A stretch of DNA of 64,000 nucleotides from Spirochaeta africana DSM 8902 (lineage in GTDB: Bacteria > Spirochaetota > Spirochaetia > DSM-27196 > DSM-8902). Position numbers and translations under genes: made by a program. The notes under the pieces are model-generated. The model was not told the origin of the DNA. It saw nothing but the letters and a program-made list of their open reading frames with translations, and did not search any database. Numbering within the stretch: position 1 is the stretch's first letter; every line of letters begins with the position of its first letter. Below, piece after piece: positions 1 to 64,000 of the stretch. The stretch covers positions 2,685,501 through 2,749,500 of the forward strand of contig NC_017098.1 of NCBI RefSeq assembly GCF_000242595.2, read 5' to 3'.

Positions 1-2
1 CG

Positions 3-890
3 GTGCTTACCCTGCTGGCCGGATCCGGCAGCCGCTGGGTCAAGTCGATCCAGGCGGCCGAGGCCGGGGGAACCCCGACCGGCTTCGATCTGCGCAAGCC
101 GCGGGGCCTGTACCCGGTACCCAACCTGCTGCCGCCGGAGGTCTGCCCGGCAGATACCCTGCCGATTGCGGCATATAGCCTGGCAGCGGTCAAGGACCTG
201 GGGTCCCACATTATTATGACCAGCGGATTCGAGGCAGAGATCGAGCAGGAGATACTGCAGCCCCTGGGGTTTGCGCCTGCAAGCTATCGGTTCCAGCAGC
301 AGGAGCTGTTTGCCGGCAAGCCGCTGGGACATGGGGCGGCTGCCCTCCAGGCAATGCCGTTCTGGCAGGAGTATGAGTATGTGATCTGTAATTTTGGCGG
401 GGATGCCAACAACCGCCAGACCATCGAGACCGCCCTGCTGACACTTGCCGGGCTGGATACCCTCGGCGAGGATGCCGGGCTGCTGCTGCCGGCGGCACTG
501 GTAGCCAATCCGGCCTATACCATCGAAACCGATTCCGGGGGGCGGCCGATCGCGTTCCATCATGCCAAACTGACCGGCAGTGAAACCACCGCCGATCGCG
601 GCTGGAGCAACGTCGGGCTGCGTCTGTATCGCACCCGGGATCTGGCCGAGGCGCTGCGCACCCTGCACGATGCCCACTGGCACAGCGACAGCGGGTATCA
701 GGTGCCGGGCAATGCGGGGAACGAGCTGGCGCTGGATAACGCCGATGCCTGGCTGGCAGAACGACGCCGGGCCCGACTGCTGACGATTGCCCGGCCAGAG
801 GAGATCACCCCGGCCAAGACACTGGAGGCAATCCCCGGATTCCTGCAGGCAGTGGCCTCGCTGCCGGGTATGCGCCGATACTCAGAATGA
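3..890 (+). CDS. Nucleotidyltransferase (NTP-transferase fold), 5' end outside window
   Basis: The frame is open to the left edge, so the true start is probably upstream. The first in-window codon that could start is GTG at 3, but it would leave only three residues before the nucleotide-binding loop LLAGSGSRW, shorter than usual for this fold. That loop matches the L-A-x-G-x-G-S/T-R signature of sugar-1-phosphate nucleotidyltransferases, which transfer an NMP to a sugar phosphate. FGGDANNRQT around residues 131-140 may take the place of the metal-binding aspartate loop. The substrate cannot be told from the sequence. The gene converges on the DUF456 gene and their 3' ends overlap by 9 bp. Family-level assignment only. 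Confidence 0.55.
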   Translation: MLTLLAGSGSRWVKSIQAAEAGGTPTGFDLRKPRGLYPVPNLLPPEVCPADTLPIAAYSLAAVKDLGSHIIMTSGFEAEIEQEILQPLGFAPASYRFQQQELFAGKPLGHGAAALQAMPFWQEYEYVICNFGGDANNRQTIETALLTLAGLDTLGEDAGLLLPAALVANPAYTIETDSGGRPIAFHHAKLTGSETTADRGWSNVGLRLYRTRDLAEALRTLHDAHWHSDSGYQVPGNAGNELALDNADAWLAERRRARLLTIARPEEITPAKTLEAIPGFLQAVASLPGMRRYSE

Positions 891-1394
891 ACCCTGCAGC
901 AGCAGGAACACCCCGCGGCCGATATAGCCCAGGATCACCCCGGATACCGCAAGCTTGATCAGGGTCGCTATCATGGTGCCGCGCAGAACCGCCAGCGCCG
1001 CATGCAGCGGCCTGGTGTTCTGCCGGTTATACAGCACCTCGCCAAGATATGCCCCCAGAAAAGCCCCGATCACCAGCCCGAACGGCGGAAAAAACACGGT
1101 CCCGATCAGCATGCCGATAATGCTTCCCCAGACGCCGCCGCGGCCAGCCCCGGCCCGGCGACCGGCGGCCGGGGGCAGCAGCGAGTCCAGCACCACCGCC
1201 ACCACCGCAGCCAGGCCGGTGGCCACCAGCACGACCAAGCTGTACAGCAGCCAGCCGGAGGCCAGCGCCAGCAGCAGCATTCCCAGGTAGGACAGGGGTG
1301 GTCCCGGTACAATCGGGACGATGCAGCCAATCAGCCCGGCCAGGCCAAGCAGAACAGCTGCAACCGAAACAAGAATTTCCAGTGCCATATGCAT
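882..1394 (-). CDS. DUF456 family membrane protein
   Basis: A protein of about 170 residues made almost wholly of hydrophobic segments and glycine-rich stretches (GLAGLIGCIVPIVPGPP near the N-terminus, then GSIIGMLIGTVFFPPFGLVIG), as in the DUF456 family of small inner-membrane proteins. Its function is unknown. The open frame extends upstream to 1553, but the extension is polar and cysteine-rich and overlaps the neighbouring kinase gene, so the ATG at 1394 (or 1388) was chosen. No clear ribosome site is visible; a TATACT sequence lies 2-8 nt before these ATGs. It may be the last gene of the minus-strand chemosensory operon or have its own promoter. Confidence 0.7.
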   Translation of the reverse strand: MHMALEILVSVAAVLLGLAGLIGCIVPIVPGPPLSYLGMLLLALASGWLLYSLVVLVATGLAAVVAVVLDSLLPPAAGRRAGAGRGGVWGSIIGMLIGTVFFPPFGLVIGAFLGAYLGEVLYNRQNTRPLHAALAVLRGTMIATLIKLAVSGVILGYIGRGVFLLLQGSF

Positions 1395-1417
1395 AGAGTA
1401 TACACCCGGGGTGATCA

Positions 1418-1445
1418 CAAAACGACACCCGGAACAGGATTCCGG
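1418..1445. repeat. Solo terminal-repeat-like fragment of the local IS family
   Basis: CAAAACGACACCC at 1418-1430 is identical to the inner part of the terminal inverted repeats of the IS at 46082-47374 and the MITE at 42128-42281. The preceding bases (GTGATCA) resemble the outer part only weakly. It is followed by a 6-bp hairpin (CCGGAA/TTCCGG, 1429-1445). It lies in the 58-bp gap between the hybrid kinase and DUF456 genes. It could be a relic of an excised or decayed element. Confidence 0.35.
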
Positions 1446-1452
1446 TCTGAAA

Positions 1453-4053
1453 TCAAGCGTGATCGGCCGCATCCCCCAGGTAGCGTCTGGCAATCTCGCG
1501 CACCTGTTCGGCGCGAATCGGCTTGGACAGGAAATCATCCATCCCGGCAGCAAGGCACTGATCCCGCACCTCTTTTTGCACCCGCGCGGTCAGGGCGACA
1601 ATCGGCACATGGGGACGATCAAACTCGGCCTCGGCCTCGCGAATACAGCGGGTTGCCGCAATCCCATCCATCTCGGGCATGAGCATGTCCATGAATACCA
1701 GCTGCAGCTCCAGGGTCTCGGCTATTCTGCAGGCCTCGGCCCCGTCCTGGGCCTCGTACAGCCTGGCCGTGGGCAGAATCCGGTGCACGATCTCCCGAAT
1801 AATCACCCGGTTGTGCGGGTCATCCTCGGCAATCAGGATAGACGGACTGCCGGTCATGGGCATCGGGGCCCCAGGTCGCGCCGGTTCCGGAACCGCAACC
1901 GGTTCCGCCGGGTGGACTGCATCAACACAGAACCAGAACCTGGAACCCTTGCCGGGGGTACTTTCCAGCCGGATGCGCCCGCCCATTTTCTCGGCAATAT
2001 GGTTCGAGATAACCAGCCCGAGGCCAGTCCCGCCATAGCGGCGGGTGGTGGAGCTGTCGGCCTGGGAGAATGCCTTGAACAGCTTGTCGCGCTGTGCCTC
2101 TGGTATCCCGATCCCGGTATCCTCAACCTCTATCCAGTAACGCCCCGGCTCCGGGGCAGATCCGGAGGACTGATCATGCATCGAGGCCGTCGACTGCGCG
2201 GCCGCGGTGTCGCCCTTGCGGGATTCCCAGCTCATACGCACCCGCACCGAGCCCTGCTCGGTAAACTTGATGGCATTGCTCAGCAGGTTCACCACTACCT
2301 GACGCAGCCGCACCGGGTCGATAGTCGCGACCGCCGGCATGTCATCCTGCAGCTCCAGCTGCAGGTCCAGCCCCTCCTGGGCGGCGCGCATCTGCATCAT
2401 CCCGACTGACTGGCGCACCACCTCGATGACATCAATCTGCACCGGATCGAGCTCCAAACGACCTGCCTCGATCTTGGAGAAATCCAGGATGTCGGTGATC
2501 ACCTCCATCAGGGAATGGGCCGAAAGGCTGGCATGCTGCAGAAATTTCTGCTGTTTTTCGTTCAGCGGAGTATTTTCCAGCAACTCGGTAAACCCGATCA
2601 CCCCCTGCAGCGGGGTGCGGATTTCATGGCTCATGTTAGCCAGAAACTCGGACTTGGCGATACTGGCTGCCTCGGCCTGCTGCTTGGCCTCGATCAGCTC
2701 GGCCTGCTGGGCACGAATGGTGCTGGTGCGCTGTGCAACCCGCGCCTCAAGGGTTGCATGCACACTGCGTACCAGCCCGATAGACAGCACCACCGAACTC
2801 AGGGCAAAGCCGAACTGGTTGCCGTGGGCGGTCAGCAGGCTGTAGGGCAGAATCCCCAGCGCCCGCAGGGAATGCAGCAGCACCCCCAGAATCAGGATTC
2901 CGTAGGTCAGCAGGAAAAAGCGGGCATTGCGTACCCCGCGGATTGCCATACCGGTCCCGGCGATAATCAGGCCGATAACCCAGACCACCGCGGTGCTGTT
3001 GCCGATGATTGCCACCAGTCGATACGATCCGACCAGCGATGCGGCCATGTACACCAGAATGGGCAGCTGCAGCAGCCGCAACATCGTGTCCAACCGTACG
3101 TCGTTCTGCCGGGTGGCAAGAAAACTGCGCGCAAACAGCAGACCCCAGTACAGCCCGACCGCACCGAACAGCGGCCCAAGGTTGCTCCACTGCCCGCGAA
3201 ACAGCCACGGGGCTGCATCCGAGAGATATTCGTACAGGACACCATGGACAGCCAGCAGGTACACCAGATAGCTGGCCACCGCCAGCACGTAGTACAGGAA
3301 ACTCCGGTCGCGCAGATAGAGAAAAAACACCAGGTTGTACACGACCATGATAAGCATAATCCCGAAGAACAGCCCGGTCATCAGGTTCTCGCGTGAGGTA
3401 CGCTGCACAAAGGCATCCGAGCGCACCAGCGACACCGGTACACTCAGGCTGCTCAAAGACTGGATTCTCAGGTAATAGGTCTGTGGCGCACCAGCAGCCT
3501 CGCTTGACTGCCGACCAAGCGGAAAGACAATGTTGCGATGCGGGATGTCGGTCTGACCAACCGGATAGGAGTAGCCGCCGCGTCGCACGCCCTGCGGTGT
3601 ATGCAGCTCTACCGAGTCCAGCGAGAAGTTCTCTATCTCCAACAGCCAGGAGTAATCCGGATCAACCGCCTCGATAGCGGCCCGGAATCGCAGCCAGTAC
3701 ACCGAACGGCTGTACCCCAGATTCAGCACCCGCTGCGGTACCGGCCGCCACCGGCTGTCGGCTGCGGTATCGGCTATATCGGCCAGCTCGAGCTTACCAG
3801 AGGGGTCTTCCAGGTACTGCAGGCCTCCGGCCAGGGCCTTTCTGCGCACCTCGGGCCCAAGCTGCACGACCGGCGGCAGCCCGGGGTACGCGGGGGCAGG
3901 AGCGGTTTCGGCGCCGGCCGTGGCGGCGATAGCCGTGGCGGCGGTATCCTGCGCTGCGACTTTTGTCTCAGTTTCGGCAACGGCCGCCGCCGGTCCTGCC
4001 GACAGCAGGATCAGCAGTCCAGCGAAAAGAGCTTTTCGGATAGGCCTGCCCAT
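1453..4053 (-). CDS. 7TMR-DISM hybrid sensor histidine kinase with receiver domain
   Basis: An 866-residue membrane sensor. In order: a signal peptide; an Ala/Thr-rich linker; an extracytoplasmic 7TMR-DISM extracellular type domain (about residues 70-210); seven predicted membrane helices (about 220-420); a coiled coil; a HisKA domain with phospho-acceptor His476 in SHEIRTPL; a HATPase domain ([18 protein letters not shown]); and a C-terminal receiver domain with Asp789 in [10 protein letters not shown]. The ligand is unknown; DISM domains in other proteins resemble carbohydrate-binding folds. ATG 4053 was chosen over upstream in-frame starts because AAAGGAAA precedes it. It starts 10 nt after the cheA stop and so probably belongs to the same operon. 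Its receiver domain could exchange phosphate with CheA or the adjacent regulators (inference). Confidence 0.88.
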
Positions 4054-4063
4054 GCTGTTTCCT

Positions 4064-6163
4064 TTACCTGAATAGCCGCTCGACATCCAGCACCAGTGCC
4101 GGGGTGCCGTCTCCCAGCATGACTGCCCCGGAGAACCCTTCGTGCCGCGAAAACATCCGTCCCAGCGGTTTTACCACCCCCTGATACGAGGACGGCACCG
4201 CATCGATTGCCAGACCAAGCTTGCGCTGCCCGTTGGTGACCACCAGCATGTAGACCGACTCTGCCTGGCCGGAAAACCCGAACATGCGGGCAATGTTCAG
4301 CAGCGGCAATTTGGAACCACGGTAGGTCACCAGACCGGCATCCTCATCGTGGTCGTACTCTGCCAGATCGACACACTCGACTACGTTCGCCAGATTGACC
4401 AGATAGCGCTGCCCGGCTACCGGAGCCAGCAGCCCCTCCAGGATAGCCAGGGTGAGCGGGATTCGCAGCGAGAGAGTGCTGCCCTGCCCTGGTTCGGAGC
4501 GGATCGATACGCTGCCGGAGATCGATTCCAGATTGCTGCGTACGACATCCATTCCCACACCGCGCCCCGAGACATTGGTAGCTACATCGGCGGTAGAAAA
4601 CCCTGGTTCGAAAATAAGATCATAGATTTCTTCCTGGCTCAGTTCCTGTCCCGCATCAATCAAGCCGCGCTCGACTGCCTTGGCACGGATCTTTTCAGAA
4701 TTCAATCCGGCACCGTCGTCCTGAACCTCGATCAGGACCGAGGCCCCCGAGTACTGGGCTCGCAGGGTCAGGGTACCCTCTTCCGGTTTGCCCAGTTCCC
4801 GTCGCCTGGCCGGGGACTCTATGCCATGATCGATCGAGTTGCGGATGATGTGCAGCAGGGGATCCTTGAGCTTGTCCAGCACATTCTTGTCCAGCTCGGC
4901 TTCGGTGCCCTCCTGTACCAGCCGCACCTCCTTGCCCAGATCTGCGGCCAGGTCGCGCACCAGCCGCCGAAAGCCGTTGAACAACAGCCCGACCGGCACC
5001 ATATGCATCTCCATGGCCAGCTCGCGCAGCTGCCGCAGCATGGATTCCAGCTGCTCGCTCACGGTAAACATATCCTCGTCCTGCCGCCGATGGGCTAACA
5101 GTCCCATACGGGCATGCAGGGTGCCCAGCTCACCCACCAGATTCACCAGCGCACTGAGTTTGTCGGTACGTACCTTGATGGTAGATGAAAGCTCCACCTT
5201 CTGACGGGTTTCGCGGAGCTTGCGGACATACTGCTGCTCCTCCAGGGCGGACTGCAGCCGCTCCCCGGTAACATAGCCCTTCTCCACCAGAAGCTGGCCC
5301 AGAAAGTCCCGATCCTGCATAACCGATGCCAGCTGATCAGGCTGGATATCCCCGCGCTCCACCAGCAGTTCGCCCAGCCGTTTGTAGGAGAGATTCGAAT
5401 CACCCAGCTCCTCGGCATCGATCAGCACAAACTCCAGCTTGCGCGAGTCCTGGGCAAACAGGAACACATCGCGCAGCTCATCCTCGCTGCGATCAGTGGT
5501 AATCAGAATCTCCCAGCCGATGTAACACTGCTCGGGATCAAGCTCGGCCAGCTCCGGCACGCGACTGCAGAAGCCGATTACCAGGGTGGTTCCCAGCTCG
5601 CCAAGCTCCTGCAGCAGCGAGAGCGGATTCCCGCCGTTCTTCAGGACATCCGGATGCGGGGTGTACTCGATCCGGAAGGTGCGGGTACTGCGCTGTTCAC
5701 CGGGCGCATCGTCGGACAGCACCCCGGCCGGGGCTTGCCCCGACCCGCCGCTGCCGGCAGTGCTGCCAGCGGCATCCGCACCCGACGCCATCAGACGGGT
5801 TATATCGGCAATAATCGATTGATTGGCGGTATCATCGCCGGCGCCATCCAGGGCCGCCTGTACCAGCCGGGTTATCTCGTCGCGGGACCGCAGGGCGGTC
5901 GAGACCGCCTCGCTGCTGACCGCGGCACCGGTGTTGCGGATCTGTTCGAACAAGGCCTCCAGCAGATGGGTAACCTCTACCAGCCCGTTGAACCCGAACA
6001 TGGAGGCCGCCCCTTTCAGGGTGTGCAGATGGCGAAACGCGGCATCCACCAGCTCAAGGTTTGCGGGGGCTTCCTCCAGATTGATCAGGGTCTGCTCGAA
6101 CTCACTCAGGATCTCGGCAGCCTCCTCGCGAAAGATCTCCAGCGGATCGGTCTCGGTCTTCAT
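4064..6163 (-). CDS. cheA: Chemotaxis histidine kinase CheA
   Basis: The 699-residue kinase takes signals from chemoreceptors and phosphorylates CheY-type regulators. Domains: an HPt (P1) domain with His47 in HLHTLKG; a linker rich in Gly/Ser/Ala; a P2-like region near residues 170-270; a helical repeat segment ([15 protein letters not shown], then [15 protein letters not shown]) that also occurs in other CheA proteins of this type; a dimerisation domain; a HATPase with N-box [12 protein letters not shown] and GRGVGMDVV; and a C-terminal CheW-like domain. ATG 6163 has GGGAGG upstream and overlaps the STAS stop codon as ATGA. No cheW, cheR or cheB gene lies in the window, so this is either a secondary chemosensory cluster or it depends on genes elsewhere. 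Confidence 0.93.
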
Positions 6164-6471
6164 GATGCCGCCTCCCCGCCAAAGGGCTGCGGCAGCCCGG
6201 CGAACCCGCCGAGTTTCTGCAGGCGGGCAGCGCAACTGCCGGCATTCACCTGCAGGGTGGTTTTACCGGCTGCAGCGCTGCGGGAAAGCGAGAGCAGCAG
6301 TTGATACCCGGCCAGATCGATGCCGGTTACGCCATCCAGATCCAGCTCCACCAGCCCGGCCGCCTGCACTGCCTGCAGCAGCCTGGCATGGACCTCGGCG
6401 GCTTCGCTGTGGGTCAGTCTGCCGCGAATGATTACCGTGCTCTTTTTTTTGGTACTCTTTACCTCGATCAT
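6160..6471 (-). CDS. Single-domain STAS protein
   Basis: A 103-residue STAS domain (MIEVKSTKKKSTVIIRG at the N-terminus, then VELDLDGVTGIDLAGYQLLLSL). STAS proteins act as anti-anti-sigma factors or as partner-switch and scaffold modules. The usual phosphorylatable serine of the D-S-x-G loop is replaced here (IDLAG), which argues against classical RsbW/SpoIIAB serine phosphorylation. It lies between cheY and cheA with a 4-bp ATGA overlap into cheA, so translation is probably coupled. In other spirochaete and delta-proteobacterial chemosensory operons such STAS genes are common but their function is poorly known. Confidence 0.78.
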   Translation of the reverse strand: MIEVKSTKKKSTVIIRGRLTHSEAAEVHARLLQAVQAAGLVELDLDGVTGIDLAGYQLLLSLSRSAAAGKTTLQVNAGSCAARLQKLGGFAGLPQPFGGEAAS

Positions 6472-6503
6472 ACACCCTGCTTTGCTGTGTGCTGCCGGAC
6501 TGC

Positions 6504-6878
6504 CTAAAACTCCGTCCGGGACAATACCTTGTCGATAACCCCAAGCAGCTGCTCCTTCTGAAACGGCTTGGTTACCCAGCCGGTTGCCCCGGCCTCCTTG
6601 CCCTCCTGCTTTTTGGCGTCCTCGCTTTCGGTGGTTACCATCAGTACCGGCACGGCCGGATGGGCCGATCCTCCGCGAATCCGGCGGATCACCTCGGCAC
6701 CGTTCATGTTCGGCATGTTATAGTCGGTAATTACCAGATCGAAGCTGTTGTCCAGCGCAGCAAGCCCTTCACTGCCCTCGGATGCCTGTACCACCTCGTG
6801 GCCGGCACCCTTCAGGATAATATTGATCATCTGCCGCATGGTAGCAGAATCATCGATAATCAGAATTTTGTGTCCCAT
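6504..6878 (-). CDS. cheY: CheY-like single-domain response regulator
   Basis: A 124-residue receiver domain with the acidic pair D9/D10 (LIIDD), phospho-acceptor Asp52 in TDYNMPNMNG, Thr85 region (MVTTES) and Lys in VTKPF. There is no output domain, so it presumably works as a diffusible CheY, phosphorylated by the CheA encoded two genes downstream. ATG 6878 is preceded by AAGGAG at good spacing. The gap to the upstream REC-ATPase gene is 24 bp and to the STAS gene 32 bp, in keeping with one operon. Confidence 0.9.
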   Translation of the reverse strand: MGHKILIIDDSATMRQMINIILKGAGHEVVQASEGSEGLAALDNSFDLVITDYNMPNMNGAEVIRRIRGGSAHPAVPVLMVTTESEDAKKQEGKEAGATGWVTKPFQKEQLLGVIDKVLSRTEF

Positions 6879-6902
6879 AGATTGCTCCTTGATTGTATGC
6901 TC

Positions 6903-8162
6903 TCAGCTGCCGGAATCCTGAATGATCGGCAGGGTGATTGTCGTCCGGACCACCGGCGCCGGTGCATCCCCGGTGTGATCGGTACCGTTGCCGCTGCGAA
7001 TCCAGCCGCCCTGCCGCTTCAGCAGCTTGCGGCAGACGTAGAGTCCGGTTCCGGTGCGCCATTCCTCCTCCGGTAATTCGGTCGGGAACTGGTCTATAGT
7101 ATAGAACAGATCGAACACGGTTTCCGAGTAATCATAGGGAATTCCGGTAACCGGTTGTCCATCGGCATCCCGGGCAACCGCGGCACGGCTGCGATTCTGG
7201 ATGGTTATCTCCAGGCGGCTCCCCCGTGAGTCGCTGCGCACATCAAGGCTCAGGGTAAGCCGCGACCCCTCCGGGGAGTATTTGATGGCATTCACCAGCA
7301 GCTCGTGCAGTATCCGCTTAAGGTATACCTTGTCGATCTTGAGCACACCATGCGGCACCTGCCGGGGAACCCCCACCGAGAACGGTCGCTGGTATGCAGC
7401 CAAGCGCCCCTCGATGTCTTCGCGACAGAAGGCCACGATCTCCTGCATCAATGCCGGCACCTCATGGGTATGCATCTCCAGTTCGATATTGTCGATATCC
7501 CCGATAAAGGTGATGTACTCCATGATCTCTTTCTGGGAGCGGGCTGCCTTGAGCACCATATCCGCCAGGTCAACGCTCAGGCGGTAGGCACCGTCCTGCG
7601 GCTCGGCCAGCTCGGCCTCCAGCAGGTCCACCCAGAGGTAGCCGCCGGCCTGATTTACCGCTTGCGACAACTGCCGGATCATCTGCTCGGTTTGCCGGAT
7701 GTCCTTGCTGGCATACAGCTGCCGCCAGTTCACCAGCTTCTGATGCTCCAGCTCGATCAGTTCATGCTCCTGCCTGATGCGCTCCAGCGCACGCCGGCGT
7801 TCGGAATCCTCTATGCAGCGGTTCACCCGGAAGACCAGCTCCTCGACCACGATCGGCTTGACGATGTAGTCATCGGCCCCGCTTTTTACCAGCTCGATCG
7901 CAATCTGCAGATCAGCATTCCCGGTCAGAAATATAAACGGGCAGTCCTCGTCGTGCTGCCGCACGGCCGCCAGAAACTCGGCGCCGCCCATCCCGGGCAT
8001 GTAGTAATCCGACAGCACCAGGTCAAACCGCTGCGTGCGAAATGCTGCAAGGGCTTCCCGCGGATCGGCGAAGGCCTCGGTCTCGTACTCGTGCTGCTTC
8101 AGGGCTTGCTGTATCACCGTCAGAGTGGTGCGCTCATCATCGACTACCAGTACTTTTCTCAC
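6903..8162 (-). CDS. Response regulator fused to a HATPase domain (no clear H-box)
   Basis: The 419-residue protein has an N-terminal receiver domain (VVDDE, phospho-acceptor Asp52 in SDYYMPGM), a coiled-coil segment around residues 120-160, and a C-terminal histidine-kinase-type ATPase (N-box [15 protein letters not shown], later [12 protein letters not shown]). The usual HisKA H-box between them is not recognisable, so autophosphorylation may use an atypical histidine, or the ATPase may bind ATP without kinase activity. The start is GTG 8162 with GAGG seven bases upstream. It is the first gene of the chemosensory operon, behind a promoter at 8181-8208, and divergent from the chemoreceptor gene. 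Confidence 0.82.
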
Positions 8163-8180
8163 GCCTGCACCTCGGTCTCT

Positions 8181-8208
8181 ATAATACGCTATTTCGGGCA
8201 GAAATCAA
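8181..8208 (-). promoter_or_regulatory. Predicted sigma70-type promoter of the chemosensory operon
   Basis: On the minus strand, TTGATT (8203-8208) and TATTAT (8181-8186) are separated by 16 bp. Transcription would begin about 10 bp before the GTG start of the REC-ATPase gene and could run through cheY, STAS, cheA and the hybrid kinase. Confidence 0.55.
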
Positions 8209-8210
8209 AT

Positions 8211-8239
8211 TTGCAAATGGCGAAAGCAGGCAGTATGCT
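8211..8239 (+). promoter_or_regulatory. Predicted promoter of the chemoreceptor gene
   Basis: TTGCAA (8211-8216) and TATGCT (8234-8239) are 17 bp apart. The box lies back to back with the minus-strand promoter at 8181-8208, so the two divergent units share about 60 bp of control region. No sigma28-type flagellar promoter was seen. Confidence 0.5.
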
Positions 8240-8273
8240 TTATGACACATCCGTGGAATTTTGTGAGGTGCAT

Positions 8274-10415
8274 ATGAAGAATCTTCGTCTGGGGGTAAAG
8301 CTGATTGGCGGCTTTATTCTGGTAGCGGCCATCGTGCTGGTTGTCGGAATTATCGGGCTGGTGGGGTCAATCCAGCTGCGAACCAACATAGAAGAGATCG
8401 GGCTGGTTCGCCTGCCCAGCATCCAGTCGCTGCTGGAGGTCGAGATCGCTGCCGAAGAGATGATGATGGCTCAGCGTACCCTGATGTCGGAGCAGCTTGA
8501 TATGACCGAACGCCGTCGCTACATGGGCGAGTATGAGCTGGCCAGCCAGGAGCTGCAGGCAACCTGGGAGTATTTTCTTACCCTCCCGGCTACCGACGAG
8601 GAGGTGGTACTGAGCAACCGCTTCGAGAACGAGCTTGACGACTGGCTGCAGCTGAACCAGCGCTGGACAACCATGACCCGGGAGTTCGAGGCGATCGGCA
8701 TCCTGGACCCGGATGAGCTGGTAGCCAACCTGCAGCAGTTTCGCGGGGACCACTACGAACTCGAGCTGCAGGCTGCCATGCTGCTGCTGACCGGACAGGA
8801 GTTCGAGGGCGGGGACGATCCCACCCAGTGCAACTTCGGTCGCTGGCTGGCCGAGTACCAGCCAGACAGTGCCGAGATGGAGCGCCTGCTGCAAGAGGTT
8901 CGTGAGCCGCACAACACCTTCCACCAGGCCGCCGGGCTGATGCGTGCCGAGCTGCGTGCCGGCAACCGCAACGCCGCGCTGGACCTCTTCCAGAACACCA
9001 TGATGCCCGCCTCGGACCAGGTGTTCGAGTACTTTGACGAGATGATCCGGTATGCCGGACAGGCCGAGAACCTGCGCAACGATATAACCGGGCTGGTGCT
9101 GGGGGATATCGCCGACGAGGCCTACGAGGCCCTGGATATCCTGGATGAGCTGATCGCCATCAACGAGCGGATCGCCGCTCAGGCAGTGGAAGACTCGGTG
9201 TCTAATGCCGCTACGGTCATCCTGACGGTTGCCGTGGGGATGATAGTCGGGATCATCCTGGCCCTGCTGTTCGGGGTAATCCTGACCCGCGGCATTACCA
9301 GGCCGGTATCCCTGGGGGTTGCCTTTGCCAAGGCCCTTTCCAACGGTGACATGACTGCCAATATAGATGTAAACCAGAAGGACGAGATCGGGGTACTGGC
9401 CAAGGCCCTGACGGACATGAGCGTCAAGCTGCGCGAGATCGTGCGCGAGGTACAGAGCGCCACCCAGAACGTATCCAGCGGCAGCGAGCAGCTGAGTTCG
9501 GCGGCACAGCAGCTCTCGCAGGGGGCTGCCGAGCAGGCCTCCAGCGGCGAGGAGGTATCCAGCTCCATGGAGGAGATGTCGGCATCGATCCGGCAGAACT
9601 CCGACAACGCCATGACCACCGATCAGCTGGCCCAGAAGGCCGCCAAGAACGCAGCCAGCGGCGGGCAGGCGGTCAGCGACACCGTGGATGCCATGAAGGA
9701 CATCGCCGAGCGGATCACCATTATCGAGGAGATCGCCCGCAACACCAACCTGCTGGCCCTGAACGCGGCCATCGAGGCTGCCCGGGCCGGGGAACACGGC
9801 AAGGGCTTCGCGGTGGTTGCCAGCGAGGTACGCAAGCTGGCCGAGCGCAGCCAGAAGGCGGCGGTAGAGATCAGCGATGTATCCAAGCGCAGCGTATCGG
9901 TTGCCGAGGATGCCGGCAAAACCATTGCCGAGGTGGTCGAGGACATCAAGAAAACCGCCGAGCTGGTGCAGGAGATCAGCGCCTCCAGCAACGAGCAGAA
10001 CTCCGGCGCCGAGCAGATCAACCAGGCACTGATCCAGCTGGATCAGGTAACCCAGCAGAACGCCGGGGCATCGGAAGAGATCGCCTCTACCGCCGAGGAG
10101 CTCTCGGCACAGGCCGAGCAGCTTGAGGAAACCATCAGCTTTTTCAAGATTGATGCCTCGGCCCATCGCCCGGCGCTGGGGGCGCCGGCACAGCGTGCTG
10201 CCGGCAGCACAGGTGGCAGCGCAGGCGGTGGTGCGGGCAGCGGCGGCGCAGCGGCACGAGCAGCGGCACAAAAATCCGGGCAGGGGCACCACCCCGGTGC
10301 TGCCGCACCCAAGGGCACCAAGGCCACCGGCATAACCCTGGCCGAGGATTCGCACAGCCGCCGGCAGGAGATGCCCCGCATCCAGCTGGACGAGGATGAG
10401 TTCGAAGAGTATTGA
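8274..10415 (+). CDS. Methyl-accepting chemotaxis protein with CZB-like zinc-binding sensor
   Basis: A 713-residue chemoreceptor. A first membrane helix (about 8-30) is followed by a helical extracytoplasmic region to about residue 310, a second helix (about 312-336), a HAMP domain and a long signalling coiled coil with the conserved tip ([18 protein letters not shown]). The extracytoplasmic region holds His160, Cys186 in CNFGRW, His213 and His217, the 3-His/1-Cys pattern and CxFGxW core of CZB (chemoreceptor zinc-binding) domains. A Gly/Ala-rich linker near residues 640-670 leads to a C-terminal EFEEY, which fits the x-aromatic-x-x-aromatic tether bound by CheR/CheB. ATG 8274 is preceded by GAGGTG; longer in-frame starts lack support. 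It is divergent from the cheA operon. Confidence 0.9.
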
Positions 10416-11701
10416 TGGAATATTATAAGAAGGCCGGCCGGCGTCTGTTTCGCGAGTATGCGAGCCTGGACGCCCAGGCATTCGGCGTATCGATCGAGGA
10501 TTGTCTCCGCCAGACCCCGCAGCAGGCTGTCAGACTCCTGCTGCAGGATAAACAGGTAGTTGCGGGGCTGACCCTTCACCAGGGTGGGCAATGGCTGGGT
10601 GGGCAGCGTCTGGCCTCCGGCCTGATTGCCGGGGTGGCGGTTCGGCCCGACCAGCGCGGCAGCGGCGCCGGTCGCCTGCTGATGCAGGAAATGCTGCAGG
10701 AGCTGCATGCGGCCGGCACCCCGCTGAGTGCCTTGTATGCCAGCACCTCGGCCTTTTACCGCAAGCTTGGCTATGCCCTGGCCGGCGACTACAGCCGCTG
10801 GGAGGTACCTTCTGCAGCGCTGCCCGCAGCCAGCGGCCGGCGGCAGTCCGCTGCCGTGGGCGCCACGGCCACCGCGGGCACCTCGGGCACCACAACCATC
10901 GCCGGCGCCGCGGGCGCCGCAGGCACCGCCAGCAGCATTGTGCAGTGCGATCCGGCCAACCCGCAGACCCGCTCTGCTGTCATCGCCTGCTACCAGGAGT
11001 ATGCTGCCAGGTATAACGGCATGCTGGATCGCCCCGAAGAATTCTGGGACCGTATCCTGATCCCGCACCAGCAGCAGGTTCATCTGTACATTGCCTGCAG
11101 TGATCCAAACGATCCGTGCCGGACCTGTCGCGGCTATGCGGTACTGAACCACACACGGCAAAACGGTCGGATCGAGCTGCGGGATGCTGCCGCCGGCGAC
11201 CACGATGCGGCCGATGCCCTGCTGGATCTGCTGGCCGGCCATCGCAGTGTCGCCGACCATATCAACTGGCCGGGCCCGGCCGGCAGTCCGCTGCTACTGC
11301 GCATCCCGGACCATGCCCGCATCCAGCGTACCGGCAGCGAGCGCTGGCTGCTGCGAATCTGTAACGCCGCCGCAGCCCTGGAGCAGCGCGGCTACCCGCC
11401 CGTCTCCATCCAGCTGCAGCTTCATGTAAACGATACCGTGATCCCGGCCAACAGCGGCGAGTACCTGCTCACCCTGCACGACGGCACGCCAGAGGTGCAC
11501 ACCGCCCGCAGCAGCGACGAGCCGGCCCGACACCCGCGCCCGCGCATCACGACATCGGCCGAGGGCCTGGCGGCACTGTTGGCCGGCATCCCTGCCGCCC
11601 AACTGGCAGCTGCCGGATTGCTGCAGGGCACAAGCGGCGGCCTGGCTGCCGCTGAATCGATATTTCATGGAGGTGCTGCCGCAATCCAGGATAAATTCTG
11701 A
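10415..11701 (+). CDS. GNAT-family N-acetyltransferase (Eis-like)
   Basis: A 428-residue acyl-CoA-dependent acetyltransferase candidate. The acetyl-CoA loop is [14 protein letters not shown] (about residues 75-90), followed by [16 protein letters not shown], typical of the N-terminal GNAT domain of Eis-type proteins. A second GNAT-like half and a C-terminal SCP2-like region fit the Eis length of about 400 residues. Residues 149-172 are a Gly/Ala/Thr insert built from eight imperfect 9-bp repeats (10859-10930). The ATG overlaps the chemoreceptor stop by one base (TGATG), implying translational coupling. The acceptor substrate is unknown. Confidence 0.72.
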
Positions 11702-11708
11702 TTATTAC

Positions 11709-11781
11709 GGGGAATTAGCTCAGCTGGCAGAGCGGTTGGTTCGCAATCAACAGGTCACCGGTTCGAATCCGGTATTCTCCA
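11709..11781 (+). tRNA. tRNA-Ala (anticodon CGC)
   Basis: The 73-nt sequence folds into a full cloverleaf: acceptor GGGGAAT/ATTCTCC including the G3-T70 wobble that marks alanine tRNAs; D stem GCTC/GAGC; anticodon stem GTTGG/TCAAC with loop TTCGCAA (anticodon CGC, reading GCG); T arm ACCGG-TTCGAAT-CCGGT; discriminator A at 11781. The CCA end is not encoded, so it must be added after transcription. It lies 7 bp after the GNAT stop codon and 86 bp before ilvD. Confidence 0.95.
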
Positions 11782-11867
11782 GTCTCGTCCCGGTCAGGCA
11801 TAACGCGCTTCCATTTCCCGCTGTTTTTCAGCTACACTGCCGACAGTATTGCACCCAAGGAGGATCT

Positions 11868-13709
11868 ATGCCCGCTTTACGCAGCCTGACCAACACCGCC
11901 GGACGCAACATGGCCGGTGCACGCGCGCTGTGGCGCGCCAACGGTATGAAAAAGGAACAGTTCGGCAAACCGATAATCGCCATCGCCAACTCTTTCACCC
12001 AGTTTGTTCCCGGCCACGCCCACCTGCACGACATCGGACAGGATGTTAAGCGATTGATCGAGGAACAGGGCTGCTTCGCCGCCGAGTTCGATACCATTGC
12101 GGTGGACGACGGGATTGCAATGGGCCACGGGGGGATGCTCTACAGCCTGCCAAGCCGCGAGCTTATTGCCGACAGCATCGAGTACATGGTGAACGCCCAC
12201 TGCGCCGATGCCCTGGTCTGCATATCCAACTGTGACAAGATTACCCCGGGCATGATGCTGGCCGCCATGCGCCTGAATATCCCGACGGTGTTTGTATCCG
12301 GCGGCCCCATGGAGGCCGGGGTTGTCGGAGACCGGAAATACGACCTGGTGGATGCCATGGTGATGGCTGCCGATACCAGTGTCGATGACGACACCCTGGC
12401 GGCAGTAGAGGAAAATGCCTGCCCGACCTGCGGCAGCTGCTCCGGGATGTTTACCGCAAACTCCATGAACTGTCTGAACGAGGCCCTGGGGCTGGCATTG
12501 CCGGGAAACGGGACGGTACTGGCTACCCATGTTGAACGCCGCCGGCTGTTCGAAAAGGCGGCGGCGCGGGTAGTCGAGGTTGCCCGCGAATACTATGACA
12601 ACGACAATGACGCGGTCCTGCCGCGCTCGATTGCAACCAAGGCCGCCTTTATGAACGCCATGAGCCTGGATATTGCCATGGGCGGCAGCACCAACACCGT
12701 ACTGCACCTGCTGGCGATTGCACGCGAAGCCGGTGTCGACTTTACCATGCAGGATATCGACCAGCTGTCGCGTAAGGTACCCTGCCTCTCCAAGGTCAGC
12801 CCCAACTCCCAGTACCACATAGAGGATGTACACCGCGCTGGCGGGATCATGGGGATTCTGGGGGAACTGGACCGGGCCGGGCTGCTGGATACCAGCGTCT
12901 CGCGGATCGACTACCCCAGCCTGGCCGCCGCACTGGACGACTGGGATATTGCCGGCAGCGGCCGGGCCGCCGAGGCCAGCAGCACCGCGCGTGCGTTCTA
13001 TGCCGCCGCTCCCGGCGGTTATCGCAACCTCAAACTCGCCAGCCAGGATGCCCGCTTCAAGGAGCTGGACACAGACCGGGCCGGCGGCTGTATCCGCAGC
13101 AGTGCGCACGCCTACTACGCCGATGGCGGTCTGGCCGTGCTGTTTGGCAACCTGGCGGAGAACGGCTGTATCGTCAAAACAGCAGGGGTCGATGAGAGTA
13201 TCTTCAGGTTTACCGGTACCGCGAAGGTCTTCGAAAGTCAGGATGATGCGGTTCACGGGATCCTGAACGGCCAGGTAGCAGCCGGCAATGTGGTCATTAT
13301 CCGCTACGAAGGGCCCAAGGGCGGCCCCGGCATGCAGGAGATGCTGTATCCCACCAGCTATCTCAAGGCGATGGGGCTGGGCAAGGAGTGTGCCCTGCTT
13401 ACCGACGGCCGCTTTTCCGGCGGTACCAGCGGCCTCTCGATCGGGCATGCCAGTCCGGAAGCCGCGGCCGGCGGGGCAATCGCCCTGGTCGAGGACGGCG
13501 ACACCATCGAGATCGACATCCCGGGGCGCAGTATAAACATGCGAGTCAGCGACAGCGAACTGGAGAAGCGGCGTGCTGCCCAGCTCGCCCGCGGTGACAA
13601 GGCCTTTACCCCGCACAACCGTGAGCGTCAGGTCAGCACCGCCCTGAAGGTATACGCCAGCATGGCCACCAGTGCCGATCAGGGCGCCTACCGCCAGCTG
13701 CCGGAGTAA
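11868..13709 (+). CDS. ilvD: Dihydroxy-acid dehydratase
   Basis: The 613-residue iron-sulfur enzyme dehydrates 2,3-dihydroxy-isovalerate and 2,3-dihydroxy-3-methylvalerate to the keto acids that lead to valine/leucine and isoleucine. The cluster cysteines are in [10 protein letters not shown] and in [20 protein letters not shown], and the C-terminal part carries [20 protein letters not shown]. The length fits the family. ATG 11868 has AAGGAGG at ideal spacing; in-frame extension upstream would run through the tRNA and is not real. It is followed after 3 bp by an unrelated ABC transporter gene that may be co-transcribed. Confidence 0.96.
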
Positions 13710-13712
13710 TCA

Positions 13713-14741
13713 GTGAAAAATCATGATCACGATCCGACAGAACCGGTCATCCAGGCTCGCCATGTCTACAAAAGCTATGGCGAGCTGCAGGCGGTGCAGG
13801 ATCTCTCGTTTACCGTAGCAAAATCCCGCTGTTACGGCTTTCTGGGGCCCAACGGTGCCGGCAAGACCAGCACCATGAAGATGATCTACGGCAAGGCAAC
13901 CCGCGACAATCGCAGCGACACGGTGTTCCGGGTGTTTGGCTGCGATCCCGCGATCAGCGAGCTGGCAATCAAGCAGCTGTCCGGGGTGGTTATCCAGGAC
14001 AACTCCCTGGATGAGGAGCTGAACGTCCGCCAGAATCTGCGAATCTTCAGCCGGTTCTACGGGCTGCCGCGCCACACGGCGGAACAGCGCATCGATGAGC
14101 TGCTGGAATTCATGGAGCTTTCGCACAAGGCCGAGGTTCAGATCAAGAAGCTGTCCGGGGGCATGCAGCGGCGGCTGTCGATTGCACGCGCACTGCTGAA
14201 CGATCCCCAGCTCTTGATCCTGGACGAGCCCACCACCGGGCTGGACCCGCAGGTGCGGCACCTGATCTGGAACAAGCTGCGAGAGCTCAAGCAGCGCGGG
14301 GTAACGATCCTGCTGACCACCCACTACATGGAAGAGGCCTTTCAGATCTGCGACGAAATCCTGATCATGGATCGCGGGCGAAAGATCCTCGAGGGGCGCC
14401 CGCAGCAGCTGCTGCAGGACCACATGGAGCGCTATGTGCTGGAGGCCATGATTCCGGACGCTGCAGCTGGCACACCCGTCACAGCCGATACACGCGCTGC
14501 GGCCGATACACCAGCCGCCACCGGTACACACCCGACAGCCGGCACACATGCGGCAACCAGCGAGGCCGGTGAGCTGCGCAGCGAGGACCACAACGGGATG
14601 CGGTTTTTCTATGCCAACGACATGACGCAGCTGGAAAGCCACGCCTCCCGGCTCGGCCAGGAGCGGGTATACATCCGCCAGGCAAACCTTGAGGATCTGT
14701 TTCTGAAATTTACCGGGAGGGGATTGAATGAACTCCAGTAG
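13713..14741 (+). CDS. ABC transporter ATP-binding protein (NodI/DrrA type)
   Basis: A 342-residue ATPase with Walker A GPNGAGKTS at residues 45-53, signature KLSGGMQRR, Walker B LLILDEPTTGLDP and H-loop TTHYMEE. This arrangement is typical of NodI/DrrA ATPases that drive two-subunit exporters. Residues 253-282 form a hexapeptide repeat encoded by five imperfect 18-bp units (14469-14558), placed after the core domain and before a short C-terminal domain. The start is GTG 13713, three bases after ilvD, with GGAG inside the ilvD end. It overlaps the following permease gene by 14 bp, so the two should form one exporter. The substrate is unknown. Confidence 0.88.
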   Translation: MKNHDHDPTEPVIQARHVYKSYGELQAVQDLSFTVAKSRCYGFLGPNGAGKTSTMKMIYGKATRDNRSDTVFRVFGCDPAISELAIKQLSGVVIQDNSLDEELNVRQNLRIFSRFYGLPRHTAEQRIDELLEFMELSHKAEVQIKKLSGGMQRRLSIARALLNDPQLLILDEPTTGLDPQVRHLIWNKLRELKQRGVTILLTTHYMEEAFQICDEILIMDRGRKILEGRPQQLLQDHMERYVLEAMIPDAAAGTPVTADTRAAADTPAATGTHPTAGTHAATSEAGELRSEDHNGMRFFYANDMTQLESHASRLGQERVYIRQANLEDLFLKFTGRGLNELQ

Positions 14742-15597
14742 CACCAGTGACCGCGACAGCCAGCATCCCCGCGACCGCAGCGGCTGCACCGATCAGAACG
14801 CCTATGGCCACCAGCCCTGTGCGCAGCGGCGGTTTCCGCGATTGTCGCAGCGGCTTGGCGGGGTGTGGTTTCGCCACTATCGGGTATATACCCGCAACCT
14901 GATCAGCAACGGCCTGCCGCCATTCCTGGAGCCGCTGATCTTTCTGGTCGGGATCGGGCTGGGACTGGGGCAGTATATCCAGCAGATGCAGGGTATCGGC
15001 TACCTGGAATTCCTGGCCAGCGGCCTGTTGGTTACCAGCGCCATGTACACCGCTTCCTTTGAATGTACCTTCGGAACCTTTATCCGGCTCGAGTTCGAGA
15101 AGGTATACGACGGGATGCTGGCAGCACCTATGACCTACCGCAACCTGTTGATTGGTGAGATCCTCTGGGCAGGAACCAAAGGGATGTTCTTCTCTCTGGC
15201 TGTACTGCTGGTGGTGCTGGTTTTCGGGATTATGGACGGCAGGGCACTCCTGCTTACCCCGCTGATCGGTGCTGCTACCGGGCTGATGTTCGGGGCTATA
15301 GGCATCCTGGTGACCTCGCTGGTAAAAAACATCAATCATTTCAATTTCTTTTTTACCGGCCTGCTCTCGCCGATGTTCTTCTTCTCGGGGGTCGTGTTCC
15401 CCATCGAGAACCTGCCCAAGGTGATCCAGCCGCTGGCCGAGGTCTTCCCTCTCACCCACAGCGTTCGCCTAGTGCGCGCGGCGGCGTTCGGCTGGCATCT
15501 GGACACCATCTGGTGGGATGTACTGTACATTGTGGTCGTAACGATCGCCGCCAGTGCTCTCGGGCTGCGACTGCTCAAGCCGCGCCTGATCGACTGA
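14728..15597 (+). CDS. ABC-2 type transporter permease (NodJ type)
   Basis: A 289-residue membrane protein with about six hydrophobic helices and the ABC-2 features EFLASGLLVTSAMYTASFECTFGTF and, near the C-terminus, FFFTGLLSPMFFFSGVVFP. The first 45 or so residues are hydrophilic and arginine/serine-rich. It overlaps the preceding ATPase gene, which is the expected NodI partner. It converges on the diguanylate cyclase gene with one base between stop codons, and no terminator is visible between them. Confidence 0.86.
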   Translation: MNSSSTSDRDSQHPRDRSGCTDQNAYGHQPCAQRRFPRLSQRLGGVWFRHYRVYTRNLISNGLPPFLEPLIFLVGIGLGLGQYIQQMQGIGYLEFLASGLLVTSAMYTASFECTFGTFIRLEFEKVYDGMLAAPMTYRNLLIGEILWAGTKGMFFSLAVLLVVLVFGIMDGRALLLTPLIGAATGLMFGAIGILVTSLVKNINHFNFFFTGLLSPMFFFSGVVFPIENLPKVIQPLAEVFPLTHSVRLVRAAAFGWHLDTIWWDVLYIVVVTIAASALGLRLLKPRLID

Positions 15598-15598
15598 T

Positions 15599-16606
15599 TC
15601 AAAGCCCTGCGGCAGCGATTGCCCGGTTGCGCCCTGACTCCTTGGCCAGGTACAGGGCATCGTCTGCCCGCTTGATCACCTGATCCCAGTCCTGCCCGGG
15701 CATACGGACCGCGATCCCGAGAGAGAGGGTCAATTGTTCAGCGGCAAACTCGAATCGCTGCCCGGCTATTTCTGACCGCATCTTCTCGGCCAGCTGCTCG
15801 GCGCCCGGCTGATCGGTTTCCGGCAGTACTACCAGGAACTCCTCCCCGCCCCAGCGCACCAGGATATCCTGCTTGCGTACCAGTTCGGCAAGCCGCCCGG
15901 TTACCTCCACCAGCATACGATCCCCGACATCATGGCCGTAGGTATCGTTGACTTGCTTGAACAGATCCAGGTCGATCATTATCACCCCGGTCGGGCGCCC
16001 GTACCGGTCGCTGCGATCCGCCTCGTAGTGCATCAGATCCCAGGCCTTGCGACGATTCCACAGCCCGGTCAGCGGATCCCGATGCGCCCAGTTTTCCAGC
16101 ACCTTGTTGGCCTCGGCCAGCTGGGACTGACTGCTGCGCAGCTCTTCCTCTACCTCGACACTCTTTAATATCTGCAGGCTGGTTTCATTTACCGACGCCT
16201 CCAGCCGCTTCTGCAGGTCCCGGATCCGCAGGTGTGCACGCACCCGCTGCACCAGCTCCGGGCCGAAAAAGGGCTTGGAGATAAAGTCCACCGCCCCGGC
16301 CTCGAATGCCTGAACAACCACCTCACGCCGGCTGATTGCGGTCAGAAAGATCAGGGGGATGTCACGGGTGCGGGGGTTCTCCTGCAGCAGTCGACACAGC
16401 TCGATCCCGTCCATGCCGGGCATCATGATGTCGACCAGAAACAGATCAAAGTCCACTGCCTGTACCCGGTCAAGTGCCTCTACACCCGACAGGGCGTAAG
16501 CAGCCTGGACCCCCTCTTTCTCGAGCATCACCGCCGCTATCTGGAGGTTGATCGGCTCGTCATCCACTACGAGTACCCGGAAGGGTTGATTCGCCACAGG
16601 GATCAT
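15599..16606 (-). CDS. Response regulator with GGDEF domain (diguanylate cyclase)
   Basis: A 335-residue protein. The N-terminal receiver domain carries Asp59 (LVDIMMPGMDG); a coiled-coil linker follows; the C-terminal GGDEF domain has the active-site motif GGEEF at 253-257, so it should make cyclic di-GMP from two GTP. RKQD at 244-247 is the inhibitory I-site at the usual distance, so product inhibition is expected. The ATG at 16606 overlaps the stop codon of the upstream histidine kinase as ATGA; a longer start at 16627 is possible. The upstream kinase is the likely phosphodonor, linking its signal to c-di-GMP. Confidence 0.92.
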   Translation of the reverse strand: MIPVANQPFRVLVVDDEPINLQIAAVMLEKEGVQAAYALSGVEALDRVQAVDFDLFLVDIMMPGMDGIELCRLLQENPRTRDIPLIFLTAISRREVVVQAFEAGAVDFISKPFFGPELVQRVRAHLRIRDLQKRLEASVNETSLQILKSVEVEEELRSSQSQLAEANKVLENWAHRDPLTGLWNRRKAWDLMHYEADRSDRYGRPTGVIMIDLDLFKQVNDTYGHDVGDRMLVEVTGRLAELVRKQDILVRWGGEEFLVVLPETDQPGAEQLAEKMRSEIAGQRFEFAAEQLTLSLGIAVRMPGQDWDQVIKRADDALYLAKESGRNRAIAAAGL

Positions 16607-18162
16607 ATCTGTTCCAGCTCCTTCCATGCCTCTGCCAGCAGGATTACATCCCAGGCCTCGGCGGCCTGGGCTACGCCACGCAGCAACCCGGCGGCCTGAT
16701 CATCGCCGCGACGCATGGCCTCGACCTCGCCCCGTTGTGCCCAGCGCAGCAGTTCCGAGGGAAACCCGCGTGCATACAGCTGGCGACCGGATTCTGTCAG
16801 CTGCCGTCGCCAGTCATCACTGCTCGTCACCGACAGGGGGTACCCGACCTGCTCCAGCTCCAATGCCGGATCAGTGTCCGGATACCCCTCCCGGGCGCTG
16901 TCACCGGCAGTCCAGCCCGATTCACCGTCGGCGGCAAAAGCCGATCGTGCAGCCGACGCCGCATCCCGACGAACAGTGCCGGGATGGGTGACGGCATCAC
17001 CATTCGCGACGGGGACTGCCGGGAACACCACACGAAAACAGCTGCCGTCACCTGGGCTGCTCTCCACCAGAATATCCCCCCCCATCTCCCGGGCAAGGCG
17101 CCGGGCAATCGACAGCCCGATTCCGGTACCGCCTTTCTCATGCCCGGCCGAGAAGAACGGCACAAATATCCGTTCCAGCTGATCCTTCGAGATACCAACC
17201 CCGGTATCTACCACCGCAATCTCCAGCCGGCCGCCCTGCTCCCCCGACTGCCAGGCAATCTCTACCCGTATACTCCCTTCCCGGGTAAAGGTCACGGCAT
17301 TCCCGAAGACATTCAGGATTATCTGCCGCAGGCGCAGGGGATCCAGCATCACCGTCGGGATCTCCGGCGGATCGGTGCGGATAGTACAGAGTACCCCGTT
17401 ACGGCTCAACTGCCACTGGAACAGTGCGGTTACATCCATAACTATCCGGGTCGGATCGGTGGGCTGATTGCTGAATGCCAGACCGCCGCTTTCAATCTTG
17501 GAGAGATCCAGAATTCCGCCCAGGACCTCGGAAAGATGGCGGCTGGTCTCCTCTATCAGATTGGCATAGTGGCGCAGCTTGGGCTCTGTGGTATTCTCGG
17601 CAATAAGCTGGCTGAACCCGATCACCCCGGTGAGCGGACTGCGAATCTCATGGCTCAGATGGGCAATAAATGCCCCTTTGGCCTTATCCGCCGCCTCGGT
17701 GTACTGCATCGCCCGGCGCAGCTCGCTGATTGATTCATCGGGATCATCGCTCCGGTTCTGGCGGGCCAGTTGATGCCGAGCCGTACAGTCACGAAACAGC
17801 AGCACCCGGCCGCGGCCGTAACGCACACAGCGTACCTCGAAGATGCCGTGGCGCGCTGCCTCGAGCCTGATCTCACTGCGCTCTTCGGTAAGTACCTGCC
17901 GGGGAAAGGGCGGATAAGCCCAGGCGGTATCTATCGTACGCCCGCAAACACCGGCGTCCTGACGCAGCAGCTGCAGTGCAGCCCGATTATATACCCGGAT
18001 CCGCTCCCGGGAGTCCAGTACCATCAGACCATCGGGCAACAGATCAAGCTGCCGCTGGCTGAACAGACGCCACCGGAACCATAGCAGCACAGCCGCACCG
18101 CCAACCACGACCCCGGACAGGCCGCCTGCAAGTATCCACAGCGATACAACTGGTTCGCTCAT
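16603..18162 (-). CDS. PAS-containing membrane sensor histidine kinase
   Basis: A 519-residue kinase with one N-terminal membrane helix (about 8-28), a PAS-like domain (LDLLPDGLMVLDSRERIRVY), HisKA with SHEIRSPLTGVIGFSQL and a HATPase domain (DTGVGI and GGTGIGLSIARRLAREMGG). The C-terminal 80 residues or so are helical and not a receiver domain; their role is unknown. ATG 18162 is preceded by AGGG. It is the first gene of a two-gene unit with the receiver-GGDEF gene, which overlaps its stop codon by 4 bp. Confidence 0.88.
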   Translation of the reverse strand: MSEPVVSLWILAGGLSGVVVGGAAVLLWFRWRLFSQRQLDLLPDGLMVLDSRERIRVYNRAALQLLRQDAGVCGRTIDTAWAYPPFPRQVLTEERSEIRLEAARHGIFEVRCVRYGRGRVLLFRDCTARHQLARQNRSDDPDESISELRRAMQYTEAADKAKGAFIAHLSHEIRSPLTGVIGFSQLIAENTTEPKLRHYANLIEETSRHLSEVLGGILDLSKIESGGLAFSNQPTDPTRIVMDVTALFQWQLSRNGVLCTIRTDPPEIPTVMLDPLRLRQIILNVFGNAVTFTREGSIRVEIAWQSGEQGGRLEIAVVDTGVGISKDQLERIFVPFFSAGHEKGGTGIGLSIARRLAREMGGDILVESSPGDGSCFRVVFPAVPVANGDAVTHPGTVRRDAASAARSAFAADGESGWTAGDSAREGYPDTDPALELEQVGYPLSVTSSDDWRRQLTESGRQLYARGFPSELLRWAQRGEVEAMRRGDDQAAGLLRGVAQAAEAWDVILLAEAWKELEQI

Positions 18163-18227
18163 GCCCTAATTCTTATACATTTTGGGCTTACCTGCCAGTT
18201 TCCATCGGATTTCTCGTCATTTTCGGC

Positions 18228-18256
18228 TTGCGAATACGACAAATTTTATGTACAAT
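18228..18256 (+). promoter_or_regulatory. Predicted promoter of the lipoprotein gene
   Basis: TTGCGA (18228-18233) and TACAAT (18251-18256) are 17 bp apart in an AT-rich stretch unlike the surrounding DNA. The transcript would carry an untranslated leader of about 45 nt before ATG 18309. Confidence 0.6.
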
Positions 18257-18308
18257 TCTATAAAATGTTATCCAATGCGATAATAAATCTTTTTATATGG
18301 AGAGGGAT

Positions 18309-19082
18309 ATGAAGCGATTTGCACTTATTCTTTTCGTTGCTCTGGCAGCAGCAGCACTGATCGGTTGTGGCGGCGATGATCCGGTTCGCACCGGGTTTAC
18401 TCCGGGACAGACCGTAGAAGCCTATAACTACGTACATGGCGGCTACATCGGGCAGGCCGTAGTAACCGTAACCGAAGACGGTGTTCTGGACGCCACCCTG
18501 GACGAGGCATTTATGCCGCACACCCTGGCCATTGTCGACATGGATGCCGATGAGTGGACCGAGGACAACACCGTATACTACCTCCAGCGCGGCAACCAGG
18601 TTCGCGTAGCCAAGCATATTGCCTACGACGGTACAAACTATGTCGGTACCACAGTCGGCGGCGCGCTGATCTATGTAGAGGCCGATGACGAGGGCAATCC
18701 TGCCGGCAACGTCGATCTGGAGCTGCAGCTGATCCGCAACGAAGCCAGCATGGCTGCCTGGTTCGAGAACATTGCCGACGGCAAGTTCGTGCTCTTTACC
18801 GAGTTTGGCGGCGAACCGCAGCCGGTTACCACCACCTCGTACGGCTCGCTGTTCAAGCGCGATTCGACCTACTGGAACTTCGGCATTGGCTGGATGGGCA
18901 ACATCGAGGCCCTGGAAGAGGCGGTAGCCAACTACGGCACCGGCTTCAGCCTGGACGAGATGGTACGCCGCGGCGACGACCGCTGGGCCCTGGCCGACGC
19001 GGTTACCGGCGCAACCCTGAGCGACTTCCCGGACTACTTCGGTCTGGTTCAGATGGCTGTTGGCCGCCTGAGCATGGAGTAA
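18309..19082 (+). CDS. Lipoprotein with FMN-binding-like C-terminal motif
   Basis: A 257-residue exported protein with a lipoprotein signal peptide ending AALIGC (Cys20 lipidated). The remainder is acidic. Near the C-terminus DAVTGATLS (residues 230-238) matches the D-x-x-S/T-G-A-T-x-S/T motif at which ApbE attaches FMN to the threonine (here Thr236) in FMN-binding domains, and the preceding repeats of G-Y and V-T-V strands fit that fold. It may therefore be an extracytoplasmic flavoprotein used in electron transfer, but full-domain similarity is only moderate. ATG 18309 follows GGAGAGGG. It has its own promoter and a strong terminator, so it is probably monocistronic. Confidence 0.65.
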   Translation: MKRFALILFVALAAAALIGCGGDDPVRTGFTPGQTVEAYNYVHGGYIGQAVVTVTEDGVLDATLDEAFMPHTLAIVDMDADEWTEDNTVYYLQRGNQVRVAKHIAYDGTNYVGTTVGGALIYVEADDEGNPAGNVDLELQLIRNEASMAAWFENIADGKFVLFTEFGGEPQPVTTTSYGSLFKRDSTYWNFGIGWMGNIEALEEAVANYGTGFSLDEMVRRGDDRWALADAVTGATLSDFPDYFGLVQMAVGRLSME

Positions 19083-19119
19083 TCCCGACCACCATCGATG
19101 CTTAGATGCTTCGATTCTT

Positions 19120-19149
19120 CGCCCGGCATTCCGCCGGGCGTTTTTTTTT
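19120..19149 (+). terminator. Rho-independent terminator
   Basis: An 8-bp GC stem (CGCCCGGC/GCCGGGCG) with loop ATTCC is followed by nine T. It ends the lipoprotein transcript. Confidence 0.93.
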
Positions 19150-19200
19150 GCGCTGTGTGCGATACACTTACCGGTAGAACCCAATAGCAAGGAGGGCAGT

Positions 19201-19770
19201 ATGCGTCATACCGCAGGCCTGGCTATCATTTTTCTGTTTCTTGCGACGGCGATAATGGGCGAGAGCCAGTCCCGTCCGTTCCAGCTGAGTGTCGCATCCG
19301 GCATCACCCTGGATGCCGGGGATGCGTACATTACTCCCGGTATCCGTGCAGCCTGGCGCCCCGGCTGGCTAGGGCTGGGAGCTGGTATAAATGTATACCT
19401 TGGCACCACTGGCAGAGGGGTGTTCACGGCGCCCTACCTGCACACCGCCCTTGGCTGGGTGTATGCCGATGCAGGGATAGTCTTCGAGACGGTCGGGCCA
19501 ATCGAGCGCGACGGCTACGTTGTGGCATCCGCTGGAGACAGTGACCTTGGTTTCTCTCCGTACCTTGCCGCCGGAATACGACCAGGGCTGTTCGGTCTTG
19601 CCGATGGGCGACTACGCGCCGACATCGGGCTGCAGGCATTCCTGTCAACGATCTACCTGAAGCAACAGGACGACATAGCCAGCTCATTTGCCGCGGTGCT
19701 GGCTTCCCCATTGGTTCTGGTTTTACATATTCCCAAGCTGCACCTTGGTGTCTCGTGGGAGCTGCCATGA
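19201..19770 (+). CDS. Exported protein, probably a small outer-membrane beta-barrel
   Basis: A 189-residue protein not assigned to a family. The N-terminus (MRHTAGLAIIFLFLATAIMG) is a signal peptide. The mature part alternates polar and hydrophobic residues with many Gly and aromatic residues (GLGAGINVYLGTTGRGVF, YLHTALGWVYADAG), as in short outer-membrane barrels of spirochaetes. ATG 19201 has AAGGAGG upstream. It follows a terminator and converges on the HD-domain gene with 22 bp between them. Confidence 0.55.
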   Translation: MRHTAGLAIIFLFLATAIMGESQSRPFQLSVASGITLDAGDAYITPGIRAAWRPGWLGLGAGINVYLGTTGRGVFTAPYLHTALGWVYADAGIVFETVGPIERDGYVVASAGDSDLGFSPYLAAGIRPGLFGLADGRLRADIGLQAFLSTIYLKQQDDIASSFAAVLASPLVLVLHIPKLHLGVSWELP

Positions 19771-19792
19771 TCTCCCGGGATTCTCCCGGAGA

Positions 19793-20401
19793 TCAGCTGC
19801 CGGGAAGGGCCACTGTCGGCTGAACCTCGATAATAAACCGGATCAGCTCATCAAGGCTGTGGCCGGCGCGCTCGGCGGCATCGGTTATCTCGGCCCGATT
19901 CACCTGGGCGGCAAATGATTTATCCTTGAGCTTTTTTTTCACCGACTTTACCTGCATGCCCGCATAGCCCTCGGGCCTGACCAGTGAAACCGCGTGGACA
20001 AACCCCGACAGCTCGTCCAGTGCGTAGATCAGATGGTCCAGCTCGTTCACCGGCTCAACCCCGAAATGCAGCGGGCCATGACTGGCAATGGCATGCAGCA
20101 GCTCGGGATCCCAGCCGGCAGATTCGCCCCAGTCGATAATTCTGGCACAATGGTCGTCGGGCCACTGTTCCCAGTCGGCATCGTGCAGCAGTCCGGCGGC
20201 CTCCCACAGCCAGACCTCATGTTCATCCAGGTTCTGTCGCTCAGCCCAGGCCCGCAGCAGGCCACCCAGCTGGTACATATGCAGGCGCAGCCGTTCATTG
20301 GGAACCCAGTCAAGCAGCAGCTGATCTACCTCGGAACGACCCGGCAGATTGCCGGCGTTACCCGGGCTGCCAAAGCTCTGTCGATTCAGTTTTCTGGACA
20401 T
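19793..20401 (-). CDS. HD-domain phosphohydrolase
   Basis: A 202-residue protein with the metal-binding HD pattern: His41 region (LRLHMYQLGGLLRAWA), then AAGLLHDADWEQWPDDH and, later, HAIASHG and DELSGF. It resembles the small stand-alone HD hydrolases whose substrates are usually nucleotides or phosphomonoesters; the true substrate is unknown. ATG 20401 is preceded by AGAGGAGG. A TATACT sequence 20 bp further upstream may be its -10 box. It is divergent from the yjbQ gene. Confidence 0.75.
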   Translation of the reverse strand: MSRKLNRQSFGSPGNAGNLPGRSEVDQLLLDWVPNERLRLHMYQLGGLLRAWAERQNLDEHEVWLWEAAGLLHDADWEQWPDDHCARIIDWGESAGWDPELLHAIASHGPLHFGVEPVNELDHLIYALDELSGFVHAVSLVRPEGYAGMQVKSVKKKLKDKSFAAQVNRAEITDAAERAGHSLDELIRFIIEVQPTVALPGS

Positions 20402-20456
20402 ACCATCCTCCTCTGGAACTGCATTTCAGTATAGCACATCCTTCAGGTTCGATGGA

Positions 20457-20485
20457 TTGCCCGATCCGTCGGCCCTGCGTATACT
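20457..20485 (+). promoter_or_regulatory. Predicted promoter giving a leaderless yjbQ transcript
   Basis: TTGCCC (20457-20462) and TATACT (20480-20485) are 17 bp apart. Only seven bases separate the -10 box from ATG 20493, and they (GAATTTT) contain no Shine-Dalgarno site, so the mRNA should start at or next to the ATG. Confidence 0.65.
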
Positions 20486-20492
20486 GAATTTT

Positions 20493-20915
20493 ATGAGGAT
20501 CATCCAGAAACAGTTTTCCCTCCCGGCACATCGACGCGGGTTCCACCTTATCACCCGGGAAATAACCAGACAGATTCCGGAGCTGGCAGAAATCCAGGCG
20601 GGTATTGCGCATCTGCATATCCTGCATACCTCAGCCGGGCTTACCCTGAACGAGAACGCCGATCCGGATGTGCGCCGCGATATGGAGTCGATCTTTAACC
20701 ACCTGGTGCCAGAGCATCAGCCATACTATGTGCACACCATGGAGGGACCGGATGATATGCCGGCTCACGCCAAGAGCTCGCTGCTGGGGCACTCGGTTAC
20801 CATCCCGGTAACCGACGGCAGGCTGAACCTTGGCACATGGCAGGGGATATATCTGTGCGAGCATCGCAATCACGGCGGCTCGCGCCGATTCGTTCTGACT
20901 GTATTGGGGGAGTAA
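20493..20915 (+). CDS. YjbQ/UPF0047 family protein
   Basis: A 140-residue protein of the YjbQ family, characterised by HLHILHTSAGLTLNENADPDVRRD and, near the C-terminus, GTWQGIYLCEHRN. Members bind a metal through conserved His/Glu/Asp residues; some show thiamine-phosphate-synthase-like activity, but the physiological role is not established. Length fits the family. The start at 20493 lacks a ribosome site, consistent with the leaderless promoter. The next gene starts 2 bp after the stop, so this is the first of a small operon. Confidence 0.88.
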   Translation: MRIIQKQFSLPAHRRGFHLITREITRQIPELAEIQAGIAHLHILHTSAGLTLNENADPDVRRDMESIFNHLVPEHQPYYVHTMEGPDDMPAHAKSSLLGHSVTIPVTDGRLNLGTWQGIYLCEHRNHGGSRRFVLTVLGE

Positions 20916-20917
20916 TC

Positions 20918-21637
20918 ATGAAGCTCGCGGTAATAAGCGGGGCATCGCGAGGCCTCGGCGCTGAATTATACCGACAGTATCAGGATGATGGCTGGCAGAC
21001 ACTCGATTTTTCCCGTTCGGCTCCCCATCCGGGTTCCCATGCGGTGGATCTGTCACAGCCCGAATCAGCGGCAGCGGAGTTCGACCGTGTCCTTGGCGCT
21101 GCGGCGCGGCAGCCCCTGGAAGAGGTGCTGATTATCAGCAATGCGGCTACCCTGCAGCCGATCGGTCTGCTGGAGCGGCTGGCCCCCGAGGAGATCATCG
21201 CCGCCACCCGGATAAACATCACCAGCGGTCTGCTGCTGATGCGGGCTGCCCTGGCAGCATTCGGGCGGCAGCCGCTGCAGCGCCTGCGCCTGGCAGCGAT
21301 ATCCTCCGGGGCGGCCAGGCATGGCTATGCCGGCTGGTCGCTGTACTGTGCCGGCAAGGCGGCCATGGAGAATGCCCAGCGCGCCATCGCCCTGGAGGTA
21401 CAGGATCGCCCCCATATCGATGCTGTAAGCATCGACCCCGGCCTGATAGACACCGGGATGCAAACCACGATACGCAGAAGCAGCCGCAGCGACTTTCCGG
21501 CTGTCGACAAATTTATCAGGCGGCACCAGGATGGCCTGCTGCAGCCGCCGCCCCGGGTCGCCGCGGCCGTACGGCGCATCTGCAGCCTGCCCGAGCTGGA
21601 GGCAGGAGCCATCTATCGCGCTGCCGACTATTTCTGA
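20918..21637 (+). CDS. Short-chain dehydrogenase/reductase (sepiapterin-reductase-like)
   Basis: A 239-residue Rossmann enzyme with the cofactor loop SGASRGLGAELY at residues 7-18, ISNAAT in the third strand region, Ser in ISSGAARHGY, and catalytic Tyr-x3-Lys in SLYCAGKAAMENA. SDPGL-type segment SIDPGLIDTGMQ fits sepiapterin reductase relatives. It should reduce or oxidise a carbonyl/alcohol with NAD(P)(H); the substrate is unknown. ATG 20918 follows GGGGGAG inside the yjbQ end. It is the second gene of a three-gene unit with the small membrane protein downstream. Confidence 0.88.
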   Translation: MKLAVISGASRGLGAELYRQYQDDGWQTLDFSRSAPHPGSHAVDLSQPESAAAEFDRVLGAAARQPLEEVLIISNAATLQPIGLLERLAPEEIIAATRINITSGLLLMRAALAAFGRQPLQRLRLAAISSGAARHGYAGWSLYCAGKAAMENAQRAIALEVQDRPHIDAVSIDPGLIDTGMQTTIRRSSRSDFPAVDKFIRRHQDGLLQPPPRVAAAVRRICSLPELEAGAIYRAADYF

Positions 21638-21644
21638 CGTGTCT

Positions 21645-22037
21645 ATGACGATAATAATCCTTGAGTTCCTGGATCGTTTCTTTCTTCTGTTCCACAGCGC
21701 GCTGGTGGTGTTCAACCTTGTCGGCTGGCTGCCGCGACGTATCCGTCGCCTGCACCTGATCAGTATCGTACTCACCCTGCTTTCCTGGGTCGGACTTGGC
21801 TACTGGTACGGCTGGGGCTACTGTCTCTGCACCGACTGGCACTGGCAGGTACTGCGGCACCTTGGCCGACCAGCGGGTACCCGCAGCTATATCCAGTACC
21901 TGATTGAGCAGATGACCGGCCTTTCTCCGCCGGTCGAGCTGACGATAATGGCCACGCAGTGGGTGTTCATCGTACTGCTGCTGGTAACCATAGTGGTCAA
22001 TCTGCGCGACGCTCTCCATCGCCTCCGGCACCAATAA
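21645..22037 (+). CDS. DUF2784-like small membrane protein
   Basis: A 130-residue protein with about four hydrophobic helices and the pattern HSALVVFNLVGW near the start and WYGWGYCLCTDWHWQVLR in the middle, similar to DUF2784 proteins (function unknown). ATG 21645 follows the dehydrogenase stop by 7 bp without a strong ribosome site. The 3' end overlaps that of the convergent beta-galactosidase gene by 41 bp. Confidence 0.6.
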   Translation: MTIIILEFLDRFFLLFHSALVVFNLVGWLPRRIRRLHLISIVLTLLSWVGLGYWYGWGYCLCTDWHWQVLRHLGRPAGTRSYIQYLIEQMTGLSPPVELTIMATQWVFIVLLLVTIVVNLRDALHRLRHQ

Positions 22038-24096
22038 AGACGGCGGTGTGATAGGGATCCAGCACAATCCTGGTATTGTCCCGTGTTGCCCTGCCATAGA
22101 GCAGCTGCGCCCCCTCTGCGGGCTCGAACGACTGCGCCGTACCGGTAAAGTTCATCACGAACACCGCCTCTCCGCGCCGGCGGACATCCACCCCGTGCGG
22201 CACACGCCAGCGGCTGCGCTCGTGCGGTAGCTCAAGCTCACGGATCAGGCGGGAGTACAAATCATGCAGCAGGGCATCCTCGCCGCGGGAGGCCAGAAAA
22301 AAGGCATGCCCGGCACCGAAGTGATTACGGGTTACCACCGGTGACCCCGCCATATAGTCGCTGGTGTACGACCCCAGCACCTCGGCAGTATCGGCAGCAA
22401 CAACGGCACAATAATCCCGAAGGGCATACCGCTCGCGCAAAAAATGATCGCAGCCGGCAACCTGCATGAACTGCTGCTCACCGGGGTACAGCACATCAAT
22501 CTCTTGTACAGACACCCCCAGCACCGCACATAACGGCCCGGGGGCACCGTTCAGATGCTGCAGATCCGATTCATCCACCATTCCGGTAAGATAGGTCGCC
22601 ACCAGGGTACCGCCATTCTGTACAAAGTCCGTCAGCCGCGCGGCTGTCGCCGTGGGCATAAGGTACCCCATCGGGACCACCACCAGCTCGTATCCCGAGA
22701 AATCACTGTCTGCATTAACCACATCCAGGGTTACCCCCTGCGACCACAGGGCGTAGTAATGCGCCTGGACCGTCTCCAGGTAGGCCGTACGGGAATCATT
22801 CCGCGGGCCCTTGCTGTCATCAAAGGCCCAGCGGTTCTCCCAGTCGTAATACACCGCTACCCGTGCTGGCAGGGTAGTGCCAAACACCTCGGACGCACAA
22901 AGATCCCCCAGCAGCCTGCCAAGTTCTGCAGACTCCCGGAACACCCGATCATCCGGATCCTCCGGGGTCTCGACAACCGAGCCATGAAATTTCTCGAAGC
23001 TGCCGCGGCTCTGTCGCCACTGAAAATACTGCACCGAATCACTGCCGTGGGCGACTGCCTGTACCGAACTGGTTATGTTCATCCCCGGTTTCTTGCGCTT
23101 GGAGATTGGCTGCCAGTTGGTGTTGGACGGGGTACTCTCCATCAGCAGAAAGGGCTTGCCGCCGCCGATCGAGCGGAACAGATCATGATGGAACGCGGCC
23201 TCCGATGCCCGACGATAGTCATCCACGGGTGCATCCGGACAGACGGTGGTAAGGAGTCGATGACCCGGCAGGTGCCACCCGGGGTAGCTGTCCCAGGACA
23301 CTACATCCAACCCCTGCATCAGCTTCCAGTAATCCAGGCCCGGATCGTAGGCCGGGTCGCTGCTGCTCATCATCAGATTGGTGGTAACCCTGATAGCCGG
23401 ATCAACCGCCAGCAGGCTGTCCCGCTCCATCAGCATAAAGTCCCGGGTCTGGTGAGTAACAAAGCGACGCCAGTCCAGGTTCAAACCATGCAGCGAGCTC
23501 TCGCCGATCGGCGAAGGCGACTCGATCTGCTGCCAGTCGGTAACGGTCTTGCTCCAGAAGCTGTTCCACCACGCCCGATTCAGGGCATCCAGGCCCCGAT
23601 AGCGCTCCTGCAGGTAGCCGCGGAACGCTTCCTGACAGAGATCACAATGGCACTCACCCCCATACTCGTTGGACAGATGCCACAACACAACCGCCGGATG
23701 GCCGGCAAAGCGCTGTGCCAACCGGGTATTGATAGCCTGCACCCGTTTGCGATACCCCGGCGCGGTATAGCAATGATTGTGTCGTTCTCCAAAGAGCATC
23801 CGCTCCCTACGGGCATTTACGCGCAGAACCTCCGGATACCGCCGGGCCAGCCAGCGCGGTCGCGCACCCGAGGGTGTACCCAGGATTACCTTGAGCCCGG
23901 CAGCATGCAGCCGGTCGAGAACCCCCGCCAGCCAGTCCAGCCGGAAATCATTTTCGGCCGGCTCCAGATGCCCCCAGGAAAACATCCCCATGGTGACACA
24001 GTTGATACCGGCCTGCTGCATCAGTTCGATATCCCGTTGCAGCACCCCGGGATCATCCAGCCATTGTTCGGGACTATAGTCACAGCCGTAGTACAT
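21997..24096 (-). CDS. Beta-galactosidase, glycoside hydrolase family 42
   Basis: The 699-residue retaining glycosidase hydrolyses terminal beta-galactosides. The (beta/alpha)8 barrel carries acid/base Glu144 (HLSNEYGG) and nucleophile Glu320 (FLLMESTPSNTNW). Cys109, Cys149, Cys151 and Cys154 form the zinc cluster known from GH42 structures. Trimerisation and C-terminal beta domains follow; the length is normal. No signal peptide is present, so it acts on imported di- or oligosaccharides. ATG 24096 has GAGGAG upstream; a longer in-frame start is unsupported. With galE and galK nearby it forms a galactoside utilisation locus. Confidence 0.95.
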   Translation of the reverse strand: MYYGCDYSPEQWLDDPGVLQRDIELMQQAGINCVTMGMFSWGHLEPAENDFRLDWLAGVLDRLHAAGLKVILGTPSGARPRWLARRYPEVLRVNARRERMLFGERHNHCYTAPGYRKRVQAINTRLAQRFAGHPAVVLWHLSNEYGGECHCDLCQEAFRGYLQERYRGLDALNRAWWNSFWSKTVTDWQQIESPSPIGESSLHGLNLDWRRFVTHQTRDFMLMERDSLLAVDPAIRVTTNLMMSSSDPAYDPGLDYWKLMQGLDVVSWDSYPGWHLPGHRLLTTVCPDAPVDDYRRASEAAFHHDLFRSIGGGKPFLLMESTPSNTNWQPISKRKKPGMNITSSVQAVAHGSDSVQYFQWRQSRGSFEKFHGSVVETPEDPDDRVFRESAELGRLLGDLCASEVFGTTLPARVAVYYDWENRWAFDDSKGPRNDSRTAYLETVQAHYYALWSQGVTLDVVNADSDFSGYELVVVPMGYLMPTATAARLTDFVQNGGTLVATYLTGMVDESDLQHLNGAPGPLCAVLGVSVQEIDVLYPGEQQFMQVAGCDHFLRERYALRDYCAVVAADTAEVLGSYTSDYMAGSPVVTRNHFGAGHAFFLASRGEDALLHDLYSRLIRELELPHERSRWRVPHGVDVRRRGEAVFVMNFTGTAQSFEPAEGAQLLYGRATRDNTRIVLDPYHTAVFIGAGGDGERRAD

Positions 24097-24151
24097 GAAA
24101 AACTCCTCGTAAAACCCCGCATCTGACCCCATACTGATACCAGGAGGGCAC

Positions 24152-24451
24152 ATGCCGGTTACTATCGTTCATATCCGCGTACAGCCTGAACACATCCAGG
24201 ATTTTATCCAGGCCACCGAAAAGAACCATCGGGAATCCGTGCAGGAGCCGGGGAATCTGCGCTTCGATTTCCTGCGCAGCCGCGAGGATCCCCAGCTGTT
24301 TGTACTGTATGAGGCTTACCGCAGCGCCGATGATGCTGCTGCCCACAAGCAAACCCCGCATTACCTCGAATGGCGGCAGACCGTAGCACCGATGATGGCC
24401 GAACCACGCCGAGGGGTCCCCTACGACCTGCTCGCACCCGCCGGCGATTAA
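24152..24451 (+). CDS. ABM-domain protein (YgiN/LsrG-like putative monooxygenase)
   Basis: A 99-residue ferredoxin-like alpha/beta protein with the antibiotic-biosynthesis-monooxygenase layout: VTIVHIRVQPEHIQDF, then NLRFDFLRSREDPQLFVLYEAYRSADDAAAHK and HYLEW. Relatives act as quinol monooxygenases or, as LsrG, modify the AI-2 signal without a cofactor; the substrate here is unknown. ATG 24152 is preceded by AGGAGGG. It is transcribed divergently from the beta-galactosidase gene and converges on galE. Confidence 0.82.
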   Translation: MPVTIVHIRVQPEHIQDFIQATEKNHRESVQEPGNLRFDFLRSREDPQLFVLYEAYRSADDAAAHKQTPHYLEWRQTVAPMMAEPRRGVPYDLLAPAGD

Positions 24452-24452
24452 C

Positions 24453-24515
24453 GGTTGCGTCGGGTGCGGCGGGTGCTGCGGCTGCGTCGGCTGTAGCGGC
24501 TGCGTTGGCTGGGCC
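24453..24515. repeat. Degenerate 9-bp tandem repeat between convergent genes
   Basis: Seven contiguous 9-bp units with consensus GGCTGCGTC (for example GGTTGCGTC, GGGTGCGGC, GGCTGCGTC, GGCTGTAGC) fill the gap between the ABM-domain stop codon and the galE stop codon. No hairpin terminator is seen there. Confidence 0.7.
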
Positions 24516-24517
24516 AG

Positions 24518-25540
24518 TCAGTACCCCAGCAGCTCCTTGCGCCGCTCACGCCACTGCAGCTCACTGCGTATAGCATCGGCGGTAGACAGCTCAGCCTGCC
24601 AGCCCAGCCGCTCACGGGCCCGGGTAGTGTCGGCAAAGGCTCCGGCCGCATCACCCGGTCGGGGCGGTCCCTCGATAATCGGTACATCGCCGTCCCATAC
24701 CTCCTGAAAGGCGGCACACAGCTCTCGCACGGTAACCCCGTTGCCGGTTCCCAGGTTGATCACCTGATACGGCTCGCGAGCGTGCTCCCGCTGGGCAGCT
24801 GACAGGTTGCTGTCGCCATGCAGATACTCGGCCGCCAGCACATGGGCCCGTGCCAGATCCCAGATGTGGATGTAGTCACGAATGCCGGTGCCGTCCCGGG
24901 TTGGCCAGTCGGTTCCGGTAATGCAGAACTCCTGTTCTACCCCCAGCGCGGCATTCACCAGTTTGCTCAGGACGTGGCTGGGTTCAGCCAGATGCATCCC
25001 GCTGCGCAGCTCGGGATCGGCGCCAATCGGATTGAAATAGCGCAAAGCCAGCCCCCGCATATCGTAGGCCGCGCAGAAATCAGCCAGCACCATCTCCATC
25101 ATGTACTTGGTACGCGCATAGGGACTGGCCGGTGCCAGCGGGGCGTCCTCGGTTACCCGGAACCCCTCCACCGTGGCATAGATCGAGGCCGAGGAGCTGA
25201 AGACAACCGCCAGCCCCCCACGATCGCGAACAAAATCAAACAACCCCAGCGATTTGGCCACATTTTCGTGATAGTAACGGCTGGGATCCTCGGTAGATTC
25301 AGGGACCACAATCAGCGCAGCGCAATGGATAATCACCCTGATCTCTGGGTGGTCGGCGAATATCCGGGCGAGCAATGCATGATCGGCAGTGTCGCCCTCG
25401 TAGCAGGTATGCTGCCGTACAAAATCCCGCTTGCCAAGCGAGAAATTGTCCAGAACAATCGGGAAATGCCCACGATCCAGCAGAGCATTGCAGACGGTAC
25501 TGCCTATATACCCGGCACCGCCAGTAACCAAAACCTTCAT
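24518..25540 (-). CDS. galE: UDP-glucose 4-epimerase
   Basis: The 340-residue NAD-dependent epimerase interconverts UDP-galactose and UDP-glucose. MKVLVTGGAGYIGS is the NAD-binding loop; SSSASIYA and YARTKYMME supply the catalytic Ser and Tyr-x3-Lys; RYFNPIGADP is typical of GalE. ATG 25540 overlaps the galK stop as ATGA, and GAGGAG within the galK end is its ribosome site, so translation is coupled. It is the last gene of the galKE operon. Confidence 0.96.
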   Translation of the reverse strand: MKVLVTGGAGYIGSTVCNALLDRGHFPIVLDNFSLGKRDFVRQHTCYEGDTADHALLARIFADHPEIRVIIHCAALIVVPESTEDPSRYYHENVAKSLGLFDFVRDRGGLAVVFSSSASIYATVEGFRVTEDAPLAPASPYARTKYMMEMVLADFCAAYDMRGLALRYFNPIGADPELRSGMHLAEPSHVLSKLVNAALGVEQEFCITGTDWPTRDGTGIRDYIHIWDLARAHVLAAEYLHGDSNLSAAQREHAREPYQVINLGTGNGVTVRELCAAFQEVWDGDVPIIEGPPRPGDAAGAFADTTRARERLGWQAELSTADAIRSELQWRERRKELLGY

Positions 25541-26874
25541 ATCAGCTCCTCTTTACTGCGTAATTCTATTTCTTCCACCCCCCAGGGGCGAATCGCCAGC
25601 GGCACTACACACCCCTCACCCAGGGTAATCTCCATGGTCTGTACAAATTCATCCCAGACAGCCAACGGCACATAGGCCTGTACCGCACCCCCGAAACCGC
25701 CGCCGTGAACCCGCGACACCACACCGCGAAACTCGAACAGAGACTGAATCTGCAGCAGCGCCAGACCATAATCCTGATTGTCGACCTCGTGAACCACATT
25801 CTGCAGAAACTGAAACGAGCTGTGACCCGAAGCGGCCACCAGATTCAGATACCCGGGGATATCCCCGGAGGTCAGGGCCCGCTGCATCAGCTGAACCCGC
25901 TCGTTCTCGGCAAAATAGTGACCGGCTCGCGCGATTGCCCGACCGGCAAATTCTGATCGCAGGCGGGCAATCTCCCGCCAGAAGCTCGCCGGATCCACCC
26001 CGCGCAGCACCTCCGCACCGAACCAGCCGGCAATCTGTCGCATCTCGCGCGGGATAGAAGCATAGCTGTCGGTATCGGCCGCGTGATCGGATCTGGTGTG
26101 GACGATGCACAGCCGATAGCCATGAGCCGCGAAGTCAGCCTCCAGGCGGGTTACCTGTGGGGCGTGGGGATCGGCAAAATCTATCCCCACCACCCCACCG
26201 GCAGCGATCGCGGTCTGATCCAGCAGACCGCAGGGTTTGCCAAAATAGGTATTCTCGGCGTACTGCCCGCACAGCGCCACCTCTACCGGTGACAGGCGCG
26301 GTCGCGGGGGTTGTGTCGCGTTGGCGCTCAACACATCCACTACTGTCGTCAGCAGGGATTCGATACAGGCAGATGAGCTGAGCCCGGATCCTGGCTGGAC
26401 ATCGCTCTGCAGAGTGGCCTGGAACGGAACTGCCGGGATGTCGCGTTTATGGCACCAGTCCAGAACCCCGCGCGCTATACCGGCAAGGGTGCCCTGCTCA
26501 GCGGGCTGCATGGCGGTAGATCGAATATCCAGTCGGTACTCCTGCGCGAAATCCATCGAATAGATGCCTGTGCCGGTGGGGTCCCCGCCAGGCGAGACTG
26601 CGGCCACGCAGTCCAGCTGCACCGCACCAGCCAGTGCCAGGCCGTTGTTGTGGTCGGTATGATTCCCCCCCAGCTCGGTCCTGCCGGGGGCTGAGAATAA
26701 TCGCACTGCACCGCTGCCGTAGCGGCGCTCATGCTCACCCAGCAGCTGCAGGTAGCGGCGGCGCTGGGCCGGGACAGTATCGTCCCCGTACAGCCTGCCG
26801 AGACAGCTGTCCAGCTCGCCGTGGCGCACCGCGGTCTGCCATTCGCCTACCGTCGGTATATTTTGGGATTGCAT
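25537..26874 (-). CDS. galK: Galactokinase
   Basis: A 445-residue GHMP kinase that phosphorylates galactose at C1. The galactokinase signature GRTELGGNHTDHNNG lies near residues 65-79, the ATP loop is PGSGLSSSACIE, and the C-terminal GHMP motif is HGGGFGGAVQAYVP. The protein is longer than the usual 390 residues, mainly through an extended N-terminus. ATG 26874 has AGGAGG upstream. It is transcribed from a promoter overlapped by a 20-bp palindromic operator shared with the divergent LacI-type regulator, so induction by a galactoside is likely. Confidence 0.95.
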   Translation of the reverse strand: MQSQNIPTVGEWQTAVRHGELDSCLGRLYGDDTVPAQRRRYLQLLGEHERRYGSGAVRLFSAPGRTELGGNHTDHNNGLALAGAVQLDCVAAVSPGGDPTGTGIYSMDFAQEYRLDIRSTAMQPAEQGTLAGIARGVLDWCHKRDIPAVPFQATLQSDVQPGSGLSSSACIESLLTTVVDVLSANATQPPRPRLSPVEVALCGQYAENTYFGKPCGLLDQTAIAAGGVVGIDFADPHAPQVTRLEADFAAHGYRLCIVHTRSDHAADTDSYASIPREMRQIAGWFGAEVLRGVDPASFWREIARLRSEFAGRAIARAGHYFAENERVQLMQRALTSGDIPGYLNLVAASGHSSFQFLQNVVHEVDNQDYGLALLQIQSLFEFRGVVSRVHGGGFGGAVQAYVPLAVWDEFVQTMEITLGEGCVVPLAIRPWGVEEIELRSKEELI

Positions 26875-26885
26875 GCGGCCTCCTG

Positions 26886-26932
26886 TTGCAATGTACGCGC
26901 GTACATTGTAGCATAAAACCCTGATGCGTCAA
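26886..26932. promoter_or_regulatory. Divergent galK / LacI-regulator promoters with shared 20-bp operator
   Basis: The perfect palindrome CAATGTACGCGCGTACATTG occupies 26889-26908. For the regulator (plus strand), TTGCAA 26886-26891 and TAGCAT 26909-26914 are 17 bp apart, so the palindrome fills the spacer. For galK (minus strand), TTGACG 26927-26932 and TACAAT 26905-26910 are 16 bp apart, so the palindrome overlaps the -10 box. A CG-centred palindrome is typical of LacI-family operators. One bound repressor would block both promoters. Confidence 0.8.
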
Positions 26933-27970
26933 CCGGATCATGCTGCCAGAATCGATCGCAACACCATCGCCGCCGAGGCCGGGGTCTCTACCGCCACCGT
27001 ATCGCGGGTGTTCAACAACCCGGACAGTGTTTCACACGAGCGCCGGCAGCGGGTCCTGGCAGCAGCTCACCGGCTGGGCTATGCCCCAAACAAGTTTGCC
27101 TCTGCACTGGCCCGTAAAACCACCGGCCGCCTGCTGTGGCTCGATGGCCGCAAGCTTTCGGCCCACGACCCGGATAATGCCGCCTTTTACGCCTCGCTGT
27201 ACACCGATGCCCTGGAGAGCGCTCTGGAGGTGATCGCCGCCACCACCTTCCATCTCGAGATCGGAGCGCCGCATGCCGGCAGCATCTCACCGGAGGAATA
27301 CGACGGTATACTGGTGTTTGATATTGATAATATCCAGCAGGCAGTCAAGCTTGCCGGCAGCGGGGTGCCGCTGGTTTGCGGGCATCACGTGGCCCATTTC
27401 CCCCGGGGTGAATGCTTTGCGGTGGACAACACCGCCGGAGGCCGATTGCTGGCGGAGCACCTTGCCGGGCTTGGCCACCGAAGGATCGCCTGGGTAACCG
27501 GCAAGACCGCCGAGATCAGCAGTCACCGCGACCGGCAGAACGGGATTGCCGGGATCTTTCCGGACAGCCAGCTGCAGATAATCGACGGGCAGCTGGGCCC
27601 GGCCGGCGGCGCAGCCGCAGCCCGACAGTTGCTGCCGGAGATACTTGCCGGGAAGATCACCGCGATCATTGCGGTGAATGATCTTACCGCCTTCGGCCTG
27701 GTGCAGGAGCTGCGGCACCGGGGCGTCGCTATTCCGGCACAGGTTTCCGTAGCGGCCTGCGACAACCTGCCCATCCTCCAGCTGCTGCCCATGCGGCTCA
27801 CCACCCTGGATCTGCAGCTGCCGGTGCTGTACCGTGCGGCGGCAGAGCGGCTGCTGCAGATACCGGCACAGCCGGGGCTGGTGCAGGACTCCCTGCGCCT
27901 GTTTCCACCGGTACTGATTCCCGGTGATTCCACTGCCGTACCGGCGAAGTGCCCCCGGCCGGCTACCTGA
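26924..27970 (+). CDS. LacI-family transcriptional regulator of the gal locus
   Basis: A 348-residue repressor with an N-terminal helix-turn-helix (IAAEAGVSTATVSRVFNNPDSVS), the hinge region LGYAPNKFASALAR, and a periplasmic-binding-protein-type sensor domain. The ligand is probably galactose or a galactoside, judged from the divergent galKE operon and nearby GH42 gene. ATG 26924 has no ribosome site and lies nine bases after the predicted -10 box, suggesting a leaderless or nearly leaderless mRNA. The stop codon lies inside the first unit of a 16-bp tandem repeat. Confidence 0.9.
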   Translation: MRQPDHAARIDRNTIAAEAGVSTATVSRVFNNPDSVSHERRQRVLAAAHRLGYAPNKFASALARKTTGRLLWLDGRKLSAHDPDNAAFYASLYTDALESALEVIAATTFHLEIGAPHAGSISPEEYDGILVFDIDNIQQAVKLAGSGVPLVCGHHVAHFPRGECFAVDNTAGGRLLAEHLAGLGHRRIAWVTGKTAEISSHRDRQNGIAGIFPDSQLQIIDGQLGPAGGAAAARQLLPEILAGKITAIIAVNDLTAFGLVQELRHRGVAIPAQVSVAACDNLPILQLLPMRLTTLDLQLPVLYRAAAERLLQIPAQPGLVQDSLRLFPPVLIPGDSTAVPAKCPRPAT

Positions 27971-28056
27971 ACCGCCGGCTACCTGAACCGCCGGCTACCT
28001 GAACCGCCGGCTACCTGAACCGCCGGCTACCTGAACCGGCTGCTACCTGAACCAGG
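27961..28056. repeat. 16-bp tandem repeat (minisatellite) between convergent genes
   Basis: Four perfect copies of GGCTACCTGAACCGCC (27961-28024) are followed by two diverged copies (28025-28056). The first copy includes the TGA stop of the LacI-type regulator, and the array ends 2 bp before the leuA stop codon. There are no spacers, so this is not CRISPR. The unit length is not a multiple of three, and it lies outside coding sequence apart from the first 10 bp. Confidence 0.93.
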
Positions 28057-28058
28057 CG

Positions 28059-29723
28059 CTACGCGAGCCGGGAGCGGTTGTAAGCACTTACCACCCCCTT
28101 GAGTCCGGCAATAGAGATGTCGGTATCTACACCGACGCCCCAGAAGCGACCCCCGTCCCGGGCCTGGATCTGGACATAGGCCGCAGCCTCGGTACCGGCA
28201 CCAGAGCCAACGGCCTGCTCCTTGAAGTCGATGATGGAGAAACCGTTCCAGCCACGCTCGGACATGGCATGCACAAAGGCATCGATCGGGCCGTTCCCGC
28301 GCCCGGTAATCTCGATAATCTGTCCGTCATAGGCCACTTTCACGGTACAGGTAATGGTGTGATCCCCCATCTCGTCGGTAAGTGAGCGCAGTCGGATCAG
28401 CTCCAGCGGTACGGTAAGCTCGAGATAGCTTTGTTTGAAGATGTCAAATATTTCCTGCTTGGTGGCCTCGCGGCCCAGGCGATCAGTCGCCTGATTCACC
28501 ATGCGGCCGAACTCCGGATGCATGGTCTTGGGCAGATCAAACCCGAACTCACGTGACATTACATACGCCACCCCGCCCTTGCCGCTCTGACTGTTGATGC
28601 GAATAATGGCCTCGTAGGTGCGTCCGATATCCCGTGGATCGATCAGCAGATACGGCACCTCCCAGGCTGCTGTCGGGTCTTGTATGTCGGCCCGGCGATC
28701 CATCCCCTTCTTGATAGCATCCTGATGCGAACCGGAAAAGGCCGTAAAAACAAGATCACCACCATAGGGATGACGCGGATGCACCTCCATGCCGGTCAGA
28801 TCCTCGTACTGCGCACGCACGGAGGGGATATCGGAAAAATCGAGGCCGGGATCAATCCCCTGACTGAACATATTCAACGCCACGGTTACAATATCCAGGT
28901 TCCCGGTGCGCTCACCATTGCCGAAAAGGGTTCCCTCTACTCGCTGTGCACCGGCCATCAATGCCAGCTCGGTGGCAGCTACGCCGGTTCCCCGATCGTT
29001 GTGGGTGTGCACGCTCAGGATAATTGCCTCCCGATTGTTCAGGTTGCGCGACATCCACTCGATCTGGTCGGCATGCACATTGGGGGTGGCCCACTCGACC
29101 GTAGCCGGCAGGTTAAAGATAACCGGATTCTGCACCGTCGGCTGCCATACCTCGGCAACCGCATCGCAGACCTCTTTGGCAAAATCCAGCTCGGTGTCCG
29201 AGAAGCTCTCGGGGGAGTACTGCAGCCGGACAGTGGTTTCCGGTACGGTAGCGATCTGATCCCGCACTATCTGTGCCCCCCGGACCGCAATCCCCTTGAT
29301 CTCCTCTCGTGACATGTCAAAGGTAATCTTGCGTTGCAGGGTGCTGGTGGAGTTGTACAGATGCAGAATTACATTGCGCGCCCCACGGAAGCTTTCAAAG
29401 GTTCGCTTGATCAAATGCTCACGGGCCTGGGTCAGGACCTGGATCGAGACATCATCGGGGATCAGCTGCCGATCGATCAGGGTACGCACAAACTCGAACT
29501 CGATCTCGCTGGCAGCAGGAAAACCGACCTCTATCTCCTTGAATCCCAGATCCACCAACAGCTGGAAGTAGCGCAGCTTCTGGGCAACCCCCATCGGGTT
29601 TGCCAGGGCCTGATTACCGTCGCGCAGATCCACACTGCACCAGATAGGGGGTGCGATAATCTCGTTGTCCGGCCAGCGGCGATCAGGCAGATCGACCTTC
29701 GGGAAACGGGTATATTTTGGCAT
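28059..29723 (-). CDS. leuA: 2-isopropylmalate synthase
   Basis: The 554-residue enzyme condenses acetyl-CoA with 2-ketoisovalerate in the first step of leucine synthesis. The HMGL-like barrel has DLRDGNQAL near residue 37, the metal-binding HTHNDRGTG, and GERTGN. The C-terminal leucine-binding regulatory domain contains GRGNGPIDAFVHAM. The size fits the long LeuA type. ATG 29723 was chosen because GGAGGAGG lies just upstream; the frame stays open to 29750. Expression is probably controlled by the leucine attenuator at 29751-29911 as well as by allosteric leucine inhibition. Confidence 0.95.
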   Translation of the reverse strand: MPKYTRFPKVDLPDRRWPDNEIIAPPIWCSVDLRDGNQALANPMGVAQKLRYFQLLVDLGFKEIEVGFPAASEIEFEFVRTLIDRQLIPDDVSIQVLTQAREHLIKRTFESFRGARNVILHLYNSTSTLQRKITFDMSREEIKGIAVRGAQIVRDQIATVPETTVRLQYSPESFSDTELDFAKEVCDAVAEVWQPTVQNPVIFNLPATVEWATPNVHADQIEWMSRNLNNREAIILSVHTHNDRGTGVAATELALMAGAQRVEGTLFGNGERTGNLDIVTVALNMFSQGIDPGLDFSDIPSVRAQYEDLTGMEVHPRHPYGGDLVFTAFSGSHQDAIKKGMDRRADIQDPTAAWEVPYLLIDPRDIGRTYEAIIRINSQSGKGGVAYVMSREFGFDLPKTMHPEFGRMVNQATDRLGREATKQEIFDIFKQSYLELTVPLELIRLRSLTDEMGDHTITCTVKVAYDGQIIEITGRGNGPIDAFVHAMSERGWNGFSIIDFKEQAVGSGAGTEAAAYVQIQARDGGRFWGVGVDTDISIAGLKGVVSAYNRSRLA

Positions 29724-29750
29724 ACGGTCCTCCTCCATACCATGATCCAT

Positions 29751-29785
29751 AAAAAAAGCCCGTCACCGATCACTCGGTGACGGGC
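29751..29785 (-). terminator. Attenuator terminator upstream of leuA
   Basis: On the minus strand a perfect 12-bp stem (GCCCGTCACCGA/TCGGTGACGGGC, loop GTGA) is followed by seven T, ending 27 bp before the leuA ATG. It sits between the leader peptide and leuA and is therefore an attenuator rather than the end of a gene. Upstream segments around 29786-29820 (CGGGT with ACCCG, TTCC with GGAA) can pair to form competing structures. Confidence 0.9.
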
Positions 29786-29803
29786 CGTCGGGTCCCTGTT
29801 CCA

Positions 29804-29911
29804 TTACCTGGAAACCCGCTGTCCGCACATAGAGCGATCGGCGCCAGCCGAGTCGGCTAGCCCCAGCAGCAGAGCTTCGAGTCCAAATGTGCGATCACTG
29901 CAAGATTCCAT
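29804..29911 (-). CDS. leuL: Leucine leader peptide of the leuA attenuator
   Basis: A 35-codon frame starting at ATG 29911 and ending TAA at 29804. Codons 11-18 read Leu-Glu-Ala-Leu-Leu-Leu-Gly-Leu, five leucines in eight codons (CTC, three CTG, CTA). A ribosome stalled here for lack of charged tRNA-Leu would favour an alternative fold over the terminator at 29751-29785, allowing leuA transcription. A promoter lies directly upstream and the ATG appears to be at the transcript 5' end. The peptide itself probably has no function beyond control. Confidence 0.82.
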   Translation of the reverse strand: MESCSDRTFGLEALLLGLADSAGADRSMCGQRVSR

Positions 29912-29917
29912 GCCAAA

Positions 29918-29946
29918 ACCGTACGCAATCACCCGGTTTTTGTCAA
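29918..29946 (-). promoter_or_regulatory. Promoter of the leuL-leuA transcript
   Basis: A perfect TTGACA (29941-29946, minus strand) is followed after 17 bp by TACGGT (29918-29923). Six bases separate the -10 box from the leader-peptide ATG, with no ribosome site, so the leader is probably translated from a leaderless mRNA. Confidence 0.68.
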
Positions 29947-29970
29947 GCGATGCCCCGGGATTTTCGGTCA

Positions 29971-30702
29971 TCAACCGACAACAGAGAGTTGTACCCGCCC
30001 GGCCTCTACGGCCTCCTGGAGTGAGGAGAAATCGGGGCGTGTCATTTCGGCTACGAAACTGCGCTTGCCCATATCTGCCAGATAATGGGCATCGGAGTCG
30101 CAGACCAGTGGCAGCCCGCGGGTCCCGATCGGCGGCGGCAGGCGTACAATTTCCAGTGCACTGAAATCCCCCGGGGGCAAGGCACCCAACTGGCTGGTGA
30201 CACTGGTGGTCGGACGATCAATATGCGCCGGTATACACATACCGCCGGCAATCCGGATGCGCCCAGCCAGTTCGGTCAGCCCGATCTGCATGGCGCCGCT
30301 GGTCAGGTGCAGCTCGATCTCGCCAATGATCATATCATCCTTGTCCACGATAACCTGATCACCCCAGCGCTCGGGGCGATTGGGGATGGACCGGTACAAG
30401 GGGAACAGCTCGGCATCGAAGGCCGACGCGGCCTGCTCAGTCGCAAACAGGGCCAGTACATGCAGCTCCTCGATGGTGGTAATTTCCATCCCGAAAACCG
30501 GAATAATCCCGAGTTCGCGGCACCAGTAGCCAAAGGCCGGACAGTTCGCGGTGGTGTTATGATCGGTCAGACCCAGGATATCTATCCCCAGCTCCCGGGC
30601 CCGCTCCGCCATAGCGCGCGGCGACATCTCCAGGGCAGCACACGGGCTGACACATGAGTGATTATGCAGGTCGGCAACCAGCCGCAGCCGAGAGGACTTC
30701 AT
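29971..30702 (-). CDS. PHP-domain phosphoesterase
   Basis: A 243-residue PHP protein with the four metal-binding motifs: ADLHNHSCVSP, GLTDHNTTANC, CIPAHIDRP and CDSDAHY. Such stand-alone PHP proteins are phosphoesterases or nucleases; the substrate is unknown. It is the last gene of a four-gene minus-strand unit (DRTGG, CBS-ATPase, DRTGG-like, PHP) and overlaps the upstream gene by ATGA. Similar PHP genes lie beside [FeFe]-hydrogenase operons in Firmicutes (general knowledge), so a role in hydrogenase-linked regulation is plausible. Confidence 0.85.
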   Translation of the reverse strand: MKSSRLRLVADLHNHSCVSPCAALEMSPRAMAERARELGIDILGLTDHNTTANCPAFGYWCRELGIIPVFGMEITTIEELHVLALFATEQAASAFDAELFPLYRSIPNRPERWGDQVIVDKDDMIIGEIELHLTSGAMQIGLTELAGRIRIAGGMCIPAHIDRPTTSVTSQLGALPPGDFSALEIVRLPPPIGTRGLPLVCDSDAHYLADMGKRSFVAEMTRPDFSSLQEAVEAGRVQLSVVG

Positions 30703-31028
30703 AGCCGCGCGCCTGCCTCACAACTCATCCGGAACTGGTTGCGTTCGGTACGGAACAGGGCGATCCCCTCTTCGCGAGCGGCCGCAATCATCTCGTCCGG
30801 AACCGGACGGCTGCTGCAGATCACAATGGCCAGAACCCCGGCCAGGGTTGCCACCGCGACGGTGTTGGTATGAGCCTGGATGGTAATCAGCACCGCATCC
30901 TCGGGGCAGTTGCCCATAACATCGCTCAGCAGATCGGAGGTGAATCCGGCGACCAGCTGCTCCTCGGGATAGGGTCGGTACAAAGCCTCGCAACCGAGTT
31001 CCTGCTCCAGCAGTGTTGTGGTCAGCAT
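30699..31028 (-). CDS. DRTGG-like small regulatory-domain protein
   Basis: A 109-residue alpha/beta protein with the DRTGG-type core (SDLLSDVMGNCPEDAVLITIQAH... VAVATLAGVLAIVICSSR). DRTGG domains occur in phosphotransacetylases and CBS proteins and are thought to bind nucleotides or act as regulatory modules. It is the third gene of the unit, 2 bp after the CBS-ATPase stop and overlapping the PHP start by 4 bp. It resembles the first gene of the unit in size and fold, pointing to an old duplication. Confidence 0.7.
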   Translation of the reverse strand: MLTTTLLEQELGCEALYRPYPEEQLVAGFTSDLLSDVMGNCPEDAVLITIQAHTNTVAVATLAGVLAIVICSSRPVPDEMIAAAREEGIALFRTERNQFRMSCEAGARL

Positions 31029-31030
31029 CG

Positions 31031-31966
31031 TTACTCCTCCTGTGCCTGCTGCTCGGGTATATATATGACAACCGACACCGTGGTACCGGTGGATTTCTCC
31101 GAGGTAATGGTGAACTCATCAGAGACACGACGGGCATTCGGCAGCCCCATACCAGCACCAAACCCGAGGCTGCGGATCCAGTCATTGGCTGTAGAGAATC
31201 CCTCCTGCAAGGCCGCATCGACATCGTCGATACCCGGGCCGCGATCAATTGCCTGGATGGCAACCCGGTCGTCGTGAAAGCTGCACAGCATCCGACCGCC
31301 GTCGCTGTGATTCACCTGATTCATCTCCAGTTCGTAGGCCGCAACCGAGATCCTGCGTACCGTCTTGCGATCGATCTGTTTGGACTTGAGCAGCTTCTTG
31401 ATCTCGGTAGAAACCCTGCCGGCATTCTGATAGTCATACTTGCGTACAATATACTCCCGGTGAATGGTGTCCGGAGGCAGGATCGGGTTCTGCGACAGCA
31501 CCTGTTTCTCCAGCTCCTCAAGCTCCTTGTTCATCTCGACAATCAATGAATTGGTAATGTCCCGATTGGTGATTATGCCCACCAGCTCCTTCTGCTGGCT
31601 GACCACCGGGAACCGGCCAAAGGAATACTTGTCAAAGTAGGAGATCCCGAAGGACAGCGGCATATCATCCTCCAGGACAATCAGACGCCTGGTCATATGG
31701 GCATCCGCCCGCTCATGCATGGCACCGTTCTCCAATGCGTGAATAATATCATCCATACTGACAATACCCGCCAGTCGCCGCCCGTCAACAACCGGCACCC
31801 CGGTGATCGAGCTATCCTTCATAATCGCCTGGATTTCGCGCAGGCTGGTCTCGGGGGCGACCGTAAGTACGTTACGTGTCATTGCGTCGCGGATCTTCAG
31901 ACGATAGATCAGCTCCAGGACCACCGAGGGGGCGGTAAGGGTATTGATCGGTATGTGACTATGCAT
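31031..31966 (-). CDS. CBS-pair protein fused to an anti-sigma-type ATPase domain
   Basis: A 311-residue fusion. Residues about 20-160 are two CBS motifs (MTRNVLTVAPETSLREIQ, VPVVDGRRLAGIVSMDDII; then FPVVSQQKELVGIITNRDI), which usually sense adenosyl nucleotides. Residues about 195-305 are an RsbW/SpoIIAB-type HATPase (VAAYELEMNQVNHSDGG, DRGPGI, GFGAGMGLPNARRVSDEF). This would couple cell energy state to a partner switch or protein kinase (inference). It overlaps the upstream DRTGG gene by 8 bp. Confidence 0.85.
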   Translation of the reverse strand: MHSHIPINTLTAPSVVLELIYRLKIRDAMTRNVLTVAPETSLREIQAIMKDSSITGVPVVDGRRLAGIVSMDDIIHALENGAMHERADAHMTRRLIVLEDDMPLSFGISYFDKYSFGRFPVVSQQKELVGIITNRDITNSLIVEMNKELEELEKQVLSQNPILPPDTIHREYIVRKYDYQNAGRVSTEIKKLLKSKQIDRKTVRRISVAAYELEMNQVNHSDGGRMLCSFHDDRVAIQAIDRGPGIDDVDAALQEGFSTANDWIRSLGFGAGMGLPNARRVSDEFTITSEKSTGTTVSVVIYIPEQQAQEE

Positions 31967-32318
31967 GATCTTCCATCAGCTTGCCGAGCGCCACCGAGAA
32001 ATCGAATCCCGACATGCGGGACCCAAGCACCGGGATATCAAGATCCTCGGCCAGGGTAACCAGTGCCGGCTGCGGGGTCTTGCCGTTTACCAGTACTATC
32101 CCGACAGCCCCGACTATGTCGGCGGTTCGTGCAACCTGATCGCTGGTCAGGGATGTTACCAACAGAAAATCCTCGTGTTCTACCGTCAGCACGTCGCTCA
32201 TAAGGTCGCAGACCAGAACCTGCACAAAGGACTGACCGAGCTGTTCGTCATCTCCACAGAAGATCTGCAGCTCGAGTGGTTCACGTATGGCATCAAGGGA
32301 AAGTTGGGTATGTTTCAT
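31959..32318 (-). CDS. DRTGG-domain protein
   Basis: A 119-residue DRTGG-type protein (CDLMSDVLTVEHEDFLLVTSLTSDQVARTADIVGAVGIVLVNGK; C-terminal IPVLGSRMSGFDFSVALGKL). It is the first gene of the sensory unit next to the hydrogenase locus. ATG 32318 lacks a ribosome site and lies seven bases after a TATACT box, so its mRNA may be leaderless. Confidence 0.78.
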   Translation of the reverse strand: MKHTQLSLDAIREPLELQIFCGDDEQLGQSFVQVLVCDLMSDVLTVEHEDFLLVTSLTSDQVARTADIVGAVGIVLVNGKTPQPALVTLAEDLDIPVLGSRMSGFDFSVALGKLMEDHA

Positions 32319-32325
32319 GCTGTTC

Positions 32326-32355
32326 AGTATAGTCTGCCCGCACCTGACTTGTAAA
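32326..32355 (-). promoter_or_regulatory. Predicted promoter of the DRTGG/CBS/PHP unit
   Basis: On the minus strand TTTACA (32350-32355) and TATACT (32326-32331) are 18 bp apart. The -10 box ends seven bases before ATG 32318. Confidence 0.62.
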
Positions 32356-32413
32356 ATCCCCTGGTACCGACGGCTGTATTTTCTTTCCGCACACTTCCTG
32401 ATAGGATGCCGCT

Positions 32414-33427
32414 ATGAAAACCAAAGCACTTCTGTTTCTCCTGATACTATCTGTTCTTACCAGCGGGCTGGTGTTCGCCGCCGGCGGTGCCGAGCCGCGG
32501 GTTACCACAACCGGCAGCGAGCAGGAAACCGCCGAGGCGGTACAGCTCCGTCTTGGCGGTCTGAAAGGACCGACCTCGGTCGCACTGGCTCCCTATATCG
32601 TCCAGCCGGACCGTCTGGGCGATGGGGTTCGGATCTCGACCGCCACCTATGCCTCCCCCGATCTGGCAATCAGTCAGATCCTGGCCGGAGAGGTCGATAT
32701 CGTTGCCCTGCCGACCAACCTGGCATCGGTGCTGTACAATCGCGATGCCGATATCCAGCTGCTGGGGGTGAGCGGGGGCGGTGTCCTGTATCTGGTAGCC
32801 GACCGGGAGATGGAGTTGCTCGAACTGACCGGACAGACCGTACATACCATTGCCAGGGGAGCCACCCCCGACATCATGCTGCAGGCCCTTACCGCCGGAC
32901 AGGGGCTGCATGCCGGCGAGGATTACACCATTCAGTACGCTGCTGATCAGACCGAGCTGGCCCAGAATCTGATTGCCGGGCGGGTCGGGATTGCCGTGCT
33001 CCCGGAGCCGTTCGTAACCCGGGTTACCTCCGCCAATCCGGACCTGCAGATCGCCGTGGATCTGCAGGAGATCTACCGCGAACAGTACGCCCTGCCCTAC
33101 TATCCGATGACCTCGATCATTGTGCGCGGCGAGTTTGCCCGACAGAATCCCGCTGCCGTACGCTCCTGGCTGGCAGACATGCCGGCTGCTCAGCAGTGGC
33201 TGAGCGAAAACCTTCCGGAAGCAGCCTCTGCAGCCGGCGATCTGATCGGGATCCCCGGACAGATAATCCAGGCAGCCTTTCCCCGCCTTAACCTGACCTG
33301 GATTCCGGCCGCCGAGGCGCGTACCGAGATTCAGACCTATCTGCAGATATTCGCCGACTTCAATCCGGCATCTGTCGGCGGGAAACTGCCCGAGGCTGAT
33401 TTCTATTTCCAGAGCGAACTGGAGTAG
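32414..33427 (+). CDS. ABC importer substrate-binding protein (NMT1/THI5-like)
   Basis: A 337-residue exported protein. A signal peptide (MKTKALLFLLILSVLTSGLVFAA) precedes an NMT1/SsuA-like binding domain: LRLGGLKGPTSVALAPYI, ILAGEVDIVALPTNLASVLYNR and AGRVGIAVLPEPFVTRV. Relatives bind sulfonates, nitrate, thiamine precursors or similar small molecules. The gene is followed after 6 bp by its transporter gene. A TAGGAT box six bases before the ATG and a weak AGGA make the initiation mode uncertain. Confidence 0.85.
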   Translation: MKTKALLFLLILSVLTSGLVFAAGGAEPRVTTTGSEQETAEAVQLRLGGLKGPTSVALAPYIVQPDRLGDGVRISTATYASPDLAISQILAGEVDIVALPTNLASVLYNRDADIQLLGVSGGGVLYLVADREMELLELTGQTVHTIARGATPDIMLQALTAGQGLHAGEDYTIQYAADQTELAQNLIAGRVGIAVLPEPFVTRVTSANPDLQIAVDLQEIYREQYALPYYPMTSIIVRGEFARQNPAAVRSWLADMPAAQQWLSENLPEAASAAGDLIGIPGQIIQAAFPRLNLTWIPAAEARTEIQTYLQIFADFNPASVGGKLPEADFYFQSELE

Positions 33428-33433
33428 CCGGGT

Positions 33434-34957
33434 ATGACACTGGGGGGTACCCGACAACAGAAGGCCGGACTGATTGGCACTGCTGTGCTGCTGCTGATCT
33501 GGGGTGCTGCAGCTGCAGCGGTTGGTCGGGAGGTACTGGTGCCCGGGCCGCTGCGCGTTCTGCAGGAAGTGGGAAGACTGCTCCAGGATCCGCGCACCCC
33601 CGGGCTTGTTGCCGGTACCGTTGTTCGCTGGCTGTCAGCCTTTCTGCTGGCCGGGTTGCTGGGAATAACCACCGGCAGTCTCGGGTACCGCCACAGCTGG
33701 TTTGCCGATGGCATCCGCCCGCTTGTCATTCTGATTCGGGCGATACCGGTGATTGCAATTATCCTGATAGCCCTGGTATGGCTGCCGTTGTCCCGTGTCG
33801 GGGTACTGGTCGGGCTGCTGGTTGCCTACCCCCTGATCCATCAGGGGGTGCTGGATGGACTGCGCAGTATCGACCCGGCACTGCTGGAGATGAGCAGGAT
33901 CTTTCGTGTTTCGCTGCCCCGGGCAATCGCCCTAATCTATCTGCCCGGGAGCCTGCCGCTGGTCCTGTCCACCCTGACCGCTGCCGTCGGTATGAGCTGG
34001 AAGGCCGTAATCGCCGCCGAGGTGCTGAGCCAGCCGGCACGGGCAATCGGCACGGCGCTGCAGACAGCCAAGCTGTACATCGACACCCCGCAGGTCTTTG
34101 CCTGGACGGTTATCGCTGTCTCGCTGGCAGCGCTGGTAGACGGCCTGCTGCTGCTGATAGATCGCCGCCTGTATCTGCGGCAGAATCGCCCCCCGACAGA
34201 GACGCATTCAGACAACAGCAGCCAGGAAACCGCTCGACTGCCAGCGGTCACCCCGGTCGCGGTTCAGGTGGAACAGCTGGCCTTCAGCTATGACACCACT
34301 GTGGTGTTTGACGCTCTGGATCTCGATATCCAGCCCGGCGAGATTACCGTGATCTTCGGTCCGTCAGGTTGCGGCAAGACCACTCTGCTGCGACTGATAG
34401 CCGGGACCCTTGCGCCGGCACAGGGACACATCCACCGCAGTGATCATCAACGGCCTGCCACGAGTTTCGTATTCCAGGAACCGCGCCTGCTGCCGTGGGC
34501 AACCATCCGACGCAATCTGGAACCGGCATGCGAACACCTGCCACGTCGTATCCGGCGACAGGGCATGCACGCCATGCTGCAGCAGGTCCGGGTAGCCCTG
34601 CCCGATTCCTATCCCGAGCAGCTGAGCGGCGGCATGCAGCAACGCATCAACCTTGCCAGGGGGTTCCTGCATCCGGCCGGCCTGATCTGCCTGGATGAAC
34701 CCTTCGCCAACCAGGACGGAGCCACCCGCACCGAACTGCTGCAGCTCACCCTGAGCCTGCATCGCAGCTGCCGACCCACCATGCTCTGGATTACCCACGA
34801 CCCGCAGGAGGCCATGACAGTCGCCGACCGGATAGTCCTGCTCAGCACCCCGGGAACCACCGGAACCCGCATACTGGCCGACTACCGTCTGACGGGTGCC
34901 CCGCCGGCCCAACGCGAGGTGGTGCGGCAGGCAATCGCCAATCGCAGCGAGAGTTAG
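33434..34957 (+). CDS. Fused ABC permease-ATPase (SsuC-SsuB type)
   Basis: A 507-residue protein that joins both inner-membrane functions of an importer. Residues 1 to about 245 are a SsuC/TauC-type permease with about six helices and the coupling loop ALLEMSRIFRVSLPRAIALIYLPGS. After a hydrophilic linker, residues about 275-507 are the ATPase: Walker A GPSGCGKTT at 309-317, Q-loop FVFQEPRLLPW, signature QLSGGMQQR near 396, Walker B LICLDEPFAN and H-loop WITHDPQEAM. There is no frameshift or stop at the junction. In most bacteria these are two genes; the fusion fixes a 1:1 ratio. The partner is the binding protein encoded directly upstream. Confidence 0.9.
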   Translation: MTLGGTRQQKAGLIGTAVLLLIWGAAAAAVGREVLVPGPLRVLQEVGRLLQDPRTPGLVAGTVVRWLSAFLLAGLLGITTGSLGYRHSWFADGIRPLVILIRAIPVIAIILIALVWLPLSRVGVLVGLLVAYPLIHQGVLDGLRSIDPALLEMSRIFRVSLPRAIALIYLPGSLPLVLSTLTAAVGMSWKAVIAAEVLSQPARAIGTALQTAKLYIDTPQVFAWTVIAVSLAALVDGLLLLIDRRLYLRQNRPPTETHSDNSSQETARLPAVTPVAVQVEQLAFSYDTTVVFDALDLDIQPGEITVIFGPSGCGKTTLLRLIAGTLAPAQGHIHRSDHQRPATSFVFQEPRLLPWATIRRNLEPACEHLPRRIRRQGMHAMLQQVRVALPDSYPEQLSGGMQQRINLARGFLHPAGLICLDEPFANQDGATRTELLQLTLSLHRSCRPTMLWITHDPQEAMTVADRIVLLSTPGTTGTRILADYRLTGAPPAQREVVRQAIANRSES

Positions 34958-34967
34958 CCTCGCCTAA

Positions 34968-35031
34968 TTCGATAAATATTTATTGAATAACCCCTCCACC
35001 CATGGTAGACTTGCAGCGGATTATATATCCG
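34968..35031 (+). promoter_or_regulatory. Hydrogenase operon promoter with overlapping palindrome
   Basis: TTGAAT (34983-34988) and TAGACT (35006-35011) are 17 bp apart. A 20-bp near-perfect palindrome, TTCGATAAATATTTATTGAA (34968-34987), overlaps the -35 box and is a good candidate operator for a repressor. A second short inverted repeat (CGGAT/ATCCG around TATAT, 35017-35031) lies in the leader just before the ribosome site. The regulator is unknown. Confidence 0.6.
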
Positions 35032-35055
35032 AAACTTCACTTTGGAGGGTAGTAC

Positions 35056-35550
35056 GTGGCCACGCAAACTACGGAAACACAAGAACCTGCCAAGCTGTCG
35101 GATGACCTGACGGCTTTCATCGATACCTGGAAGGATAAACGCGGCAATCTCATCATGATTTTGCACCGTGTCCAGCAGGAGTACGGCTATGTTCCGCGCC
35201 AGATTGCCATTGAGCTCAGCCGGTACATGGGTGTACCGCTGGCCAAGATCTACGGGGTACTCACCTTTTACCACTACTTCAAGCTGAAAAAGCCGGGACG
35301 TCACCGACTTGCGGTCTGCATGGGAACGGCCTGCTATCTGAAAGGCGGCCAGGATCTGATCGACGAGCTGGAAAACCTGCTTGATATCGGGGTCAATCAG
35401 ACCACCGAGGATGGCGAGTTCTCGGTCGAAGCAGTCCGCTGTGTCGGCTGCTGCGGTCTGGCTCCGCTGCTGATGGTCGGTGACGAGGTTATCGGCAAGC
35501 TGAAAACCGAGAAGCTTCCCGAGGTAATTGCCAAGCTTCGCGAGGCGTAG
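35056..35550 (+). CDS. hndA: NuoE-like [2Fe-2S] subunit of [FeFe]-hydrogenase (HndA/HydC type)
   Basis: A 164-residue thioredoxin-fold ferredoxin. The four cluster cysteines are in VCMGTACYLKG and RCVGCCGLAPLL, as in NuoE/HndA. It passes electrons between the NAD(P)-binding flavoprotein subunit and the hydrogenase. The start is GTG 35056 with GGAGGG upstream. It is the first gene of a five-gene operon (35056-40109) that would encode a cytosolic NAD(P)-linked, possibly electron-bifurcating hydrogenase. Confidence 0.93.
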   Translation: MATQTTETQEPAKLSDDLTAFIDTWKDKRGNLIMILHRVQQEYGYVPRQIAIELSRYMGVPLAKIYGVLTFYHYFKLKKPGRHRLAVCMGTACYLKGGQDLIDELENLLDIGVNQTTEDGEFSVEAVRCVGCCGLAPLLMVGDEVIGKLKTEKLPEVIAKLREA

Positions 35551-35576
35551 CATCAGGGTTCTCCCCGGGAGGGTTC

Positions 35577-36161
35577 ATGCACTGGAGCATATGCGACTTT
35601 CTGGCCGATATCGCTCACAACGCCCTGCATGCAGATCCTGACCGGGTAGAAATTCGCATAGAGGAGTACCCGCACCGGTTCCGGTTTACGGTATCGGACG
35701 ACGGCTGCGGTATGAGTCCCGAGCAGCAGCAGCGCGCGCTGGATCCGTTTTACTCGGACCGCCGCAATCACCCCGATCGAAGGGTCGGGTTGGGGCTGCC
35801 CATGCTGGTACAGACGACCGAGGCCACCGGCGGCAGCTTCTCGCTGGAGTCACAGCAGGGCACGGGAACCACCGTTGCAGCGGAGTTTTCCCTGGACAAC
35901 ATCGACACCCCGCCGATCGGGGACATTGCCGGCAGCATCTGCAGCCTGATGGGATACCGGCCTGGGCCGGAGCTGATCGTAGTGCGGCGGCTGGACGTGG
36001 AGAACAGCACGCCGCGCGAGTATCGCATCGCCCGCAGTGAACTGATCGATGCAGTTGGTGATCTGGAGGATGTTGTCAGCCTGGGAATGGCACAGACGTA
36101 CATCCGGTCCGAGGAGGACTGGGTGAAAGGAGATAACAACCATGGCACGAATGAGCCTTGA
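35577..36161 (+). CDS. Stand-alone HATPase-domain protein of the hydrogenase operon
   Basis: A 194-residue protein with a histidine-kinase-type ATP-binding domain (N-box DIAHNALHADPDRVEI, DDGCGMS, RRVGLGLPMLVQTTEATGG, GTGTTV) but no HisKA, receiver or membrane segment. The C-terminal 80 residues are unassigned. A kinase-like ATPase gene in this position, between the NuoE-like and HndB-like genes, is common in hydrogenase operons of Firmicutes (general knowledge) and is presumed regulatory. ATG 35577 follows GGGAGGG. It overlaps the next gene by 20 bp. Confidence 0.82.
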   Translation: MHWSICDFLADIAHNALHADPDRVEIRIEEYPHRFRFTVSDDGCGMSPEQQQRALDPFYSDRRNHPDRRVGLGLPMLVQTTEATGGSFSLESQQGTGTTVAAEFSLDNIDTPPIGDIAGSICSLMGYRPGPELIVVRRLDVENSTPREYRIARSELIDAVGDLEDVVSLGMAQTYIRSEEDWVKGDNNHGTNEP

Positions 36162-36534
36162 AGAACTGCGCAAACTGCGCGAAGACAAGCGGCTTGAACT
36201 CAACCGACGCAAGGTTGATAGAAAGACCGTCGAGATAATCGTCGGGATGGGCACCAGCGGGATCGCTGCCGGCGCCAAGGACACCCTGCAGGCATTTATC
36301 GATCAGCTGAATGAACACAGCCTGGAGAATGTGGTAATCCGCCAGACCGGTTCACTGGGTCTGGACTATGCCGAGCCGACCGTCGAGGTAAAGATGGCTG
36401 ATATGCCGGACACGATCTACGGCCAGGTAACACCCGCAGTTGTCACCGATATCATCGAAAAGCATATCCTGAACAAGGAACTGGTGAACAAGCACGTGTA
36501 CGACCGTCCGGCACCGGACATGATTGAGGAGTAA
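36142..36534 (+). CDS. hndB: HndB-like thioredoxin-fold subunit lacking all cysteines
   Basis: A 130-residue protein that aligns by pattern to HndB/HydD ferredoxin-like subunits: an N-terminal LEELRKLREDKR helix, then VEIIVGMGTSGIAAGAKD and VIRQTGSLGLDYAEPTVEV. In usual family members these segments hold cluster cysteines (G-T-C-G-I and T-G-C-x-G-x-C); here they are Ser, Ser and Asp, and the whole protein has no cysteine. It therefore cannot hold a [2Fe-2S] cluster and may be structural. ATG 36142 has AAGGAG upstream. It lies 3 bp before the NuoF-like gene. Confidence 0.82.
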   Translation: MARMSLEELRKLREDKRLELNRRKVDRKTVEIIVGMGTSGIAAGAKDTLQAFIDQLNEHSLENVVIRQTGSLGLDYAEPTVEVKMADMPDTIYGQVTPAVVTDIIEKHILNKELVNKHVYDRPAPDMIEE

Positions 36535-36537
36535 AGA

Positions 36538-38334
36538 ATGGCATACAAGAACTACTGTTTGGTATGCGGCGGAACCGGATGTGAATCCAGTAAGGCCAAC
36601 GATATCTACAAGGACCTGAAACGGGTTGCCGAGGAGCGCGGGGTCGACAAGGATGTACAGATCGTCAAGACCGGCTGTTTCGGCTTCTGCGAAAAGGGCC
36701 CGATCGTAAAGATCCTGCCGGATGAATCCTTCTACGTCGAGGTCAAGCCCAAAGACGCCGAAAAGATTATCGATGAACACATCATCAAGGGGCGCCAGAT
36801 AAAGAGCCTGATGATCAAGGACAAGGAACGCAAGAAGCACCTGGAGACCGAGGAAGACATCGGGTTCTACCAGAAGCAGGTGCGGATCGTCCTGCGCAAC
36901 TGCGGGGTCATCAATCCCGAGGATATCACCGAGTACATCGCCCGCGACGGCTATGCCGCGCTGGAGAAGGTGCTGTTCGAGATGTCCGATGACGATGTAA
37001 TCAACGAGCTCAAGAAATCCGGGCTGCGCGGTCGCGGCGGGGCCGGATTCCCGACCTGGATGAAGTGGAACTTTACCAAACAGGTAAAAACCGATGCCGA
37101 TGAGGTATTCGTGGTGTGTAACGCCGACGAGGGAGACCCCGGTGCCTACATGGACCGCTCGACCCTGGAAGGTGACCCGCACTCGGTTATGGAAGCCATG
37201 GCAATCGCCGGCTACACCTGCGGCGCCAAGACCGGCTATATCTACATTCGGGCCGAGTACCCCCTGGCAATCAACCGCCTGAAGCACGCTATTGCCCAGG
37301 CCCATGAATACGGGCTGCTGGGCAAGAACATCCTGGGCACCGATTTTGATTTTGATATCGAGATCCGGCTCGGCGCCGGTGCCTTCGTCTGTGGTGAGGA
37401 AACCGCTTTGCTGGCCTCGATCGAGGGTGAACGCGGGATGCCGCGACCTCGCCCGCCATTTCCGGCAGTCAAGGGGCTGTGGGGCAAGCCGAGTGTTATC
37501 AACAACGTAGAGACCTTTGCCAACATCCCGGCGATCATCGCCAAGGGCGGCGACTGGTTTGCCCGGATCGGCACCGAAAAATCCCCGGGAACCAAGGTAT
37601 TCGCCCTGACCGGCAAGGTAAACAACTCCGGTCTGGTCGAGGTGCCCATGGGAACCACCTTGCGCGAGATCGTCTATGACATCGGTGGAGGAATCCCGAA
37701 CGGCAAGAAGTTCAAGGCGGTACAGACCGGTGGTCCCTCCGGCGGTGTTATTACCGAGGAGCATCTGGATACCCCGATCGACTTTGACAACCTGACCGCC
37801 CTGGGCTCGATGATGGGTTCCGGCGGGATGATCGTTATGGACGAGGACGACTGTATCGTAGACGTAACCAAGTTCTACCTGGACTTCTCGGTGGAAGAAA
37901 GCTGCGGAAAATGTGCCCCCTGTCGCATCGGCGGCAAGAAGATGTTTGACATCCTGGAAAAGATTACCAAGGGTGCCGGCACTATGGATCACGTCGAACA
38001 GCTGCAGGCAATCGCGGTGTCCATGAAAAAGGCCTCCCTGTGCGGCCTGGGACAGACCGCAGCCAACCCGGTTCTCTCGACCCTGAAGTACTTCGAGAAC
38101 GAGTACCTGGAGCACATCCAGAACAAGCGTTGTCCGTCCGGGGTCTGTAAGGATCTGGTTACCTACACCATCAACGAAGAAAAGTGTATCGGCTGTACCG
38201 TATGTGCCCGCAAATGTCCGGTTAACTGTATCGACGGCGAACGCAAGAAACTGCATGTCATCGATCAGGAACGCTGCATCAAGTGCGGTGCGTGTTACGA
38301 CGCCTGTAAGTTCGACGCTGTCGAAATCGCATAG
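36538..38334 (+). CDS. hndC: NuoF-like flavoprotein subunit of [FeFe]-hydrogenase (HndC/HydB type)
   Basis: A 598-residue subunit that oxidises or reduces NAD(P)(H) through FMN. In order: an N-terminal [2Fe-2S] thioredoxin-like domain (CGGTGCESSK, TGCFGFC); the NuoF core with RGRGGAGFPTWMKW and CNADEGDPGAYMDR for FMN/NAD; an SLBB domain; the [4Fe-4S] site ESCGKCAPCRIGGKKM; and two C-terminal [4Fe-4S] ferredoxin motifs (CIGCTVCARKCPVNC, CIKCGACYDACK). This extended layout is that of the bifurcating HydB/HndC type rather than respiratory NuoF. The ATG is 3 bp after the HndB-like stop with GAGGAG inside that gene. Confidence 0.95.
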   Translation: MAYKNYCLVCGGTGCESSKANDIYKDLKRVAEERGVDKDVQIVKTGCFGFCEKGPIVKILPDESFYVEVKPKDAEKIIDEHIIKGRQIKSLMIKDKERKKHLETEEDIGFYQKQVRIVLRNCGVINPEDITEYIARDGYAALEKVLFEMSDDDVINELKKSGLRGRGGAGFPTWMKWNFTKQVKTDADEVFVVCNADEGDPGAYMDRSTLEGDPHSVMEAMAIAGYTCGAKTGYIYIRAEYPLAINRLKHAIAQAHEYGLLGKNILGTDFDFDIEIRLGAGAFVCGEETALLASIEGERGMPRPRPPFPAVKGLWGKPSVINNVETFANIPAIIAKGGDWFARIGTEKSPGTKVFALTGKVNNSGLVEVPMGTTLREIVYDIGGGIPNGKKFKAVQTGGPSGGVITEEHLDTPIDFDNLTALGSMMGSGGMIVMDEDDCIVDVTKFYLDFSVEESCGKCAPCRIGGKKMFDILEKITKGAGTMDHVEQLQAIAVSMKKASLCGLGQTAANPVLSTLKYFENEYLEHIQNKRCPSGVCKDLVTYTINEEKCIGCTVCARKCPVNCIDGERKKLHVIDQERCIKCGACYDACKFDAVEIA

Positions 38335-38360
38335 TCCGATCGGAGAGAAGGAGAAAGACT

Positions 38361-40109
38361 GTGAGTACAGTAAACATAAAAATGAACGGTCTGCCGATGG
38401 AGGTGCCCGCCGGCACCACCATCCTGGCAGCAGCAAAAAAGGCCGGTATCACCATCCCAGCCCTCTGCGCCCACCCGGACCTGGAGCCATGGGGTGCCTG
38501 CGGACTGTGCGTGGTAAAGGTAGAGGGTTCGCCCAAGCTCCCGCGCGCGTGCGCGACTGCAGTGATCGAGGGACAGAACTACATCACCCATGATCCCGAG
38601 CTGAACCAGGTGCGTCGCACGACCGTAGAGATGATGCTTGCCAATCACCCGAACGAATGTCTTACCTGCGGCCGCAGTGGCAGCTGTGAACTGCAGACCA
38701 TGGCAGCCAACTTCGGTATCCGCGAGGTGCCGTTCGAGCAGGTTGTACCGGATATCCCCAAGGATGAATCGACCCCGTCGATAGTGCTGGATCCGCGCAA
38801 ATGCATCAAATGCGGCCGCTGTGTGCTGGTGTGCCAGCAGCTGCAGGACGTCTGGGCGCTGGAATTCCAGGATCGTGGTGACAACACCCAGATGCTGCCG
38901 GCCGCCGGGGTGCAGCTGAACGACAGCCCCTGTATCAAGTGCGGGCAGTGCTCGGCTCACTGTCCGGTCGGGGCTATCTATGAGCGCGACGACACCAAAT
39001 CACTGCTGAACGCCATCCGGGATCCCGAGATGCATGTGGCTGTCCAGATCGCTCCGGCAGTCCGTGTCGCCCTGGGTGAGGCCTTTGGTCTGGAGCCGGG
39101 CGAGATCACCACCGGCAAGATCTACGCCGCGCTGCGACGTCTTGGGGTAGATGCGGTGTTCGACACCAACTTTGCCGCCGACCTGACCATCATGGAGGAA
39201 GGCACCGAGTTTGTAGAGCGCCTGACCACCGGCGGTGAGCTGCCGCTGATCACCTCCTGCTGCCCCAGCTGGGTAGACTACATGGAGAAGTACTACGACG
39301 ACATGATCCCCAACTTCTCCACCGCCAAGTCGCCAATGATGATGCAGGGTGTGCTTACCAAGACCTACTATGCAGATCAGAAAAAGCTTGGCCGTGAGCG
39401 GATCTTCTCGGCAGCGATCATGCCTTGTACCAGCAAGAAGTACGAGATCACCCGCGATGTGAACATGTTTGCCTCAGGATCCCAGGACGTGGACTGCGTA
39501 CTGACCACCCGCGAACTGGCACGCCTGCTGAAGCAGTCGGGTATCGACTTCCTCAGCCTGCCGGACGAAGAGGCCGACAGCCCGATCGGTGCCTACACCG
39601 GTGCCGGCACCATCTTCGGTGCAACCGGCGGGGTTATGGAGGCTGCGCTGCGCACCGCCTATAACCTGGTTACCGGGGAGGAGCACAAGGGGATTACCTT
39701 TGAAGCGGTTCGCGGAATGGATGGCATCCGCTCGGCCGAGATTGCCATTAACGGCAAGAGCATCCGGGTAGCAATAGCCCACGGCATTGCCAACGTACGC
39801 GACCTGCTGGAGGAAATAAAGCAGGCCAAGGCCGAGGGTAAGGAACCACCCTACCACTTCATCGAGGTTATGGCCTGTCGCGGCGGCTGTATTGCCGGCG
39901 GAGGCCAGCCCTACGGAACCCAGGACGATGTTCGCGAGAAGCGCATCGCCGGTATCTACCAGGATGACGAGAAGCAGACCATGCGCTGCTCGCATCAGAA
40001 CCCGTTTATCCAGGAGGTCTACAAAAACTTTCTGGAGAAGCCCTGCAGCAAGAAGTCTCACGACCTGCTGCATACCCACTACACCAGTCGGCCGCTGTAC
40101 ACCAAATAG
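38361..40109 (+). CDS. hndD: [FeFe]-hydrogenase catalytic subunit (HndD/HydA type)
   Basis: A 582-residue enzyme that makes or oxidises H2. An N-terminal [2Fe-2S] domain (CAHPDLEPWGACGLC), a His-Cys3 [4Fe-4S] site (HPNECLTCGRSGSC) and two [4Fe-4S] motifs (CIKCGRCVLVC, CIKCGQCSAHC) lead to the H-cluster domain with TSCCPSWV, MPCTSKKYE and MACRGGCIAGGGQP. A C-terminal small-subunit-type tail follows. All H-cluster cysteines are present. The start is GTG 38361 with GAAGGAG upstream. Maturation genes hydEFG are not in the window. A terminator follows the stop codon. Confidence 0.97.
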   Translation: MSTVNIKMNGLPMEVPAGTTILAAAKKAGITIPALCAHPDLEPWGACGLCVVKVEGSPKLPRACATAVIEGQNYITHDPELNQVRRTTVEMMLANHPNECLTCGRSGSCELQTMAANFGIREVPFEQVVPDIPKDESTPSIVLDPRKCIKCGRCVLVCQQLQDVWALEFQDRGDNTQMLPAAGVQLNDSPCIKCGQCSAHCPVGAIYERDDTKSLLNAIRDPEMHVAVQIAPAVRVALGEAFGLEPGEITTGKIYAALRRLGVDAVFDTNFAADLTIMEEGTEFVERLTTGGELPLITSCCPSWVDYMEKYYDDMIPNFSTAKSPMMMQGVLTKTYYADQKKLGRERIFSAAIMPCTSKKYEITRDVNMFASGSQDVDCVLTTRELARLLKQSGIDFLSLPDEEADSPIGAYTGAGTIFGATGGVMEAALRTAYNLVTGEEHKGITFEAVRGMDGIRSAEIAINGKSIRVAIAHGIANVRDLLEEIKQAKAEGKEPPYHFIEVMACRGGCIAGGGQPYGTQDDVREKRIAGIYQDDEKQTMRCSHQNPFIQEVYKNFLEKPCSKKSHDLLHTHYTSRPLYTK

Positions 40110-40137
40110 CGGCAGCAGCAGGCTGTTGTGCAACTGG

Positions 40138-40169
40138 GCTGCCCGGGTAAACCGGGCAGCTTTTTTTTT
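40138..40169 (+). terminator. Rho-independent terminator of the hydrogenase operon
   Basis: A 9-bp stem GCTGCCCGG/CCGGGCAGC with loop GTAAA is followed by nine T. The last two T are also part of the stop codon of the convergent lipoprotein gene. Confidence 0.94.
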
Positions 40170-40956
40170 AGCCCTGCCCCTGCAGAATGAAACGCATGGT
40201 ACCGGATCCGTTGCCATACGACAGATGCAGCTCCCGGTCCTGCAGGCGGAATGAATCTGCCCGGTTGACCGCCTGCAGATAGCGATCCGACAGGGAGTCC
40301 TCGGGACACATCGCCCTGGTAGCAGCTACCGGGGTAAGGTACAGACTGGTGCCGACCGTAAAATACCCGGCAGTGAACCTATTACAGTCGGCCTGACCGG
40401 ACAGACGGCCATCTTCGGAAAATTCAAGGGTATATTCTGCGGGGTCATTTAGGACGATTCGCTCCCCCTCCCGGGTGCTCAGTTCTCGCAGCTGCCAGCG
40501 GCTGTGATCCAGCAGTATCGGCTGACCTTCCTGGAGCTGCAGTGTCAGCCCTTCGCTGGCAAAGGCACTGTTGTCGTTCCCGACCACAACCAGGCCATCA
40601 GCTCCCTGCTCTAACTGGACCCGGGTTGGCTGCGAATACTTCCGCGACTCGCTGCCCCACTGCCCGACCAGCTGCACCACCACACGCCCGTCATGCTGCT
40701 CCCAGCTGCCAAATTCCAGCACCGGCGGCTCGCCTGTACGCTGGTAATCATGCGACACCCTGACCTCGCCCTCGGGATACAGCGCCATGGTACGCAACCC
40801 CCCCGTTCCGGCGGCCGAGGCCTTCTGTTTGGCAGTAAAAACCCCTGTCGGGACGAATCGTTTCCCGGGAGTATCGCTGCCGCGCTGCACTGCGCAGCTG
40901 CCGGCGAACAGAAAAACCATGCTCCAGATCATCAGGTAGTTCATTGACAGCTTCAT
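40168..40956 (-). CDS. Lipoprotein with META/HslJ-like domain
   Basis: A 262-residue protein with a lipoprotein signal (lipobox FAGSC, Cys21). The middle part (LRTMALYPEGEVRVSHDYQ, then FGSWEQHDGRVVVQL) resembles the NlpE N-terminal barrel. The C-terminal part (LLDHSRWQLREL, FSEDGRLSGQADCNRFTAGY, ATRAMCPEDSLSDRYLQAV) is a META/HslJ domain, found in envelope-stress and heat-shock-related lipoproteins. ATG 40956 follows AGGAAAGG. Function in the cell envelope is likely but unproven. Confidence 0.82.
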   Translation of the reverse strand: MKLSMNYLMIWSMVFLFAGSCAVQRGSDTPGKRFVPTGVFTAKQKASAAGTGGLRTMALYPEGEVRVSHDYQRTGEPPVLEFGSWEQHDGRVVVQLVGQWGSESRKYSQPTRVQLEQGADGLVVVGNDNSAFASEGLTLQLQEGQPILLDHSRWQLRELSTREGERIVLNDPAEYTLEFSEDGRLSGQADCNRFTAGYFTVGTSLYLTPVAATRAMCPEDSLSDRYLQAVNRADSFRLQDRELHLSYGNGSGTMRFILQGQG

Positions 40957-41105
40957 TCTTTGCCTTTCCTCGTCTTTTTGCTTAGGTTGTATGCAGAGCG
41001 GTTAGTTTCCTTGCGCACCGAAATCAATCGGTGACGCGAAATGCGCCGCTGGCTACATGGTATATACCCCGCTGCGGGGAGTATCGTTACAAAACAGGAG
41101 GAAAA

Positions 41106-42086
41106 ATGCACACATCACGAACACTTGGAAAAACGGAACTGGCTATGCCCCCGGTAGGGGTAGGCTTGTGGGCTGTCGGCGGCGACCAGTGGGGCACCAC
41201 GGACGACAGCGAAGCACTGCGCATGCTGGATGTCGCGGTGGAGCGTGGCGTACAGTTCTACGACACCGCCGATGTCTATGGAGATGGCCACAGCGAACAG
41301 CTGCTCGGCAGATCAATGCAGGGGCGACGCGACCGCTTTATTGTAGCCTCCAAGATCGGTTGGCAGGGCTTCGACGGCGAAAACGGCCGCAGCGCCTATG
41401 ATACGGTCGAAAAGCTGATCGCCGGGGTGGAGCGCAACCTGCAGCGCCTGCAGACCGATTACATCGATATTATGCAAAGCCATATCAATTTTCGCGAGCC
41501 GAATATGGAGGTATTTGTAGAGGGGTTTGAGCGTCTGCAGCAGCAGGGAAAGATCAGAGCCTATGGGGTAAGCACCAGCGACTACAGCTATCTGCAGGAG
41601 TTCAATCACCAGGGCGGCTGTGCTACCTTGCAGATCGACTACAGTATACTGAATCGTACCAGCGAGGCTGACTGCCTGCCCTACGCCCGGGAGAACTCGA
41701 TTGGCGTCATTGTACGTGGCGCCCTGGCAATGGGAATCCTGACCGGCAAGTTTGCGGCCGACAGCAGCTTTCAGGACAACGATTTCCGTCAGGCCTGGAT
41801 TACCGACCCGGATCAGAACCGCATTTTCCAGCAAGACCTGGCTGTAGTCGGACAACTGCGCGATGTGTTGGAGCTCGGCCCCGATGGCCAGACCCTGGCA
41901 CAGCTGGCATTGCGGTTTGTACTGGACCATCCGGCGATATCCATGGTGATACCCGGTGGAAAGAACGCCCGTCAGCTTGAACAGAACCTCTCGGTGCTGG
42001 AGATGCCGCCGCTCTCGGATGCCGAACGTGATGCGATCAATGCTATTGTGCCGCCGAAGGGTGGACGCAAGATCTGGCCTGCATAA
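41106..42086 (+). CDS. Aldo/keto reductase
   Basis: A 326-residue NADPH-dependent oxidoreductase of the aldo/keto reductase superfamily. Asp-Tyr catalytic residues lie in FYDTADVYGDGHSEQLLG, the Lys in FIVASKIG and the His in IDIMQSHIN (with Ser before it); C-terminal LRFVLDHPAISMVIPGGKNARQLEQNL binds the cofactor. The substrate is unknown. ATG 41106 has CAGGAGG upstream. The 149-bp region before it contains two small hairpins (CACCGA/TCGGTG near 41019-41036 and CCCCG/CGGGG near 41067-41079) but no convincing promoter. Confidence 0.92.
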   Translation: MHTSRTLGKTELAMPPVGVGLWAVGGDQWGTTDDSEALRMLDVAVERGVQFYDTADVYGDGHSEQLLGRSMQGRRDRFIVASKIGWQGFDGENGRSAYDTVEKLIAGVERNLQRLQTDYIDIMQSHINFREPNMEVFVEGFERLQQQGKIRAYGVSTSDYSYLQEFNHQGGCATLQIDYSILNRTSEADCLPYARENSIGVIVRGALAMGILTGKFAADSSFQDNDFRQAWITDPDQNRIFQQDLAVVGQLRDVLELGPDGQTLAQLALRFVLDHPAISMVIPGGKNARQLEQNLSVLEMPPLSDAERDAINAIVPPKGGRKIWPA

Positions 42087-42127
42087 CCTGGCCGCGGCCG
42101 CGGGCTCCGCTCAGGCTGGATGCCTTC

Positions 42128-42281
42128 AAGAGTGGTAGCAAAACGACACCCGACATGCGGGTAACTGCGTACTGCCGGCAAAGTTACCGATAGGGTTACC
42201 CTGCAAAATACAGTACGCAGTTTAATTATATTTTAGAAAATCATTTAGCTGGAATTCGGGTGTCGTTTTGCTACCACTCAA
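42128..42281. mobile_element. 154-bp MITE with 24-bp terminal inverted repeats and 9-bp target duplication
   Basis: The terminal repeats at 42130-42153 and 42256-42279 are perfect inverted copies over 24 bp (outer end GAGTGGTAGC, inner end AACGACACCCGA). The element is bordered by direct copies of GATGCCTTC at 42119-42127 and 42282-42290. It codes for nothing. Inside, AACTGCGTACTG (42163-42174) and CAGTACGCAGTT (42211-42222) form a second perfect inverted repeat. The ends match those of the IS at 46082-47374, and the left subterminal sequence also resembles that IS, so it is probably an internally deleted, non-autonomous relative. Confidence 0.9.
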
Positions 42282-42302
42282 GATGCCTTCTGTAAGCCCG
42301 GC

Positions 42303-42331
42303 TTGCCTTAGCGGCTGTCCCGCAGTATCCT
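42303..42331 (+). promoter_or_regulatory. Predicted promoter giving a leaderless (p)ppGpp synthetase mRNA
   Basis: TTGCCT (42303-42308) and TATCCT (42326-42331) are 17 bp apart; six bases then lead to ATG 42338. The -35 box starts 12 bp beyond the target duplication of the MITE. Confidence 0.6.
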
Positions 42332-42337
42332 GTGCCC

Positions 42338-43483
42338 ATGCGCAAGAAGGAGCTGCTGAGCTGTTTTTCGCTTCGCGAAAAGGATTTTACTCGCATCGGT
42401 CTGGACTGGGGACAGCTCCAGGCAATTGAACGCGATTATGAAAAACTACGGCCAACCATGGACTCGGTTGGCCGCTTTGTTATCGACCAGATGATAGGCA
42501 GTCCGGCGATCCATTCCCTGAACTACCGCCTGAAACAACCCGATCATCTGCTTAAGAAAATTGTGCGCAAACGCATCGAGGACCCCGCCAGAATAATCAC
42601 CCCGGAGAATTATCGCCAGCAGATAACCGACCTGATCGGGATTCGCGCCCTGCACCTCTTCAAGGAGGACTGGCAGGGAATACACCGCTATATCTGCGAA
42701 AACTGGGATCTGGCCGAAACCCCTACGGCCTATGTCCGCTATGGTGACTCGACACGGATTCTCGACTACTACCAGAAGAACAACTGCCAGGTGCTGGAGC
42801 ACAAGCATGGCTATCGCTCCGTACATTACCTGCTGCGGCTTCGACCCAAAAACGAGGATATTCTGGTGGAGGTGCAGGTCCGCACCCTGTTCGAAGAGGC
42901 CTGGGGAGAAATAGACCATCAGGTACGCTACCCCCACGAACAGGACAACGACCTGCTGATACGTCTGTCCTCTATCCTGAACCGGCTGGCCGGGGATGCC
43001 GACGAGCTGGCATCCTATATGAGATACTTTCGCATCCGCGACAAGCGCCGTCTGCGCGACCATCAGAAACAGCTGGATGAAAAGAATCAGGTGATCGAAA
43101 AACTCAAGCAGCAGATCGATGAACTCGAGATTGACAAGCGATCCAAACAGGCCATCAGCCGCAACCTGGATGATCTTTCCCAGCCAGAAGCGACCGACGA
43201 GACACCCGATGGGGAGTTTCCGTGGCTCAACTCGTTCCTGGAGAGCAACCTCTTTCAGGGAATTCAGAACAGCCTGCGGGACTACATGAACTCGGACTCG
43301 TTCCAGCCCCTGGATGTGTCGCCCGAAGAACTGCGGATGCTGCAGGAAACCCAGCGGGAATTAATTGGGGCTATCGGTGCCGATCCGGCCAAGCTCTCGG
43401 CACTGCTGCAGCAGAACCCTGCCCCGCGACTGCTACTGGACTCCGTACAGCCCGATACCGACAAAGAACACGACAGCACATAG
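42338..43483 (+). CDS. RelA/SpoT-type (p)ppGpp synthetase, synthetase domain only
   Basis: A 381-residue protein with a RelA/SpoT nucleotide pyrophosphokinase domain (about residues 60-230): DLIGIRALHLF, HGYRSVHYLLRL and EVQVRTLFEEAWGEIDHQVRY. It lacks the HD hydrolase and the TGS/ACT domains of long RSH proteins. A charged coiled coil (about 245-280) and an acidic tail follow. It should transfer pyrophosphate from ATP to GDP/GTP. ATG 42338 has no ribosome site and fits leaderless initiation; a GTG six bases upstream is an alternative start. The MITE lies immediately upstream of its promoter. Confidence 0.85.
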   Translation: MRKKELLSCFSLREKDFTRIGLDWGQLQAIERDYEKLRPTMDSVGRFVIDQMIGSPAIHSLNYRLKQPDHLLKKIVRKRIEDPARIITPENYRQQITDLIGIRALHLFKEDWQGIHRYICENWDLAETPTAYVRYGDSTRILDYYQKNNCQVLEHKHGYRSVHYLLRLRPKNEDILVEVQVRTLFEEAWGEIDHQVRYPHEQDNDLLIRLSSILNRLAGDADELASYMRYFRIRDKRRLRDHQKQLDEKNQVIEKLKQQIDELEIDKRSKQAISRNLDDLSQPEATDETPDGEFPWLNSFLESNLFQGIQNSLRDYMNSDSFQPLDVSPEELRMLQETQRELIGAIGADPAKLSALLQQNPAPRLLLDSVQPDTDKEHDST

Positions 43484-43543
43484 CCCTGGCTGCAGTTTTT
43501 TTAGCAGAAAAAGGCTATACTGGCTGCACAGGAGAAAAAATCA

Positions 43544-44902
43544 ATGAAAAAACGTGTGTGTCTCGGATTCGTATGTGCCGTCCTCTGCATCAGCGGGCTT
43601 GGTGCTCAGCAGCTTGTAGTGCGAGAGGATGGCAGGATTGCCGGCTCCAATGTGCGCCTTGGTCAGGAATCAACGGTATCCTGGCATGCCGTTGAGGTTG
43701 AATACCCGGCAATTCTTTCCGTTCACCTGGTATCGGTGGATTTTACCCCTCGTCTTCTGATCGAGCGCGACGGGGAGGTGCAGGAAGCCGACTACAGTGA
43801 AACCGGCAGTATCGTGCACAGCTTTCCGGTAAGCCCGGATCAGACCCTCCGGATTGGTGTAGCCACCAGTGTTGTTTCGGAATCCGGTCACTATTCTCTG
43901 CGGGTTGAGTCCAGTTCCGCTGCAACCCCGCTGCAAACAGCCACACCAATAACCGGACGCCTTGGCAGCAACCATGCCGGCCAGAGCACACCAGTGCTGT
44001 ACACCTACCAGGGCACCGCCGGCGAGGTTATCCGCATCCGCCAGGAGTCTACTGAGTTCGATACCTACCTGAGGATTTCTGACAACACCGGGCAGATCGC
44101 GTATAACGATGATGCCGATGCAACAACCACCGACTCCGAAATCATCCATTATTTTCGTGAACCCGGCTGGATCTTTATCGAGGCGGATTCCTTCGGGAGC
44201 TTTGGCACCGGCAGATTTACGATTGCGGTGCATAGCCTTGATCTCGATACCGATTACACCCCGGGACGGCGGCTGCAGCCCGGTGACGAGATTATGGGCT
44301 TCCTCGCCCCGAGCGACCTGCAGATTGCCGGCCGCAGGGCTCAGGAATTCAGCATTGAGGTGACTTCCGGCACCGAGATTGACCTGCTGATGCGCTCAAA
44401 TGCATTCGATGCCTATCTGATCGCCGAAGCCCCAAGCGGCCGACGCTACGAGGATGACGACAGCGGCGGCGGGCTGGATGCCCATCTGATTATGTCGGCA
44501 GAGGAATCAGGCATCTGGCGGGTATATGCGGCAGCATGGGGTCTGCAGTCCGGCGGAAACTACACCCTGCGCTACCGGGAAAATCCTCCCATGAGCATAG
44601 TCGCCGAGTTTACCGGGTCACTGCTCCCCAGCGGGAGAGTGTATGAACATCGCACCTTCCAGGAGCACCCTGTCCAGACCGAAGCGGGCAGACGCTACCG
44701 CGTGGAACTGGTTTCGGACGATTTCGACACCTACCTGGTAGTGCTGGATTCCAGCGGACAGCTGGTAGCCCTGAACGATGACTTTGGCGGCAGCACCAAT
44801 TCACGGGTTGAGTTTGAAGGGGACGGCAGTGAATACCTCATCCTGGCAGGTGCGTTCTACGGTGTGCCAGCAGGAATCTACCGGATCGAGGTGCGGCACT
44901 GA
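43544..44902 (+). CDS. Exported protein with three PPC-like beta domains
   Basis: A 452-residue protein with a signal peptide (MKKRVCLGFVCAVLCISGLGAQ). The rest consists of repeated beta domains with the bacterial pre-peptidase C-terminal (PPC) pattern: FDTYLRISDNTGQIAYNDDA, FDAYLIAEAPSGRRYEDDDS and FDTYLVVLDSSGQLVALNDD, with a more divergent N-terminal copy possible. No catalytic domain is visible, so it may bind a surface polymer or another protein. ATG 43544 follows AGGAGA. It converges on dgt with 7 bp between stop codons. Confidence 0.75.
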   Translation: MKKRVCLGFVCAVLCISGLGAQQLVVREDGRIAGSNVRLGQESTVSWHAVEVEYPAILSVHLVSVDFTPRLLIERDGEVQEADYSETGSIVHSFPVSPDQTLRIGVATSVVSESGHYSLRVESSSAATPLQTATPITGRLGSNHAGQSTPVLYTYQGTAGEVIRIRQESTEFDTYLRISDNTGQIAYNDDADATTTDSEIIHYFREPGWIFIEADSFGSFGTGRFTIAVHSLDLDTDYTPGRRLQPGDEIMGFLAPSDLQIAGRRAQEFSIEVTSGTEIDLLMRSNAFDAYLIAEAPSGRRYEDDDSGGGLDAHLIMSAEESGIWRVYAAAWGLQSGGNYTLRYRENPPMSIVAEFTGSLLPSGRVYEHRTFQEHPVQTEAGRRYRVELVSDDFDTYLVVLDSSGQLVALNDDFGGSTNSRVEFEGDGSEYLILAGAFYGVPAGIYRIEVRH

Positions 44903-44909
44903 TGGTATA

Positions 44910-46040
44910 TCAGCGCTTGGAAAAACCTACCGTGTAGGACTGCGGCACCATGATTTCATTCAATGAATCAAGGGCATAATCGTCGGACATCCCGGCAATA
45001 AAATCAAACACCACATTGGCCCGCGGGTCGGGCTCGGTGTGGTAATAGTCGGCCATGGTTGCCGCGTACCGGGAGAAGCCGCGTGCCAGGTTGTTGGCTT
45101 CTGCTGTATACCCCTCAGAATCGAAACCATGACTGGCAAACAGGTCACTCAGGTATTCATACAGAGTGGTCAGCACACGCTCAAAACCCGGGTGCAGATC
45201 CTCCAGCACCTTGCTGCGATAGATATGCCGATAGTTGAATTCCTTCATTTCGAGAAAGGCTTCGTACACCGGGTCTGACAGTGCAATCTTGCCGGTAGCA
45301 TTGCTGGTGTGAATGACATCGGTGACCAGGGTATCAATGATCTCACTATTGCTGCTGCCAAGTACCCTGGCTGGGGAGGCCGGAACCTGGGTATGGTCGA
45401 CGACCCCCAGTCGCAGGGCATCCTCCAGATCCCGCCCGAGGTAGGCGATCTTGTCGCTCATGCGGACTACCGTTCCCTCCCAGGTACAGGGATACTCGCT
45501 GCGGTCTACGATCGCGTTGAGATCCTTTATGGAAAAATCCGGTTCCATCGCCTGCTCGAATTTTTCGCCACAGTGATTCACAATCCCGTCGCGCACCGCA
45601 TGCGTCAGATTCAGGCCCTTGCCATGATTGGTCAGATGGTCCACCACATGCAGCGAATACATCTCGTGCCGAAAACCCTCGACCCCGCGCAGTTTTGCCA
45701 GAATCGTTTCACCGAGATGGCCAAACGGGGTGTGTCCCAGGTCATGCCCCATCCCGATCGCCCAGGCAAGATCGGAATCGAGGTTGAGCGCCCGGCAAAT
45801 CGTGGCAGCAATGGTGGAGACATGCATCACATGCTCGATACGGGTACAGATGTGATCATTTTTCGGGGCAAAGAATACCTGGGTTTTATGCTTCATTCGT
45901 CGAAATGGCGAGGAATGCAGCACCGCGGTGGTATCGCGAAAATACGGCCCCCGCAGGTCCCGGTCTTCGTCAGGGCGCGGTTCACGGCGCTGTCTGAGCT
46001 GTGCTGGGGATAGCGGATTCTCGAAAAACAGGTTTTCCAT
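44910..46040 (-). CDS. dgt: Deoxyguanosine triphosphate triphosphohydrolase-like HD protein
   Basis: A 376-residue HD hydrolase that removes triphosphate from dGTP or other dNTPs. Motifs: FRRMKHKTQVF, RIEHVMHVSTIA, the metal-binding GMGHDLGHTPFGHLGE and DKIAYLGRDLEDA. ATG 46040 was chosen; upstream codons in frame are only TTG. There is no ribosome site, and a -10-like CATGCT lies six bases upstream. The IS left end lies just beyond the -35 box of this gene, so its upstream control region may have been replaced. Confidence 0.9.
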   Translation of the reverse strand: MENLFFENPLSPAQLRQRREPRPDEDRDLRGPYFRDTTAVLHSSPFRRMKHKTQVFFAPKNDHICTRIEHVMHVSTIAATICRALNLDSDLAWAIGMGHDLGHTPFGHLGETILAKLRGVEGFRHEMYSLHVVDHLTNHGKGLNLTHAVRDGIVNHCGEKFEQAMEPDFSIKDLNAIVDRSEYPCTWEGTVVRMSDKIAYLGRDLEDALRLGVVDHTQVPASPARVLGSSNSEIIDTLVTDVIHTSNATGKIALSDPVYEAFLEMKEFNYRHIYRSKVLEDLHPGFERVLTTLYEYLSDLFASHGFDSEGYTAEANNLARGFSRYAATMADYYHTEPDPRANVVFDFIAGMSDDYALDSLNEIMVPQSYTVGFSKR

Positions 46041-46046
46041 GGCCAC

Positions 46047-46075
46047 AGCATGGCGAGAAAACCGCGGCAATGCAA
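46047..46075 (-). promoter_or_regulatory. Predicted promoter of dgt next to the IS end
   Basis: On the minus strand TTGCAT (46070-46075) and CATGCT (46047-46052) are 17 bp apart, and six bases separate the -10 box from the ATG. The -10 match is weak. The IS begins 6 bp upstream of the -35 box. Confidence 0.45.
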
Positions 46076-46081
46076 GTGTTT

Positions 46082-47374
46082 ATGAGTAGTAACAAAACGA
46101 CACCCTGAACCCTACGCAACTATATACTGCCACGGCAATTGCTGCTTCAATTGTCCCGGTGTATACAAATGTCGTTTCCAGACCCGCAGATCCTCCTCCG
46201 GGATGTCCGGATAATGGCTCAGAAATGCCCGCCGGACACACAGGGTTTTCAGCCGGCGCTTCACCAGCTTGGCTGGCAGCCCGGCCCGCTGCCAGCGTTT
46301 TGCGCTTGCTTCCCCCCGCACCCGATACGGCTTGAGAAAATTATGGTACATACGGTACACCTGCACCGACTCCATCGCGTTCTGCACATTGCGCCGGAAG
46401 GTCACTGTCTCGCGCACATAGGCCGCCATGTCCTTACGCAGCTCGCGGTCAAAATTGTCCATCGCAAACATCGGTCCACCTGGCCCGCGATGATGATTTG
46501 AGCTGATGTGCCGCCAGCCAAGGCTCTGGTCACTCAACAGTCGATGGGCTTCTTCGCACCGGCTGATCGCATCGGGATACTCCTTCTTGTTGTCGGTGAT
46601 CAGCTGTACGGGGTCTTCCGGCTCCCATTGCAGCACCAGCCAGGCCATGCTGTGTAAGATCCGGGTAAACGAGGTGATGATCCCGTCCGGAGCCGGGCGG
46701 TAGACCGCCTCCACCTCGGCCTGGCGGATCTTCTGGCGCGGGCTCATCCGGCCGGTGCGGCGGATGGTAACGTGATCCATAGCAAAGAGATACTCGCTGT
46801 CCTTGCCAATCAGGATATGCAGGTTGCAAGGATAATACTGACTCACCTCGAGCGACACAAATCCATCGGCAATCAGATCCTCCGGGGTGGTGAGATACGG
46901 GCGGCACTCGGCATGCAGAGCGATGCAGTTGCGCGCCAGACGACCGACTCGGTTGCGCCTGATTGCCGGGGAGATCCCGCGGTTGCGGTGGGTGGCGGCC
47001 AGACTGACCCGGCTGGAGATGTCGCGGATCAGGTCGCGGTAGGACACGGTACGGTGCACGCGGTAGTCAATCGAGAAAGTGCGCTCGGTGAAAAACCGCT
47101 TGCAGGCGATGCACTGGTAGCGCTGGTGGCTGCCGGCGCAGGCAGTATGCCGTAGACCCTTGCGCCAGAACCAGGTGCCAACCCGTGCTTTTTCAGCCCG
47201 GGTTCGGGTATGATGATGGTGGTGGCGGCAGTCCGGATTGGGACAGAACGGGGGTGTGTGCATTGGCACCTCCTGTAATGGGTTGGTACCTTCTAATACA
47301 CAGAAAATTTACCTGGGGAATCATTTTCACGACAGAAAGAGAAAAAATGCGGGTGTCGTTTTGTTATGACTCAA
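46082..47374. mobile_element. Insertion sequence of about 1.29 kb, family uncertain (IS1/IS1595-like features)
   Basis: Imperfect terminal inverted repeats of about 23 bp (left TGAGTAGTAACAAAACG at 46083, right its complement ending at 47373; two mismatches) enclose one transposase gene. The inner repeat AACGACACCC is shared with the MITE at 42128-42281. By analogy with the MITE the ends are 46082 and 47374. The flanking nonamers (CAAGTGTTT and AGAAGATCA) differ, so no target duplication is visible, which suggests an old insertion or a recombinant copy. Confidence 0.88.
46112..47263 (-). CDS. Transposase with N-terminal zinc ribbons
   Basis: A 383-residue protein. The N-terminus has zinc-binding pairs (CPNPDCRHHHHH and YQCIACKRFF), followed by a helix-turn-helix-like region (RVSLAATHRNRGISPAIRRNRVGRLARN), as in IS1 and IS1595 transposases. 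Candidate DDE residues are Asp in IADGFVSLE, Asp in QLITDNKKEY and Glu in YVRETVTF. The frame is intact, so the element may be active. ATG 47263 was chosen because AGGAGG lies 6 bp upstream. Family assignment needs a database comparison. Confidence 0.82.
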   Translation of the reverse strand: MHTPPFCPNPDCRHHHHHTRTRAEKARVGTWFWRKGLRHTACAGSHQRYQCIACKRFFTERTFSIDYRVHRTVSYRDLIRDISSRVSLAATHRNRGISPAIRRNRVGRLARNCIALHAECRPYLTTPEDLIADGFVSLEVSQYYPCNLHILIGKDSEYLFAMDHVTIRRTGRMSPRQKIRQAEVEAVYRPAPDGIITSFTRILHSMAWLVLQWEPEDPVQLITDNKKEYPDAISRCEEAHRLLSDQSLGWRHISSNHHRGPGGPMFAMDNFDRELRKDMAAYVRETVTFRRNVQNAMESVQVYRMYHNFLKPYRVRGEASAKRWQRAGLPAKLVKRRLKTLCVRRAFLSHYPDIPEEDLRVWKRHLYTPGQLKQQLPWQYIVA

Positions 47375-48000
47375 AGAAGATCACTTGCACTATCGAATAC
47401 CATGGCCGATTGCTGCATTAACCGTCTGCGGCTCTGATGTCCGGCAGCGATCAGGATACAATCTATACCCAATGCCTGCGCTACCTCACTGTCATGGGTA
47501 GTGTCGCCGATTAACACCGTACGCTGGGGATCGCATCCCAGCTCCTGCAAGCTGCGACGGCCACGTTCCAGCTTGCTGCGCGCATGGCGATCGGCAATAC
47601 CGTGAATTGAGCAGAAGTACCCGGCGATACCCAGCCCTGCTACCGCCGGAATCAGGTCGTGTTCGCGGGTAGCCGATAGCACCGACTGTCGGCAGCCATG
47701 CAGTCTTAGCTGCTCCAGCAGCTCGGCGGTTCCCGGCAGCAAACGATAGCTGGACCGGGCAGCCTGGAATCGGGAAAAGAACTCCTCGGCCAGTTGATCG
47801 AACTCGGCCGGATCAAATCCGATGGACTGGTAATACTCGATAATCGGGAAATCAAACACCTCACGGTACTCAGCCAGCTGCAGCTGTGACAGTCCGCGTT
47901 CCTCCAGCAGGGAGTTGGTTATACCCATGGCAATCGCGACATCATCAAGCAGGGTTCCGTTCCAGTCCCAGATAACATGTGAATAGTTGGCAAGCTTCAT
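47371..48000 (-). CDS. HAD-superfamily phosphatase (phosphoglycolate-phosphatase-like)
   Basis: A 209-residue hydrolase. Motif I is WDWNGTLLDD (nucleophile Asp12; the usual second Asp is Asn, as in a known subgroup), with a helical cap, VLSATREHD as motif II and LIGDTTHDSEVAQALG as motif IV. It should dephosphorylate a small sugar or glycolate phosphate. ATG 48000 lies eight bases after a TACAAT box and has no good ribosome site. The TGA stop codon is formed by the terminal repeat of the IS, so the original C-terminus may have been slightly different. Confidence 0.85.
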   Translation of the reverse strand: MKLANYSHVIWDWNGTLLDDVAIAMGITNSLLEERGLSQLQLAEYREVFDFPIIEYYQSIGFDPAEFDQLAEEFFSRFQAARSSYRLLPGTAELLEQLRLHGCRQSVLSATREHDLIPAVAGLGIAGYFCSIHGIADRHARSKLERGRRSLQELGCDPQRTVLIGDTTHDSEVAQALGIDCILIAAGHQSRRRLMQQSAMVFDSASDLL

Positions 48001-48008
48001 TGGAGCCC

Positions 48009-48037
48009 ATTGTAAATAGAGAAGCCCCGCCCGGCAA
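48009..48037 (-). promoter_or_regulatory. Predicted promoter of the HAD gene inside the nrdJ terminator
   Basis: On the minus strand TTGCCG (48032-48037) and TACAAT (48009-48014) are 17 bp apart. The -35 box is part of the hairpin that ends the nrdJ transcript, and the ATG follows the -10 box by eight bases. Confidence 0.55.
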
Positions 48038-48052
48038 GCGGCCGGGTGGGGC
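48013..48052 (-). terminator. Rho-independent terminator of nrdJ
   Basis: On the minus strand a 12-bp stem (GCCCCACCCGGC/GCCGGGCGGGGC with one G-T pair, loop CGCTT) is followed by the T-rich TTCTCTATTT. A second hairpin (GCACCGGT/ACCGGTGC) lies between it and the nrdJ stop codon. Confidence 0.75.
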
Positions 48053-48109
48053 CTGGCACCGGTGAGAAGGTTACCGGTGCGGTCGTATTCTCCCCTGATC
48101 AACGGGGAA

Positions 48110-50575
48110 TTATATATCGCATTGACCGGACATGCAGGCCAGTTCCTGGGCTGCGGTGGTCAGGTCACGCTCCTCGTAGCGATACACCTTCGAGAAATCA
48201 ATATCCGGGAATCCCTTGGCAAGTCGTTCATACTCTTCCCTGGTGATCTCGACATACGGCATCTGGTCATACTGGGCATCGACTGCCGGCAGAAATGCCA
48301 TACCGCCGATTTTGTCCTGGTTTTCCCAGATCCATTTGATAATATCTATCACCTCGTCCGAACGATAGGTGATGGTTACCGAGGGATTGTGTTCGGTATA
48401 ATGCACCTTGTTCTGCAGCCAGTACTCGCACTGCTCGAGCGCCGTGCGGCTGTTGCGGGTGATTGCCGCATCCGGGCTCTTGACCGGGAAGTGCGCTACC
48501 CAGGTGGTGGCATTGGCCACAGTCTGGCCGTTTTCCGGATCCATTGGCACACCTTCATCCTGCAGTACCCGGAAGATCGGGGTATGCGCCCCTACTCGTA
48601 CATTGCGGATATAATAGGGTGCCCAGCGCGCGTGCAGCCCGGAGGCGCTGTTCATGAGCTGACTGGAGTTCCCCGAGGGCTTGACCGCCGTAACCGATGC
48701 CGACTGGTTGATGCCCAGCTTCTCGGCATATATGCGATTGGTCTCGACCGCTACATATCGCAGGCGGCTTTGTACATCCGGATCCTGACAGGCCGGACTG
48801 TCCATCTGTCCGTTCAGGTCTACCCCCAGCAGGCGTTCCTCTTCACAGTTTTGCTGCCATTGCGGCCGCAGGCCGGGGAAATTGGTCGCCATCGACTGGA
48901 TCGAACCGAGGATCGTCGCCATCTCGACCTTGTTCTTCAAGCTCTCGAAGGTATCGTCGGCGCGCGCAATTGCACTGGTAAGGTTGCAGAACTGGAAAGG
49001 GCGCAGGATGATTTCGCCACACGGATTGGTGCCGAACTCGGCCTCTGCGCGTCGCGCCGGGCGATTGTCCACTGCGGCACGGCGGTTAAAGATGCCCGGC
49101 TCGCCGCGACCGGACTGAACCATATCCAGTACAAAGGTTGCGATCTCCTGCTGACTCAACTCCCGATTTGGCCACACCGCCGAGTTGTTGGCATTCCAGC
49201 GCTGCCCGTTGGTATGCCAGAAATCGCCGTCTTTGCAGTGGCGCATCTCGGCATCATCGTAGTCAAACAGACTGATCATTGCAGTACGGCGCACCCCGCC
49301 GGACACAGCTGCCCCGCCGACAGCACACATAATGTCATGCGCATCCAATGAGGTCAGAAACCCACCTTGTCGCGCGATTACACGCTGCTTGGCAAAGTTG
49401 ATCATCTGCCGCAGCGGCTCGGGACCCGAGGCACGCCCACCCTTGATCTTGAGGGGCGCGCCAGCCGGTCGAACCTCGGAATAGTCGAAATCTATATCCT
49501 CACCAGCAAACCAGGTCTTGAGTGCGGTACGCAGCGCCTCGGCCCAGCCTTCACTGGTGTCCTGCACCACATAGGTGCCGCGATGGGTGCCATTCTGGCG
49601 CTGGATGCGCGGCATGCATTCAATGTACTTCCGCTCGACACTGTAGCCTACCCCGCAGCCGTTCATGCTGATGATCAGGGCCTCGACAAACGAGTCGATG
49701 CTGTCAACAGGCAGATAGGAACAGTTATAGATAGCGATATTACTGCGCTCAGCAGGTGCCCCAGCCATTGCCAGCAATCGCATGGATGGCATCACCTTCA
49801 TCTCCAGAATTCCCCGGCGCAGACGCTCGTACACCGCGTCCTCCAGCCGATTCTTAGAGATCTCACGCAAGTAGCCGACAGCCCGGTCAACCGTTTCTAC
49901 CCAGGTCTCGCGGCGTCCAAGATCATAGTTGAATCGCGAGTATTTGTCGTAAAACTGGAATTTCTGAATCTGGGTCGGGAAGTATTTGTCCGACTCGGCA
50001 AACGCATTCTTGACCTCGTCCGGGACCGGACGATCCTTGCGCATCTTTTCGTGCTCGGCACGGTACAGTATATACGCCTTGGCTGCTTCATACTCGCCGG
50101 CTGCCTGCAGTACCATCTCGACAATATCCTGGATCTGCTCTACAGTCGGGACATCGTACTTGGCGGCGACAACGTTTACCACCTGATTGGTGAGTTCCTC
50201 TATAGAAACATGATCCGCCGGCTTGGCACTTTGAAAACAGCGTTCCAGGGCATTGGCAATCCGCCCGGCCTCAAACGGCTGCTTGTGTCCATCACGCTTG
50301 AGCACAGCTTCCGGAATCGGGCGTGTGCCGCCGTCAGCCGCAGTATTAGGCGCGCCCGCAGCACCGGCCGCGTTTGCTTTACCGGCCGCGTTTGCTGTAC
50401 CGGCCGCACTAGCAGCAGCCGCAGCACTGGCCGCGCTCGCGCCACTGTTCGCGCTCCCAGTGTCACCCGCAGTATCGACTGCCTTTTTGACATCGCCTGG
50501 CTCGGCGTCAAGTTGCAACTGACGCACCGCGATGCGGGCGCCGTTGGATTTATCGTGTGTCGTGGTCTCCGCCAT
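48110..50575 (-). CDS. nrdJ: Adenosylcobalamin-dependent ribonucleotide reductase (class II)
   Basis: An 821-residue enzyme that reduces ribonucleotides with adenosylcobalamin as radical source, without oxygen. After an Ala-rich N-terminal insert made of 18-bp repeats (about 50346-50460) comes an ATP-cone (IPEAVLKRDGHKQPFEAGRI), then the catalytic barrel with NCSYLPVDS, FGTNPCGEIIL with nearby FCNLTS, and GVDLNGQMDSPACQ; the C-terminus CMSGQCDI supplies the redox cysteine pair. ATG 50575 follows GGGGGGAG. Two NrdR-box-like sequences lie upstream. No cobalamin riboswitch fits in the short leader. Confidence 0.94.
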   Translation of the reverse strand: MAETTTHDKSNGARIAVRQLQLDAEPGDVKKAVDTAGDTGSANSGASAASAAAAASAAGTANAAGKANAAGAAGAPNTAADGGTRPIPEAVLKRDGHKQPFEAGRIANALERCFQSAKPADHVSIEELTNQVVNVVAAKYDVPTVEQIQDIVEMVLQAAGEYEAAKAYILYRAEHEKMRKDRPVPDEVKNAFAESDKYFPTQIQKFQFYDKYSRFNYDLGRRETWVETVDRAVGYLREISKNRLEDAVYERLRRGILEMKVMPSMRLLAMAGAPAERSNIAIYNCSYLPVDSIDSFVEALIISMNGCGVGYSVERKYIECMPRIQRQNGTHRGTYVVQDTSEGWAEALRTALKTWFAGEDIDFDYSEVRPAGAPLKIKGGRASGPEPLRQMINFAKQRVIARQGGFLTSLDAHDIMCAVGGAAVSGGVRRTAMISLFDYDDAEMRHCKDGDFWHTNGQRWNANNSAVWPNRELSQQEIATFVLDMVQSGRGEPGIFNRRAAVDNRPARRAEAEFGTNPCGEIILRPFQFCNLTSAIARADDTFESLKNKVEMATILGSIQSMATNFPGLRPQWQQNCEEERLLGVDLNGQMDSPACQDPDVQSRLRYVAVETNRIYAEKLGINQSASVTAVKPSGNSSQLMNSASGLHARWAPYYIRNVRVGAHTPIFRVLQDEGVPMDPENGQTVANATTWVAHFPVKSPDAAITRNSRTALEQCEYWLQNKVHYTEHNPSVTITYRSDEVIDIIKWIWENQDKIGGMAFLPAVDAQYDQMPYVEITREEYERLAKGFPDIDFSKVYRYEERDLTTAAQELACMSGQCDI

Positions 50576-50580
50576 CACTC

Positions 50581-50628
50581 CCCCCATATATAGTGTGATA
50601 TTTAGCAACCTAACACAATCAACAGCGG
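50581..50628 (-). promoter_or_regulatory. Possible tandem NrdR boxes upstream of nrdJ
   Basis: Against the consensus ACACwATATwTwGTGT, the site at 50581-50596 (minus strand ACACTATATATGGGGG) matches 13 of 16 positions and the site at 50613-50628 (plus strand ACACAATCAACAGCGG) matches 11 of 16. They are 32 bp apart start to start, the spacing usual for paired NrdR boxes. The first also contains the ribosome site, so the match is partly constrained. Confidence 0.45.
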
Positions 50629-50648
50629 TATTCAAGGAGATCACCCCC

Positions 50649-50714
50649 GTAAAGCCGCTTTTTTGCTGCGATTTTACGGATGATCATCGAGCTGAAATAT
50701 GCTACCATGAGCGC
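50649..50714 (+). promoter_or_regulatory. Inverted repeat and -10-like box upstream of the second LacI-type gene
   Basis: CCGTAAA (50649-50655) and TTTACGG (50674-50680) form an inverted repeat, followed by the palindrome GATGATCATC (50680-50689). TACCAT (50703-50708) lies six bases before ATG 50715 with no ribosome site; the -35 region is weak. Either repeat could be the regulator's own operator. Confidence 0.4.
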
Positions 50715-51740
50715 ATGCCAGCACGAGTCAGCATCATAACAGTCGCAGATGCCGCCGGGGTCTCTACAGCCACGGTCAGCCAGGCCCTGCGTGGCATCGG
50801 GCGTATGAGTGACGAGACCCGACAGCATGTGCTGGCGGTTGCTGAACAGCTCGGATACCGACCAAACGCACTGGCACAGCGATTCGTCCGTCAGCGGGCG
50901 GATGCTATCGGTTTCCTGCTGGATGGTGAACCCGATCAGGCATTCCACAATCCGTTCTGGTTCGAGATCATCAATGGCGCGCATGCGGTCTGTGCCGAGC
51001 ACGACATGACCCTGGTGCTGCTGCACCCGGCTATGGTTGCGCAGAAAGGCGGGTTCGATGTTCTGTTCCAGGAAAAACGTATTGATGGCCTGCTGTTTCC
51101 GGATACGCCGGAGCATGCTGACTGGCGTCGTACCGCCATGAAATCGAGCTGCCCGTTCGTGGCGCTGGGGCAGCCACAGGTTCCATCGCCGCACAACTGG
51201 GTCGACATCGATAATCAGGCGGCCGGGCGTTTTATGTACCATCAGATAGCAGCACGCGGCTATCGGCGGCCAGTATTCATTTCCGGACCGGCAGATATCG
51301 GAATCGGCACCGATCGCTGGCGCGGTTTTCAGGCAGCTGCCCGGGCATCCCGCCCCGGCACACTGGGAGCGAGGCTGTGTGCCGCCGCCTCCACCACCAA
51401 CGCAGCCCGGGAGACAACCGTATCCGCACTGCAGGCAGAACCCGACTGCGACGTAATCGTGACCAGCCATAATATCATCGCCCAGGGGGCACTGCAGGCG
51501 GCACAACAGCTGGGGCACCGGGTCCCCGAGGATCTCGGGTTGATCACATTCGACAGTTATCCACTGGCAGCACACAGCGATCCCAGGGTTGCAGCGGTTG
51601 ACATGGATATGTACGGCCTGGGCTCAAATGCGGTACGGGTGCTGCTGGAAATCCTGCACCGGCCGGATGGTCACTGGCCTGTACAGCACATGCTGCATCT
51701 CTACCGGATGCAGGATGGCGAAAGCCTGCCGCACCGGTAG
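50715..51740 (+). CDS. LacI-family transcriptional regulator
   Basis: A 341-residue regulator with an N-terminal helix-turn-helix (VADAAGVSTATVSQALRGIGRMS), hinge LGYRPNALAQRFVRQ and a sugar-binding-type sensor domain (FWFEIINGAHAVCAEHDMTLVLLHP; C-terminal EDLGLITFDSYPLAAHSDPRVAAVDMDMYGLGSNA, of which the first part is the usual effector loop). No sugar genes adjoin it: nrdJ is divergent and the pfl genes lie downstream on the other strand, so its target is unknown. Codon 1 is ATG 50715; upstream in-frame sequence is not protein-like. Confidence 0.88.
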   Translation: MPARVSIITVADAAGVSTATVSQALRGIGRMSDETRQHVLAVAEQLGYRPNALAQRFVRQRADAIGFLLDGEPDQAFHNPFWFEIINGAHAVCAEHDMTLVLLHPAMVAQKGGFDVLFQEKRIDGLLFPDTPEHADWRRTAMKSSCPFVALGQPQVPSPHNWVDIDNQAAGRFMYHQIAARGYRRPVFISGPADIGIGTDRWRGFQAAARASRPGTLGARLCAAASTTNAARETTVSALQAEPDCDVIVTSHNIIAQGALQAAQQLGHRVPEDLGLITFDSYPLAAHSDPRVAAVDMDMYGLGSNAVRVLLEILHRPDGHWPVQHMLHLYRMQDGESLPHR

Positions 51741-51748
51741 ACCCGAGG

Positions 51749-52081
51749 TTATTCGGCGGCTACCAGCAGCCGGTTGTATGACCCGCCGGGCAGCAGATGC
51801 AGCCGTACCCGCTTGGGCCGGCCGATTCGTTCGACAGCCTTCAGACTCAGCTCGACCGTTCCGATGCGACACTCATTCCGCTGATCCACGATCCCGTACA
51901 CCGAGTAGCCCTGCCCTTCCTGATAGGTTGCCGGGTTTTCACCGTATACGATTTCGACAACCGTCTCGGTCATCATCAGGCCAATATCAAGGCCGTCATT
52001 CGGGTTGATCACTATTCGCTTTTCGGGAAAAGAGAAATCTGCCAGTACATGCAAAAAATCGGTTTCCAGTATTCCAGGCAT
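51749..52081 (-). CDS. Hypothetical protein
   Basis: A 110-residue protein I do not recognise. It has no signal peptide, membrane segment or cysteine motif; it is predicted mostly beta (FSFPEKRIVINPNDGLDIGL, VVEIVYGENPATYQEGQGYSVYGIVD, RPKRVRLHLLPGG). ATG 52081 has CAGGAG upstream, which together with the reading frame supports a real gene. It lies 58 bp downstream of pflA on the same strand and could be co-transcribed with pflBA. Confidence 0.6.
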   Translation of the reverse strand: MPGILETDFLHVLADFSFPEKRIVINPNDGLDIGLMMTETVVEIVYGENPATYQEGQGYSVYGIVDQRNECRIGTVELSLKAVERIGRPKRVRLHLLPGGSYNRLLVAAE

Positions 52082-52139
52082 CAAGGTCTCCTGAGAGTAT
52101 TGTTACGGCTCCACGCCTGGAGGTCAAGAAATTCTGCTC

Positions 52140-52874
52140 CTACACCACCGGGAGTCCGCGTTCTGCCACAACCGTGCGCAGCTGCTGCATAACCTCGTCC
52201 GAGGGCGGCTGCACCCCTTTCAGCGGATACTGCTCCCCAAGGGCTTCCCATTTATGGACACCCATCTCATGGTACGGCAGCAGTTCAACGCGCTGCACCG
52301 ATGGAAACTGTGACACAAAATGTCCGAACCGATCTGCATGGGCCAGATCATCGGTATAGCCAGGTACAATCACGTGTCGCACCCAGACCGGCAGCGAGCG
52401 ACGATCCAGCTCACGCATGAATTCGAAGACCCGGGTGTTGGGGACCCCGATGTACTCACGGTGAATCTCATCGTCCATGTGCTTGATATCCAGCAGCACC
52501 AGATCGGTGTGATCCAGGACCTCGGCCACCGGTCCCTGCACCGCAGCATAGCCCGAGGTGTCAAGCGCAGTATGAATCCCCTCTGCCTGGCAGGCACGGA
52601 ACAGCTCCGCCACAAAGCCCGCCTGCAGCAGCGGTTCCCCGCCGGTTGCGGTTACCCCGCCGCCCGATCCCTGAAAATAGGGCCGGGCTCGACGGATGTT
52701 CTGCATAATATGGGACAGGGTGTAGCTGCGACTGTGCCGGGTGGTCCAGGTGTCCCGGTTGTGACAGAACTTGCAGCGCAGGGGGCAGCCCTGGAAAAAG
52801 ATAACATATCTGATTCCCGGGCCATCCACGGTTCCCATGCTCTCAAAACTGTGAATCCCTGCGGTACATTCCAT
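52140..52874 (-). CDS. pflA: Pyruvate formate-lyase activating enzyme
   Basis: The 244-residue radical-SAM enzyme generates the glycyl radical on PflB. The [4Fe-4S]-binding cysteines are in GCPLRCKFCHNRDTW, and GGGVTATGGEPLLQ is the SAM-binding GGE region; DTSGYAA and LLDIKHMDDEIH are typical of PflA. ATG 52874 has GGGAGG upstream. It lies 27 bp downstream of pflB on the same strand, as in most pfl operons. Confidence 0.96.
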   Translation of the reverse strand: MECTAGIHSFESMGTVDGPGIRYVIFFQGCPLRCKFCHNRDTWTTRHSRSYTLSHIMQNIRRARPYFQGSGGGVTATGGEPLLQAGFVAELFRACQAEGIHTALDTSGYAAVQGPVAEVLDHTDLVLLDIKHMDDEIHREYIGVPNTRVFEFMRELDRRSLPVWVRHVIVPGYTDDLAHADRFGHFVSQFPSVQRVELLPYHEMGVHKWEALGEQYPLKGVQPPSDEVMQQLRTVVAERGLPVV

Positions 52875-52901
52875 CCTGGCCTCCCGGCAGCACGCCGGCG
52901 G

Positions 52902-55163
52902 CTACAGCCGGCTGTGGAGGGTGCGTGAGATTACATCCAGCTGCTGTTCACGGGTAAGTTTGATAAAGTTCACCGCGTAACCGGAAACCCGGATGGTCAG
53001 TTGGGGATACTTTTCGGGGTGCTCCATCGCGTCTTCCAGCACCTCGCGCTGCAGCACGTTGATATTTACGTGATGTCCGCCGTTGCTGCAGTAGCCATCC
53101 AGCATAGATCGCAGATTGCGAATCCGGTCCTCGCGGGCCTTGCCCAGCGACCCCGGGGTGATGCTGAAGGTGTAGCTGATGCCGTCCTGAGCAGCCTCGT
53201 AGGGGAGCTTGGCCACCGAGGCCAGCGACGCAACAGCCCCGTGACTGTCACGGCCGTGCATCGGGTTGGCACCTGGAGCAACCGGCTCTCCGGCACGGCG
53301 CCCGTCCGGGGTGTTGCCGGTTTTTTTGCCGTAGACCACATTCGAGGTGATCGTAAGAATCGACATTGTCGGTGTGGAGTTGCGGTAGGTCGGATTCTTG
53401 GCAATCTTGCCCATGAACCGTTCGACCAGATCAACCGCAATGGAATCCACGCGGTCGTCGTCATTCCCGAAGGCTGGATATTCGCCATCTATCCGGTAGT
53501 CAACCACCTTACCGCTGTCGTCGCGCACGACCGAGACCTTGGCATGCTTGATAGCAGACAGCGAGTCGGCGCAGACCGACAAACCGGCAATACCACAGGC
53601 CATGGTCCGGAACACATCACGATCATGCAGCCCCATCTGCAGACTTTCGTAGCAGTACTTGTCGTGCATAAAATGAATAATGTTCAGGGCATTCACATAC
53701 AACCCGGCCAGCCAGTCCAGAAAAAAGTCGAACTTCTGCATCACCTCGTCATACTCAAGGACATCGCCCAGGATGGGTTCGAAACGAGGCCCGACCTGAA
53801 TACCCTTCACCTCGTCCACACCGCCGTTGATTGCATACAGCAGTGCCTTGGCCAGGTTACAGCGAGCCCCGAAAAACTGCATCTGTTTTCCAATGCGCAT
53901 GCCACTGACACAGCAGGCAATACCGTAGTCATCGCCCCAGTACGGTCGCATAAGATCATCGTTTTCATACTGGATGGCGCTGGTATCAATAGATACCTGC
54001 GCGCAGTAGTCCTTGAACCCCTGTGGCAGATTCACCGACCATAGCACCGTCAGATTCGGTTCCGGGGCGGGCCCCAGGTTATACAGGGTATGCAATACCC
54101 GGAAGGTAGTCTTTGTAACCAGGGTGCGACCGTCCAGTCCCATACCTCCCAATGCCTCGGTAACCCAGGTCGGATCACCAGAGAACAGCTCGTTGTATTC
54201 GGGGGTGCGCAGGAATCGCACCATCCTCAGCTTCATCACAAAATGGTCAATAATCTCCTGCGCTGATTCCTCGGTGAGCTGCCCACGCTGCAGGTCCCGC
54301 TCAAAATAGACATCCAGGAAACTCGCAACCCGGCCGAGACTCATGGCCGCACCGTTCTGCTCCTTGATTGCCGCAAGGTAACCGAAATATGTCCACTGTA
54401 CTGCCTCGACGGCTGTCTCTGCCGGTCGTCGAATATCAAAACCGTAGGCATCGGCCATGGTGATCAGCTGCTGCAGAGCCTTGATCTGCTCGGCTATCTC
54501 CTCACGATTCCTGATAGCTTCCTCGGTTACGGTCGCCACCTCCAGGCTGGTCAGCTGATCCTGCTTGTCGGCAATAAGGCGATCAACCCCGTACAGTGCG
54601 ACACGGCGATAGTCACCGATAATGCGGCCACGCCCATAGGCATCCGGCAGCCCGGTAATGATGCCGGCTCGACGTGCGGCCCGGATCTCCGGTGTATAGG
54701 CCGAGAATACCCCGTCATTGTGTGTCTTGCGGTACTGGTGGAACACCTCACTTATCGAAGGATCCAGTTTGAATCCATAGGCCTCGCAGGCTGCCTCGGC
54801 CATCCGGATGCCGCCGAACGGCATTACCGTGCGTTTGAGCGGGGCATCGGCCTGCAGGCCAACGATCCGTTCGGTTTTCTTGTTGATGTAGCCCGGGCCG
54901 TGACTGGTGATCGTACCAACCTTCAGGGTATCTACATCCAGGGTTCCCCCGGACTTTACCTCCTGCTCCATCAACGCGGAAACCTTGCCCCACAGTTCGG
55001 TGGTTGCTTCGGTAGGCCTGGCCAGAAAGGATGCATCGCCCTGATACGGGGTGTAGTTGCGCTGGATAAAGTCGCGCAGGTCTATGTGAGAATTCCAGCG
55101 GCCGGGAACGAAGCCCTGCCATGCTGCCTGAACACCGGATTCGGTCTGTACTGTTGTGCTCAT
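52902..55163 (-). CDS. pflB: Formate C-acetyltransferase (pyruvate formate-lyase)
   Basis: The 753-residue glycyl-radical enzyme converts pyruvate and CoA to acetyl-CoA and formate under anaerobic conditions. The adjacent active-site cysteines are in [14 protein letters not shown], and the C-terminal glycyl-radical loop is [10 protein letters not shown]. The length fits PflB. ATG 55163 was chosen because GAAGG precedes it and the protein then begins like known PflB; longer in-frame starts are unsupported. It works with PflA encoded directly downstream and supplies formate and acetyl-CoA for fermentation alongside the hydrogenase. Confidence 0.97.
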
Positions 55164-55274
55164 CTGGTACCTTCTTTTTTCATACCGAGTTGGTAAGGAT
55201 ACGACTGATCCTACACCTGACAGATGCTGCATGTAAAGCGGATCAGCGAACTTATCGGTATTTTTTTATCGTAT

Positions 55275-56258
55275 TCAGGAGAAACGTTCAAGTACACGCA
55301 TCACCGAACCGCGGTAACTGCCGCCAAAGAGGTTCAGATGATTCAGCAGGTGATACAGGTTATACAGTTCGCGGCGATCCTCGTACCCCGGCTCAAGTGG
55401 CGCAGTGTGTTCGTATGCCTCATAAAAGCTGGGACCAGGGCTGCCGAACAGCTCCATCATGGCCAGATCGGCCTCGTAATGCCCCAGATACACAGCCGGA
55501 TCGATCAGGACCATGGATCCATGAGCGTCGACCATGATATTGCCGCTCCAGAGGTCGCCATGCAGCATCGAGGGATGATCAGGCTCAGGAAGCAGTTCCG
55601 GCAGTCGCTGTAGCACTGCATCGGCCAGGGTAAGCATGCTGGAGTTGGTCAGCCCGTTGCGCCGGGCAAGATCAAGCTGATACCCGAGCCGATGTCTGGC
55701 AAAGAAATCCACCCATGAGGTGTTCCAGGTATTTATCTGCGGGGTGCTGCCGATGTAATTGTTGCCGACAAAACCGTACTGCCGTACCGGACTGCCGGCC
55801 TCCGGGATTGGCACCGTTTCGTCTGCCGCTGCGCGGGGAACACTGCCCGGGAGTTCATCGGTGGTAACCACCGCTGAGTGCAGGGCGGCCAGGGCCACCG
55901 CAAACTCCTGGGTACTTCGCAGGGTCTTGCGCCCGGTATCAATCCATTCGAGCAGCAGGTACTGGTTGTGGGCTGTCTGAATCAGACCGACGGGTTCGGG
56001 CACACGCGGCCCGGCAACCCGGGAGCAGAGACCGATCAAGGCGGCCAGTCCCTGGGCTTCTGCCAGGAACATGCCCTCGTTTTCCAGGGTGTTTTTTTTG
56101 CAGAACAGGGTGGTGCCGGTGCTCAGCCGGAGCCGCCGCCCCTGGTTGATGCAGCCACCGGCAACCGGCGTACTCTCACTGATGGTGGAATCACCACCGA
56201 ACAGTCGGGTTATCCCCTGCTGCAGGGTTTCGGTCTCCACCACGGTAAAGTTCGACAT
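55275..56258 (-). CDS. Fructosamine/ketosamine kinase family protein
   Basis: A 327-residue aminoglycoside-phosphotransferase-fold kinase of the fructosamine-3-kinase family. GGCINQGRRLRLSTGTTLFCKKN is the N-lobe, LLLEWI the hinge, MLHGDLWSGNIMVDAHG the catalytic loop with its Asp, and LIDPAVYLGHYEADLAM the metal-binding motif. Relatives phosphorylate sugars on glycated proteins or amino acids so that they can be removed. ATG 56258 follows GGGGAT. The next upstream gene on the same strand encodes a low-molecular-weight phosphatase, a combination often seen in this family (general knowledge). Confidence 0.9.
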   Translation of the reverse strand: MSNFTVVETETLQQGITRLFGGDSTISESTPVAGGCINQGRRLRLSTGTTLFCKKNTLENEGMFLAEAQGLAALIGLCSRVAGPRVPEPVGLIQTAHNQYLLLEWIDTGRKTLRSTQEFAVALAALHSAVVTTDELPGSVPRAAADETVPIPEAGSPVRQYGFVGNNYIGSTPQINTWNTSWVDFFARHRLGYQLDLARRNGLTNSSMLTLADAVLQRLPELLPEPDHPSMLHGDLWSGNIMVDAHGSMVLIDPAVYLGHYEADLAMMELFGSPGPSFYEAYEHTAPLEPGYEDRRELYNLYHLLNHLNLFGGSYRGSVMRVLERFS

Positions 56259-56283
56259 GGTTTCATCCCCGGGATATGGTTTC

Positions 56284-56769
56284 TCAGTGTGTCTGCTGCC
56301 GCAGCTTCTCCAGGTAGTCTATCAACGCATCGCAGGTGCGATCAACCATCTGATACACCAGTTCGAAGCCCTGATCACCCCCGTAATACGGATCCGGCAC
56401 ATCATCTGCCTCGGATCCCTCGGGGTCGAATGCCCGAAACTTGTGAAGGCGGTTCAGATTGGGGTGTCCGGCGGCAGCGTAGCGAATATCATCATAGTTG
56501 CCCTGATCCATCGCCAGCACCAGATGATACTGATCCAGAAATGAAACCAGAAATTTCTGGGCCGGGTGATGGAAATGCACCCCGTGCCCGGCGGCAGTCT
56601 TGCGCATGCGGGCGTCTGCATCCTCACCGACATGATACCCGTGAGTACCGGAAGACTCTGCTTCGTAGTGCGCTTCCAGCTCCCGCTCCTTGAGTTTGTG
56701 TTCAAACACTGCCTGCGCAATCGGGCTGCGGCAGATGTTACCCATACATACAAACATTATCTTCTTCAT
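56284..56769 (-). CDS. Low-molecular-weight protein-tyrosine-phosphatase
   Basis: A 161-residue phosphatase with the N-terminal P-loop VCMGNICRSP (nucleophile Cys8, Arg14) and the general acid Asp in VPDPYYGG. Cellular targets are unknown; in operons with ketosamine kinases such enzymes may dephosphorylate ketosamine phosphates or released sugar phosphates. ATG 56769 follows GGAG. The gap to the kinase gene is 25 bp. Confidence 0.93.
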   Translation of the reverse strand: MKKIMFVCMGNICRSPIAQAVFEHKLKERELEAHYEAESSGTHGYHVGEDADARMRKTAAGHGVHFHHPAQKFLVSFLDQYHLVLAMDQGNYDDIRYAAAGHPNLNRLHKFRAFDPEGSEADDVPDPYYGGDQGFELVYQMVDRTCDALIDYLEKLRQQTH

Positions 56770-56782
56770 GTGCTCCGTCCTG

Positions 56783-57451
56783 TCAGTGCTGCAGCAGCAG
56801 CATTACCCCCATGGAAGGGAGTCGAATCAGCGTGCTGCCTGGTAAAAAATCAATCTGTACATCCTGCTGCTGCAGGTTGCCCTGGCCGTGGTGATCGGCG
56901 TCACCATTGCCGGCAGCGAGAGCATTAGCAGCGGCGCTGCCGCTGGCGGCGTCCCGGTCTGCAGCGTCCCGGTCTGCAGCGTCCCGGTCAGGCTCGTCCG
57001 CGCCAGGGTCGTCCCGGTCTGCCCCATCATTATCGACACGGTCTGCGGCTGGATCCCCGTCTGCGGCACCCAGCATGAAACCGATGCTCTCGCCAGGGCG
57101 ACCGATCCGGCGCAGGATATCATGCGGGATCTGTGCTGCGACCGCCGACATATCGACCAGCTCCGGCGGGTCATTGCCGGCGTACACGGTATAGATGGAG
57201 CCGCGGCGCCGGGAGCGCTCGACCAGAATCTCCCGGGTTCCCTCAAGCAGCTCTGCCGCAGCCCCGTCCACCGGATGCAGCAGCAGCCGGAAAACCCCTG
57301 GATCCGCCTCGGCAGCATCCGGCTGTTCCACCCGTATCTCGATGCGGGCCTGAGGGACATGATCCTGGTACAGCACCAGGGTCTGCGGCTCCTGCACCGG
57401 ACGCAGCAGCTCGAGCGGCAGCAGCAATATCAGCAGCAAGGAACCCGACAT
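56783..57451 (-). CDS. Hypothetical exported or membrane-anchored protein with Asp/Ala repeats
   Basis: A 222-residue protein without a recognised family. The first residues (SGSLLLILLLPLELL) may be a short signal or anchor. Residues around 130-185 are rich in Asp, Arg, Ala and Gly, including DRDAADRDAADRDAA encoded by 15-bp repeats (56949-56990). The flanking parts look folded (EIRVEQPDAAEADPGVFRLLLHPVDG; SIYTVYAGNDPPELVDMS). ATG 57451 lies 6 bp after the CheY stop codon, so it is probably co-transcribed with cheY. Role unknown. Confidence 0.55.
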   Translation of the reverse strand: MSGSLLLILLLPLELLRPVQEPQTLVLYQDHVPQARIEIRVEQPDAAEADPGVFRLLLHPVDGAAAELLEGTREILVERSRRRGSIYTVYAGNDPPELVDMSAVAAQIPHDILRRIGRPGESIGFMLGAADGDPAADRVDNDGADRDDPGADEPDRDAADRDAADRDAASGSAAANALAAGNGDADHHGQGNLQQQDVQIDFLPGSTLIRLPSMGVMLLLQH

Positions 57452-57457
57452 CCCGAC

Positions 57458-57823
57458 CTACCCGATAAGCTTGCGCACAACGCCAAGCAGTTTTTCGGAA
57501 TCAAAGGGCTTTACTATCCAGCCGGTTGCGCCAGCAGCCTTGCCCTCCTGCATCTTGCCGGACTGAGCCTCGGTTGTCAGCACCAGGATTGGCGTGAACT
57601 TGTGTTCAGCATGGGCGCGGATCTTGCCGGTCAGGGTTATACCATCCATATTCGGCATGTTCACATCGGTTATAACCAGCGAAAAGCTGTCGGTATCAAT
57701 TCTGGACAGGGCATCTACCCCGTCCTCACATTCCACCACCTCGTACCCCTGCTCTTTCAGTACAAAGCTAACACTTTGGCGGATAGCCGCCGAATCATCT
57801 ACAACCAGCACTTTCTTGGGCAT
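57458..57823 (-). CDS. CheY-like single-domain response regulator
   Basis: A 121-residue receiver domain (VLVVDDSAAIRQS, phospho-acceptor Asp53 in TDVNMPNMDG, LTTEAQ, VKPFDSEKL). It closely resembles the CheY encoded at 6504-6878 and may share its kinase. ATG 57823 has an AAGGTGG-like site upstream. The downstream gene, an unrecognised Asp/Ala-rich protein, follows after 6 bp and could be its functional partner. Confidence 0.9.
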   Translation of the reverse strand: MPKKVLVVDDSAAIRQSVSFVLKEQGYEVVECEDGVDALSRIDTDSFSLVITDVNMPNMDGITLTGKIRAHAEHKFTPILVLTTEAQSGKMQEGKAAGATGWIVKPFDSEKLLGVVRKLIG

Positions 57824-57895
57824 CGATCAACCACCTTTATCAAGGATGTATGTTCCAAGTATGCAATGCCTGCGGGCAGAATGCAAGGGACACCC

Positions 57896-58414
57896 TCAGC
57901 CCTGCAGCTGCTGAGCCCGGGCAACAATCATGTCGGTAATCTCGGCGGGGGTTTTGTCGGATGTATCGATTACCATGTCGGCTGCGGATGTATCGTCGTT
58001 GTCGATGTTATACAGCCGCAGATAGCGGTTGCGATCCTTGCGATCCCGTTCCGAGGTCTTTTCCAGTACCGCGTGCAGATCGCCACCCTCGCGCTGCTGG
58101 ATGCGCTGAGCACGGATTTCCGGCGGTGCGGTAAGGTACACCTTGAGATCAGCCTCCTGTAACATCCAGATAGCCAGACGGGAGCCCAGAATTGAATCAC
58201 CCTCCATCGCCAGCTCTACCTGGCGGGCATCGAGGTAGCGATCCCAGGAGGGATCCTGCTCGGCCAGCTGGCAAAGCTGCTCGAACTCGATACCCTTTTC
58301 CTCTGCAAGGCTGCGAAAGGTATAGTTGACCATCCGCACCCCCAGGGTCTCGCTGACCATACGGGTAATCGTGGTATTGCCGCAGCCGCTTTTTCCGGAA
58401 ATTGCGATTCTCAT
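57896..58414 (-). CDS. Cytidylate-kinase-like P-loop protein with altered Walker A
   Basis: A 172-residue nucleoside-monophosphate-kinase-type protein resembling archaeal/spirochaetal cytidylate kinase. MRIAISGKSGCGNTTITRMV is the P-loop region; the lysine of the canonical G-x4-G-K-S/T is Asn here. Later parts (EGDSILGSRLAIWM, KVYLTAPPEIRAQRIQQREG, YLRLYNIDNDD, DMVIDTSDKTPAEI) fit the family well. It may phosphorylate CMP/dCMP if the N-terminal region compensates, or have another role. ATG 58414 has GAGGAC upstream. It lies 51 bp after yicC on the same strand. Confidence 0.78.
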   Translation of the reverse strand: MRIAISGKSGCGNTTITRMVSETLGVRMVNYTFRSLAEEKGIEFEQLCQLAEQDPSWDRYLDARQVELAMEGDSILGSRLAIWMLQEADLKVYLTAPPEIRAQRIQQREGGDLHAVLEKTSERDRKDRNRYLRLYNIDNDDTSAADMVIDTSDKTPAEITDMIVARAQQLQG

Positions 58415-58465
58415 GTCCTCTGGCTCCTTGTTGGATGTACAGTCGGCATCTGGTTCCTGACTGTA

Positions 58466-59350
58466 CTACTCGATATTGCGTGCCTGCTCGCGAATGTTCT
58501 CCAGGGCATCCTTCATGTCGATAACCGATCGGCTTATCTCCAGCAATGCAGACTTTGATCCGATGGTATTCATTTCACGGTGCATCTCCTGACACAGAAA
58601 ATCCATCCGCTTGCCGATCGAACCACCGCTGTCTGCAAGTCGGAGAAACTCTTCGATATGTGCCCCCAGCCGTGCCAGTTCCTCGTTCACCGAGTACTTG
58701 ACCAGCAATGCGGCGGTTTCGGCATACACCCGCTGCAGATCGATCTGATCTCCCATCAACTCGGTAAACCGCTCGTGCAGCATCTCCCGGATGCGTTGTT
58801 CCAGTTCCGGGGCACGCTTGGCTACGGTTTGATAAGCTGCCTGAATCCGCTGCATCTGGGCACGGATGTTGTCCCTGGTTGCGGCACCCTCCCGCACCCT
58901 GGCGGCATGCCACTGCTGCAGTGCAGCAGTTACGGCGTCGAACAGCGGCTTGCGCAGCTCCTCGACATCCCGAGAGGACTCCACGCTGAACAGCCCCTCT
59001 ATCGACAGCAGATCAGCGGCCTGCAGCCTGTCGGCAGCAACCGCCACATCACCCTCTGCCGACAATCGACGCGCATCCTGCAGTGCCGAAAGATAGCCCT
59101 GCAGCAGTCCGGCATCCAGGCGTACCCGGGTGTCCTGTTCCATGCGCCGGAATCTGATATACAGCTCAAGCTTGCCGCGACGAGCGGTGCCCTTGAGAAG
59201 GGTCCGAAGCTCCTCCTCCAGGGGATTCAGCATGCCGGGCATGTTCATCGTAATATCGAGGTAACGATTGTTATAGGATTTGAGCTCGACACTCAGGATC
59301 AGCTGCTCGTCCTGATACTCCTGAATTCCATAGCCGGTCATGCTGATCAT
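58466..59350 (-). CDS. YicC/YloC family endoribonuclease-like protein
   Basis: A 294-residue protein with the family N-terminus MISMTGYG, VELKSYNNRYLDI and PLEEELRTLLKGTARRGKLELYIRF, and the C-terminal metal-site region RMDFLCQEMHREMNTIGSKS. YicC-type proteins are endoribonucleases that affect small-RNA stability in E. coli. ATG 59350 overlaps the murC stop as ATGA, so it is translationally coupled to murC. Linkage of yicC with kinase genes is widespread. Confidence 0.92.
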   Translation of the reverse strand: MISMTGYGIQEYQDEQLILSVELKSYNNRYLDITMNMPGMLNPLEEELRTLLKGTARRGKLELYIRFRRMEQDTRVRLDAGLLQGYLSALQDARRLSAEGDVAVAADRLQAADLLSIEGLFSVESSRDVEELRKPLFDAVTAALQQWHAARVREGAATRDNIRAQMQRIQAAYQTVAKRAPELEQRIREMLHERFTELMGDQIDLQRVYAETAALLVKYSVNEELARLGAHIEEFLRLADSGGSIGKRMDFLCQEMHREMNTIGSKSALLEISRSVIDMKDALENIREQARNIE

Positions 59351-60792
59351 GTTGTCCCCCTGTCTGTATCCCGAAGCTTTCGCAGCAGCTCGGTGCCCAC
59401 CTCGTAGTTGTTGCCGGCCCCCATGGTCAGCAGGAGATCACCGTCGCCCAGGTGCGCCGCTGCAAAGGCTGCGGCCTCTGCACATGTGGTAAAAAACCGC
59501 ACCTTCGGGTCAGCGGCACCCTCAGCAGCCATCTGCGCGGCCAGATCCTGTCCCATCCGGACCGGATCCTTGCTGCCGGTTTCGCGGGCACTGGCAAAAA
59601 CCGGGTGCAGCCATACCTCATCGGCTGCGGTAAAGCAGCCCAGAAAGTCGTTCCATAAGGACTCGGTACGGCTGAAGGTATGCGGCATAAAGTCTACCAC
59701 CAACCGGCGCTGTGGATACAGCTCACGGATGCCCTGAATCGTAACCCGGATTTCGGTCGGATGATGCCCATAGTCATCCATTACCAGTATGCCGGCTGCT
59801 TCCCCGATGGTTTCGCTGCGACGCCTGGTACCGGTAAAGCCGTGCAAACCGGCAGCAATCTCCGTGTCGGCGACAGCCGGCAGCCCCAGATCGTCCAGTA
59901 TAGCATGAACGGCAGCCACTACCGCCGCGGCATTCAGGATATTGTGACGCCCCGGAACCCGCAGCTGTACCCCGCAGGTCATACCGGCCAGCGCAAACTC
60001 CCCGGGTCGGGCCACCGGATCTGCCGTAATGCGATAGGCGCCGCCGGCGCTGAATCCGTAGGGAATCGCCTGCAGATCCGGGCGGCAAGAGATCACCTGC
60101 CGAGCGACCGCGGCTGCGCCAGGATCATCGGCACAGTAGATAAGGCTGCCGCCCGCAGCCAGACGATTGCCGTACTCGGCAAACGCTGCAGCAACATCAT
60201 TATAATCGCGATAATAATCGAGATGATCAGCCTCTATATTGGTGATGATTGCCCACCGGGGATGAAACTCCAGAAAATGCCGGCGGTATTCACAGGTTTC
60301 TGCTGCCAGAAACTGCATCCCGCCGCGGTAGGTTGCGCGCCCACCCAGCCCGGGAACGACGCTGCCCAAAATGGCACTGCCGGGCAGCCCAAGATGCTGC
60401 ATCACCACCGCCAGCATGCCGGTGGTGGAGGTTTTCCCGTGTGTCCCGGCTACCCCCAGGCTTGGAATACCGGCAGAGAGCTCCCCCAATGCGGCCGGGT
60501 ACTGCAGACAGCGCAGCCCCCGGTTACGGGCCTCGGCCAGCTCCGGATTGGTTTCGGCGCTATACGCAGCGGAATAGATTACCAGATCGCAGTCATCCGG
60601 CAGGTTGCGAGCGTCGAACCCGCTGCAGGGCACCACACCAGCAGCCTCCAGCAGGGCATCGGTAAAAAACTGTTCGGGAACATCCGACCCGGTAACGCGT
60701 GCACCGGCAGCAACCATCAACTCGGTCAGAGCGGCCATCCCTGAACCCTTTATTCCCACGCAATGCACATTCTGATCGGCAAAATCCAGCAT
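59347..60792 (-). CDS. murC: UDP-N-acetylmuramate--L-alanine ligase
   Basis: The 481-residue ATP-dependent ligase adds L-alanine to UDP-MurNAc in peptidoglycan synthesis. The N-terminal UDP-binding domain starts with VHCVGIKGSGMAALTELM, the ATP loop is GVAGTHGKTSTTGM, and central-domain motifs include TNIEADHLDYY and DDYGHHPTEIRVT. Some features also fit the related Mpl ligase, but MurC is more likely. ATG 60792 was chosen because a TATCCT box lies six bases upstream with no ribosome site. The flanking DUF368 gene on the other strand may serve the same pathway. Confidence 0.85.
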   Translation of the reverse strand: MLDFADQNVHCVGIKGSGMAALTELMVAAGARVTGSDVPEQFFTDALLEAAGVVPCSGFDARNLPDDCDLVIYSAAYSAETNPELAEARNRGLRCLQYPAALGELSAGIPSLGVAGTHGKTSTTGMLAVVMQHLGLPGSAILGSVVPGLGGRATYRGGMQFLAAETCEYRRHFLEFHPRWAIITNIEADHLDYYRDYNDVAAAFAEYGNRLAAGGSLIYCADDPGAAAVARQVISCRPDLQAIPYGFSAGGAYRITADPVARPGEFALAGMTCGVQLRVPGRHNILNAAAVVAAVHAILDDLGLPAVADTEIAAGLHGFTGTRRRSETIGEAAGILVMDDYGHHPTEIRVTIQGIRELYPQRRLVVDFMPHTFSRTESLWNDFLGCFTAADEVWLHPVFASARETGSKDPVRMGQDLAAQMAAEGAADPKVRFFTTCAEAAAFAAAHLGDGDLLLTMGAGNNYEVGTELLRKLRDTDRGTT

Positions 60793-60798
60793 ACCGGC

Positions 60799-60828
60799 AG
60801 GATACGCCAAACCGGGGGCGTATGACAA
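60799..60828 (-). promoter_or_regulatory. Predicted promoter of murC-yicC
   Basis: On the minus strand TTGTCA (60823-60828) and TATCCT (60799-60804) are 18 bp apart, and six bases separate the -10 box from ATG 60792, suggesting a leaderless mRNA. The -35 box is part of a 15-bp direct repeat. Confidence 0.62.
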
Positions 60829-60879
60829 TCACGCCAGCTCCGGGCGGCCTGGGGGTTACACCACTGACAATCACGCCAG
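60823..60879. repeat. 15-bp direct repeat in the murC/DUF368 control region
   Basis: TGACAATCACGCCAG occurs at 60823-60837 and again at 60865-60879, 42 bp (about four helical turns) apart. The first copy contains the murC -35 box. The pair could be a regulator binding site for the divergent murC and DUF368 genes or a simple local duplication. Confidence 0.65.
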
Positions 60880-60975
60880 TCCGACCAGTCTGGTGGTGGC
60901 TCCACCGGCAACCGCGCTGAACGAGGCTTGACACCAACCAGCCAACCTCGCCATTCTCGCTGCATCGGAGGCAGC

Positions 60976-61911
60976 ATGAAAACTTCACAGACACGCCCGT
61001 CAGGCTCCCTGAGCGGTCTGATACAGGTACTGCAAGGCATGGCAATCGGGGTGGCCAATGTCATCCCCGGGGTAAGCGGGGGCACCATCGCGGTGCTGGT
61101 TGGCGTGTATGACCGACTGATCGAGGCGCTGGCGGATTTCTTTTCCCGCACACCACGCTGGTTCGCCAGCCTGTTCTTCCTGCTCAGAATCGCGATGGGG
61201 GCCGTTATCGGGATAGTCGTGTTCGTGCGGGCGGTAAACTACGCCTTTGCCCACCATGAGCTGACAGCAACCCTGTTCTTCGTCGGGCTGGTGCTGGGGT
61301 CGGTACCGGTGCTGTTCTCCCTCTCGGGCAGTCGCCGCCCCGGAAAGGCGGCTGCAGCAGCATTCGTTTTCACTGCCCTGGTGGTTATCGCTATGGGTAT
61401 TATGCAGCCGGAGCAAAGCGGTCGGATTATTACCCGCCTGACACCATTGGACTCGCTGCTGCTGTTTATTACCGGTCTGTTCAGTCTGGCCACCATGATA
61501 ATCCCGGGGGTTTCGGCGGCCTTTATCCTGCTGGTAATGGGGTACTACGACACCCTGCGCCTTGCAGTCGAACAGCTGAATATTCCGGTCCTCATGGTGT
61601 TCTTTCTTGGCGGTGTTATCGGTCTGCTGTCGGTCAGCAAATTCATCCGCTTCCTGCTGCACCGCTATCATCATGTAACCTATTTTGCTATCCTTGGGCT
61701 GGTCTTCGGATCGGTCTTTACCTTGTGGCCACGACAGGGGATTTCATTTGATGCAGCCGGCGCTGCCGGACTGTTCAGCCTGCTTGCCGGCGGCGCTGTT
61801 GCCGTGGTGCTGGGCAAACGCCCCGGCGGCCCCAGAGACGGGCTTGCAGCCAGCCCCGAACCGGAACAACCTGTGCGGCAGGAAAACCCCGCACCAGGAA
61901 ACGACGCATGA
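60976..61911 (+). CDS. DUF368 family membrane protein (polyprenyl-phosphate transporter family)
   Basis: A 311-residue protein with about eight hydrophobic helices and the duplicated family motif: IGVANVIPGVSGGTIAVLVGVYD near the start and ATMIIPGVSAAFILLVMGYYD in the second half. DUF368 proteins have been shown to recycle undecaprenyl phosphate across the membrane in cell-wall synthesis. The C-terminal tail is Pro/Gly-rich and hydrophilic. ATG 60976 follows GGAGGC. It is divergent from murC and overlaps rlmN by 4 bp. Confidence 0.9.
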   Translation: MKTSQTRPSGSLSGLIQVLQGMAIGVANVIPGVSGGTIAVLVGVYDRLIEALADFFSRTPRWFASLFFLLRIAMGAVIGIVVFVRAVNYAFAHHELTATLFFVGLVLGSVPVLFSLSGSRRPGKAAAAAFVFTALVVIAMGIMQPEQSGRIITRLTPLDSLLLFITGLFSLATMIIPGVSAAFILLVMGYYDTLRLAVEQLNIPVLMVFFLGGVIGLLSVSKFIRFLLHRYHHVTYFAILGLVFGSVFTLWPRQGISFDAAGAAGLFSLLAGGAVAVVLGKRPGGPRDGLAASPEPEQPVRQENPAPGNDA

Positions 61912-62987
61912 AAGATATATTGAACATCAGCTACCAGGAGCTGGAGTCGACCCTTGCCGAGCTCCAGCAGCCGCGATATCGCACTACCCAGATCTGGGAA
62001 TGGCTCTACAAGCACCGTGTCCGCAGTTTCGCCGAGATGCTCAATCTGCCCGCATCCCTGCGGTCCCGACTGGCCGAGCTGTTTGTGTTCCAACCCATCA
62101 GCCCCGAACACACCGCGATCAGCACCGACGGCACCCGTAAAACCATATTCCGCCTGTTCGACAACCATGTGGTAGAAGGGGTGCTGATCCCGGCCAAAGA
62201 CGGCAGGATTACGGCCTGTATCTCCAGCCAGGTAGGCTGTACCCTGCGCTGCGCATTCTGTGCTACCGCCCGGATACCCTTTCGCCGAAACCTCACCATC
62301 GGCGAGATTGTCGACCAGGTTGGCTACCTGGATGCAACCGCCCGCAGCGAGTACGGCCACGGGCTGAGTAACATCGTCTATATGGGCATGGGTGAGCCTC
62401 TGGCAAACTATGATGCAGTGAGCGCCTCGCTCCGTATCATCAGCAGTGAAACCGGTCTGGGCTTTGCGCCGCGCCGCATCACCCTTTCCACCGCCGGGCT
62501 GGTGCCAGAGATCAAACGCCTGGCCGATGAAGACCTGGGTATCCAGTTTGCGGTGTCGCTGCACGCTGCCGATGAACCTACCCGACGCTCGCTGATGAGT
62601 GCCGGACGTGACTACAGCCTGCAGGAGCTGGCTGATGCAATCCGCTACTGGTACAAGCGTACCGGCAGCCGGGTAACCCTCGAGTATCTGGTTCTGGCCG
62701 GCAAAAACGACACCAGCGCGCATCAGCAGTCACTGATTCGCTATGCCGGTTCACTTCCCGTAAAAATCAATGTAATAGAGTACAATCCGATTGTCGGGAT
62801 ACCGTTCTCTGCCGGAAGCCCGGCCGATCTGGATGCATTCGCCTCCGTACTGGCCGCTGCCGGGCTTACAGTAACGGTACGCCACAGTGGGGGAAAGGAT
62901 ATCGATGCCGCCTGCGGACAGCTTGCGGCCCGCAAACTGCCGCAAACTGCCGATATGGATCAGTCTTCGACCGGTTCCAACCGGTAA
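61908..62987 (+). CDS. rlmN: 23S rRNA (adenine-2503-C2)-methyltransferase
   Basis: The 359-residue radical-SAM enzyme methylates A2503 of 23S rRNA and A37 of some tRNAs. The iron-sulfur cysteines are in GCTLRCAFCATARIPFRRNL; SNIVYMGMGEPLANYD, ITLSTAGLVPEIKRLADE and FAVSLHAADEPTRRSLM follow; the catalytic C-terminal Cys is probably the one in DIDAACGQLAA. ATG 61908 overlaps the DUF368 stop as ATGA. The 3' end overlaps the convergent sugar dehydrogenase gene by 28 bp. Confidence 0.96.
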   Translation: MKDILNISYQELESTLAELQQPRYRTTQIWEWLYKHRVRSFAEMLNLPASLRSRLAELFVFQPISPEHTAISTDGTRKTIFRLFDNHVVEGVLIPAKDGRITACISSQVGCTLRCAFCATARIPFRRNLTIGEIVDQVGYLDATARSEYGHGLSNIVYMGMGEPLANYDAVSASLRIISSETGLGFAPRRITLSTAGLVPEIKRLADEDLGIQFAVSLHAADEPTRRSLMSAGRDYSLQELADAIRYWYKRTGSRVTLEYLVLAGKNDTSAHQQSLIRYAGSLPVKINVIEYNPIVGIPFSAGSPADLDAFASVLAAAGLTVTVRHSGGKDIDAACGQLAARKLPQTADMDQSSTGSNR

Positions 62988-64000
62988 AGCCGGCCATTAG
63001 CGGCATCGGTCAGCAGGTAGATATACCCCTCAGGGCTGGTACGAACATCCCGTACCCGACCGATTTCGCGATGCAGCAGTACCTCCTGGTCTGTGACCTC
63101 GTTGCCGTCCAGCTGTACGCGCCGCAGGTGCTGATCCACCAGTGAACCGATAAACAGGCTCCCCTGCCAGCCAGGGAAGGCCGGGGAATCGTAGTACGCC
63201 ATTCCCGAAGGTGCAATCGCCGGTGTCCAGTGTACCACCGGCTGCTCCATTCCCTCGGCATGGGTTCCCTGGCCAACCTGACCACCGCTGTAGTGCTCAC
63301 CATGGCTGATTTCCGGCCAGCCGTAGTTGGCGCCCGCCTGGATGAGATTCAACTCATCACCACCGCGAGGTCCGTGCTCATTCTGCCAGATCTCTCCGGT
63401 AACAGGATGCACGATCATCCCCTGGGCGTTGCGATTCCCGTACGTAAACAGCTCGGGAAGGTATCCTTCCTGATCGACAAACGGATTGTCATCCGGAACA
63501 CCACCGTCAGAATACAGCCGCACGGTACTGCCCCAGTGATTCGAAGGGTCCTGCGCCAGCTCCATCTGTCCGCGCTCACCGATGGTAAGATACACATACC
63601 CGTCATGATCAAAGGCAATCCTGGAACCGAAATGTCTGCCTCCGCCCAGTGCTGGCTCTGCACTGAACAGAACCTCAAAACTGCGCAACTGGTCATCCTC
63701 CAGTCGTGCCCGCGCCAGGGCAGTAGTCGCTCCCCCACTGGTCGGACGGGCATAGGAGAGATAGATCCAGCCGTTTTCCTGGTACTCTGGATGCAGCACT
63801 ACATCGAGCAGACCACCCTGCCCCTGGGCCGCTACCCGCGGGAGATTGCCGATACGAACCCTGTCACCATTCGTGTCGACACGGTACAACCTGCCGCGAC
63901 GTTCGGTGACCAGATAGCCCCCATCGGGCAGGAAGGCTACCGCCCAGGGATGATGCAGCCCGTCGGCAACCTGCACCAGCCGGAAATCATGCTCCTGCGA
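62960..64000 (-). CDS. PQQ-dependent sugar dehydrogenase-like protein, 5' end outside window
   Basis: The frame remains open to the right edge, so the N-terminus, probably with a signal peptide, is missing. The visible 346 codons form a six-bladed beta-propeller of the soluble glucose/sorbosone dehydrogenase family: LHHPWAVAFLPDGGYLVTERRGRL, QGQGGLLDVVLHPEYQENGWIYLSYA, GERGQMELAQDPSNHWG, TYGNRNAQGMIVHP and EHGPRGGDELNLIQAGANYGWP. These include the His, Arg and Gly-Gly-Asp-Glu residues used for PQQ and calcium binding. It would oxidise a sugar outside the cytoplasm; PQQ synthesis genes are not seen. Confidence 0.9.
   Translation of the reverse strand, partial: SQEHDFRLVQVADGLHHPWAVAFLPDGGYLVTERRGRLYRVDTNGDRVRIGNLPRVAAQGQGGLLDVVLHPEYQENGWIYLSYARPTSGGATTALARARLEDDQLRSFEVLFSAEPALGGGRHFGSRIAFDHDGYVYLTIGERGQMELAQDPSNHWGSTVRLYSDGGVPDDNPFVDQEGYLPELFTYGNRNAQGMIVHPVTGEIWQNEHGPRGGDELNLIQAGANYGWPEISHGEHYSGGQVGQGTHAEGMEQPVVHWTPAIAPSGMAYYDSPAFPGWQGSLFIGSLVDQHLRRVQLDGNEVTDQEVLLHREIGRVRDVRTSPEGYIYLLTDAANGRLYRLEPVED

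Follow-up and report, generated by a model that had tools for sequence, protein, structure and literature searches.

A probable ribosome-mediated leucine attenuator with a predicted leaderless leader peptide upstream of leuA in Spirochaeta africana and other Spirochaetia

We analysed a stretch of 64 kb from Spirochaeta africana DSM 8902 (the window), in which leuA and all the elements of the putative attenuator that precedes it lie on the minus strand. The leuA gene encodes a 2-isopropylmalate synthase of 554 amino acids, which was assigned to the leuA_yeast/type-2 subfamily by profile matches with scores over both cut-offs (829 bits for NF002991, cut-off 455; 758 bits for TIGR00970, cut-off 697). 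Its start is most likely ATG 29723, located behind the Shine-Dalgarno sequence GGAGGAGG, rather than an in-frame ATG at 29750. Upstream of the putative attenuator, a minus-strand cluster (29971-32318) carries genes for a PHP-domain protein, a small protein of 109 amino acids, a CBS plus histidine-kinase-type ATPase-like protein and a small protein of 119 amino acids; within this cluster, the profile search covered the PHP protein only. On the other side, GCCGGCTACCTGAACC is repeated six times in tandem at positions 27958-28053, in the interval from the gene of a LacI-type regulator to the 3′ end of leuA. The elements are as follows, in the order in which they would be transcribed.

29971-30702, minus strand: PHP-domain gene, upstream of the putative attenuator, ending 25 nt before the −35 box
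29941..29946, minus strand: −35 box TTGACA, perfect consensus, in the same place in relatives
29918..29923, minus strand: −10 box TACGGT, separated from the −35 box by a 17-nt spacer, recurring in relatives
29912..29917, minus strand: six-base discriminator TTTGGC between the −10 box and the ATG; from this spacing, +1 is predicted at the A of ATG 29911
29804..29911, minus strand: leader peptide ORF, 35 codons plus TAA, MESCSDRTFGLEALLLGLADSAGADRSMCGQRVSR, with equivalent Leu-rich ORFs 5′ of leuA in relatives
29887..29910, minus strand: region 1, which holds the start codon and is predicted from fold energy only (z −4.2) to pair with region 2 in untranslated RNA
29858..29881, minus strand: leucine control codons, 5 Leu in 8 codons (CTC, CTG three times, CTA)
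29809..29830, minus strand: region 2, just before the stop codon, predicted to pair with region 1 or to help sequester the terminator 5′ arm as antiterminator
29774..29786, minus strand: region 3, the terminator 5′ arm, GGCCCGTCACCGA
29757..29769, minus strand: region 4, the terminator 3′ arm, TCGGTGACGGGCT
29751..29757, minus strand: the seven consecutive T of the intrinsic terminator
29729..29736, minus strand: Shine-Dalgarno sequence of leuA, GGAGGAGG
28059..29723, minus strand: leuA

The preliminary description of this DNA had reported a promoter with a perfect TTGACA and a gap of six bases between the −10 box and the start codon, and both were borne out by the arrangement TTGACA-17-TACGGT-6-ATG. 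Its leader peptide of 35 codons with five Leu in eight codons was also recovered: the ORF runs from ATG 29911 to a TAA stop at 29806-29804 (nucleotides 106-108 of the leader), and the Leu codons listed above are codons 11, 14, 15, 16 and 18. An intrinsic terminator is placed between the leader ORF and leuA, with a local fold of −27.2 kcal/mol (z −4.2). The terminator hairpin and its seven T stood as previously described, and the stem, given earlier as 12 bp, was counted here as 13 pairs with a 4-nt loop (29786-29757). The joint promoter and start pattern occurred once in the window against 0.03 occurrences expected, and the promoter, the Leu cluster and the terminator recur at leuA in other spirochaete families, which together argue that this layout did not arise by chance.

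That recurrence was followed in 395 Spirochaetia genomes, 126 of which had a member of the LeuA subfamily (E 1e-100 or better), and up to 420 bp 5′ of leuA were taken from 122 spirochaete loci. The relatives in this set had LeuA proteins of at most 68% identity, with S. africana as the sole member of its own family. Most of the 122 loci have, 5′ of leuA, a closed ORF that contains a Leu cluster: at least five Leu in eight codons were found in 70 of them (57%), compared to 4.1% of 1,220 dinucleotide shuffles, and loci with at least five Leu in 10 codons spanned 18 families. The leader peptides of the relatives (for example MNRAASSINAILLGLLLALPGVSAEKGSERRRRG, MNNKLLLLSLSSLFYCKR and MKGTAFLLNLLLTLLLSLVKEVYGTELRSR) are alike in little beyond Leu. 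Among loci with a whole leuA gene, the codon CTA made up 23% of Leu codons in the leaders versus 1% in leuA, an enrichment of a rare codon that would be expected if the leaders rely on a poorly supplied tRNA. The upstream neighbour lay on the opposite strand in 19 of 49 loci, and there the hairpin is thus not simply the terminator of the neighbouring gene. A lack of conservation in close relatives had been named beforehand as one refuting outcome, and both the Leu codons and the hairpin were found conserved upstream of leuA across families; judged from the sequences, the same layout is repeated at leuA in most of the examined spirochaete families that have this gene.

Short Leu-rich ORFs were also observed upstream of leuA genes of the same subfamily in Verrucomicrobiota (L094, L099, L100, L103, L066, L071, L087, L109 and others). 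Several of them end in ...ALLLGLRLGL*, followed by an apparent GCGAC/GTCGC hairpin and no obvious intrinsic terminator; they are possibly a separate Leu element.

In order to locate leader starts relative to promoters, the best −35/−10 pair 5′ of the Leu cluster was chosen blind to the start codon, and strong promoters were obtained at 55 loci. An ATG, GTG or TTG in frame with the Leu codons stood 6-9 nt past the −10 box in 43 of these loci, while the other two frames gave 0 and 1. This count is conservative, because in eight further loci (L004, L005, L012, L127, L139, L144, L148 and L176) the start was seen by eye to lie 6-8 nt past the −10 box; automatic distances of 0-2, 21, 41, 46 or 66 nt, or 'none', were in part wrong promoter picks. 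Bacterial transcription typically begins about 7 nt past the −10 box, so that a spacing of 6-9 nt would put the AUG at the 5′ end of the RNA or within about 3 nt of it. No Shine-Dalgarno sequence was found before the leader ATG 29911, and the leader starts of the relatives were close to shuffled sequence in their pairing with the anti-Shine-Dalgarno sequence (mean energies of −2.4 kcal/mol for leader starts, −8.5 for leuA starts and −1.7 for shuffles). The leader mRNA is hence probably leaderless, with +1 predicted at the A of the ATG in S. africana and within 3 nt of the start codon in most relatives. Exceptions are four loci of one family (f36: L111, L112, L113 and L116), whose Leu leaders start 27-33 nt past the −10 box behind an apparent short 5′ UTR; in another family (f17) this distance was 11-20 nt. 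A leaderless leader is therefore common but, given f36, not universal. The earlier proposal that the peptide is read from a leaderless mRNA gained support from the conserved spacing, as such a leader predicts.

That proposal had also called leaderless reading unusual, which does not hold for the S. africana genome: the pattern TTGACA-16..18-TANNNT-5..9-ATG was found 30 times, mostly with spacing 6, against 4 times for a reversed control. A second correction is that leaderless attenuator peptides have already been described elsewhere. About 24 of the 30 starts open ORFs of at least 90 codons, and leaderless initiation looks common in this genome. By look, the genes behind this pattern include ilvA-, metG-, hom-, gatC- and pgsA-like ones. 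For spirochaete genomes that have leaderless genes at all, an earlier in silico survey estimated their average share at 3.9% (PMC3160421). Three short ORFs behind leaderless promoters (L219, L222 and L223) were considered as further attenuators and rejected; none of them precedes an amino-acid operon, L222 runs antisense within the frame of a longer gene, and they look like chance matches.

We also analysed whether the leader could switch between alternative folds. In the untranslated leader, regions 1 and 2 are predicted to pair around the Leu codons (z −4.2); in S. africana, both the 1:2 and the 2:3 pairings rest on energy and not on covariation. Pairing of the leader with the terminator arm was first scored as a simple duplex, which gave p values of 0.05 or less in only 10 of 37 loci, S. 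africana not being among them (p 0.6), and was replaced by a three-state measure of accessibility. This measure represents the ribosome by simply masking part of the RNA, and asks what it costs in energy to free the terminator 5′ arm in a transcript reaching just short of the 3′ arm. In S. africana the modelled cost was 12.2 kcal/mol with a ribosome stalled at the middle Leu codon, 3.3 with a ribosome at the stop codon and 7.7 with no ribosome. The corresponding means over 46 loci were 10.2, 3.9 and 5.6 kcal/mol, with 6.5 kcal/mol for shuffled leaders, and the stalled cost exceeded the stop cost in 42 of the 46 loci. Since the stop state is lower in part trivially (the RNA is shorter), the fair control is a shuffle of the stalled state; against dinucleotide shuffles, 16 of 17 family means were positive (Wilcoxon p 1.5e-5), with a simple terminator finder and with phylogenetic dependence handled by family means only. 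At the level of the group, the model thus indicates an antiterminator available during a stall at the Leu codons and blocked at the stop codon. Taken alone, S. africana has the order of states 12.2 > 7.7 > 3.3 kcal/mol but a z of 1.08 against shuffles (p 0.12), so that its own modelled antiterminator is suggestive only.

A parallel arrangement was found at trpE of the same genome, outside the window (L239, minus strand, about 2905.2-2905.4 kb). It consists of TTGACT-18-TAAGTT-7-ATG, the peptide MKLNQITTAIHFSGSWWPSV and the terminator AAGCCGCGCTTCCCAGCGCGGCTTTTTTT, with the promoter read by eye, as the automatic pick fell within the ORF. Among 29 trpE loci of relatives (L242-L270), at least 10 have a leader with WW or WWW that starts 6-10 nt past the −10 box. 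These sequences suggest a leaderless Trp attenuator at trpE in S. africana and in at least 10 relatives, and we counted this parallel in favour of attenuation at leuA. No leader with a run of codons was seen at ilvB, leuC and hisD of S. africana.

Collectively, the parts, their conservation and their energetic logic point to ribosome-mediated transcription attenuation of leuA that senses charged leucyl-tRNA through a leader peptide on a leaderless RNA, a reading that we hold with a probability of about 0.87 and in which we infer the 5′ end of the RNA, the stalling, the read-through and the response to leucine. RNA polymerase would start at or beside the leader ATG, as the promoter spacing suggests, and a ribosome would initiate on the 5′-terminal AUG without a Shine-Dalgarno sequence. 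When leucine is scarce, this ribosome would stall at the Leu codons (codons 11-18) and part region 1 from region 2, so that the freed RNA 3′ of the Leu codons could pair over the terminator 5′ arm and polymerase would read into leuA. When leucine is ample, the ribosome would reach the stop codon and cover region 2, and the 13-bp terminator with its seven U would form. If the leader is not translated, the 1:2 domain would keep region 2 away, and basal termination would be expected.

The same attenuation could operate on a longer RNA, either by read-in from the PHP-domain gene or from another promoter that adds a 5′ UTR. Two observations fit such a longer RNA: the PHP-domain gene is read in the same direction and stops 25 nt short of the −35 box, no terminator having been seen in the gap, and the four f36 loci have 27-33 nt between −10 box and start. 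Against it stand the missing Shine-Dalgarno sequence 5′ of the ATG, leader starts that in general pair with the anti-Shine-Dalgarno sequence little better than shuffles, an in-frame spacing of 6-9 nt kept across families and the 19 of 49 loci with the upstream neighbour on the other strand. We consider a longer RNA unlikely.

Much less probable still, and strongly disfavoured, is that the hairpin is the ordinary terminator of the upstream operon, followed by an unrelated leuA promoter, with a fortuitous Leu-rich ORF. S. africana does have a same-strand gene upstream, and five Leu in eight codons is by itself not very rare (about 4% of shuffled upstream regions). However, families that differ in the neighbouring genes have the Leu ORF, its start position and the terminator in common, the leaders are enriched in rare CTA codons, and the alternative-pairing logic was better than shuffles in 16 of 17 families. 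Least probable, and close to negligible, is a riboswitch that binds a metabolite or tRNA (a T-box or other) or a leader that binds a protein. The leader region is strongly folded (z −4.2) and has a terminator at its end, as such an element might; yet conservation is seen in a reading frame and its Leu codons and not in a fixed RNA fold. Neither a T-box nor another Rfam riboregulator matched at gathering level at this leuA leader or at 13 further loci, in agreement with the earlier statement that no T-box lies upstream of leuA, and at E values up to 10 the S. africana leader had only chance-level matches.

With leaderless attenuation preferred at leuA, we think it somewhat more probable than the contrary that this is the standard and anciently fixed control of leuA and trpE in Spirochaetia, in which the sensors would be ribosomes on 5′-terminal AUGs and not ones guided by a Shine-Dalgarno sequence, with few lineages (f36, perhaps f17) having a longer 5′ UTR. 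If this is true, the latter lineages would form a natural series on why attenuator leaders are leaderless. Attenuation needs a ribosome to load fast behind a polymerase that is only some 100-160 nt away, and in these leaders it would do so at a bare 5′ AUG; the conserved spacing makes them well suited to a clean comparison of leaderless translation. The leaders also provide testable annotations of leader peptides at leuA and trpE, short ORFs that are easily missed in genomes. Most descriptions of ribosome-mediated attenuation come from Proteobacteria and Actinobacteria, and a literature search found no report of attenuation in spirochaetes, most subscription papers being outside its reach; a comparative survey of 2010 by Lopatovskaya et al., cited in PMC4833913, could bear on this point. 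Leaderless attenuators are already known from Corynebacterium and Sinorhizobium, and it is the class-wide leaderless form in Spirochaetia that seems undescribed.

In the enteric leuL-leuABCD system, a run of Leu codons with rare CTA, alternative hairpins and an intrinsic terminator precede leuA, and translation of leuL begins behind a 5′ UTR and a Shine-Dalgarno sequence. The spirochaete leader shares the Leu run, the rare CTA, the alternative hairpins (here as predicted) and the terminator before leuA, whereas it has no Shine-Dalgarno sequence, an unrelated peptide and no match to an Rfam covariance model. Actinobacterial leuA leaders also have a Leu-rich leader peptide in common with it, such as that of Corynebacterium glutamicum with four Leu codons (PMC4046766). 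In the actinobacterial LEU element 5′ of leuA, a conserved pseudoknot pairs the Leu codons with the leuA Shine-Dalgarno sequence (PMC1262725); in S. africana, a conventional intrinsic terminator separates the leader from leuA, which argues against a pseudoknot of this type. According to PMC11857589 (citing Morbach 2000), C. glutamicum ilvL-ilvBNC has a translation-dependent attenuator whose leader begins one nucleotide from +1 and has no ribosome-binding site. The S. africana leader is predicted to resemble it in its leaderless start; ilvL differs in operon, amino acids (Val/Ile/Leu), phylum and leader sequence. In Sinorhizobium meliloti, the attenuator RNA of trpL (rnTrpL) begins with the leader AUG, and Ribo-seq showed it to be translated (PMC10117765, PMC7298713). 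There the amino acid is Trp and not Leu, and trpL functions in trans as well, through its peptide and its RNA; the closer match to S. meliloti trpL is found in the spirochaete trpE leaders rather than in the leuA leader.
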